A DNA stretch of 37,745 bases from Candidatus Lambdaproteobacteria bacterium RIFOXYD2_FULL_56_26 (GTDB lineage: Bacteria; SAR324; XYD2-FULL-50-16): NCBI GenBank assembly GCA_001783715.1, contig MFNF01000027.1:67290-105034 (forward strand). Direction: 5' to 3'. Made by a program: the position numbers and the translations under genes. Positions 1 to 37,745 of the stretch are shown piece by piece (positions within the stretch are counted from its first letter, which is position 1; each line of letters opens with the position of its first letter). The notes below the pieces were generated by a model. That model saw only the letters and a program-made list of their open reading frames with translations, searched no databases and was not told the DNA's origin.

Positions 1-1
1 T

Positions 2-148
2 TACCCCAAACTTTACTCCAATTCCCTGCGCACCCAAGCCGGTCTCCCGCCTCGAATCTCCTTGAGCCAGCTGTTGATCTCTGATAAAAAAGGGGAGGTG
101 CAGGGCCAAGGCTTTTGGCTGTGCCGCCGTCCAAACAAGGGATTATGA
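2..148 (+). CDS. C-terminal end of an unidentified protein (5' end outside window)
   Basis: A reading frame open from base 2 ends in TGA at 146-148, giving the last 48 residues of a protein that begins before the window. The stop overlaps the ATG at 145-147 of the next gene in an ATGA arrangement, which supports both the reality of this tail and the start of the kinase gene. The tail ends in a Trp/Arg-rich stretch (GFWLCRRPNKGL). No family can be named from so short a piece. A competing frame ending at 82-84 exists, so the call rests mainly on the stop/start overlap. Confidence 0.4.
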   Translation, partial: YPKLYSNSLRTQAGLPPRISLSQLLISDKKGEVQGQGFWLCRRPNKGL

Positions 149-3100
149 GCCTTACCCAAGAGTACCCCCAATTCAAGCTGGTCTTGGACCACCCTTACGC
201 CAAGGTTTACCAGGCCGAAGGGGAGCCGCACCTGATCAAGTGGGTGGGGCTGGACGAGCCGCTGGCGGAGGTGGAACCGCTGCTGGCTCCCTTCTCCCCC
301 AGGGTGACGGTGCCGGGCTTGGTCTTCCCCCAGCAGTTGCGACTGGCCGAAGGGGAATTGCTGCTGTTGTTTGAAAATTGCCCGTTCCTCTTTCTGCCCC
401 AGGTGGTGCAGGGGCCCTTGGAATTGGGGGCCTTTTTGGGGTTGGCCATTGAGCTCACCCAAGCGGTGGCCAAGCTGCACAAACAAAACCTGGTCCACAA
501 GGACCTGACCCCCTTCAATATCCTGGTGGACCCGAATTCCGGTCGCTGTGTTTTGACCGGGCTGTATTTTGACGAACACAAAAACCTGCTCAACCAGGAC
601 TCCACCCCCCTGCATTCTCTGGGTGAGGCGTTTGTGTATTCCGCACCGGAACAGACCGGCCGGATCAACCGGGAAACCTCCAAGGCTTCGGACCTCTATG
701 CCTTGGGGGTGATCTTGTTTGAATATTTGACCGGGCACCCTCCCTTCAGCTCCAAGGACCAACTGGAGTTGATTCACAGCCACATTGCCCTGGCTCCGCC
801 GAGCCCGAGTATTTTTCGGCCCGAGTTGCCCCCGGTGGTCGAGCAGATCCTCCTGCGGCTTTTGGCCAAGACCGATACGGACCGCTACCAGGATGCCCAA
901 GGCCTGTTGGCCGACCTGTGGCACTGCCAGCGGGACTGGCAGGAAAAGGGCCGGATCGAGGATTTCCCTCTGGAGGCCTCCAAGTCGAGGCTGGGGTTTG
1001 TTATGCCCGCCCGGCTTTATGGGGTAGAGGAGCACCGCAAGGCCTTGGTCCTGGCCTTCCAGAGCGCCGCCTCGGGCGGGGTGGAAATGGTGCTGATCAA
1101 GGGGGCGGCCGGTTTGGGCAAGTCCAGTTTGGTGGGGCTGCTCAAGGAGCCGATCCAGGAAAAGGGCGGCTTGATCTTGGAAGGTCGCTTTGAAAAACAA
1201 CACAAGGACACCCCCTACTACTGCCTCCGGGAGGCCTTTGAACGGTTGGTCAACCACCTCTTGACCCAAGACGAGGCCCAGCTGACCGAGTGGCGGCAGT
1301 TGCTCGACAAGGAATTGGGGGAAAATCTGGGGGTGCTGGCCGAATTCCTGCCCGACCTGCGCCTGATCCTAGGCCCCCACCGGGAACCGCCCCGGCTGGA
1401 CCCCTTGGAGACCCAAAACCGCTTGGGCTACAGCATCCTGCGGTTTCTGAACTGCTTCACCAAGGGCGGCAAGCCTTTGGTCATCTTTTTGGACAACTTC
1501 CACTTTGCCGACTCCGCCAGCCTGCTGACCCTCCAAAATCTGATCACCGACCTCAACAGCAGGCACCTCTTGATGATGGTCGCCTACCGGGACAGCTTGG
1601 CGATCCAATCGGGCAGCCTCAATCTTTTTTTGGAGGAAATCGCCAAATCCGGGGTGCCCCAACGGGAGCTTTCCGTGCGGCCCCTGCACGAGGCAGACCT
1701 GCGCTCCCTGTTGGCCGAAGCCTTTGGGTCGGAGCAGGACTTTGAGGAGTTGGTCAAGCTGCTCTTGGACAAAACCAACGGCAATCCCTTTTTTGTCAAA
1801 CAACTCCTGGGCCACCTGAGCGAACAGGACCTGATCACCTGGGACCCCCAAAAGGAACTCTGGGTTTGGGACCTGCCTTCCCTACACAAAGCTTGTCAGT
1901 CCAAGGACGTGATCGATTTATTGATCACCAAGATCAAAAACCTGCATGAAAAGGCGATTGAAACCCTCAAAACCGCCGCCTGTATCGGCACCCAGTTTGA
2001 GCGGTCCACTTTGGCCTTGGGGCTGGAGCTTTCCGAGGAAGAATTGGACCAGGCCCTAGAAGAGCTCTTGCAAAAGGGTATGATTTTCCAGGAAACCCGA
2101 GCCCACGGTCACGACAAGCTTTACCACTTCCTGCACAACCGCATCCACCTCGCCGCTTCAAGCCTCTGGGTCCCCCAGGCAAAACGGAAGATGCACCTCG
2201 CCGTGGGCCGCAAGCTGCTCCGGGCTGCGCCCGAGGCTCCGGCGGAAGACTGGATCTTTAAGACCGTCAACCAGCTAAACCAAGCGGTGGAGTTGATCGA
2301 GGAGTGGCCGGAGCGGCACCAGCTGGCCTGGCTCAACCTCAAGGCCGGAGATGCCTCCAGGGCCATTGCGGCCTACGAAACCGCCTGGAACTACTACACC
2401 CAAGGGACGGAACTGCTCAGCCCTGAGGCCTGGGAACTGGACTATGGCCTAGCCAAGGAGTTGTTTGTCCGCCGGGCGGAAGCGGAGTATTATACCGGCA
2501 ACACCGAGGCCTTCAAACCGATCTTCCAACTGCTCTACGACCACCTGCGGACCGACGAAGAGAAAGAGGCGGTCATCAGCATCAAGCTGAACCTCTTTAT
2601 CAAGGCCGGGGACCTGAAGCAGGCATTGGAGATCGGCACCGAGGCGATCAACCACTTTTCCAAGCAGAAGATTCCGCCCAACGATGCGGAGATCTCGATT
2701 GTCGGCCAAGTGTTGATGCAGGAGATGCAGGCCCGGATCTCGGCCCAAAAGCTGGAGAACCTGCTGTACCTGAACGAGATGGACAGCAACGAAAGCAAGG
2801 CCTTGATGAAGTTGTTCACCAGCGTCATCCCGGCGGCTTATTTCTCCAAACGGAGCCTGTGGGTGTATTTGACCTTAAAGATGGTCGAAAACAGCCTCAA
2901 CCAAGGCAACTGTGCGGCCTCGCCCTTCGGGTACATGCACTATGCCATTTTGTTGTGCTGCGGTTTGGAGGATTACCAGAAGGGATTTGGGATGGGCAAG
3001 CTGGCCTTGACCCTCAACCGCAAACTGGAGATTCCCTCCCAATCTCCGGGGCTCAACTTTTTGTTCGGCGCTTTTGTTTGCCACTGGAAAGCGAGCACCA

Positions 3101-4620
3101 AAGAAAGCCTGGACCACCTCAATGCGGCGGCCCAGCAAGGGGTCCGTTTCGGGGATTTTATCGCCGCTTCGGGGGCGTTGGGTTATTTGGTTTATACCCA
3201 TTTGGTGGCAGGCACTCCGCTGGACGGGGTGGCCTTGGAAATCAAAAAAAATGAAGACTTTGCCCTACAGGCGAAAAACCCGGACCTGGACCAAATCTTT
3301 GCTTTGGTGCGGCTCTTTTTGACCCTCAAGGACCCGGAGTCCGAGCTGCCCAACCCCAGCGACACCGAGCCCCTGCTCAAGAGCCTCAAAGCCAGCCGGA
3401 ACCCGCTTTTGCTCCAGTGGTACCACCTGATTTTAGCCCAGCTGTATTACTTTTTGGGAGACTACCCCAAAAGCCTCCAGCAGATCCTCAAGTCGGATGG
3501 ACAGCTTAGAAACTATGGCCAGCTCAGCATCCCGGAGCATTATTTTTATTTTTCCCTGGTGGTATTGGCCAACTATCCGCACATGAGCTTCGACGAACGG
3601 AAACGGTATTGGGATATCCTCAAGGGCAACCGGGACAAGCTGCGGCTGCTTTCCAGCGCTTGTGAACAGAACTTCTTGGACCGATACCTGTTGGTCTGTG
3701 CCGAAATGTCGGCCACCGGCGGTAACTTCATCGAGACCATCGACCTTTACGACAAGGCCATTGCCGCCGCCAAAGAGCAGGGACGGCCACAGATCCAAGG
3801 GTTGGCCAACGAACTGGCGGCAAGGTATTACCTGTCCAAAAACAAGACCACCATCGCCCTGGCCTACCTCAAGGAAGCCCAGTTGGCCTACCGGAGGTGG
3901 GGAGCCGGGGCGAAGTTGGCCAGGATGCCCAAGGAATACCTGGGTCTCTTGGAATCCAGCCAGGAACCGGTCAACCCCAGGGGGCTGGTGCCCCAAGCCC
4001 AGCAGTCGGACCTCACCAGTCTGGCCCGGCTCTTGACTACCTTGGACTTTGAAAGCGACCCCGGTGCCTTGATAAGAAAGCTGCTCAAAATCATGCTGGA
4101 AACCGCCGGGGCCCAAAGGGGGTATTTCCTGGTCGAACAAGAAGGGCACTTTCGGATCAGAGCCGAAGGGAACAGCGCCGACAACCCGGAGGTCAAGCTT
4201 TGTTCCCTGGCCTTTGAGGACTGCAACAAGATCGCCCACACGGTGGTCTCTTTCGTGATCCGCACCAAAAAGACCCTGGTCTTGGGGGACGCAGGCAACG
4301 AGGTGATTTTTGGTTATGACCCTTATGTGGTCCAGGAAAAACCCAAGTCGATCCTGGCGATGCCCATGATGAACCAGAGCCGGTTGGTGGGGATTTTGTA
4401 CCTGGAAAACAATCTGGCGACCCAGGCCTTTTCCAAGAGCCGAGCCGAGTTTTTGGGGCTGTTGGTGGGCCATGTGGCCCTGTCTTTGGAAAATGCCTTT
4501 TTGACCGCTACTTTAACCCGGAACCAAGAGTTGTTGACTCGGACCCGACGGGAGCTGGAAACCAAGATTTCCGACCTGGAAACCAAGCTGGGTGCGCTGG
4601 CCTTGGGGTCGGGGAAATAA
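145..4620 (+). CDS. Large signalling protein: degenerate Ser/Thr kinase - AAA ATPase - helical repeats - GAF
   Basis: A 1,491-residue cytoplasmic protein built like the multidomain Ser/Thr kinase/ATPase/sensor histidine kinase family. An N-terminal kinase-like domain (about 1-270) has HKDLTPFNIL at 118-127, an APE motif and subdomain-IX Asp (SDLYALG). The position of the metal-binding DFG is TGL (138-140), so kinase activity is doubtful. An AAA/STAND-like ATPase follows, with Walker A GAAGLGKSS (320-328) and Walker B VIFLDN (Asp 450). A long alpha-helical repeat region of TPR-like character fills roughly 600-1290, then a GAF domain (about 1305-1455) and a short coiled coil to the end. Family members usually continue into a histidine kinase; this one stops. 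The start at 145 is chosen because it overlaps the upstream stop as ATGA; an in-frame TTG lies at 115. A dehydrogenase-like gene follows 20 bases later, probably in the same operon. The domain order is clear; the signal sensed is unknown. Confidence 0.85.
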   Translation: MSLTQEYPQFKLVLDHPYAKVYQAEGEPHLIKWVGLDEPLAEVEPLLAPFSPRVTVPGLVFPQQLRLAEGELLLLFENCPFLFLPQVVQGPLELGAFLGLAIELTQAVAKLHKQNLVHKDLTPFNILVDPNSGRCVLTGLYFDEHKNLLNQDSTPLHSLGEAFVYSAPEQTGRINRETSKASDLYALGVILFEYLTGHPPFSSKDQLELIHSHIALAPPSPSIFRPELPPVVEQILLRLLAKTDTDRYQDAQGLLADLWHCQRDWQEKGRIEDFPLEASKSRLGFVMPARLYGVEEHRKALVLAFQSAASGGVEMVLIKGAAGLGKSSLVGLLKEPIQEKGGLILEGRFEKQHKDTPYYCLREAFERLVNHLLTQDEAQLTEWRQLLDKELGENLGVLAEFLPDLRLILGPHREPPRLDPLETQNRLGYSILRFLNCFTKGGKPLVIFLDNFHFADSASLLTLQNLITDLNSRHLLMMVAYRDSLAIQSGSLNLFLEEIAKSGVPQRELSVRPLHEADLRSLLAEAFGSEQDFEELVKLLLDKTNGNPFFVKQLLGHLSEQDLITWDPQKELWVWDLPSLHKACQSKDVIDLLITKIKNLHEKAIETLKTAACIGTQFERSTLALGLELSEEELDQALEELLQKGMIFQETRAHGHDKLYHFLHNRIHLAASSLWVPQAKRKMHLAVGRKLLRAAPEAPAEDWIFKTVNQLNQAVELIEEWPERHQLAWLNLKAGDASRAIAAYETAWNYYTQGTELLSPEAWELDYGLAKELFVRRAEAEYYTGNTEAFKPIFQLLYDHLRTDEEKEAVISIKLNLFIKAGDLKQALEIGTEAINHFSKQKIPPNDAEISIVGQVLMQEMQARISAQKLENLLYLNEMDSNESKALMKLFTSVIPAAYFSKRSLWVYLTLKMVENSLNQGNCAASPFGYMHYAILLCCGLEDYQKGFGMGKLALTLNRKLEIPSQSPGLNFLFGAFVCHWKASTKESLDHLNAAAQQGVRFGDFIAASGALGYLVYTHLVAGTPLDGVALEIKKNEDFALQAKNPDLDQIFALVRLFLTLKDPESELPNPSDTEPLLKSLKASRNPLLLQWYHLILAQLYYFLGDYPKSLQQILKSDGQLRNYGQLSIPEHYFYFSLVVLANYPHMSFDERKRYWDILKGNRDKLRLLSSACEQNFLDRYLLVCAEMSATGGNFIETIDLYDKAIAAAKEQGRPQIQGLANELAARYYLSKNKTTIALAYLKEAQLAYRRWGAGAKLARMPKEYLGLLESSQEPVNPRGLVPQAQQSDLTSLARLLTTLDFESDPGALIRKLLKIMLETAGAQRGYFLVEQEGHFRIRAEGNSADNPEVKLCSLAFEDCNKIAHTVVSFVIRTKKTLVLGDAGNEVIFGYDPYVVQEKPKSILAMPMMNQSRLVGILYLENNLATQAFSKSRAEFLGLLVGHVALSLENAFLTATLTRNQELLTRTRRELETKISDLETKLGALALGSGK

Positions 4621-4640
4621 ATCCAAACCACAAGGGCAAG

Positions 4641-5450
4641 ATGTCACCGACACAAAACTCATTGGCCCCCCAAGGGCAACCCAAGGTGGCCTTTTTGGCC
4701 GCCTCCAGTCGGGGGATCGGTTATGGCGTTGCTCGGGCCTTGGCCGAACGAGGGGGACGTTTGTTTTTGGGGGGCCGAGACGGCAACAGCTTGGCGGAAG
4801 CGGCCCGCAACCTCTCCTTGGACTATGGGGTCGAGGTGGGTTTTTCCTTTTTGGACGCAGCCGATCCTTTGAGCATCAAGGCTTGGCTGGAAGCGGGATT
4901 TGGCCGTTTTGGCCAAGTGAACCAACTGCTGGTCAACGCCGGGGGACCTCCGCCCGGCGGGTTTGACCAGTTTTTGGATGGAGTCTGGACCCAGGCGTTT
5001 GAGCAAAACCTGATGAGTGCGGTCCGGTTGGTCCGAGGAGTGCTGCCTTCCATGCGCAGGCAAGGGGGCGGGGCGATCTTGACCGTCACCTCTTCAAGCG
5101 TCAAGGAGTCGATCGATGGGCTGTTGCTTTCCAACGTGATGCGCAGCGCTGTGGCCGGGTTGGTCAAAAGTCTGGCTCGGGAGTTGGGGCCCCAGAACAT
5201 CCGGGTCAACAACCTGATGCCCGGAAAGATCGACACCGAAAGAATCCACAGCCTGGATTTTAATTTGGCTCGGGCCAAGGGGATCAGCACGGAGGAGCAG
5301 CGGCAGCAGTCCCAAGCGAACATCCCTCTGGGCCGGTACGGGACCATCGAGGAGATCGGCAAGGTTGGGGCTTTTTTGTTGTCTGGTGAAGCCGGTTATT
5401 TGAGCGGCCAGTCCATTGCGGTGGACGGAGCGGCTATGAAAGCCCTGTAG
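4641..5450 (+). CDS. SDR-family FabG-like protein without the canonical catalytic Tyr/Lys
   Basis: A 269-residue Rossmann-fold protein of the short-chain dehydrogenase/reductase superfamily, closest in feel to the 3-oxoacyl-ACP-reductase-like subgroup. The nucleotide-binding turn reads AASSRGIG (20-27) in place of TGxxxGIG, and VNAGGPPPG matches the NAG motif of that subgroup. Serines 151-153 sit where the catalytic Ser belongs. The usual YxxxK is SNVMR (164-168): Ser replaces Tyr and Arg replaces Lys. A subgroup of BKR-like SDRs is known to lack the standard tetrad, so this is probably inherited rather than damaged. The C-terminal SGQSIAVDGA is typical of the fold. An AAGGGC-type Shine-Dalgarno lies just before the ATG. 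The gene follows the kinase/GAF gene closely; substrate unknown. Confidence 0.8.
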   Translation: MSPTQNSLAPQGQPKVAFLAASSRGIGYGVARALAERGGRLFLGGRDGNSLAEAARNLSLDYGVEVGFSFLDAADPLSIKAWLEAGFGRFGQVNQLLVNAGGPPPGGFDQFLDGVWTQAFEQNLMSAVRLVRGVLPSMRRQGGGAILTVTSSSVKESIDGLLLSNVMRSAVAGLVKSLARELGPQNIRVNNLMPGKIDTERIHSLDFNLARAKGISTEEQRQQSQANIPLGRYGTIEEIGKVGAFLLSGEAGYLSGQSIAVDGAAMKAL

Positions 5451-5465
5451 GCCTGCCGGAGGTGG

Positions 5466-8039
5466 CTAACTCAGGCCTGGACCCAAGAGGGTTTGCAGCT
5501 TCCTGACCCCATCGTTGACCGCCTGGGCCTGGAGGGATTCAAGGTCGTACTGGGACCGGAGCGAACGAATCTGGCTGACTTTCTGGTGGTAATCATCGGT
5601 TTCCAAAATCAAATTGATCTGGACCTGTTCGAGCAGGGACAAAAAATCTTGGGCAAACCGGCGGAACATGTCCGGCTTGGTTTCCATGTCCTTGGCGATG
5701 CTGCCGATGGAAATCATTGGCTTGGCCGCCAAGCCCAAGGAGAAATAGGATTCCTGGATCGGTTGCTTGAGGCGGAGGAACAACCGGCGGATCTGGTCTT
5801 CGAGCACCTGATACACCTCGGTTTTGTCAGCCACCTTGGGGCGGTTGGAGTCGTAGGACTTGATCAACTCAACCATTTCGGTCAGGTGCAGCCGGAATTT
5901 GGTGTAGGCTTGGTTCCCCACCTCATTGACCCCCAAGGCCGGGTTGTTGGCCTTGATTTCCCGGACCAAGTGGTTGTAAACCGATTTGGACACCTGTGCC
6001 GAAACCAAGGGTTCCCCCGGGGCCAAGGTCAACCCCAATTCGGTCAGATATAACCCCAGAGCCTTCCCGGCTTCGCCGTCGATCTCTCGGGGGAGGTTTT
6101 CAAAGTCTTGGACCCGTTTTTCCAGGTCCGTGATCATCTCCGCCTTCACCCATTTTTCGTAGTGTTCGTCCCGCTCTTCGGCCAGTTCGGCCAAAAAGCC
6201 CAACATCCGCTCGGTCAACCATTGCAGGATCAAGGTGTATTGCCCGGCGATTTGGTTGGGGTCCAAGGTCTCGTGGTTCCAGGGCAACACTGATTTGGGC
6301 AGGCAAAAAAAGCAGTAGTAGGTGTCGGGCGGTTCGTTTTCCCCTTTGGGCGGAACCTTGATCGACAAGGCCTTGGCCTTTTCGTTGTCCAAAAGGTTTT
6401 TCCAGGCGCTGCCGCCCAGCAGGGTGCCGGACTTGAGGAAAAACAGCTCCCGCTTGCCTTGGACCAACGAGGCACCGCTGGAAATGGGGGTCCAATAGTT
6501 GAGCGCCAGTTCGCTTGGATTCAGGCAATCGCCGGGGCTGGCTCGGAAGATCCGCAACATCTTTTCCATCACCGTGACGGGCAAGTTGGGGACCACCAGC
6601 TTGAGGGCCTGGGTGATCGAGCCAAAGGCGGTTTCGATCTGTTGGCGGATGATTTTGGAACCGGAGATCTTGATCAGGTCCTCCAGCCTCGGGGTTTCGT
6701 CGGGCTGGAAATAAATCTCCCCCAACCTGCGGCCCACCGGGGCCTCCACATTCCGAAAAAAGGCATCGTAGCTGCGGACCAAGTCTTTGGCCGCCTTGTT
6801 CACCTGGGCGGTGTCCAGCTTTTTCTCCACCTGGGCCGGACCCAGGTTGACGGTCATGCCTTTGACCCGTTCCAAAAATTCCTGCATACGGACCAAGGAA
6901 CCGTTGAATTCATTTTCGCTTTTGGCGGCAATCTGGGCGGTTTTTTGGGCCAACATCGCCTTGATCCAGTTGGGCCTAGGGATTTTGCAGGCCCGGTCGA
7001 AGGCTTCCAGGTAGGGGAACAGCTCTAAAAAGTTGACCTTTTGGCCCTTGCCGAAGTGGTCTTCGGCCTTGAGGCTGACCAGCCCCTTTTGGGCCGCCTC
7101 GGAGGGAGGGAATTTTTTCTCGAAGGTCCGCACCAAGGTCAGCAGTTTGACCCGAAAGAGTTTGGGGTTGAACAGCTCAATCTCCCCGATGTCGATGGGC
7201 AGGGCTTTTTTGGGCAGGTGTTTGAGCACCCCACGGGCGATTTCCTCCAGCCACCCCTGCCACAACCTTTGCCTAGCGGCGGTGAACTCGGCGGGGGAAA
7301 GCCGGGTTTTGAGCGGGGCGGTCTTGGTGGAGAGAAACTTGGCCAGCAACTGGTACAGGTTGGCCGGGTTTGCCTCCAGGTTATCGGGCCACTTAAAGCC
7401 GATCAGTTTAAAAACCTGTCTCTTGGCGTGGCCCCAGGCGTTGGGGTCCCAATTGAGGGGTTTTTGGTTTTCCAGGGACTTGGCGATCAGCTTGGTGTTG
7501 AGCAGGTTCAGGGTGCTGTTGACCTCTTCCCACATGGTTTTTTGGTGGTTCATGTAGGTAAAGAGGCGGTCTTGGATGGTCAGGAACATGGCCGCAAAAA
7601 TCGCCGTTTCCTGGGCAAACAAACCGTCCGCAGCTTGGGACTTAAAGTCCTTGATAAAAAGATCCATCGGGATCTTCAAAAACAGGCAAACCTGGGCCTT
7701 GGCCACCTTGATGGTCGCCGCCCGGGTCGAATCGGTCTCCACGATGCCCTTGTCGCCCAAAAGGGTGGGGCCCTTCATGTTGACCACGATCTTGCCGCCC
7801 ACCAGGACATCCACCCCGCCTTCACAAAGCAGATAAAGGTCCTTGCCCTTTTCCCCTTCCTTGATGATCTCGTGACCGGCCTGGAAGTAACCAAACTGTA
7901 CCGTCTCAACCAACTTGGGTCCCAAAACCAACAGGCAGCTTCGGGTCAAAGGGTAGGCCTGCAAAAGCGCTTCCCCCAGCGCCCTTGCGTTGGGCCCAGC
8001 CTGGGCTAAGGGATAATATTGGTTGTACTGCCAGTTCAT
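5466..8039 (-). CDS. Cyclic nucleotide-binding-fold protein with a long unassigned C-terminal region
   Basis: An 857-residue soluble protein. Residues about 30-140 form a cNMP-binding (CRP-like) beta-roll: GHEIIKEGEKGKDLYLL resembles the early strands, and the phosphate-binding cassette area reads GDKG (95-98) ... STRAATI (104-110). It keeps the Arg (106) that contacts phosphate in true cAMP binders, but has Asp for the usual Glu at 96. Residues 150-857 are mostly helical and charged; I recognise no domain there, no DNA-binding motif and no membrane segment. The gene lies 90 bases downstream of the hybrid histidine kinase on the same strand, and that kinase also starts with a cNMP-type domain, so the two probably form one signalling operon. 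It is convergent with the SDR gene, only 15 bases away. Confidence 0.75.
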   Translation of the reverse strand: MNWQYNQYYPLAQAGPNARALGEALLQAYPLTRSCLLVLGPKLVETVQFGYFQAGHEIIKEGEKGKDLYLLCEGGVDVLVGGKIVVNMKGPTLLGDKGIVETDSTRAATIKVAKAQVCLFLKIPMDLFIKDFKSQAADGLFAQETAIFAAMFLTIQDRLFTYMNHQKTMWEEVNSTLNLLNTKLIAKSLENQKPLNWDPNAWGHAKRQVFKLIGFKWPDNLEANPANLYQLLAKFLSTKTAPLKTRLSPAEFTAARQRLWQGWLEEIARGVLKHLPKKALPIDIGEIELFNPKLFRVKLLTLVRTFEKKFPPSEAAQKGLVSLKAEDHFGKGQKVNFLELFPYLEAFDRACKIPRPNWIKAMLAQKTAQIAAKSENEFNGSLVRMQEFLERVKGMTVNLGPAQVEKKLDTAQVNKAAKDLVRSYDAFFRNVEAPVGRRLGEIYFQPDETPRLEDLIKISGSKIIRQQIETAFGSITQALKLVVPNLPVTVMEKMLRIFRASPGDCLNPSELALNYWTPISSGASLVQGKRELFFLKSGTLLGGSAWKNLLDNEKAKALSIKVPPKGENEPPDTYYCFFCLPKSVLPWNHETLDPNQIAGQYTLILQWLTERMLGFLAELAEERDEHYEKWVKAEMITDLEKRVQDFENLPREIDGEAGKALGLYLTELGLTLAPGEPLVSAQVSKSVYNHLVREIKANNPALGVNEVGNQAYTKFRLHLTEMVELIKSYDSNRPKVADKTEVYQVLEDQIRRLFLRLKQPIQESYFSLGLAAKPMISIGSIAKDMETKPDMFRRFAQDFLSLLEQVQINLILETDDYHQKVSQIRSLRSQYDLESLQAQAVNDGVRKLQTLLGPGLS

Positions 8040-8129
8040 GTCGTTTTAGCTCTAAAACCCAAGCCACAAAGGGGGAGGTGCGCCGCTCTCAATGAAAGAA
8101 TCGGGCCAAAGTCCGAGTTTGGATGGGTT

Positions 8130-10232
8130 TTAGGGGGATTGTAAAGGGGGCCTGGAAGAGGAAAAGAGTTTTTGCCCCAGTTGGCGGATCTTTTCCTCCA
8201 ACAGTTTGGGGGAGATCGGTTTGCCGATAAAGTCGTCCAAGCCGCCGTCCAGGTACCGTTGTTTGTCTTCCTCAAAGACGTTGGCGGTCAGGGCGATCAA
8301 ATGGGGGCAGGACTTTTTGTAACTGTGCCGCAGTGCCTGGGCGGCCTGCAGGCCGTCCATTTCGGGCATTTGGATGTCCATCAGTACCAGATCAAATTCC
8401 TGGAGCTTTGCCGCTTCAAGCACTTCCTTCCCGTTGTTGGCCACCTCGGCGGCGTAGCCGAGCCGGCTCAAGAGGCGCAGCAACATCTTTTGGTTGATCT
8501 GGTTGTCTTCGGCGACCAAGATCCGCAGCGGGTAAAGCTCCTGGAGATTTTCGGACCAATCGGACTTGGATTCCCCGGTGTGGGCCCGCAAGAGCTCGGT
8601 CACTGCGTGGTACAGGCTTCGCTCTCGGATGGGCTTGTAGAGGTGTTTGCAGGGTTGCTGGTACCGGGAGAGGTCCAGCTCCTGGCCCAACTTGGTGGTA
8701 AAGATGATGGGGGTCTGTTCCCGGTCCGGGTAGCTCCAAACCTCTTGGCCCAGCTTGTGGGCCTCGGTGGTGCTGCCGGTGATGCTCAACAAGACCAGAT
8801 CAATCAGGTCCGAAGAGGCTAAAAGAATGCCCAGTTCCTCTCGCTCCCGTACCCGTTTGACCTGCACTCCCCAGCGTTTGAGCCGCTCTTCCAGCGCTTC
8901 CCCCTGTTCGATGCCCCGCTCGAAGAGCGCCAGCGAGAGGCCCTTGGGCAGGCTGAATTCTTGGGCATCCGGCTTGGGCAACGGCTCAAAGGGCAGGGAA
9001 ACGTAAAACTGGGTTCCCACCCCCGGTAAGCTTTCAAACCAGATGCGGCCGTCCATCAACTCCACCAGATTCTTGGCGATCACCAGCCCCAACCCGGTGC
9101 CACCGTGTCTTCTGGTGATGGAGCTGTCCACTTGGTAGAAGGGTTGGAAAAGTTCCACCTGCTTTTCTTGGGCAATCCCGATCCCGGTGTCCTTGACCTC
9201 GAACAGCAATTCCCCCCCTTCCCGGCCTTCGAGCGGCTTGACCAGGAGCTGCACCTGCCCTTGGTCGGTAAACTTGACGGCGTTGGAAAGCAGGTTGTTG
9301 AGGACCTGGGCGATTCGTTTGGGGTCGCCCTTGATTTCCTCAGGGGTCTTGGGGTCGATCCGTTCAAACAGCTCCAGCCCCTTCAAGGCCGCATCCGGGG
9401 CGCTCAGGGCGATGCATTCCTCCACCAGCTCCTGGAGCCTGATCGGCTTGACTTCAACCTGGATGTCCTCTTCCTCCATCTTGGAAAAGTCCAGGATGTC
9501 ATTGATGATGCTCAAAAGGTTGCGCCCAGAAATCAGGATGCTTTCGGTGAAGTCCCGTTGTTCTTCGGTTTGGTGGGTGGAAAGCAGCAATTCGGTCATG
9601 CCCAAGATGCCGTTGAGGGGGGTACGGATCTCGTGGCTCATGGTGGCGATAAAGGCGGCTTTGGTATTGGCGGCGGCTTCGGCGGCCTTTTTTTCCTTGA
9701 GCAGCTGGGTGTGTTTCTCCGCCAAGGCCGCTTGGGTCTTGTTGAGGTAGATGTTGACCACTTCGTACTGCTTGGCCTTGTAGGTGGTCAGGGCCAGCTT
9801 GTCGGTCAGGACGGCAGCGAACAGACGGTAGAGGATGTGGTTGATCCGCTCCACGTCGATGTCGGTGTAACGGCCAATGTTGCGGCCCAAAACGGAAAAC
9901 ACCTGCACCCTGGTTTTGGCGATCACCGTGGCGCTGGCCGGTTTGGAGCTGATCACGCTCATCTCGCCGAAAAGGTCCCCTTGCCGTTTCAGCTCCAAGA
10001 TAAATTCCCCGCCGGCAAAAATCTGGACCGCCCCTCGCATTAGAAAAAAGACCCGGTCGTTTTCCTGGCCTTCCACCAAAATCTCCTGTTCCGGGTCATA
10101 AACCCGCAAGTCTGAAATGGGCACCAAGGTGGAGAGCAGGGAATCGGGGATGTGGCTAAAAAGCCTTGAGGACTTCATGTATTCAATGAGTTCCTCGTTC
10201 TGCCCTTGGATAAAATCGTCTTGGAACGTCAT
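8130..10232 (-). CDS. Hybrid sensor histidine kinase with N-terminal cNMP-type domain and C-terminal receiver
   Basis: A 700-residue cytoplasmic hybrid kinase. A cyclic-nucleotide-fold domain occupies about 20-140; its cassette has FGE (88-90), but the phosphate-binding Arg is replaced (KPASATV, Ala 99), so it may not bind cAMP/cGMP in the usual way. A coiled linker (about 155-190) leads to the phosphoacceptor H box MSHEIRTPLNG with His 200. The ATPase shows an N box (NNLLSNAVKFT, Asn 317), G1 DTGIGIA (348-354) and G2 GGTGLGL (377-383). Residues 428-550 look like a pseudo-receiver: no phosphorylatable Asp but a conserved YKP. The final receiver (568-690) is complete, with Glu575/Asp576, phosphoacceptor Asp 619 (LMDIQMP), Thr 649 and Lys 671. 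No transmembrane segment is seen. It is first in an operon with the cNMP-fold gene downstream. Confidence 0.92.
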   Translation of the reverse strand: MTFQDDFIQGQNEELIEYMKSSRLFSHIPDSLLSTLVPISDLRVYDPEQEILVEGQENDRVFFLMRGAVQIFAGGEFILELKRQGDLFGEMSVISSKPASATVIAKTRVQVFSVLGRNIGRYTDIDVERINHILYRLFAAVLTDKLALTTYKAKQYEVVNIYLNKTQAALAEKHTQLLKEKKAAEAAANTKAAFIATMSHEIRTPLNGILGMTELLLSTHQTEEQRDFTESILISGRNLLSIINDILDFSKMEEEDIQVEVKPIRLQELVEECIALSAPDAALKGLELFERIDPKTPEEIKGDPKRIAQVLNNLLSNAVKFTDQGQVQLLVKPLEGREGGELLFEVKDTGIGIAQEKQVELFQPFYQVDSSITRRHGGTGLGLVIAKNLVELMDGRIWFESLPGVGTQFYVSLPFEPLPKPDAQEFSLPKGLSLALFERGIEQGEALEERLKRWGVQVKRVREREELGILLASSDLIDLVLLSITGSTTEAHKLGQEVWSYPDREQTPIIFTTKLGQELDLSRYQQPCKHLYKPIRERSLYHAVTELLRAHTGESKSDWSENLQELYPLRILVAEDNQINQKMLLRLLSRLGYAAEVANNGKEVLEAAKLQEFDLVLMDIQMPEMDGLQAAQALRHSYKKSCPHLIALTANVFEEDKQRYLDGGLDDFIGKPISPKLLEEKIRQLGQKLFSSSRPPLQSP

Positions 10233-10641
10233 AAAAACCGGTCAAAAGGGGAAAGGTTTTTTGCACTTTAACCCAAATCGGAGGTTTTAGAAAGGGAATT
10301 AAAATTCTCTCGTTGCTTTCCAGGTTTGGCCTCAGAGGCAAATGGCACTTGCCCGGTTGTCCCTGGAGGCAAACAGGGCCGTTTCTTGGGGGGGGTGGTC
10401 CCCACTGTTGCCGGGGCTTGGCTTGGCCCTCTTTGCCCCTGTTTTTTGCCTCCCCCGGCCCGGTAGTTTTGTCCCAACGGGAGGCCCCGTCTTGGCAGCG
10501 AGGCCGTTTGACCGGCTCCTTATGATCAAGCAAACAATTGAATAATATAATAAAAGCCCCTGCACACCACCTGCCCACCTCCGGTGCCAACCGCCGGGCC
10601 GGGGGCCGCAGGGGCCAATCTTGGTCTCCAAAGGCAACGGC
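10233..10641 (+). other. Divergent intergenic region between the histidine kinase and a decayed operon
   Basis: About 410 bases without a convincing gene. The left half is upstream of the histidine kinase. A short AT-rich patch (10538-10556) carries a perfect TATAAT for the rightward operon. Open frames here are short, Pro/Arg-rich and unlike any protein I know. Confidence 0.6.
10523..10551 (+). promoter_or_regulatory. Probable sigma70-type promoter of the decayed operon
   Basis: TATAAT at 10546-10551 is a perfect -10 box inside an AT-rich island in otherwise GC-rich DNA. TGATCA at 10523-10528, 17 bases upstream, is a weak -35 (3 of 6). It lies about 90 bases before the ATG at 10642. The -10 is clear; the -35 is uncertain. 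Confidence 0.45.
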
Positions 10642-11467
10642 ATGGATGAATGGATCTTGGCCCACCAGTCGGGCTTACGGATGGGTTTCTTTTTTGGCTT
10701 GCTGGCGGTATTCGGGGTTTGGGAGGCCTTGGCCCCCGGCGGGAACGCCGGTTTTCCCGAGCCCTCCGGTGGAGTTCCAACCTAGGGATCGTTTTTTGAA
10801 CAGTGTCCTGTCCCGGCTTTTGATGCCGGCCTTACCGATGGCCTTGGCGGCGATGGCCGCAGCGCAGGGGTGGGGGCTTTTCAATCGGTTCCCCTTGCCC
10901 CAGCCCTGGCCTTGGGTGCTCTCGGTGGTGGCGTTGGTTTTTTTAATCTACCTGCAACATGTCATGGTCCACGCCTTGCCCCTCTTGTGGCGGCTCCACC
11001 GGATGCACCATGCCGACCTGGAGTACGATGTCACCACTGGAGCTAGGTTTCACCCCTTGGAGATCCTGCTGTCCTTGATTTTGGCCCTGGGGCCGCCGGT
11101 TGTGGCGGTGCTGGCCTTTGAGGTGATCCTCAACGGCATGGCGATGTTCAACCATTCCAACCTCAAATTGCCTTTGGCTCTCGACCGGCTCTTGCGCCTG
11201 TAGGTGGTCACCCCAGACATGCACCGGGTCCACCATTCCTCTTCCCCGGCAGACGCAAACCGGAATTTTGGTTTTAACCTGCCCTGGTGGGACCGATTGT
11301 TTGGCACCTACAAGGCTCAACCCGACTTGGGCCACGAGGGCATGGAGATCGGGATCGACCTGTTTTTGGAGCCCAAGGAATTGCAACTGCACAAGATGTT
11401 GTGGCAGCCCTTTTCCCAAGAAAAGAAGGCTTACGGCTTCAACGACCCCACCTCTGGGGGCCGGTGA
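10642..11467 (+). pseudogene. Broken fatty acid hydroxylase / sterol desaturase family gene
   Basis: Once the lesions are repaired this encodes an integral-membrane di-iron oxygenase-type protein of about 275 residues with the histidine clusters of the family: HVMVH, HRMHH, FHPLE, FNHSN and DMHRVHHS, then FNLPWWDRLFGTY. The ATG at 10642 starts MDEWILAHQSG. A base is missing near 10735 in a C run, another near 10791-10796 in a T run, and TAG at 11201-11203 interrupts the frame just before VVTPDMHRVHHS. The frame then runs cleanly to TGA at 11465-11467, which overlaps the next gene's GTG. Intact, it would hydroxylate or desaturate a lipid in the inner membrane. As written only fragments would be made. 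Homopolymer sequencing error could explain the indels but not the stop codon. Confidence 0.8.
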
Positions 11468-12156
11468 ACCGGGCCGGAAAAATGGCCTTGGGCTTGGCGC
11501 TTTTTTTGGTGCCGGTGGCCGGATTGTACCGGCGGGAGTCCCTCTCTTGGGAGGCTTTGGCCCTGTGGCTGCAAGAGCTGGGCTGGGCGGGACCCTTGGG
11601 GTTCATTTTGCTTTATGGGTTGGGGACCTTGCTGTGGTTTCCCGGATCGATCCTCACCCTTTTGGGCGGGGCGGTATTCGGGCTTTGGGCCGGTACCTTG
11701 TACACCCTGACGGGGGCAACGTTGGGGGTGGGACTGGCGTTTTTGACCGCCCGGTTTTTGGTCGGCCCTGGGCCGAGCGAAAAGTGCAAGGCAGGTTGGG
11801 GCAACTCAAGGCCGGGGTAGAGCAGAAAGGCTGGCGGTTTGTGCCCTTTGTCCGGCTGGTGCCGCTGTTTCCCTTCAACCTGCTCAACTACGGCCTGGGG
11901 CTGACCCGGATCAACCTGCGGTCTTATCTGGCGGTCAGCTTTGTGACCCTGGCCCCGGGGCGTGGGTTTACACTTACCTGGGGGTGGTGGGCAAAAAAGG
12001 CCTTGACCAGCGAGAACCAATGGGTCGAACTGGCCCCCAGAGGGCTTTTGGCGCTGTCGGCCTTGGCGGTTGGTTTACCTGCCACGGCTGTACCTGAAGT
12101 GGCGCAACCCAAGGGGGTTTGACCGTTCCCGGTGTTTTTTCGGCAACTTTTTTTGA
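11464..12156 (+). pseudogene. Broken TVP38/TMEM64 (DedA-like) membrane protein gene
   Basis: Starts at GTG 11464, overlapping the previous TGA (GTGA). The first frame gives hydrophobic segments and the family-like stretch LLWFPGSILTLLGGAVFG. It loses frame near 11760 (one base short) and continues as WRFVPFVRLVPLFPFNLLNY, which is diagnostic for the VTT/SNARE-associated domain. Further shifts fall near 11958 (GGGG), at the A run 11993-11998 and near 12067. After these the tail reads LVYLPRLYLKWRNPRGF and stops at TGA 12154-12156. In working form it would be a polytopic inner-membrane protein of about 230 residues, of a family linked to lipid or solute handling. Four indels make it non-functional as sequenced. 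Confidence 0.78.
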
Positions 12157-12844
12157 AACCTTTATCCATATCTGACTTCAAACGGCACCTGTACCTACAG
12201 TTTGCCAAAATCGCCAAGGCCTTGGGCCAGGAAAACCGGCTGGAGCTGATCTAATACTTGGCCCAAGGGGAGCGGACCGTCGAGGAACTGACGGAGGTCT
12301 CCGGCCTGTCTTACGCCAACTGTTCCCAGCACCTCCAGCAGCTCAAAGCGGCGGGGCTGATGACCGGGCGCAAGGCAGGGCTTTATGTTCATTACCGGGT
12401 GACCAACGATTTGGTGCTTGAAAACCTTTTTGCCTTGACCAAAATCGCCCAACGCAATCTGGCTGAAGTGGACCGGCTGGTGGAGCTGCACCTTCACGGC
12501 AAAGACCGGTTGGAGCCCCTTTCGAGCGCTGAACTACTTGAGAGGCTGGCCCAGGCGGTGACCTTGATCGACCTGCGCCCCCACAGCGAGTTTGCGACCG
12601 GACCATCGCCGGGGCGCTGAACGTCACCTTGGAGCAACTGCAAGGCTTCATTGACCGACACCAAGCCTCCAAGGAAGTGATCGCCTACTGCCGGGGGCCT
12701 TATTGCGTTTTGTCTTATGAGGCAGTGCAGAGGTTAAAGGCGGCGGGGATTCGGAGTTTTAGGCCGGAAGAAGGCTTTCCCCAATGGCAACTGGCGGGGC
12801 TGCCGGTGGAAGGGCCAAAGGGCTCAAACGGCTTGGAGCCTTAA
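12153..12844 (+). pseudogene. Broken ArsR-type regulator fused to a rhodanese domain
   Basis: A TTG at 12153 overlaps the preceding TGA (TTGA), so the three broken genes were once coupled. The frame reads FAKIAKALGQENRLELI, meets TAA at 12252-12254, and resumes with the winged-helix core (SGLSYANCSQHLQQLKAAGL). A rhodanese domain begins with VTLIDLRPHSEF, shifts frame near 12594 (one base short), and continues through AYCRGPYCVLSYEAV, whose first Cys is the sulfur-carrying residue of ArsR-rhodanese fusions, to TAA at 12842-12844. Such proteins (about 225 residues) are thiol- or sulfide-responsive repressors that often regulate their own operon. One nonsense codon and one deletion break it. 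Confidence 0.8.
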
Positions 12845-12970
12845 GAAAACGGACCAAGGTGAGCGGGGCCAAAAAAAAGAGGTCGGGTTGGGGGGCAATC
12901 CAAAGGCCAAGTAGGCCGGGCCAAAGGGAAAACGAAGGGGGTAAAAAATGGAGGCAAAAACAGCGGAAAT

Positions 12971-13046
12971 TGGCATCCCCAACGAGATTCGAACTCGTGT
13001 TACCGCCGTGAAAGGGCGGTGTCCTAGGCCTCTAGACGATGGGGAC
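12971..13046 (-). tRNA. tRNA-Glu (anticodon TTC)
   Basis: On the minus strand a 76-base cloverleaf begins GTCCCCATCG and ends GGGGATGCCA with CCA encoded. The anticodon loop CTTTCAC gives TTC for glutamate. The T arm carries GTTCGAATC and the acceptor strands pair. It lies 18 bases downstream of tRNA-Lys and is probably cotranscribed with it. Confidence 0.95.
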
Positions 13047-13064
13047 AAATACGGCGGTAAAAAT

Positions 13065-13140
13065 TGGTGAGCCGGGCGGGGGTCGAACCCGCGACAACCT
13101 GATTAAAAGTCAGGTGCTCTACCAGCTGAGCTACCGGCCC
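13065..13140 (-). tRNA. tRNA-Lys (anticodon TTT)
   Basis: A 76-base minus-strand cloverleaf begins GGGCCGGTAGCTCAG and ends CCGGCTCACCA with encoded CCA. The acceptor stem pairs with one G-T wobble. The anticodon loop CTTTTAA gives TTT for lysine, and the T loop GTTCGACCC is standard. It is first in a two-tRNA unit, with a near-consensus promoter just upstream. Confidence 0.95.
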
Positions 13141-13484
13141 GCCGCTTAATATTCAGCCAGCTTATGGGAGAGGTTTTAGGGTGTCAACTTTTTTTTGAGC
13201 TGTTCCCCGATTCCTAGCCCCGACTGGAGTCCACACGGTTATGCCAAAAGCCCTTCTTTGTAAAGTCTTAAAGCGGCAGACACCCAAAAGGCGAGGGCCC
13301 AAAAGTTCCAACCCACTCGCCTGCTTGCCAAAACCTTACCCGACCCAAGCCGCGACCAGCGGACCTCAACTTAACCCAAAAAGGTTCCCTTGGTCCAAAC
13401 CTCGGTCCTTGGGCGGTCTGTTTGTGCTGCTCTCCGGTCGGGTTTTGTCCCGCTGGAGTCGAGCTTTCCCGTTTGCCCGTCCCT
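13141..13484. other. Intergenic region between tRNA-Lys and the NRPS-PKS 3' end
   Basis: About 340 bases holding the tRNA promoter at one end and a short repeat at the other. Frames here are Pro/Arg/Lys-rich without recognisable domains, so I see no gene. I found no convincing hairpin-plus-T-tract terminator for the NRPS-PKS. Confidence 0.5.
13159..13187 (-). promoter_or_regulatory. Promoter of the tRNA-Lys/tRNA-Glu unit
   Basis: Read on the minus strand, a perfect TTGACA (13182-13187) is followed after 17 bases by TAAGCT (13159-13164), a weak -10. The 5' end of tRNA-Lys lies about 18 bases further on. Position, spacing and the perfect -35 support it. Confidence 0.6.
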
Positions 13485-13508
13485 TTACCCCCGCCGGAGT
13501 CGAGCTTT
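13452..13508. repeat. Two near-identical 16-bp direct repeats at the NRPS-PKS 3' end
   Basis: GCTGGAGTCGAGCTTT at 13452-13467 and GCCGGAGTCGAGCTTT at 13493-13508 differ at one base and are offset by 41. The right copy encodes the last codons of the NRPS-PKS; the left lies just beyond its stop. A further partial match (CTGGAGTC) occurs at 13224-13231. It may be a small tandem duplication of the gene's tail. Confidence 0.6.
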
Positions 13509-16500
13509 GATCTCGGCGGCAATCTTGGCCACGTTGGGGTCGAAGTTCATGGTGTAATGGTTTCCCTCGACCCTGCGAATGTCGATCTCCCCGCGGCTCA
13601 GTTCCACCCAAGGTAGTTCGGGCCGCTTGGCATATTCGGCCAGCGGTTCGGTGTGCCGGAAAAAGAGGATCCGGTCCTTGCCTTTGTAGGGCTTGGGTTC
13701 GTAGCTGAACATCGCCTTCATGTGGCTGGCCACCGCCTCCAAAAAGGGCACCCCAAAGTCGGGGGGCAATAGTTCGGGCAGATTGGCTCTGCGGGCCAAT
13801 TCGGCAATGTATTGCACCTGCTCCTCGCTGTTTTGCCGGGCCAAAGTGGCTTCATTGAGTTCCAGCGCCCGCCCGAACAGCTCCTTGATGATCATCACAT
13901 TGTTTTCAAAACGGATCGGCATTTGTCCTGGTCCGGGGGTGTCGATCAAAAAGAGCAGGGAAACCTCCCTTCCCAGCTCGACCAGCCGCTGGGCCGTTTC
14001 ATAGGCAACCAAGCCGCCGAAGGAGGCACCGCCCAGGATGCAGGGACCTTCAGGGTACTTGACCAACAATTCTTCCAGGAAGCCTTGGGACATTTCCTCG
14101 ATGCTCTCAAAAGGCCGGTCCTTTCCGTCCAGTCCCCTGGCCTGGAAGCCGAAGGCACAAAGACTGTCGCCCAGCGCCCGGGCCAAGTCCCGGTAATAAA
14201 CCACATACCCGCCGCCGGTGGGGAACAGGAAAAGCGGCGGGGCGTTGACCTCTTTGGAGACCGGGACCAAAAAGCGGTACTGCTCCAATGGACGGGCTTC
14301 CGGGTGCTTTTGTGCCTCCAGATAGACCGCCAACTCACGGGGGGTAGGGTTGACCATCAACAAGGTGGCGGGCAGGGTCAGGCCAAAGGTCCGGCCCAGC
14401 TCGGCGGTGAGGTTGATGGCCATCAGAGAGTCGCCGCCCAGGTCAAAGAAATTGTCCTCCCGCTCCACCTCGGTTCGGGCCAAATACTGTCGCCAAAGGT
14501 CTAGAACCACGGCCTCCGCACTTGTCTCTGCGCTGGGGCGTACCAACCTTTCGGGGACCTGGTTGACCGCCAGGGCCAAGGATTGGACCTCCTTGAGGTG
14601 CTCCTCCACCGGGATGTTGGAAATTACCACCTGGCTGAGCCCGCTGCCCAAGGCGGCTTCCATGGCTTCCAACCCTTCTTCGGTGCCCAGTCCTTTGGAC
14701 AGCCGTTCCCGGTTGAATTGGGCCAAAGTGCCGGTCAGTTGCAGGCCGGTGGCCATACCGACCTCGCTCCAGCTGTCCCAGTTAAGGCTCAGGCAGCGGG
14801 TGGAACCGGTGACGGTTTGGGCAAACCGGTCCAAAAAGGCATTGGCTGCCCCGTAGTCGGACTGGCCAAACCCTCCGGTCAAGGCGGTGATAGATGAGAA
14901 CAGGACCAGAAAGGGCACCTTTTCTTGGTTGAGCGCCTCAAACAGCCCTAGGGTCCCTTCGACCTTGGGGGCCAAAACCGACTCGATCAGAGCCAAGGTT
15001 TTGAGTTTGATCAACCCTCCCGGAGCCGTTCCGGCCAAATGGAAGGCTCCGTCCAAGGTACCGAATTTGGCTTTTGCCTCTTCCACCGCTTTGGTGGCCC
15101 ACTGTGGGTCGTTGAGGTCCATCTTGACCCAAAGGGCCTCTGCTCCCGCCACCGCAGGTCGTTTGGCCTGTCCCTGTTGGGGGTCCCTGCTGGCCAGGAC
15201 CAGACGGGCTTGGTATCGCTCCCACAGGTGGAGACAAAGAGCGGTCCCCAAGCCGCCGGTAGCACCGGTGATCAAATAGACCCCGTCCTTTTTCAGCGGG
15301 CTGCCTTTGGGCAAGGTCCCCAGCGGTAGGTAGGCGGGGCGGAAGACCCCTTCTAGCGTGAGGGTCAGTTTGGGTTCGGTCGGTTTTTGGTTGAGCTGCT
15401 TCCAGAGCAGGGCGGGGTAACCTTTCGTCTCCAGTTCCAACTGTTGGGTCCGAAAATTTGGATGCTCCAGGGGGACGGTCAAAAAGGCCCCAGCGAAGAC
15501 CGAAAACTGAAGGTTGGATCTGCTGCCCGGCAGGTTCCGGGTCAAAAGGCGCAGGTCCAAGGAACGTCCGGTTTCCGCAAAGATTCGCACCAGATGCAGC
15601 AGCTCGGCCAACCCCTGTGCGCCGCCCGCCGGGGGCTCCAAGACCACCTGGACCTCTCCTTTGGGCAACAGGCCAAGCACCGAAGGAAGCCCCGAAAAAT
15701 CGGCCTCCAAAGGCCAAGGGACAAAGCCGAAGGCCTGCTCTTGGTGGCCCGTCGGCTCCTGGGGGCCGATCCAGAGCCGGAACTTGGGGGGCAGAGCTTC
15801 CGCTCCTTGCGGGGACCAAGGTTCCAACCTCGGTTTGTAAAGTTTGGGGCCCAGCGCAAGCAGCGGTGTCCTAGGAGTGGCTTCCACCCAGTGGCTTTCC
15901 TTGGCAAAGGGATAGGTGGGCAGGTGCAATTTTTGGATCGGTCCCCCCAGGTCCAGATTTCCCACCAACTTGGCCTCCCAAAGTCGGCCCAGTTGGCCCA
16001 AAAAGAAACGTCGGTCCGAGTCCTTGGCCAGGGCTCGGGGCAGACTTTGGACCACCAGCCGGTCCGGGGTGCAGCCTGGATGTTGTAGTGCCAAGGCGCT
16101 CAAGGTGCCGCCCGGTCCCACTTCCAAAAGACCGGTTTTTTCCTGGGCCAACAGGCAGGCCAGACCTTCGGAAAAACGGACCGTGTCCCGCAGGTGCCGG
16201 ACCCAATATTGGGGGGTGGTCACCTCCAATGGGTCGGCCCAGGTCCCGGTGACGTTGCTGATCCAGGGCAGTTTGGGGGGAGCAAAGGTTACCTTGCCCA
16301 AAACCTTGGCGAAGTCGGGCAGGATGGGGTCCAACATGGAGGAATGGAAGGCGTGGGAGGTGAAAAGACGTTTGAGCACCACCCCTTGGGCCTCCAACTT
16401 GGCGGCAAACTGTTGTACCCCTCGGGTGGGGCCCGAAACCACCAGACTGTTGGGGCCGTTGATCGCCGCCAAGCTCAGTTCCTCTTGCCCTTCCAGCCAA

Positions 16501-19500
16501 GGTGCCAAGGCCTCGGGGGAAAGGTTGAGGCTGACCATGTCTCCAGGGGGCAGCTCTTGGACCAGCCTTCCCCTCTCGCAGAGCAAAAAGAGGGCTTCTT
16601 CCAACCCCAAGGACCCGGCGGCAAAGGCGGCAGTGTATTCGCCGACGCTGTGTCCGATCAGGGCGCTGGGCCGCACCCCCAGGTGGGTCCAAAATTGGAA
16701 CAACGCCTGTTCCACACAAAAAACCGCCGGTTGGGTCAACCAGGATTGGCCCAAACGCTCCGAAGCTTGGGCCCGACGTACCGCAGCGGGGTACAGGTCC
16801 CAGATCAGGTCTTTGCCGGTCAGGTCCCCAAAAACCTGGGCACCCTTGTCCAAAGCCTTTTTAAAGACCGGTTCGGAACGGTAGAGCCCCAGGGCCATTT
16901 CAACATACTGGGTTCCTTGGCCGGGGAACATCATGGCCACCCCGGCAGGCGTAGGGTGGTTGGTTTTGGTCGGCAGATGACGTAGCTTTTGGACCACTTC
17001 CGGTGAATCTTGGGCCACCAAGTTCAAGGAATGTTCAAAAAACCCTCGGCCTTGGCCCAGGGTTTTAGCCACCGCCCTCAGGTTGAGGTTTGGGTTTCGT
17101 TCCAAATGTTGGGCCAGTCGCTCGCCCATGTCCGCCAGCGCCTCGGGGGTTTTGGCGGAAAGGACCAACAGCTGTTCGGACTCCTCTGGCTCAGGGGTTT
17201 CGGGGGCCGAGCAGGGTGGGGCCTGGGCGACCAGGGCATGGGCGTTGGTTCCGCCCAACCCAAAGCTGCTGACTGCCCCGAGCCTTTCTTTACGGGGCCA
17301 GGGCCGGGGGGTTTGGGGCACCTCGAAGGGGCCTGCCGGGAGATTGAGGGCCGGGTTTGGGGTCTGGAAGTGCAGGCTTTGGGGGATCAAACCCCGGTCA
17401 ACCATCAACGCCAACTTGATCAGCCCCGTTACCCCGGCGGCGGCATCCAGGTGCCCCAAGTTTCCTTTGGCCGAGCCCACATACAACGGGCCGATCTCGG
17501 GGCTTCTGCCGCCGTACACCGCCGCCAGACTGGCCATTTCGATCGGATCGCCCAGAGGGGTAGCGGTTCCGTGGGCTTCGATGTAGTCCACCTCAAAGGG
17601 CCGGACTCCCGCTTTGGCCAGCGCCGCTTCCAAAACTGCCTTTTGCCCGGAGAGTCCCGGAGCGGTATAACCCACCTTGTTGGCCCCGTCGTTGTTGACC
17701 GCCGTTCCCTTGAGTACCGCATAAATCCCGTCCAGGTCTTTTTGGGCGGCAGACAGCCTTTTGAGCACCACCATCCCCACCCCTTGGCCGGGGACCGTGC
17801 CTTGGGCCTTTTGGTCGAACGGACGGCAATGCCCGTCCGGCGAACCGATGCCCCCCGGTTCATAGAGGTAGCCCGATTCGGTCAACTCCACCAAAGACAC
17901 CCCGCCGGCCAAGGCCACTTCACATTCCCCCGACAAGAGCGAACGGACCGCCTGGTGGACCGCCACCAAAGAAGTGGAACAGGCCGATTGAACCACCAGC
18001 GCCGGGCCGGTGAGGTTCAACTTGTAGGAAACCCGGCTGCACAAAAAGTCCTTGTCGTTGCCCAAGGTGGCTCGAAGGTTCCCGACCCGAGCCATCAGCT
18101 CGGTGTTGGGCAAGAGGTTTTTGGTCAGGTACAGGGAGTTTCCCGAACCGCCAAAGACCCCGATCCTTCCCTCAAAGCGTACCGGATCGATCCCGGCATC
18201 TTCCAAGGCCCAATAGGCCGCTTGCAAAAACAATCTTTGTTGGGGGTCGATCAACTGCGCTTCGGCCGGGCTGACACCAAAAAATCCGGCATCAAACTCC
18301 CGCACCCCTTCGATCCAACCTCGGGCGGGAACATACCGAGGGTTTTGGGCCAGCGACCAAGGCACCCCGGCCTGTTCGAGTTGGGTAGGGTTAAAAAACC
18401 GGATCCCCTCCCGTCCCTCTTTGAGCAAGGACCAAAGGGCCTCCACTCCGGCCGCTCCGGGAAAGGAACCGGCCATGCCGATCAGGGCCACCGGTTCTTC
18501 GCTGGGGGCCAGTGGAAGGGCCAAGGTAGCTTGGAGCAGCTCGGGTCGTTTCCCGGCCAGCAAACCTGCCATGCTCAAGACATTGGGGTTTTGGAAAAGA
18601 TCGATCACCGAAAGCTCGACCCCAAAGGTTTCTTCCAGTCTCCGGTGCAGGTGGGCCAGCAGCAGCGAATCTCCATCCGCCTCAAAAAAGTTGGTTTCCA
18701 GGCTGAAGCGTCGGTGGCCCAAAAGCTCGGCCCACAGTTCGGTCACCTTTTGGGCGACCCCGTTTTCCGAGACCTGCGCAGTAGAGGCGGGCGTTTTTTC
18801 GACCGGCTGGATCTGGGCCAAGGCCTTGAGGTCGATCTTGCCGTTGGGGGTCAAGGGAAAAGCAGGCAAGGGCAACAATCGGCCGGGAACCATATGGGCG
18901 GGAAGCCTGGGCTCCAAAAAATGCCGGAGGGCGGAGGGTTCGCATGGGCCCAGGTAAAACCCCACCAGGGTCGGTCCGCTTTTTGGATCTGCCGCTAGCA
19001 ATACTTTGGCTTCGGTGACTCCGGGGGCCTGGGCCATTTGGACTTCGATCTCCCCCGGTTCGATCCGAAACCCCCGCAGTTTGATTTGCTCGTCCCCACG
19101 GCCCTGGAAATAAAGTTGCCCCTGGCTCCCAAACCGGACTTGGTCGCCGGTTTTGTACAACCGTTCGGGACCCAGCCCCAGGTCCAAGGTCAAAAATCGT
19201 TCTTGGTCCAACTCGGGCCGATTGAGGTACCCCCGAGCCAGTCCGGCCCCGCCGACATACAGCTCGCCTACCGCACCGGGCAGTTGGAGTTGTCTTTGTT
19301 CATCCAAGACATAAAGCCGGAGGTTGGCCAAAGGGCGGCCCAAGGGGACCAGTTCCTGCCCCAGCCCAAGTTCGGCCGAGCTGACGGCGATGGTGGTTTC
19401 GGTGGGGCCGTAGGCGTTAAAAAACCGACGCTTTTTCCCCCAACGGTTGACCAAGGCGGAAGAACAGGCCTCCCCTCCGGCAATGATTTTGGTCAAATCC

Positions 19501-21650
19501 GGCAAGGCGGTGTCGGGCAGGGCGGCCAGGGAGGAAGGGGTAATGAACAGGGTCGAAACTTGGTTTTCCTTGAGAATGCGAGTCAAACCGGGGCCGGGCA
19601 ACAGTTCGGCCCGAGGAGCCAACACCAGACAGGCCCCTTGGCCCAGGCAGAGGCCGATCTCAAAGATCGAAATGTCGAAGTTCAGGCTGCCCAACTGCAA
19701 CACCCGGTCCCGCAGGCTGATGCCGTAAAATTCGCCCAAGTATCCGATAAGATTTACCAATCCACGGTGCTCCAGCAAAACCCCTTTGGGCACGCCAGTG
19801 GAGCCGGAGGTATAGATCCCGTAGGCCAGTCCTTCCGGCTTGGCCCTGCCTTCGGGGGCCTGGGGGGAGAGTTCCTGGGCAAACCCTTCCGCCTGGGCAA
19901 TGTCAATGACTTGGCAAGACTCGGGCAGGAGGGGATTGTCGGTGCACAAGGCCCAATCGATTTGGGCATCTTGGACCATAAAGTAAAGACGGTCTTGGGG
20001 GTACTTGGGGTCTAGGGGTAAATAACCGGCCCCGGCCTTTTGGATGGCCAAGAGGGCCACGACCAATTCGACGCTGGGCTGGGCACAGAGGCCCACCAGA
20101 GCGTCTTGTTGCAGCCCCTTGCCGACCAGCCAATGGGCCAGCCGGTTGGCCCGTTTGTCCAATTCTGCGTAGCTGATCGCCCGGCCCCCTACCCACAAGG
20201 CGGGGGAATAGGGTGCATGGTCCAACCGCTTGGCCACCAACTCGGGGAAGGTGCAGGGCTCGATTGGCCGAATCGGCCCTGGGCCAAGCCGGTGCAGCAG
20301 TTTTTTTCTTTGCCCCGGAGTCAAGTAGGCCAACTCTCCGACCGGAAGCTCGGGACGGTTGACCAGATCGGCCAATAAGGTATCCAAACTGTCCAAGAGG
20401 CCTTTGAGCCGCTCTGCCTGGAACAAGGAGCTATTGTACTCAAAAAAGCCGGTCAATTCCCCTTGGTTGGAGGTGATCCGCAGCATCAACTCAAATTCGG
20501 TGATCTGGAGTTTTTCCTTCAGCTCCAACCCAAAGGTCCCCAGGTCCCAAAGCTCCGGTTCATCCGGGGCTTGGGTTACCTGGGGCCGGGGGGATTTGAG
20601 GAAATGGTTGGGTTCCTCCCAACCGAACACCACCTGGAAAAAGGCGGGCCTGCTGCGGTCGATCCCTTTGCCCAGTTCCTTGACCAGCACCGGATAGGGA
20701 ACTTCCTTGCGCCGCAAACTGGAGCGGACCTGGGCCTGCAACTTGGCCAAAAAATCGAGAAAACTTTCTTCAGGGTGGATCTGGGCCGGATAGGCCAAGG
20801 TATTCACAAAAAAGCCGCAGGTCCGGGCAAAGCGATTGCCGCTTCTTCCCGACACCGGGGCACCGACCAAAAAGGACTTTTGTCCGCTGTACCGCCACAA
20901 AAGCAATTGGTAGGCCGCCAGCACCAAGGTAAACATCGAAACCCCCTGGGCCTCAGCGAAATTTTGCAGCCGATGCGCCAAGGCGCTCTCAAACCGGTGG
21001 GCCACACAACCTCGGGCAAAGGAATCGGCTTTGGGGCGAGGCAGGTCTAGGGGCAGCTGGATCGGTTCGCTGGGCCCCAAAATCTCCGACCATGCGGCGA
21101 TTTCTTTTTTGGCTTTTGGCGAAGCCAAAAAGGCTTGTTGCTCCTTGACCACTTCGGAATAATCCGCACTTGGTTCGGGCAGCGGCTCTTGCAGGAGCAA
21201 GGAACGCAATTCGTCCATTACTATCATTTGGGTCCACAGGTCCCCGACGATGTGGTGCCAAACCAAGATCAGGTATTTGGGCTGCTGTTTCTCCAACACA
21301 CAAGTCCAGGCCCAAGAAAATTCCTTTTCCAAGGCAAAGGGGCGGCGCAGGCTCGAAAGGTATTGTTCCGAGAGACCCTCTTCGCCGAAACTTTCGATTT
21401 CCAAGGTTTTGAACGGCAGGGTCCAGTCTTCGTGTACTTTGCGGACCAAGATTCCTTCTTGTTTGGCAAAGGTGGACCGCAGGATCGGATGGCGTAGGGT
21501 CAAGGTGACGAGGGCCTCCCGAAGCCTTTGTAAGTCACAGTTGCCCTGGATACGCCAGAGGTACCCCACATTGTAAACCGGGCTTTGGGGATAGGCTTGG
21601 GAAAAAAAGAACAGTGCTTTTTGGCCTTCGGAGACGGTTAGATCGGACAT
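13485..21650 (-). CDS. Hybrid NRPS-PKS megasynthase, C-A-PCP-KS-AT-KR-ACP-TE
   Basis: A 2,721-residue single-protein assembly line, fully open. Condensation: HHIVGD (132-137). Adenylation: YTSGSTGVPKG from 613, NAYGPTETT, catalytic Lys 938 in NGKID; by hand alignment to GrsA its pocket reads about D-I-F-I-I-G-A-I-A-K, which matches no substrate I know. PCP Ser 995 (GDSL). Ketosynthase: Cys 1224 (SACSTS), His 1360 (EAHGTATP), His 1400. Acyltransferase: Ser 1668 (GHSVGEY) and HAFH (1766-1769), the malonyl-CoA signature. Ketoreductase: TGATGGLG just after 2125, catalytic Tyr 2266. ACP Ser 2408 (GGDSL). Thioesterase: Ser 2543 (GASFGG), Asp 2570, His 2698. No dehydratase, enoylreductase or methyltransferase. 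Expected chemistry: an amino acid, probably N-acylated through the leading C domain, extended by malonate and reduced to a 4-amino-3-hydroxy acid (statine-like), then released by the TE. No phosphopantetheinyl transferase, tailoring enzyme or exporter is visible nearby. Confidence 0.95.
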   Translation of the reverse strand: MSDLTVSEGQKALFFFSQAYPQSPVYNVGYLWRIQGNCDLQRLREALVTLTLRHPILRSTFAKQEGILVRKVHEDWTLPFKTLEIESFGEEGLSEQYLSSLRRPFALEKEFSWAWTCVLEKQQPKYLILVWHHIVGDLWTQMIVMDELRSLLLQEPLPEPSADYSEVVKEQQAFLASPKAKKEIAAWSEILGPSEPIQLPLDLPRPKADSFARGCVAHRFESALAHRLQNFAEAQGVSMFTLVLAAYQLLLWRYSGQKSFLVGAPVSGRSGNRFARTCGFFVNTLAYPAQIHPEESFLDFLAKLQAQVRSSLRRKEVPYPVLVKELGKGIDRSRPAFFQVVFGWEEPNHFLKSPRPQVTQAPDEPELWDLGTFGLELKEKLQITEFELMLRITSNQGELTGFFEYNSSLFQAERLKGLLDSLDTLLADLVNRPELPVGELAYLTPGQRKKLLHRLGPGPIRPIEPCTFPELVAKRLDHAPYSPALWVGGRAISYAELDKRANRLAHWLVGKGLQQDALVGLCAQPSVELVVALLAIQKAGAGYLPLDPKYPQDRLYFMVQDAQIDWALCTDNPLLPESCQVIDIAQAEGFAQELSPQAPEGRAKPEGLAYGIYTSGSTGVPKGVLLEHRGLVNLIGYLGEFYGISLRDRVLQLGSLNFDISIFEIGLCLGQGACLVLAPRAELLPGPGLTRILKENQVSTLFITPSSLAALPDTALPDLTKIIAGGEACSSALVNRWGKKRRFFNAYGPTETTIAVSSAELGLGQELVPLGRPLANLRLYVLDEQRQLQLPGAVGELYVGGAGLARGYLNRPELDQERFLTLDLGLGPERLYKTGDQVRFGSQGQLYFQGRGDEQIKLRGFRIEPGEIEVQMAQAPGVTEAKVLLAADPKSGPTLVGFYLGPCEPSALRHFLEPRLPAHMVPGRLLPLPAFPLTPNGKIDLKALAQIQPVEKTPASTAQVSENGVAQKVTELWAELLGHRRFSLETNFFEADGDSLLLAHLHRRLEETFGVELSVIDLFQNPNVLSMAGLLAGKRPELLQATLALPLAPSEEPVALIGMAGSFPGAAGVEALWSLLKEGREGIRFFNPTQLEQAGVPWSLAQNPRYVPARGWIEGVREFDAGFFGVSPAEAQLIDPQQRLFLQAAYWALEDAGIDPVRFEGRIGVFGGSGNSLYLTKNLLPNTELMARVGNLRATLGNDKDFLCSRVSYKLNLTGPALVVQSACSTSLVAVHQAVRSLLSGECEVALAGGVSLVELTESGYLYEPGGIGSPDGHCRPFDQKAQGTVPGQGVGMVVLKRLSAAQKDLDGIYAVLKGTAVNNDGANKVGYTAPGLSGQKAVLEAALAKAGVRPFEVDYIEAHGTATPLGDPIEMASLAAVYGGRSPEIGPLYVGSAKGNLGHLDAAAGVTGLIKLALMVDRGLIPQSLHFQTPNPALNLPAGPFEVPQTPRPWPRKERLGAVSSFGLGGTNAHALVAQAPPCSAPETPEPEESEQLLVLSAKTPEALADMGERLAQHLERNPNLNLRAVAKTLGQGRGFFEHSLNLVAQDSPEVVQKLRHLPTKTNHPTPAGVAMMFPGQGTQYVEMALGLYRSEPVFKKALDKGAQVFGDLTGKDLIWDLYPAAVRRAQASERLGQSWLTQPAVFCVEQALFQFWTHLGVRPSALIGHSVGEYTAAFAAGSLGLEEALFLLCERGRLVQELPPGDMVSLNLSPEALAPWLEGQEELSLAAINGPNSLVVSGPTRGVQQFAAKLEAQGVVLKRLFTSHAFHSSMLDPILPDFAKVLGKVTFAPPKLPWISNVTGTWADPLEVTTPQYWVRHLRDTVRFSEGLACLLAQEKTGLLEVGPGGTLSALALQHPGCTPDRLVVQSLPRALAKDSDRRFFLGQLGRLWEAKLVGNLDLGGPIQKLHLPTYPFAKESHWVEATPRTPLLALGPKLYKPRLEPWSPQGAEALPPKFRLWIGPQEPTGHQEQAFGFVPWPLEADFSGLPSVLGLLPKGEVQVVLEPPAGGAQGLAELLHLVRIFAETGRSLDLRLLTRNLPGSRSNLQFSVFAGAFLTVPLEHPNFRTQQLELETKGYPALLWKQLNQKPTEPKLTLTLEGVFRPAYLPLGTLPKGSPLKKDGVYLITGATGGLGTALCLHLWERYQARLVLASRDPQQGQAKRPAVAGAEALWVKMDLNDPQWATKAVEEAKAKFGTLDGAFHLAGTAPGGLIKLKTLALIESVLAPKVEGTLGLFEALNQEKVPFLVLFSSITALTGGFGQSDYGAANAFLDRFAQTVTGSTRCLSLNWDSWSEVGMATGLQLTGTLAQFNRERLSKGLGTEEGLEAMEAALGSGLSQVVISNIPVEEHLKEVQSLALAVNQVPERLVRPSAETSAEAVVLDLWRQYLARTEVEREDNFFDLGGDSLMAINLTAELGRTFGLTLPATLLMVNPTPRELAVYLEAQKHPEARPLEQYRFLVPVSKEVNAPPLFLFPTGGGYVVYYRDLARALGDSLCAFGFQARGLDGKDRPFESIEEMSQGFLEELLVKYPEGPCILGGASFGGLVAYETAQRLVELGREVSLLFLIDTPGPGQMPIRFENNVMIIKELFGRALELNEATLARQNSEEQVQYIAELARRANLPELLPPDFGVPFLEAVASHMKAMFSYEPKPYKGKDRILFFRHTEPLAEYAKRPELPWVELSRGEIDIRRVEGNHYTMNFDPNVAKIAAEIKARLRRG

Positions 21651-22297
21651 AGCGTTTGCACAGCGGTTAAAAGAAGAACTTTTTTTGGGCAGCCAAAGTG
21701 GCTTAAGCTCAGAAAAACGGAATTTTAGGCCACACTACCAGAATCGTTCTTGGCGGATCAACAATTGTTTCAGGTCCAAAAAGTTGCCGACTCCCAGGTC
21801 GGGCTTTGGCTTTGGCTGGAGGCCAGTAAAAAACGTTAAGTGCCAAGTTAAACAAAAATATACCTTGTCGTAAATCCTTTAAAATATGGGGTAGGGAAAA
21901 AAAAGTTTAAAAAAAAGGAAAAATGGCAATCCTTCGGACGTTTGGGCAGGGCTGATCCAAGGGATGCTTGGGATCGGGACCACAGACAATTTGCCTTGGG
22001 TTATGAACTGGGTTTTTCCTCCGCCAAGCACTGGCGATTTGAGGGAGAGGTTTGGATAAGTCGAGCCTGTAGGGTTCTAGCACTATGGGGGAGGGAAGGA
22101 CCGCAAAAATGATTGATTTTTTCCCCCTTCGATGGCTAGGGTGAGGGCGGGGCCAAAGGACCGCAGGCAGTCTTGAGCCCCGGAAAAAACAGTCTTTTGG
22201 AACAACCAAGACTTCACCACCTTGTTCGGAGTTGTTTTTGTCTTTCTGGTTTGGCCCCAAATACGGTGCTGCCTCCGGCGGCGTAAGCTGGAGCGAG
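21651..22297. other. Intergenic region between the divergent NRPS-PKS and envelope cluster
   Basis: About 650 bases separating divergent transcription units, so it should hold the promoters of both. An AT-rich core (21840-21925) contains several A/T runs. No clear -35/-10 pair stands out. Two frame-3 stretches (21729-21839 and 21852-22112) look protein-like but have no credible start. Confidence 0.5.
21852..22112 (+). pseudogene. Possible remnant of a coding sequence (unassigned)
   Basis: One frame stays open for 87 codons. Its middle reads ALGYELGFSSAKHWRFEGEV, with the alternating aromatic/polar look of a beta-barrel strand pair. There is no good start codon with a ribosome site; an ATG at 21923 with an AAGGAA site leads into another frame and stops after 10 codons. 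It may be debris of an outer-membrane protein gene or chance. Confidence 0.2.
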
Positions 22298-23533
22298 GTG
22301 AAAGGCCTACTGGTGCTGGTCTTGGCTCTGGTTTGCGGGTTGGCTTTGGGGCCTTTGGAGGTGAGGGCTTCGGAGCTTTTGGTTTACAGCCCGACCTTGA
22401 ACCTGGACGGCCAAAACCAAGCCTCCGGGCCACAAGGGAAAATCGTTTTTTCCGTACGCTCCTTTTCTCCGGTCACCTCCATTGAGCTCAACGGGGTTCC
22501 TGTTTCCTTCAGGCCCTCGGCTCGGTTGAACCTGGAAGTGCCCTACCGGTTGGAGTTGGGGGAAAACCGGTTTTTCCTCAAGGTGACCAGTGCCCAGGGC
22601 AGCGAAACCCGCAGCTTCAGCCTCTACCTACCCAAACCGGAGGAAGAACCGGTGGGCCAGGGCAACCTGCTCTCCTTGTACGGCAGCTTGGGGACAGTGT
22701 GGGAAGACAACCCGGAGCGGGTCAACCCCGGAGTGTGGGCCAAAAAACCGGCCACCAAGTTGCAGTTGGTGTTGCTGCCCGTTTACACCGAGCCTTACGG
22801 CGCAGACCAGGAACTCTTGTACAGCGCCGTTTTGATCCGGGAACGGTACTTTTCGGACCTGATGATCGTGCCCGAATTGTTTTTCAACCAACTGGCCTTG
22901 GACTGGCAGCAACGGTTGGGCGGCCTGACCTGGAGCCTGGGGGTCGGGGCCAACGAAATCGCCGATCAGGCGACCGGGGTACTGGAGTTGGCCGAAGCCA
23001 ACCGGCACATCGAAGCGCAACAACTGGTTCGAGGCAAATTGAAGTGGGAACTGTCCAGCCAAGAATCCCTGTCCGCCGCTTGCGAATTGACCAAACGAAA
23101 TGCTGCCTTGAACCTGGGGCCCAGGTACGACTACGATGGTCTGACCAAGACCTGCGACCTGGGCGGTGATCTGGCCTTTGACCCTTACCGGGTCCGGGTT
23201 GAGTTGGGCAGCGTCCAAAACGACTCCTTGGGGGATTTGCAGGACTACGGCCAGACTCGGTTTCAACTGGGCTGGTCGGCCCCTTGGGACAAAAACTGGA
23301 CCCTCAAGGGGACCTTGGGCCGCACGGGGACCCGATACCTGAAGTATGACCCTTTGAAGCTGGCCCAGGAAAATACGACCCAAACCACCTTGGCCCTGGG
23401 CGGCAACTACCAGCCCCCAGGGGCGGAATACCTTTGGACCCTGGAGGGAAGACAAACCAACCAGAGTTCCAACGTAGATTTTTTGCGTTACCAACAAAAC
23501 CGGCTGTCCCTCTCTTTGGTCTTTCATTTTTAA
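22298..23533 (+). CDS. Predicted outer-membrane beta-barrel protein with N-terminal beta domain
   Basis: A 411-residue exported protein. From the GTG at 22298, preceded by a GGAG site, the N-terminus VKGLLVLVLALVCGLALG is a signal peptide. Residues about 30-120 look like a beta-sandwich (ELNGVPVSFRPSARLNLEVP; YRLELGENRFFLKV). The remainder is rich in alternating strands and ends SLSLVFHF, a C-terminal Phe typical of barrels inserted by the BAM machinery. The function and family are not recognised. The FecR gene begins 8 bases after its stop, so the two are almost certainly cotranscribed; a barrel beside a periplasmic FecR protein suggests a cell-surface structure or export role. The frame extends further upstream without a good start. 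Confidence 0.65.
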   Translation: MKGLLVLVLALVCGLALGPLEVRASELLVYSPTLNLDGQNQASGPQGKIVFSVRSFSPVTSIELNGVPVSFRPSARLNLEVPYRLELGENRFFLKVTSAQGSETRSFSLYLPKPEEEPVGQGNLLSLYGSLGTVWEDNPERVNPGVWAKKPATKLQLVLLPVYTEPYGADQELLYSAVLIRERYFSDLMIVPELFFNQLALDWQQRLGGLTWSLGVGANEIADQATGVLELAEANRHIEAQQLVRGKLKWELSSQESLSAACELTKRNAALNLGPRYDYDGLTKTCDLGGDLAFDPYRVRVELGSVQNDSLGDLQDYGQTRFQLGWSAPWDKNWTLKGTLGRTGTRYLKYDPLKLAQENTTQTTLALGGNYQPPGAEYLWTLEGRQTNQSSNVDFLRYQQNRLSLSLVFHF

Positions 23534-23541
23534 GGGGTTAG

Positions 23542-24318
23542 GTGAAAAAATCGCTTTGGTTGGTCTTGTTGGTTTGCTCCCAGTGGGTCTCGGCTTCCTG
23601 GGCCTTGGGTGCTGGGATCGCAGTGGTGCGGCTGCAAAGCGGCAGTCTGGTGGTTCACCGAGGGGAAAGCCAGCTGGCCCTCAAGACCCTGGACGACCAA
23701 CTGGAACTGCAAGAAGGGGACGAACTCCAGACCGCCGGCCAGACCCGGGCGTTGGTTACCTTTTTTAAGGACAGCGCCCAGGTGCAAATGTATTCCGATG
23801 CCCTGTTGGGGCTCGATGCACTGGAGCAGGCGGCGATGAAATTGCAATTTACCCTGGGCAAGGCGGTCTTTAAGGTCACCCCCAACAACGGTGGTCGAAC
23901 CAACCTCCAGGTCAGGACGGTCAACGCCGTCTTGGGGGTCAAGGGAACCGAATTTTTGGTCCAGGCGAGCCCCAAACAAACCTTGCTTTACACCCTTTCG
24001 GGGGTGGTGACCTTTGCGAGGCTCGACCAGATCGCCCAAAAGATTGAGGTGGCCCAGTCCTTTGCCTCCAGCATCGCCGCCCAGGGCAAGCCGATCGATC
24101 CGGTGCAGCTGACTCCGGCCCAGGCGGACCGGTTGGTATCCCAGGACTCCAACCAAGGCGTGCCGTCCATTGACCCCAATGCGGCCGGGTCGGGCAGCTC
24201 CCAAGCGCCGGTCCAAGACACCACCCAAATTGGTGACCAAGCCCAAGAAACCACCAAAAGCCAAACGATGTTGGAGGACGCAGCCAAGAAAAAAGTGAAA
24301 ATCAATATCAGCCGATAG
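23542..24318 (+). CDS. FecR-domain periplasmic protein
   Basis: A 258-residue secreted protein starting at a GTG. The N-terminal KKSLWLVLLVCSQWVSASWA is a signal peptide. The FecR domain spans about 30-150 and shows the family's characteristic VRTVNAVLGVKGTEFLV. The C-terminal 80 residues are Gln/Ser/Ala-rich and probably disordered. FecR in TonB systems is an anti-sigma regulator with a membrane helix; this stand-alone secreted form has none beyond the signal peptide and belongs with the many structural FecR proteins of unknown role. It sits 8 bases after the barrel gene and 87 before the next barrel. Confidence 0.85.
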   Translation: MKKSLWLVLLVCSQWVSASWALGAGIAVVRLQSGSLVVHRGESQLALKTLDDQLELQEGDELQTAGQTRALVTFFKDSAQVQMYSDALLGLDALEQAAMKLQFTLGKAVFKVTPNNGGRTNLQVRTVNAVLGVKGTEFLVQASPKQTLLYTLSGVVTFARLDQIAQKIEVAQSFASSIAAQGKPIDPVQLTPAQADRLVSQDSNQGVPSIDPNAAGSGSSQAPVQDTTQIGDQAQETTKSQTMLEDAAKKKVKINISR

Positions 24319-24405
24319 GAGACCGCCGTGTGCCCGAAACGACCGCCACCGGAAAAATGTTTTTTGCCTTTCACCCTGAACCTTAATCCTTTTTTGGAGA
24401 TAAAG

Positions 24406-24999
24406 ATGAAACGTTCCTTTAAAAACGCCTTGAGCCTCGCTGCCCTGTTTTCCTTGGCCGCAACCCCCGCCTTTGCCGCCGGTCAGGCAGGTTTGGGCTT
24501 TGTGTTTGGTACCTCCTTCCAGCAACACCAAAAGTCCACCTTCAAGCAGGGCAGCGCTAACTACTACCGGATCGCCTTTTTTGGGGACAAGGACGGCACC
24601 TTTTTCCTGCACAACGAACAGTCCTTTTTTAACGTAGAACAAGGGGACGCTAGGACCGTGGCGATGGAAAACACCCAAGGGATCGGGGTCAGCCTGCCGT
24701 TGATGGACATTTTGAGCCTGGAAGTGATCGTCGGCGGTTCTTCGGTAGCCGTTCCCGCAGCAGCCAGCACCAGTGGCGGTACCGATGCCGTAGCCGGGGG
24801 CCGCAGTACCGACTCAATCGCCGATTTGGGGGTCAAGTGGAACAAGACCACTGGTCGGGTCCAGCTGGGCGTTGCGCTTTCCATGCGGCAACACAAGATG
24901 TCCTCTGGCTTTACGGTCACCGACAGCTCGGCCAACACCAGCACGGTCAACGATCTTTCTTCAACCAACCTGGCCATTGACGTAGCCTATAATTTTTAA
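24406..24999 (+). CDS. Small predicted outer-membrane beta-barrel protein
   Basis: A 197-residue exported protein. The ATG at 24406 is preceded by a GGAGATAAAG site and starts a clear signal peptide (MKRSFKNALSLAALFSLAAT, cleavage after AFA). The mature part is Gly/Ser/Thr-rich with short alternating strands (VSLPLMDILSLEVIVGGSS; LGVALSMRQHKM) and ends AIDVAYNF with a terminal Phe, as in 8-stranded barrels. The size fits OmpW/OmpX-like barrels, but I cannot assign a family. An upstream GTG at 24328 gives an implausible N-terminus. Same strand as FecR and probably the same operon. Confidence 0.65.
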   Translation: MKRSFKNALSLAALFSLAATPAFAAGQAGLGFVFGTSFQQHQKSTFKQGSANYYRIAFFGDKDGTFFLHNEQSFFNVEQGDARTVAMENTQGIGVSLPLMDILSLEVIVGGSSVAVPAAASTSGGTDAVAGGRSTDSIADLGVKWNKTTGRVQLGVALSMRQHKMSSGFTVTDSSANTSTVNDLSSTNLAIDVAYNF

Positions 25000-25041
25000 C
25001 CGGGGCTACGGGGGGTTTCCCCCGTCCCTTAGGGTTTGACC

Positions 25042-26463
25042 GTGAAAAAAAAATCGCTGATCCAAGAACTGAAACCTCTGTGTTTGGGGCTTGGCATTCT
25101 TTTGGCCTTGAACGGTTGTAAGGTGGAAAACGGGAACCGGGAGCCGGTCTCCCGGTCCGTCACCTTGCAGCTTTCGGATGCCAACGGAGCCAAACGTTCC
25201 CAGACCGAGAGCGCTGGGGTGGCTTCGGCCTATGTCATGGCCATCAAAGCCACCGACAGCCCCTTCACCGGAGGTTTGCCCGCAACGTTTTACGACCGGG
25301 CGGTCTTGGATGCCTCCAGCGATACGGTCACCTTGAACCTACCGTTGGAAACGCCCTTGCTCCTGGTGGAGCTGGGCTTTCCTGGACAGTTGAACCTGAA
25401 AGAAATGTTGGCCACCAACCCGATCACCACCGCCAACAGCGGCGAGGTGACTCTGGGGGCCGACCAAGCGGAACTATCGGTGACCCTGGCCCGTTTGCCG
25501 GTGCCCAAGATCACCGGACATTCCCACCAGTCTTCCGGCTCGTCCACCACCAGCCCGATCAGCCTCTACTTCAACACCCCGGTGGGCACCGAAGCGGTGC
25601 CCTTTTTGACCGCCGACGGTGCTTGTTCCGGCTGGGTCCAGCTTTCGGCGGACAGTTTTGTGACCTGTCTCGCCCTAAGCTCGGTACAGCGGTCGGAGGA
25701 AACCTCCTTTTTGTTGGTCCAGCCCAAGGCCGAGTTGAGCCGAGGGGTCACCTACAGCCTCAAGGTCACTCCGGGCCTAGCCGCCGAAAACGGCAATCGG
25801 ATGTTGGAGGAATACAGCACCACCTTCACCTTGCCCGAGTACAGCATTTCCGGCTTCGTCAAGGATGCTACCAACAACCATGCCATTGAAGCGGCTACGG
25901 TGACGGTGGGCAACAAAACCACCAGCACCGATTCCACCGGGTTCTTCACACTGCCGGTGGGCAACGGGCAGCAGACCTTGAGTGTCGCCAAAACCGGGTA
26001 CGACGGCTTTACCCAGACCTACACCCTCTCCGGGGCGGACCTGAGTGTCGGTACCATCGGCCTCAGTCCGGCGCTGGCCGCCGGGCAATACCGGTTTGTG
26101 CTTTCTTGGGGCGCAACCCCTTCGGACCTGGACTTTCATTTGCTCTTGCCAGACAAGACCACTGTTTATTACGGCAACCGCACCTCCAACGGTTCCAACC
26201 TCAACGTGGACGTGACCGGTGGTTTCGGGCCGGAGACCATCACCATTACCTCCCAGGTCTCGGGGACCTACAAGTTGGTGGTCCACAACTTCTCGGGGAC
26301 CGGCAGCTTCTTGGGCGCTTCGGTGAAGGTTTATGACAGCACCGGGCTCAAGGGCACCTACAGCGCCGGGGACTCGACCCAGCGGTACTGGCATGTGCTC
26401 AACCTTTCGGGGAGCACTTTGACTTCGGTGATGTCCTACCAAGCCTCTCCAGCGGCTCCCTGA
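25042..26463 (+). CDS. Large lipoprotein with CarboxypepD-like repeat and DUF2135/YfaP-like C-terminus
   Basis: A 473-residue lipoprotein starting at GTG 25042 with AGGG seven bases upstream. The signal ends in the lipobox LALNGC. A Ser/Thr-rich beta region (about 30-160) leads to an Ig-like segment with SLYFNTPVGTE (about 170-260). A carboxypeptidase-regulatory-like domain follows (SISGFVKDATNNHAIEAATV, about 270-330). The C-terminal module has SWGATPSDLDFHLLLPDKT and GGFGPETITI, the hallmarks of DUF2135/YfaP-type domains found in cell-surface proteins. All parts are beta-rich adhesive or structural modules, implying a surface or periplasmic role anchored in a membrane leaflet. It lies between the small barrel gene and the coiled-coil lipoprotein. 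Confidence 0.75.
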   Translation: MKKKSLIQELKPLCLGLGILLALNGCKVENGNREPVSRSVTLQLSDANGAKRSQTESAGVASAYVMAIKATDSPFTGGLPATFYDRAVLDASSDTVTLNLPLETPLLLVELGFPGQLNLKEMLATNPITTANSGEVTLGADQAELSVTLARLPVPKITGHSHQSSGSSTTSPISLYFNTPVGTEAVPFLTADGACSGWVQLSADSFVTCLALSSVQRSEETSFLLVQPKAELSRGVTYSLKVTPGLAAENGNRMLEEYSTTFTLPEYSISGFVKDATNNHAIEAATVTVGNKTTSTDSTGFFTLPVGNGQQTLSVAKTGYDGFTQTYTLSGADLSVGTIGLSPALAAGQYRFVLSWGATPSDLDFHLLLPDKTTVYYGNRTSNGSNLNVDVTGGFGPETITITSQVSGTYKLVVHNFSGTGSFLGASVKVYDSTGLKGTYSAGDSTQRYWHVLNLSGSTLTSVMSYQASPAAP

Positions 26464-26603
26464 GCGCCGGTTCGGAGGTTTGGGGTCGGGGCCGGAGCTG
26501 CGGTCCTGGGGAAACTCTTTACCAAGGGAGGAAAGCTGGGGTAGCTTGGGGGAAACCTTAGGGTAAACCCGTTTTTACCGGAAACTTCCTCCCCTGCCAA
26601 CCA

Positions 26604-27398
26604 ATGATACGAACTCTCCTGCTTCTGGCCCTCCTTGGCTTCTTGAGCGCCTGTGGTGCTACCATGCCCCCCAAACTTCATCCCGATCTTTTGCGGCAAC
26701 CGAGCCCCGAAGCGGCTTCGGAGTTGGAGCGGGTGGAACGGCAGATCATTGAATTCCCCAGCCTCAAGGACAAAGAGGCCCAAGCCCTGTTTGCCGCCAA
26801 GACCGAGTTGGGTTCCAAGGAACAAGAATTGACCCAGTCCCTCAAAGCACAAAAAATCCAGAAATCCGCTTTTGGGGCTGCCCAGAAGGCCAATGACCAA
26901 GCCCAAATGGACCTCGCCCAAGGGGAGATCAACCGGCTTGAAGACCAAATCAACCAACAGACCGCCCAAAGGAACTACCTCAAGGCCAAGATGGACGCTG
27001 CCCAAGCCAAGGTGGACCTCCTGGAGGCCCAGTTGGCTTTGCAGGTGGCCGAGCAGTTGCTCCAACAAGCCGAAATCGCCCAGACCTTCTTGGAAAGCGA
27101 GCCGGGCCGAACCCTCAAAGGCTTTGAGCCGGTTGACCTGAGCCTGTACCGGACCTACAAAACCAACCAACAAAAGAAACTGGCGGAAGTGGAAAAGTCC
27201 ACCCAAAGTCTGGTGAGCGCCTTTGAAGGGATGGCTAAGCTCCAACCCAAGGGAGCCGCACCGGCGGTTCAGGCTGCCCCCCAGGCGGCCACTCCGGCCA
27301 GTCCGACTTTGGCCACTGCGCCCCAACCCAAAGCTTCGCCAGCCCCCCAAAGCGCTTCCAGCACTCTGGAAAGCGCTGACTCCACCCTCCAACCCTAA
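26604..27398 (+). CDS. Coiled-coil lipoprotein with Ala/Pro-rich tail
   Basis: A 264-residue lipoprotein. The N-terminus MIRTLLLLALLGFLSAC contains a lipobox (LSAC, Cys 17). Residues about 40-160 form a long coiled coil rich in Gln, Ala, Lys and Glu. The last 45 residues are Ala/Pro/Ser-rich and flexible. The OmpA-family gene begins 8 bases after its stop, and that protein has a coiled coil of its own, so the two may form a rod between outer membrane and peptidoglycan. A small inverted repeat (GGTAAA/TTTACC, 26562-26579) lies upstream without a T-tract. No enzymatic domain seen. Confidence 0.7.
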   Translation: MIRTLLLLALLGFLSACGATMPPKLHPDLLRQPSPEAASELERVERQIIEFPSLKDKEAQALFAAKTELGSKEQELTQSLKAQKIQKSAFGAAQKANDQAQMDLAQGEINRLEDQINQQTAQRNYLKAKMDAAQAKVDLLEAQLALQVAEQLLQQAEIAQTFLESEPGRTLKGFEPVDLSLYRTYKTNQQKKLAEVEKSTQSLVSAFEGMAKLQPKGAAPAVQAAPQAATPASPTLATAPQPKASPAPQSASSTLESADSTLQP

Positions 27399-27406
27399 AC
27401 CTGTCC

Positions 27407-28465
27407 ATGCGTCTTTCCTCTTTCCTGATCCTGACCTTGGGGCTCCTGTTGCCCCAGTGGGGGGCTGCCGCCATCTTGGGTGGCGATGACCTGAAAAAAT
27501 GCCAGAACGAACAGGTCGCTTCGGCCTTGTCGTTCAAGTATTGTTACAAGGACAAGGTGGCGGCTGAAGAGGCGCTCAAACAACTGAAGGCTCAGTTTGC
27601 CAACCAGAGCGCCTTGGACAACGAAAAGCTCCGGGCCTTGGAAACCGAAGTGACCAGCCTTTCGGACCAACTGGCGGCGATGGGCGATGAATTGGCCCAG
27701 GAAAAGGCGACTTCCGGCCAAAGGATCAACGAGCTGAGCGAACAGTTGGCGATCCTGCAAGCCCAGGCGAGCGACAAGGAACAGGCGCTGCTCAAGGCGA
27801 ACCAGGAGTTGGAAGCCAGGTACTCCAAACTGGTGGCCCAACTGCAAGGGCAACTCAAGGAGCAGACGGAAGCCCAACGGTTGGAACTCGAAAAGCTGCG
27901 CAAGGAAAACGAAACCTTGGTGCGCAAACTCCAGCAGACCATCGACAACCTGAGTGAAGAGCTAGCCAACCTCAAAAAGCTGACCAAAGACCAGAAGGCA
28001 GAACTGGAGCGGATGAAGGCCCAGGAAAACGAACTGGCCCAACAGTTGGAAAAGGAGATCAAAAACGGGGAGATTCGGCTCAAGAAGTTCCACAACAAGT
28101 TGATCATCAACATCGACAACCGGCTTTCCTTTGATTCCGGCTCGGCCAAGTTGAAGCCCGAGGTCCTGGGGGCGATTGCCAAGATCGCCCAGATCCTGGC
28201 CAACTACCCGGAAAACCGCATCGTCATCGAAGGGCACACCGACTCGGACCCGATCGGTGCTTCCAAGTTCGAGGACAACTGGCAGCTCTCCAGCGAGCGG
28301 GCATTGTCGGTCTTGCGGTACCTGCTCAAAAACACCGACCTGGACAAAACCAGATTCAACACTGCCGGTTTTGGGGAGTTCCAACCGCTGGTTCCCAACG
28401 ACAAGGCCGAAAACAAGGCGCTCAACCGTAGGGTGGACATTGTGGTGATCCCCCGGGTCCTGTAG
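27407..28465 (+). CDS. OmpA/MotB-family protein with long periplasmic coiled coil
   Basis: A 352-residue exported protein: a signal peptide (RLSSFLILTLGLLLPQWGAA), a continuous coiled coil (about 45-225), then an OmpA C-terminal peptidoglycan-binding domain (about 230-352). That domain has SFDSGSAKLKPE, EGHTDSDPIG and the closing NRRVDIVV. There is no barrel and no lipobox, so attachment must be by partner or by peptidoglycan alone. It follows the coiled-coil lipoprotein by 8 bases and precedes the C39-like gene by 43 bases, which links the envelope cluster to the amidoligase operon. Confidence 0.88.
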   Translation: MRLSSFLILTLGLLLPQWGAAAILGGDDLKKCQNEQVASALSFKYCYKDKVAAEEALKQLKAQFANQSALDNEKLRALETEVTSLSDQLAAMGDELAQEKATSGQRINELSEQLAILQAQASDKEQALLKANQELEARYSKLVAQLQGQLKEQTEAQRLELEKLRKENETLVRKLQQTIDNLSEELANLKKLTKDQKAELERMKAQENELAQQLEKEIKNGEIRLKKFHNKLIINIDNRLSFDSGSAKLKPEVLGAIAKIAQILANYPENRIVIEGHTDSDPIGASKFEDNWQLSSERALSVLRYLLKNTDLDKTRFNTAGFGEFQPLVPNDKAENKALNRRVDIVVIPRVL

Positions 28466-28508
28466 GTGCTTTCTTGGGTAAACAAAGACCAGGAGGTTTT
28501 ATAAGGAT

Positions 28509-29225
28509 ATGCCCTTTAGCACCAGTCCGAGGCGGCTCAACCTCAAAATGACCCGCCAGCCCGACGATGTCACCTGCGGCCCCACCTGCCTCCAGTCCAT
28601 TTACGATTATTATGGGGACAACATCTCGCTGGAACAGGTGATCCGGGAGGTGCCCATGCTGCGGGGCGGCGGCACCCTGGCGGCCAACTTGGGCTACCAC
28701 GCTTTGCACCGGGGCTACCAAGCGACCATCTACAGCTTTAATCTGGTGCTTTTTGATCCCAGTTGGGCCGGGCTGGGGACCGAGGACCTGCTCGACAAGT
28801 TGGACCGGCAGCAGCGGCTCAAAGACAGCCCGAAGTTCAATGCCGCCACCAAGGCCTACAAAAATTTTTTGACCGCCGGGGGGCAGTTGCGGCTCGACGA
28901 CATCACCCCCGACCTGATCCTGAATTACCTCAACCACAAGGTCCCTATTCTGACCGGGCTCTCCGCCACCTTTTTGTACCGGGCCAAAAGGGAAAACCCG
29001 GTCACCAACGAGCCGGACGACATCAAGGGCGAACCGGTCGGGCACTTTGTGCTGCTTTCGGGGTTTGACCCTTTGACCCGGAAGCTGGAGATCACCGACC
29101 CCTACCACCCCAACCCGGTCTCTACGAGCCAAAGCTACGAGGTGACCTTGGAGCATTTGGTCAACGCCATCCTTTTGGGAGTGCTGACCTATGATGCCAA
29201 TCTCTTGATCCTGAAAAAACCATGA
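28509..29225 (+). CDS. C39-like cysteine peptidase/amidase, first gene of the amidoligase operon
   Basis: A 238-residue papain-fold protein resembling peptidase C39. It has an oxyanion Gln (Q17) and nucleophile Cys 23 in RQPDDVTCGPTC, His 179 in VGHFVLLSGFD, and Asp 197 in ITDPYHPN, so the Cys-His-Asp triad is complete. It lacks a signal peptide and the transporter parts of bacteriocin-processing C39 proteins, so it probably acts in the cytoplasm as a peptidase, amidase or transferase. AGGAGG at 28491-28496 and AAGGA nearer the ATG provide ribosome binding. Its TGA overlaps the ATG of the ATP-grasp gene (ATGA at 29222), indicating coupled translation. Substrate unknown; the ligases next door suggest it cleaves or transfers their product. 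Confidence 0.78.
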   Translation: MPFSTSPRRLNLKMTRQPDDVTCGPTCLQSIYDYYGDNISLEQVIREVPMLRGGGTLAANLGYHALHRGYQATIYSFNLVLFDPSWAGLGTEDLLDKLDRQQRLKDSPKFNAATKAYKNFLTAGGQLRLDDITPDLILNYLNHKVPILTGLSATFLYRAKRENPVTNEPDDIKGEPVGHFVLLSGFDPLTRKLEITDPYHPNPVSTSQSYEVTLEHLVNAILLGVLTYDANLLILKKP

Positions 29226-30676
29226 GAAACCTGATCGTAGTTGAATCCTTGGAGCATTGGCCCAAAACCGCCGAGGGATTTGAAGTGGTCAACGCCCAGG
29301 CCTATCTGTTCCAAGAGGAATTCCAAAAGGCCAAGAACCTGCGAATCTACAACCTTTGTGCCAGCTACAGCTACCAAAGCTTTGGATATTACGTATCCCT
29401 GCTCGCTGAAGCCAGGGGGCACCGGCCTACCCCTTCGGTAGCCACCTTGATGGAGATGAAGTCCAAGCCGGCGGTGCGGCTGGCCTCCGAGGGGTTGGAC
29501 AAGGAGATCCAAAAACAGTTTGCCGGTCTCAAGTCCGAAGGGTTTGAACTTTCCATCTACTTTGGCCAAAGTCTGGCCAAAAAGTATCAACCCTTGGCCG
29601 ACCAACTGAGCCGGAGTTTTGCCGCCCCGATGTTGCGGGCTAAGTTTACTCACAAACAAAGGTGGAACCTCACTTCCGTGGGACCGGTGGGGTTGACCGA
29701 GGTCCCCCAGGACCACCTGCCGGACCTGATCAATTTCGCCCAGGCCTACTTCAACCGGCGACCGGGGAGCAAAAAGACCCGTACCAACCGGTTCTCCCTG
29801 GCCATGTTGGTCAACCCCCAGGAAAAATTCCCGCCCAGCAACGAACGGGCGCTGAACCTCTTTGCCCAAGCCGGACAAGAATTGGGCTTGGAGGTGGACC
29901 GGATCACCGCCCAGGACCAAGCCAAACTGGGGGAGTATGACGCTTTGTTCATCCGGGAAACCACGGCGGTCAACCACCATACCTTTCGATTTGCCCTCAA
30001 GGCCCAGGCCTTAGGGCTGGTGGTGATCGACGACCCCCAGTCGATCATCCGTTGCACCAACAAGGTATATTTGAGCGAACTGCTCAGCCAGCACAAAATC
30101 CCGACCCCCAAATCCCAGGTGCTCTCCAAGGTGGACCTGTTGACCCACCAAGTGCGCATCCCTTTTCCTTGTGTCCTCAAACAGCCGGACAGTTCCTTTT
30201 CCCAAGGGGTGGTCAAGGTCTCGGGGCCGGAGGAATTAAAGGAGAAGGGGCTCAAGCTGCTGGAGGAATCAGACCTGATCATCGCCCAGGAATACATGCC
30301 TACCACCTTCGACTGGCGGGTCGGGATCATCGGCGGGATGCCTCTGTTTGTTTGCCGGTACCACATGGCCAAAGGGCATTGGCAGATCTACAAAACGACC
30401 AAAGGGGGCAAACTGCTCGATGGCAAGGTGGACGTGGTGGCCCCCGAAGAGGCCCCCTACAAGCTTTTAAGCCTCGCCCAAAAGGCCGCCAAGCTGATCG
30501 GCGATGGTTTTTACGGGTTGGACATCAAAGAGCATGACGGGAAGTTTTATGTCATCGAAATCAACGACAACCCCAGCATCGAAGCGGGCTTTGAGGACCA
30601 GCTGCTCAAAAGGCGGCTGTATTCGAGGATCATGGAGGTCTTTTTGGACCGCCTGTTGCTCAAGGTCAACTCGTGA
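29222..30676 (+). CDS. RimK-like ATP-grasp ligase with RLAN N-terminal domain
   Basis: A 484-residue cytoplasmic ligase. The N-terminal ~160 residues (YSYQSFGYYVSLLAEARGH region) match what Pfam calls the RimK-like ATP-grasp N-terminal domain (RLAN), from memory. The C-terminal half is an ATP-grasp fold: FPCVLKQPDSSFSQGVVKV supplies the nucleotide Lys and flexible loop, DWRVGIIGG a core strand, and GLDIK (Asp 434) with VIEINDNPSI (Glu 446, Asn 448) the Mg-ATP ligands. RimK-type enzymes join a carboxylate, often of a peptide or amino acid, to an amine through an acyl phosphate. Both ends overlap neighbours: ATGA with the C39-like gene and GTGA with the GCS2 gene. The substrates are unknown. 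All residues expected for activity appear present. Confidence 0.88.
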   Translation: MRNLIVVESLEHWPKTAEGFEVVNAQAYLFQEEFQKAKNLRIYNLCASYSYQSFGYYVSLLAEARGHRPTPSVATLMEMKSKPAVRLASEGLDKEIQKQFAGLKSEGFELSIYFGQSLAKKYQPLADQLSRSFAAPMLRAKFTHKQRWNLTSVGPVGLTEVPQDHLPDLINFAQAYFNRRPGSKKTRTNRFSLAMLVNPQEKFPPSNERALNLFAQAGQELGLEVDRITAQDQAKLGEYDALFIRETTAVNHHTFRFALKAQALGLVVIDDPQSIIRCTNKVYLSELLSQHKIPTPKSQVLSKVDLLTHQVRIPFPCVLKQPDSSFSQGVVKVSGPEELKEKGLKLLEESDLIIAQEYMPTTFDWRVGIIGGMPLFVCRYHMAKGHWQIYKTTKGGKLLDGKVDVVAPEEAPYKLLSLAQKAAKLIGDGFYGLDIKEHDGKFYVIEINDNPSIEAGFEDQLLKRRLYSRIMEVFLDRLLLKVNS

Positions 30677-31896
30677 GCGGGCTGCACTGGTTTGAGGCCT
30701 ACGGGGTGGAAATCGAGTACATGGTGGTGGGCCAAGAGGACCTCAAGGTTAGGCCCATCGCCGATTTGGTGCTGACCCAGCTGTCCGGAGAGATCACCGA
30801 GGAGGTGAGCATGGGCGAGGTTGCTTGGTCCAACGAATTGGTGCTGCATGTCCTGGAACTCAAGGGCGACGGCCCCAAGGCGGACCTCAAGGCCTTGGAA
30901 CTGGAATTTGTTAAGGCGGTGCAGGCCCAGAACCGGCTGTTGGCCCAACAGGGGGCCAAGCTTTTGCCCACCGCCATGCACCCTTTGATGGAACCTTTGT
31001 CTGAAACCCGGCTTTGGCCCCACGGCAATCGGGACATCTACCAAGCCTACGACCGGCTGTTTGGCTGCCATGGCCACGGCTGGTCCAACCTGCAATCGGT
31101 GCACATCAATCTGCCCTTCCAAGGAGAGCGGGAGTTCCACCGGCTGCACCAGTCGATCCGTCTGGTCTTGCCCCTGTTGCCCGCCTTGGCGGCGAGCAGC
31201 CCCCTGGAAGAAGGGCGGTTGACCGGCTGGTTGGACAACCGGCTGGAACATTACCGGAACAACCAAACCAAAATCCCCTCCCTGACGGGGCTGGTGATCC
31301 CCGAAGAGGTGTCGGGGGTGGCGGACTACCAGGAAAAAATCCTCAAACGGATGTACCGGGACTTGGCCCCCTACGACCAAGAAGGGATCTTGTGTGAAGA
31401 ATGGGTCAACAGCCGGGGGGCCATTGCCCGGTTTGACCGGGGGGCGATCGAGATCAGGCTTTTGGACTCCCAGGAGTGCCCGGCAGCGGACTTGGCGATG
31501 GTGGCCTTGGTGGTATCCTTGGTCCAGGACCTGAGCGAGCGGGAGTTGCCCACCGGGCTTACGGAACAGGAATTGTTGCCGATTTTACTGGCAACGATGC
31601 AAGAAGGCGGAGAGGCCTGGGTGGACCACCCCCGGTACCTGGAGGCCCTGGGCCTGCCGCCCCAGGGAGTTAAGGCCCAAAAGCTTTGGGAACAGCTTTT
31701 CCAAGGCCTTTTGGGCCGTGGGTACTGCCTGGACCCCTTTGCCAAGACCTTGGAAAAAATGCTTTCCCTGGGCACCTTGGCCCACCGGATCACCCAAGCG
31801 GTTGGCCCCGACCCTGGTCCGGGGAGGATCCTGGAGGTGTACCACCGTCTGGGTCAATGTCTGGAAGAGAACCGACTGTATGAACCTTTTGCTTAG
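30673..31896 (+). CDS. GCS2-type carboxylate-amine ligase (glutamate-cysteine ligase family 2)
   Basis: A 407-residue protein of the glutamine-synthetase-fold GCS2/YbdK group. It starts at a GTG overlapping the previous TGA (GTGA). The opening GLHWFEAYGVEIEYMVV contains the GxExE metal-binding motif; HGWSNLQSVHINLPF and AIEIRLLDSQECPAADLA fit later metal- and substrate-binding strands. Family enzymes activate a carboxylate, typically the gamma-carboxyl of glutamate, with ATP and couple it to an amine. True glutathione synthesis is not implied: the partner here is an RLAN ATP-grasp enzyme, not a glutathione synthetase. The stop lies inside the next gene (17-base overlap). Substrates unknown. 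Confidence 0.85.
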   Translation: MSGLHWFEAYGVEIEYMVVGQEDLKVRPIADLVLTQLSGEITEEVSMGEVAWSNELVLHVLELKGDGPKADLKALELEFVKAVQAQNRLLAQQGAKLLPTAMHPLMEPLSETRLWPHGNRDIYQAYDRLFGCHGHGWSNLQSVHINLPFQGEREFHRLHQSIRLVLPLLPALAASSPLEEGRLTGWLDNRLEHYRNNQTKIPSLTGLVIPEEVSGVADYQEKILKRMYRDLAPYDQEGILCEEWVNSRGAIARFDRGAIEIRLLDSQECPAADLAMVALVVSLVQDLSERELPTGLTEQELLPILLATMQEGGEAWVDHPRYLEALGLPPQGVKAQKLWEQLFQGLLGRGYCLDPFAKTLEKMLSLGTLAHRITQAVGPDPGPGRILEVYHRLGQCLEENRLYEPFA

Positions 31897-32599
31897 TTGC
31901 GAACATGGGGGCAACCGAGTCCCCCCCGGTTTGGTAGGGTACTTTGACGGCCCGACCTTGGCTTTGCTTGAGACCCACCGGGGCTACGATCCGGGGGCCT
32001 TGGGCCTCGCCTTGGGGCTCAAGGCCGCTTTGGGAGCGCCGTTGTTTTATTCCAAAACCAGCCGCTTGGTAGTGGACCTCAACCGGGACGGAAAAAGCCC
32101 CGAGGTTTTTGGTCCCAGTTTTTTGGCCCCCACCTGCCCGTCGGAGCTGCGCCCCAAGCTGTTGGCTCGGTACCACCGGCCCTACCGGGAGAAGGTGGCC
32201 CAAGAGGTGGCGGCCCTGGTGGCCCAAGGCCCCTTGTTGCACCTCTCGGTCCACAGCTTTACCCCGGTTTGGCAGGGACAGGCCCGCAAAACCCAGGTGG
32301 GGCTGTTGTTCGACCCGAAGCGCCAGGCCGAGTCGGTCTTGGCAGGGCTTTGGCGGCAGGCCCTCAAAGCCCGCCTGGAGGGGTACGAGGTTCACCTGAA
32401 TCGGCCTTACAAAGGCACCTCCGATGGATTGACCCGCACCTTGCGGCGGTTGCACCCCGACCCTGGGTACCTGGGGCTGGAGTTGGAGGTGCGCAACGAC
32501 CTTTTGACCGACCCAAGGCACAAGGGGGAATGGATTGAAGTGGTCAGCCAAACCCTGGCCCAGACCTTGGCTCTTTGGGAGAAACAGGAACTACCTTGA
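31880..32599 (+). CDS. N-formylglutamate amidohydrolase-like enzyme
   Basis: A 239-residue zinc-hydrolase-type protein. The ATG at 31880 lies inside the end of the GCS2 gene and gives MNLLLSCEHGGNRVP, the family's opening motif. ETHRGYDPGA, RLVVDLNRD and LSVHSFTPVW match further conserved blocks, with His and Asp residues suited to metal binding. N-formylglutamate amidohydrolase removes formate from N-formylglutamate in histidine breakdown, but no hut genes are nearby. Encoded last in an amidoligase operon, it more likely hydrolyses a glutamyl-type amide or N-acyl group on the operon's product. The longer open frame from 31718 is not used because its extra N-terminus overlaps GCS2 and lacks family similarity. 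Confidence 0.85.
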   Translation: MNLLLSCEHGGNRVPPGLVGYFDGPTLALLETHRGYDPGALGLALGLKAALGAPLFYSKTSRLVVDLNRDGKSPEVFGPSFLAPTCPSELRPKLLARYHRPYREKVAQEVAALVAQGPLLHLSVHSFTPVWQGQARKTQVGLLFDPKRQAESVLAGLWRQALKARLEGYEVHLNRPYKGTSDGLTRTLRRLHPDPGYLGLELEVRNDLLTDPRHKGEWIEVVSQTLAQTLALWEKQELP

Positions 32600-32671
32600 C
32601 TTGGCCCTTCTCGCCCTTTAAAACTAGGCTTTGGGGCAACCGCCCCCCTGTAACCTCTTTGGACCCGGAAA

Positions 32672-34171
32672 ATGGCCCAGCAAAAAACAGAATCCAAGCC
32701 CAAGGCGGATGCCCAGGCCTTGCCCCCAAAGGCCAATTTTTCGGAATGGTTTACCCAGATTTGCAGCCCCTCCGGGGCCGGTCTGGCCGATGTTCGTTAC
32801 GGGATCGGCGGCTTGATGGTTCACTTGCCCCCGACCATGCGGATCACCCGCAAGCTGTACGAATACTTTGAAACTGAGGTGGAAAACCGGGGCCATGAGC
32901 CGGTGCTGTTCCCCACCATGATCAAGGAAGCCAATCTGGTGGTGGAAAAGGAACATGCCGGGTTTACCCCCGAGGTGTTTTGGGTGGAATCGGCGGGGTC
33001 CAAACCCCTGGAGGAACGTCTGGCCCTGCGGCCAACCGGGGAGACCCAGATTTATCCGATGTTTTCCTTGTGGCTCAATTCCTACAACCAGCTGCCCTTT
33101 CGGATCTACCAATCCCGGCACACGGTCTTTCGCAACGAGATGAGCACCAGGCCCTTTTTGCGAGGCCGGGAGTTTTTGTTTTTCGAGACCCACAACTGTT
33201 ATGAGGACCATGAGTCGGTGATGGCCGAGATTGCGGCGGACATGGCCACCATGAACCGGGTGATCTGGGGGAAACTTTCCATCCCCCACCTCTTTTTGCA
33301 ACGTCCCCAGTGGGACAAGTTCAAAGGGGCGGAGAACACCTACGTTGCCGATTGTATCATGCCCGACGGCAAGAGAAACCAGATTTCCAGCACCCACGAC
33401 CTGGGCCAAAGGTTTTCCAAGGCCTATGACATCAAGGTGCTAAACGCCAACAAGGAAAACGAGTTTGTCCACCAAAGCTGTTTTGGTCCCGGCATCTGGC
33501 GGATCATGGCGGCGTTGATCGGCATCCACGGGGACGACCAAGGGTTGATCCTGCCCTTTGAGTTGGCCCCGGTGCAGCTGGTGGTGGTACCAATTTTTAA
33601 GACAGCCAACAAGGAAAAGGTCTTGGGCCATGCCCAAATTCTGGCAGACCGGCTCAAACAGGCGGGTTACCGGGTCACCTTGGATGAACGGGACAAAAGC
33701 CCCGGATTCAAGTACAACGATTGGGAGATGCGGGGCGTACCGGTCCGTATCGAATTCGGCGAGCGGGACCTGGAAGCCCAGTCGGTGATGCTCAAGGTGC
33801 GCAACCAAAAGGAGAAGGCAACCCTGTCCCAAGCAGAACTGTTGGACCGGCTGCCCCAATTGGTGGCGCAACATGACCAAACCTTGCGGGACAATGCACA
33901 GGCCTACTTTGCGGACAAGGTGAACAGTGCCGAAACCCTAGAGGACGCAATCCGGCTGTTGGACGAAAAGGGCGGATTCGTCAAGGTGCCTTTCCACGGG
34001 ATCGGCTTCGAGAGCGAGGCCCATGCCAAAACCTTGCAGGAAAAAACGGGCGGAGCCTATGTCTGCGGAGTTAAGTTTGGTGAAGTGGAAACCGAATCCT
34101 TGGCGGGACGAACCTGCATCATCACCGGCGCTGCGGCCGGAGCATTGGTTTACATCGCCCGATCCCATTAG
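32672..34171 (+). CDS. proS: Prolyl-tRNA synthetase, archaeal/eukaryal (ProS type 3) form
   Basis: A 499-residue class II aminoacyl-tRNA synthetase that charges tRNA-Pro. Motif 1 is around RKLYEYFETEVENRGHEPVL. Motif 2 is RHTVFRNEMSTRPFLRGREF. Motif 3 falls in GIHGDDQGLILPFELAPVQL. The anticodon-binding domain follows (about 305-400), and the extra C-terminal domain ends VYIARSH, as in archaeal-type enzymes. It lacks the large editing insertion of the bacterial type. The C-terminal zinc site seems reduced: only Cys in YVCGV and RTCIITG remain where CxxC pairs are usual. The gene is 72 bases after the amidohydrolase gene on the same strand. It could be the housekeeping enzyme; nothing shows a dedicated role in the operon. 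Confidence 0.92.
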   Translation: MAQQKTESKPKADAQALPPKANFSEWFTQICSPSGAGLADVRYGIGGLMVHLPPTMRITRKLYEYFETEVENRGHEPVLFPTMIKEANLVVEKEHAGFTPEVFWVESAGSKPLEERLALRPTGETQIYPMFSLWLNSYNQLPFRIYQSRHTVFRNEMSTRPFLRGREFLFFETHNCYEDHESVMAEIAADMATMNRVIWGKLSIPHLFLQRPQWDKFKGAENTYVADCIMPDGKRNQISSTHDLGQRFSKAYDIKVLNANKENEFVHQSCFGPGIWRIMAALIGIHGDDQGLILPFELAPVQLVVVPIFKTANKEKVLGHAQILADRLKQAGYRVTLDERDKSPGFKYNDWEMRGVPVRIEFGERDLEAQSVMLKVRNQKEKATLSQAELLDRLPQLVAQHDQTLRDNAQAYFADKVNSAETLEDAIRLLDEKGGFVKVPFHGIGFESEAHAKTLQEKTGGAYVCGVKFGEVETESLAGRTCIITGAAAGALVYIARSH

Positions 34172-34243
34172 TCACGTTCCCCAGGGCGGCCTTGGCCAAA
34201 CCTGGGGGGAAATGGTCAACCTGTTGCTACAAAAAGAGGCTCC

Positions 34244-34633
34244 TTGGCTACCAAAACGCAAATGAAAATCCTGATCGTGGACGACTCGGCCCCGAATCGG
34301 TCCTTGATGGCCAAGATCCTCGACGGTCTGGGCTACACCAATCATGTGGACAGCCCCGACGGGATGGACGCACTCAAAAAGCTGAATTCCGACCCTTTCA
34401 CCTTGGTGCTGTTGGACTGGAACATGCCCCAAATGAGCGGGATTGATCTTTTGCGGACCATCAAGCGGAGCCAAACCCTCCGGCATGTGGCCGTGATCAT
34501 GGTCACCGCCAATGGAGAGCTGGAGAACGTCAAGGCGGCGATATCCTTGGGCGTGACCGACTACATCGTCAAGCCGGTCGCCGCCAATGCGCTCAAGGAA
34601 AAGATCGACCGGTTGATGCTCAAGTTTTCCTGA
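34244..34633 (+). CDS. Single-domain CheY-like response regulator
   Basis: A 129-residue receiver domain with no output domain. It has the acidic pair Asp13/Asp14, phosphoacceptor Asp 58 in LLDWNMPQMSG (close to E. coli CheY), Thr 88 and Lys 110. It probably signals by protein-protein contact, in chemotaxis or another phosphorelay. I favour the TTG at 34244 because an AGAGG site lies just before it; an ATG at 34262 would shorten the protein by 6 residues. It follows proS by 72 bases. No cognate kinase is adjacent; the hybrid kinase is about 24 kb away. Confidence 0.92.
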   Translation: MATKTQMKILIVDDSAPNRSLMAKILDGLGYTNHVDSPDGMDALKKLNSDPFTLVLLDWNMPQMSGIDLLRTIKRSQTLRHVAVIMVTANGELENVKAAISLGVTDYIVKPVAANALKEKIDRLMLKFS

Positions 34634-34663
34634 GCTTAGGGCCGGTCTCGGCGGGGCGGGGCA

Positions 34664-35914
34664 CTACCAGGGGTAGTTGAAGATCACCGTGCTGGCAGAC
34701 CCTTCGTCCCCGGTGGCCACGTCGAAACGGTACACGAACCCCGAAGCGGACACCATCCGCAACCCCGCCCCTTTGCTTTCCCTCATGCCCTTGGAGAGGT
34801 CGCCCTTCAGGTCGGTTGCGGCCCCTTGTTCCCAAAAGAGGGCTAGCTGGATTCCAGTACTCACGTCCTTCCAGATCCAAAAATCAAAGGGGGTCACTTC
34901 GTGGCTCAAAAAGAACCGAAGCTCGCTGGACCGGTAGAGCGCATGGGCTCCTTGGAAACGCCCTTGGGGGTAGGCTCGCATCAGGTATTGGCCGCCCAGG
35001 CTTTGGGCGGTCCCGTAGGTCCTTTCCGCCACGGCGATGTTCACCAAACTGGCCAAGGTTGCTTGGCAAACCTGATCGGTAGGGGCACAGGTGATGCCAA
35101 ACTCCTGGGCAATGGCGGTCGGGTCGGTTTGGCCTTGGGAGGAGACGACTGCGTCCGAGGTCTGCTGGTGGAAACCCCAGGTGCCCAAAGAGCCCAAAGG
35201 CAGATAGGCGCTGAGCCCCAGGTTGAGGACCTTGTAGTCCGCAAACCTTGCATCCAATCTGGGGCTGGAGTTTTGGCTCGCCTGGAGCCGGACCCCGATG
35301 TAGGGGTCTTGCAGGTCATCGGTAAAGTCGAGCCGCAGCCCGGCGGTGGAGGACTTAAACTCCAGTTGGTAGGCCGGGTTGTATTCGGCGATCAGGTTGC
35401 CCTCCGGGTCCAAGATCCGGGTCACCCCGACCCCTTGGGTGCCCTGGGAAGCAAACAGCTCGATCCGCCGTTCCCAAAAGGTCAGGGTCAGGCTTGGCTC
35501 CCAGAAGTTGACCTTGTTCAGCTCCATGAACTGGTAGTCCTTTTTCCCGGTGTCCATGCCCCGGGCTTGGTAGTACTGGATTTGGGCCTTGGAGAGCCCC
35601 TGGTAGAACCCGCCCAGGATCAGGGTTTTGGAGATCACATGGACATCCTGGAGCCCCAGGATGGTCCCTTGGACATCCCCGTTCAACCCCAAGGCGTAGA
35701 TATCGATGTAGGTATCGCCGATGTTCCCGGCCAGGGCGGTGATCATGGTGCCCGAGCCGATGCCGGGGATCGAATAAACCAAAGGGAAAATCAGGTAGCT
35801 CGGTTCGGAGAGGAATTGGTCCTTGCGCCGCTCTTGGGCCCAAAGAGAGGGGACCAGACAGCAAAGCCAAAGGCAACAAAGTGCCAAGACCCGGGCAATA
35901 CGAATTTTGGACAT
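34664..35914 (-). CDS. Omp85/D15-like outer-membrane barrel lacking POTRA domains
   Basis: A 416-residue outer-membrane protein. Start ATG at 35912-35914, with AAGGGG upstream, gives a signal peptide (RVLALCCLWLCCLVPSLWA). The sequence goes straight into beta strands with no POTRA repeats. Near residue 305, GGQYLMRAYPQGRFQG corresponds to the RGY/RGF loop motif that plugs Omp85-family barrels, here RAY. The end, VIFNYPW, has an aromatic C-terminus. This fits the short Omp85-like proteins without POTRA whose role is not settled. A longer open frame reaches 36106 but lacks sense before the signal peptide. Convergent with the CheY-like gene. Confidence 0.7.
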   Translation of the reverse strand: MSKIRIARVLALCCLWLCCLVPSLWAQERRKDQFLSEPSYLIFPLVYSIPGIGSGTMITALAGNIGDTYIDIYALGLNGDVQGTILGLQDVHVISKTLILGGFYQGLSKAQIQYYQARGMDTGKKDYQFMELNKVNFWEPSLTLTFWERRIELFASQGTQGVGVTRILDPEGNLIAEYNPAYQLEFKSSTAGLRLDFTDDLQDPYIGVRLQASQNSSPRLDARFADYKVLNLGLSAYLPLGSLGTWGFHQQTSDAVVSSQGQTDPTAIAQEFGITCAPTDQVCQATLASLVNIAVAERTYGTAQSLGGQYLMRAYPQGRFQGAHALYRSSELRFFLSHEVTPFDFWIWKDVSTGIQLALFWEQGAATDLKGDLSKGMRESKGAGLRMVSASGFVYRFDVATGDEGSASTVIFNYPW

Positions 35915-36167
35915 CAGACACCCCTTGTGGTGGACAACAGTAGATTCCGCCCCCAGAACGCTTAGGACCAAGGTCCCGCTTTTTCCCCTGCCTGTCAACC
36001 AGGGGGGGTAACGGGATTTTGGGGCGGGAGAAAAAGCGTAATAGATTGCTACTAAAGAAGAATAATAATTATGAAGAAAAATTAACTGTAAATTGACCGG
36101 CCTCAACCCCTAGAATCTTCACCAGACCGGGGAGGTTTTGTCCGGTAAACCTCAAAACAAAGGTCCA

Positions 36168-36407
36168 ATGGGGTCTCTTAAAAAACGGGTTTTGTTTGGT
36201 GTAGTTCTGGCCGTGTTGGCCTTGGGCGGGTGTAAGGATTTTCAGGAAGAGGATGCCCCTAGTGACCACACCATCAACAAGGGTGGGCATTTTCACAAGA
36301 CCGGTTTGGGCGACCCGGAAACCAACTGTACCGAATGCCACGGCTCCAGCCTGCAAGGGGGCGGAGAAGCTCCCTCCTGTTACAACTGCCACGGCCAAAG
36401 GTGGTAG
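36168..36407 (+). CDS. Small two-haem c-type cytochrome-like lipoprotein
   Basis: A 79-residue lipoprotein. The ATG at 36168 follows AAAGG by five bases and starts KKRVLFGVVLAVLALGGC, with a lipobox at Cys 22. The mature part has two haem-attachment motifs: CTECH (54-58) and CYNCH (71-75), joined by GSSLQGGGEAPS. Extra His residues in KGGHFHKTGLGDP could be sixth ligands. It resembles a single unit of the CxxCHG...GG...CxxCHG modules seen repeated in larger multihaem proteins. A membrane-anchored electron carrier is the natural reading. A strong GGGGAGG with a TTG at 36138 would add 10 residues and is less likely. A hairpin terminator follows. Confidence 0.8.
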   Translation: MGSLKKRVLFGVVLAVLALGGCKDFQEEDAPSDHTINKGGHFHKTGLGDPETNCTECHGSSLQGGGEAPSCYNCHGQRW

Positions 36408-36439
36408 GTTCACAAACCTAAACATTGCTGCGTCTTCCC

Positions 36440-36470
36440 AAACCCCAGGCAACCGTTTGGGGTTTTAGTT
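36440..36470 (+). terminator. Rho-independent terminator after the cytochrome gene
   Basis: AAACCCCA (36440-36447) pairs perfectly with TGGGGTTT (36458-36465) around a 10-base loop and runs into T-rich sequence (TTTTAGTTTC). It lies 33 bases past the cytochrome stop codon. Confidence 0.65.
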
Positions 36471-36474
36471 TCTG

Positions 36475-36502
36475 TTGACAATGCAGGGTTATATCCTACA
36501 TA
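36475..36502 (+). promoter_or_regulatory. Promoter-like TTGACA ... TACATA at the edge of the AT-rich segment
   Basis: A perfect -35 TTGACA (36475-36480), 16 bases, then TACATA (36497-36502). It points toward the IS remnant and may have been its transposase promoter. Confidence 0.4.
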
Positions 36503-36541
36503 GAGCTAATATCATAGCTGATTTGCAGTTTTTCTACGACG

Positions 36542-36873
36542 GTATTCCTTGCCAACGACCAGTGGGAGAAGATTGATACGGTTCGCCCGATGGCAAGCCC
36601 AAGGAGTTTTCGAGCAGCTCTTCTCTCGCTTCAGTGTGAGGCTGGTACGGAGAACCTGCGGATCAACAGCAGGGCGGTGCGGGCTCATCCTTGCTCCGCC
36701 GGAGCTTTAAAAAGAGAGGCCCACTCCACACAAAAATCGGCATTTGGTGGAGAGTTTCATCAATAAAATAAAACACTTGCGCAGTATCATTCAAGATCAT
36801 TCAAGATTTCGAGAAGCTAGGGGACCGGTACTTGCCCTTCCTCCATTTTTTCGGAACCTTCATCTGGCTCTGA
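36542..36873 (+). mobile_element. Decayed IS5-family transposase remnant
   Basis: Pieces of an IS5-type transposase remain in order but in shifting frames. Near 36545 is LANDQWEKI (N-terminus). From 36588 is RWQAQGVFEQLFSRFS. From 36638 is EAGTENLRINSRAVRAHPCS, then AGALKREAHSTQ. From 36748 is VESFINKIKHLRSI. From 36808 is FEKLGDRYLPFLHFFGTFIW, with TGA at 36871-36873. Most of the catalytic core between the HSTQ and VESF blocks is deleted, as is a block after the N-terminus. A 10-bp tandem duplication disrupts the C-terminal frame. It cannot encode a working enzyme. Flanking inverted repeats were not found. Confidence 0.75.
36786..36805. repeat. Perfect 10-bp tandem duplication inside the transposase remnant
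   Basis: ATCATTCAAG occurs twice in immediate succession (36786-36795 and 36796-36805). Removing one copy rejoins KIKHLRSIIQD directly to FEKLGDRYLPF in a single frame, so the duplication is a frame-breaking lesion. Confidence 0.85.
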
Positions 36874-37026
36874 TAAAAAAAAACCAGCCCGTTATGCGGC
36901 CAGTTTGCCTAATCTTAAAAGCCTGTAAAAGGTTTCTTGACCATGGGGGGCACCTTGGCATTTATCGGACTAACATAAAAACTGTCCGTATAACTGGGGG
37001 CCTGTCGATACCTTGGCAAAACCTCA

Positions 37027-37674
37027 TTAATCACCTTGCTCCCAAGGCAGTTTTTCAAAAAAAGCTCGAATACTCGCCCAAGAAGCATCAAAATTCGGCA
37101 AAGTTTCATCACCAATTTGAATTCCTATTTGTTCATACCCTTTAGATGCTGCCTTTCTGTATTCTGGATTCTTGAAACTGTCAGGTGAAACATTTACCTT
37201 TCGTCTCTTACATGTCTCTTTTAAAATCTGAACTACTTTCCCCTGATCCATCGGCTTGGAAACCAGCCTAGCTAAATCAAAAACATCATTCGAGCGATAT
37301 TTATTTTTTTCGATTTGTTGGAGAATCGCCCGGAACTTTTCAGCAACCATATTTTCTTTGCAATAAGCAGGAATATCGGTGCCATTTATACTCAACTCAA
37401 TTGGATCAACGATCCACTCATTAAAACTAAAATCAATATTTACCGTTTGAGTACCTGAACGTTGCTTCAATCGGGCAAGCTGTTTTTGATCGTCGTTTCT
37501 TGCATAACCAATTGTTATTTTCAGAGTCACAAAGCTGCCCCTGAATTCTGTTACCTTTGGTTGTGGCTTGATTGTTTGAGACTTGCATGTAGTTAGAAAA
37601 TTCAAATAGTTAGCGGCCAATAGAAGCTGTTTATCCAATGCGGCTCTAAAATTATCTAGGGTCTTGACTAGCAT
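37027..37674 (-). CDS. AbiEii/AbiGii-like nucleotidyltransferase (possible toxin), perhaps N-terminally truncated
   Basis: A 215-residue protein from an AT-rich gene unlike the GC-rich neighbours to the left. The region FNEWIVDPIEL ... MVAEKFRAILQQIEKNKYRSNDVFDLARLV matches the conserved late part of AbiEii/AbiGii-type nucleotidyltransferases (DUF1814), where an EK(L/F)xA motif precedes RDxxDL; here the Arg-Asp is RSND. The usual N-terminal nucleotidyltransferase motif (GGTxL and a DxD-like pair) is not seen, and length is below the roughly 280-300 of full toxins. In-frame sequence upstream of the ATG meets a stop shortly, so a 5' truncation or frameshift beyond the window is possible. No antitoxin is visible; it could lie right of the window. 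Family call moderate, function uncertain. Confidence 0.5.
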   Translation of the reverse strand: MLVKTLDNFRAALDKQLLLAANYLNFLTTCKSQTIKPQPKVTEFRGSFVTLKITIGYARNDDQKQLARLKQRSGTQTVNIDFSFNEWIVDPIELSINGTDIPAYCKENMVAEKFRAILQQIEKNKYRSNDVFDLARLVSKPMDQGKVVQILKETCKRRKVNVSPDSFKNPEYRKAASKGYEQIGIQIGDETLPNFDASWASIRAFFEKLPWEQGD

Positions 37675-37745
37675 AGCAGAGATAAAACCTGCTAGACATA
37701 GTCATGGAAAGACTCAACAGGTATGCAAAGCGTTCAAAAATTTCA

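What the first reader, a model, noticed from the sequence alone, without database searches (positions are those of the whole stretch)
28509..32599. Four-gene, fully overlapping amidoligase-amidohydrolase operon
C39-like peptidase, RLAN/RimK ATP-grasp ligase, GCS2 ligase and N-formylglutamate amidohydrolase-like enzyme are joined by ATGA, GTGA and 17-base overlaps. The sequence shows intact catalytic residues in the peptidase and ATP-grasp enzyme and the expected family motifs in the other two. ATP-grasp and GCS2 enzymes form amide bonds; C39-like and NFGAH-like enzymes break them. I infer a pathway that builds, trims and recycles a short glutamyl or peptide-like metabolite, or adds and removes residues on a protein. 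Neither substrate nor product is evident, and no glutathione, histidine-degradation or bacteriocin genes offer a conventional explanation.
Basis: partly seen in the sequence, partly recalled or inferred. Interest (0 to 1): 0.82.

Follow-up and report, generated by a model that had tools for sequence, protein, structure and literature searches.

The report
Conserved two-ligase, two-hydrolase bacterial operon
Four overlapping genes, found in the same order in at least a dozen bacterial phyla, encode two enzymes that form amide bonds and two that cut them; they most likely make and recycle an unknown small glutamate-containing molecule (a protein tag is the main alternative), and nobody has shown what it is.

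Summary
Four overlapping same-strand genes (28509-32599) encode a C39-like cysteine peptidase, an RLAN-RimK ATP-grasp ligase, a GCS2 carboxylate-amine ligase and an FGase/NFGAH-type hydrolase. The order is conserved: 42 of 42 full cassettes among 80 fetched relatives. Predicted catalytic residues are (near-)invariant. Two planctomycete genomes fuse the two ligases into one polypeptide, so they very probably act on one substrate. In 114 RLAN loci sampled evenly from three phyla, the second acylating enzyme is GCS2 (47) or a GNAT acetyltransferase (66), with one locus holding both and two holding neither. The window's genome carries one locus of each kind. NFGAH never occurred beside RLAN without GCS2. 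No precursor peptide, LysW carrier or further conserved gene was found, and genuine glutathione-type enzymes lie elsewhere in the genome, so RiPP, LysW-carrier and glutathione explanations fail or weaken. Best reading: a cytosolic two-step ligase pathway making a capped glutamyl peptide, logically like N-acetylglutaminylglutamine amide or glutathione synthesis, with dedicated hydrolases. A reversible protein modification like RimK/RimB remains the main rival. Substrate and product are unproven. In-silico prediction of such amidoligase systems dates from 2009 (Iyer et al., not readable here): a variant of a known, uncharacterised kind.

The parts
28509..29225 (+). C39-like (papain-fold) cysteine peptidase, 238 aa; Cys23-His179-Asp197 with Gln17; no signal peptide evident by eye
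   Evidence: PF13529/PF03412; Q17, C23, H179, D197 invariant in 56/56; AlphaFold2 pLDDT 94.8, best PDB match C39 double-glycine peptidase 6mpz, also phytochelatin synthase 2bu3
29222..30676 (+). RLAN-RimK ATP-grasp ligase, 484 aa (RLAN about residues 25-165, ATP-grasp about 278-455)
   Evidence: PF14401 145 bits, PF08443; K281, K320, D434, E446, N450 invariant in 63/63; model pLDDT 87.6, best PDB match ArgX:LysW:Glu 3vpb, then RimK
30673..31896 (+). GCS2-family carboxylate-amine ligase, 407 aa, GTG start
   Evidence: PF04107 103 bits; E13, E15, E55, E62, E260, R262 invariant in 53/53; profile matches YbdK 1r8g
31880..32599 (+). FGase/NFGAH-family hydrolase, 239 aa
   Evidence: PF05013 100 bits; H9, D37, H125, E151, E203 invariant in 32/32; closest solved relative Atu2144, 2odf
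28488..28508 (+). Purine-rich ribosome-binding region (ccaggaggttttataaggat) in front of the first gene, 43 bases after the stop of the OmpA/MotB-like gene
   Evidence: Sequence read directly; no sigma-70-like promoter found by consensus scan

Best explanation
The four genes are one cytosolic cassette made of two ligase-hydrolase pairs: [C39-like peptidase + RLAN-RimK ligase] and [GCS2 ligase + NFGAH hydrolase]. The two ligases act one after the other on a shared small substrate. RLAN-RimK joins an amino acid (probably glutamate or similar) through its amine to a carboxylate. GCS2 joins a glutamate-like carboxylate to an amine. GCS2 thus does the amine-acylating job that a GNAT enzyme does in the sister systems. 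The product is predicted to be a small, capped, glutamate-containing peptide or amide, made by the logic of N-acetylglutaminylglutamine amide synthesis (GNAT + ATP-grasp) or glutathione synthesis (GCS + ATP-grasp). C39 and NFGAH would turn the product over or trim it. Shown: gene order, intact predicted catalytic residues, ligase-ligase fusion, near-exclusive partner choice, the NFGAH-only-with-GCS2 pattern, and no carrier or precursor gene found. Inferred: substrate identity, order of reactions, hydrolase roles, small molecule rather than protein as target.
For: Fixed order: 42/42 full cassettes in order on one strand; 66/69, 67/71 and 41/43 junctions within 100 bp or overlapping. RLAN-RimK-GCS2 fused in one 1001-1022 aa protein in two planctomycete genomes, parallel to bifunctional GshF (mentioned in PMC4574134). 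GCS2 or GNAT beside RLAN in 112 of 114 evenly sampled loci, both in 1. GNAT::RLAN-RimK fusions exist, the same GNAT + ATP-grasp pairing as NAGGN synthetase, whose GNAT region gives weak hits here (TIGR03103; enzyme described in PMC8070244). NFGAH beside RLAN without GCS2: 0 of 114; a GCS2-NFGAH pair exists without RLAN or C39 (G072); C39 + RLAN without GCS2 in 5 of 80 loci. No further conserved neighbour and no conserved small ORF. No LysW in 14/16 genomes including the own one. Three of the four families have known members acting on amino-acid-sized substrates (established knowledge).
Against: RimK itself modifies ribosomal protein S6, and ArgX/LysX (best structural match) act on a protein carrier, so a protein target is equally compatible with the fold. 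The closest C39 structures cut peptides. There is no tailoring, transport or regulatory gene, which a metabolite pathway might be expected to have. NFGAH is missing beside the locus in about 40% of GCS2-type loci. The GNAT/GCS2 split may reflect a single ancient divergence: an AU test does not reject one GNAT clade (p 0.51), so the 114 loci are not independent.
Confidence: 0.45

Rival explanations
1. Reversible protein modification: RLAN-RimK adds glutamate-like residues to a conserved protein (RimK style), GCS2 extends or caps the tag, and C39 and NFGAH remove it (RimB style).
For: RimK adds Glu to ribosomal protein S6 and RimB removes it (PMC12239564). Best structural match is ArgX bound to a protein carrier. 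The C39 fold matches polypeptide-cutting enzymes. The GNAT of the sister system scores close to RimI, a ribosomal protein acetyltransferase (84.1 bits against a cut-off of 86.4). No metabolite genes are linked.
Against: GCS2 and FGase families are known for amino-acid-sized substrates (established knowledge). No conserved substrate protein is encoded nearby. The RLAN-RimK is not within the curated RimK subfamily cut-off (69.7 against 143.4 bits).
Confidence: 0.3
2. Carrier-protein (amino-group carrier, LysW-like) biosynthesis: substrates are built on a small protein by an ArgX/LysX-like ligase.
For: ArgX:LysW:Glu is the top structural match of the ligase; TIGR02144 LysX is its best NCBIfam hit.
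Against: LysW is absent from the own genome and from 14 of 16 cassette genomes searched. No conserved small ORF at the locus.
Confidence: 0.06
3. Ribosomal peptide (graspetide or similar): the ATP-grasp enzyme modifies a precursor peptide and the C39 peptidase removes its leader.
For: C39 peptidases and ATP-grasp ligases both occur in RiPP clusters (PMC8939145).
Against: No conserved short ORF within 1.5 kb on either side across the loci; the C39 is a stand-alone protein with no transporter beside it.
Confidence: 0.04
4. An alternative glutathione or gamma-glutamyl-cysteine pathway.
For: GCS2 plus ATP-grasp is the enzyme pair of glutathione synthesis, and the fold search also hits phytochelatin synthase.
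Against: The operon GCS2 fails all glutamate-cysteine ligase equivalog cut-offs. The genome has a plant-type GshA-like gene (TIGR01436, 341 bits, below its 463 cut-off) and a GshB-like gene (PF02955, 4e-47) elsewhere.
Confidence: 0.05

Closest known systems
RLAN (PF14401) amidoligase systems predicted in silico (Iyer et al. 2009, Mol Biosyst 5:1636; cited in PMC10318531 for GNAT::DUF3335 fusions)
   Same: RLAN-RimK ligase with a papain-like C39 peptidase and a second acylating enzyme
   Different: Window type has GCS2 + NFGAH and a stand-alone C39 in place of GNAT::DUF3335. Whether the 2009 paper already lists this version could not be checked (not held).
NAGGN synthesis (Ngg/AsnO/peptidase; PMC8070244, Sagot 2010)
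   Same: Acylating enzyme coupled to an ATP-grasp ligase plus a peptidase, in a compact operon making a capped dipeptide
   Different: Different ATP-grasp family, no asparagine-synthetase-like gene, GCS2 instead of GNAT in the window
GshA/GshB and bifunctional GshF (glutathione)
   Same: GCS-type ligase followed by an ATP-grasp ligase; natural fusion of the two
   Different: Operon GCS2 is outside the GCL equivalogs; fusion order reversed (ATP-grasp first); extra C39 and NFGAH
RimK/RimB (S6 glutamylation and its removal)
   Same: RimK-like ATP-grasp ligase paired with a dedicated peptidase
   Different: Peptidase is C39-like, not a retropepsin; additional RLAN domain, GCS2 and NFGAH
HutG / N-formylglutamate amidohydrolase
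   Same: FGase fold and conserved His/Glu residues
   Different: 23 bits against a 279-bit HutG cut-off; not in a histidine-degradation locus

Membership tests
RLAN-RimK (PF14401 + ATP-grasp) | RLAN domain over the curated cut-off, followed by an ATP-grasp domain with catalytic residues | tested here: met
   144.9 bits against 25; RimK 32.9 against 21; residues invariant
RimK subfamily (TIGR00768) alpha-L-glutamate ligase | Score over the curated cut-off | tested here: not met
   69.7 against 143.4 bits
GCS2 (PF04107) | Domain over cut-off with metal-binding glutamates | tested here: met
   102.9 bits against 21; E13, E15, E55, E62, E260 invariant
Glutamate-cysteine ligase (GshA-type equivalogs) | Over any GCL equivalog cut-off | tested here: not met
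   Best 54.7 bits (TIGR02050 subfamily, cut-off 176); all GCL equivalogs lower
FGase/NFGAH (PF05013) | Domain over cut-off with conserved His/Glu residues | tested here: met
   99.8 bits against 28.9
HutG N-formylglutamate deformylase | TIGR02017 cut-off | tested here: not met
   23.1 against 278.75 bits
C39 peptidase | Cys-His-Asp triad with oxyanion Gln and papain-like fold | tested here: met
C39 ABC-transporter leader peptidase | Fusion or linkage to an ABC transporter | tested here: not met
   238 aa stand-alone; no conserved transporter neighbour
RiPP/graspetide cluster | Conserved precursor peptide gene | tested here: not met
   No short ORF conserved beyond close relatives
LysW carrier pathway | LysW present | tested here: not met
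   Absent in own genome and in 14/16 genomes
NAGGN system | TIGR03103 GNAT::ATP-grasp synthetase in the cassette | tested here: not met
   Not among hits of the cassette proteins
RimK/RimB | Glutamylation of S6 | not testable with these tools
   Needs proteomics
Anti-phage defence | PADLOC model hit | tested here: not met
   No hits

The most novel reading that the evidence does not exclude
The cassette is a previously unknown, reversible protein modification spread over a dozen or more phyla: two ligases build a short glutamyl tag on a conserved cytosolic protein, and the C39-like and NFGAH-like hydrolases edit or remove it, with GNAT acetylation as an alternative cap in the sister system.
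Probability: 0.2. Interest if true: 0.85.

Novelty: new variant of a known kind. Interest (0 to 1): 0.52.

Why it matters
RLAN systems were found in 26% of sampled Planctomycetota, 20% of Pseudomonadota and 12% of Bacteroidota genomes, yet no product is known. If the best reading holds, a common bacterial metabolite, perhaps an osmolyte or redox/storage peptide, is still undiscovered. The exchange of GCS2 for GNAT and the ligase fusion reduce the question to two assayable ligases and one metabolomics comparison.

Tried and rejected
RiPP precursor search: nothing conserved. Extra conserved partner genes: none beyond close relatives. LysW carrier: absent in most genomes. Glutathione: the operon GCS2 is not GCL-like and GSH-type enzymes lie elsewhere. 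Defence: no hits. A first count called 20 RLAN loci 'solo'; a strand-independent recount showed nearly all have a divergent GNAT::DUF3335 gene, so the solo class was an artefact. A claim of strict GNAT/GCS2 exclusivity was corrected after fetching the remaining planctomycete loci: one of 114 has both, plus two among the 80 non-random loci. A claim that GNAT replaced GCS2 inside the GCS2 clade was dropped because the AU test does not reject a single GNAT clade. Gene-tree congruence (Mantel r 0.36-0.64) shows co-inheritance but mixes vertical descent with linkage, so it is little weighed. Literature: Iyer 2009 is not held; no experimental paper on this cassette was found.

Full report
OBSERVATION. 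The four genes are present as described: C39-like 28509-29225, RLAN-RimK 29222-30676 (ATGA), GCS2 30673-31896 (GTGA), NFGAH 31880-32599 (17-base overlap). All four domain assignments pass Pfam cut-offs. They lie between an OmpA/MotB-like gene (43 bases before) and a prolyl-tRNA synthetase gene (72 bases after). A clear ribosome-binding stretch precedes the first gene; no sigma-70-like promoter matched.

CONSERVATION. A profile of RLAN-RimK found at least 583 candidate loci in a collection of bacterial and archaeal species genomes; 80 were fetched. By record title they come from Bacteroidota, Balneolota, Ignavibacteriota, Planctomycetota, Verrucomicrobiota, Omnitrophota, Sumerlaeota, Tectomicrobia, Nitrospirota, Spirochaetota, Pseudomonadota, Desulfobacterota, Acidobacteriota, Fibrobacterota and a candidate-phyla-radiation genome. 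All four genes occur in 42 of the 80, always in the window's order on one strand; many others are cut by contig ends or lack a detected NFGAH. At least one apparent NFGAH absence (L043) was a divergent copy. Outside the four genes nothing is conserved except among close relatives.

UNBIASED SAMPLING. In 148 Planctomycetota genomes RLAN occurs in 39. Of these, P0001-like C39 is adjacent in 28, GCS2 in 30 and NFGAH in 18 by the first family searches; none of 20 RLAN-negative genomes has that C39 (Fisher p 3e-8). Further samples: 52 loci in 249 Pseudomonadota genomes and 23 loci in 198 Bacteroidota genomes. All neighbourhoods were then read. Of 114 loci, 47 have GCS2, 66 have GNAT and/or the C39-like DUF3335 domain, one has both and two have neither; 27 have NFGAH, all with GCS2. 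The three samples differ: GCS2 type dominates in Planctomycetota and Bacteroidota, GNAT type in Pseudomonadota.

MODULES. GNAT is often fused to DUF3335, which aligns with the window's C39 family by profile comparison (E 8.5e-7) with the same Cys, His and Asp, and sometimes to RLAN-RimK itself. Two planctomycete genomes carry an RLAN-RimK-GCS2 fusion. One genome has a GCS2-NFGAH pair without RLAN or C39 (G072). Five of 80 loci have C39 + RLAN with no GCS2, though some may be cut by contig ends. The window's genome carries a second, GNAT-type locus with RLAN and the ATP-grasp domain as separate genes (C66). The cassette is therefore read as two ligase-hydrolase pairs, C39 + RLAN-RimK and GCS2 + NFGAH.

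PHYLOGENY. In a maximum-likelihood tree the GCS2-type RLANs, window included, fall in one strongly supported set that mixes phyla (e.g. Acidobacteriota with Planctomycetota), which suggests transfer as a unit; the window protein sits on a long branch. The tree needs two changes of partner, but an AU test does not reject one clade of all GNAT types (p 0.51), so partner exchange may be a single old event.

ENZYMES. Predicted catalytic positions are invariant in C39 (Q17, C23, H179, D197; 56/56), RLAN-RimK (K281, K320, D434, E446, N450; 63/63) and GCS2 (E13, E15, E55, E62, E260; 53/53), and invariant or nearly so in NFGAH (H9, D37, H125, E151, E203 in 32/32; E8 and H121 in 31/32). AlphaFold2 models are confident (pLDDT 94.8 and 87.6). 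C39 best matches double-glycine leader peptidases and, more weakly, phytochelatin synthase. RLAN-RimK best matches ArgX bound to LysW and Glu, then RimK and D-Ala ligases. GCS2 matches YbdK; NFGAH matches Atu2144.

WHAT IT IS NOT. Glutathione: the operon GCS2 fails GCL models, while a plant-type GshA-like gene and a GshB-like gene lie elsewhere. HutG: 23 against 279 bits. RiPP: no precursor. LysW carrier: absent from the own genome and from 14 of 16 genomes. Defence: no PADLOC hit.

MECHANISM. The fusion and the overlaps indicate consecutive action of the two ligases. A GNAT acylates amines, and GCS2 also acylates an amine (with a glutamate-like carboxylate), so the near-exclusive choice between them suggests the same job, capping an amine. 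NAGGN synthetase couples a GNAT to an ATP-grasp domain to make an acetylated dipeptide (PMC8070244; that Ngg's second domain is ATP-grasp is from my own knowledge of the family), and glutathione synthesis couples GCS to ATP-grasp. A small capped glutamyl peptide is therefore favoured (0.45). RimK/RimB-like protein tagging (PMC12239564) is the main rival (0.30). The substrate remains unknown.

NOVELTY. PMC10318531 notes DUF3335-GNAT fusions and refers to Iyer et al. 2009 for GNATs as possible peptide ligases; that 2009 paper, which I recall as the origin of the RLAN family, is not held. The kind is thus known as a prediction; the GCS2-NFGAH variant, the partner rule and the fusion may be new. 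No experimental study was found in the library searched.

Noticed in passing
G000 contig C66; L012:7733-10204 (-): Second RLAN system in the same genome: separate RLAN (212 aa), RimK-like ATP-grasp (291 aa) and GNAT (318 aa) genes; family members G006 and G003 have the same arrangement, G006 with GNAT::DUF3335.
   Followed up: partly
window 13485-21650 (-): Hybrid NRPS-PKS megasynthase (C-A-PP-KS-AT-KR-PP-TE, 2721 aa); no link to the four-gene cassette was seen in relatives.
   Followed up: no
L103:3054-6059 (-) and L104:3387-6455 (-): RLAN-RimK-GCS2 fused in a single 1001-1022 aa protein in two Planctomycetota genomes.
   Followed up: yes
L111:6121-8231 (-): GCS2-NFGAH pair without RLAN or C39 in a planctomycete genome (G072).
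   Followed up: partly
L130:4990-6105 and homologues in 14 Pseudomonadota loci: DUF2817 gene recurs near GNAT::DUF3335-RLAN loci on the opposite strand; may be synteny of relatives.
   Followed up: no
L079:2080-6273: GNAT and RLAN-RimK followed by a DAP/ornithine-type decarboxylase and a DHDPS-family gene; a possible substrate hint from one locus only.
   Followed up: no
L016 (Legionella adelaidensis 9-kb plasmid record), 2-3232: RLAN-GCS2-NFGAH set on a small circular record that also carries fur, bamE and dapF, so the record may be a chromosomal piece labelled as a plasmid.
   Followed up: no
L218, L031, L041: Rare loci with both GCS2 and a GNAT gene within 2.5 kb of RLAN; the GNAT may be unrelated.
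   Followed up: no
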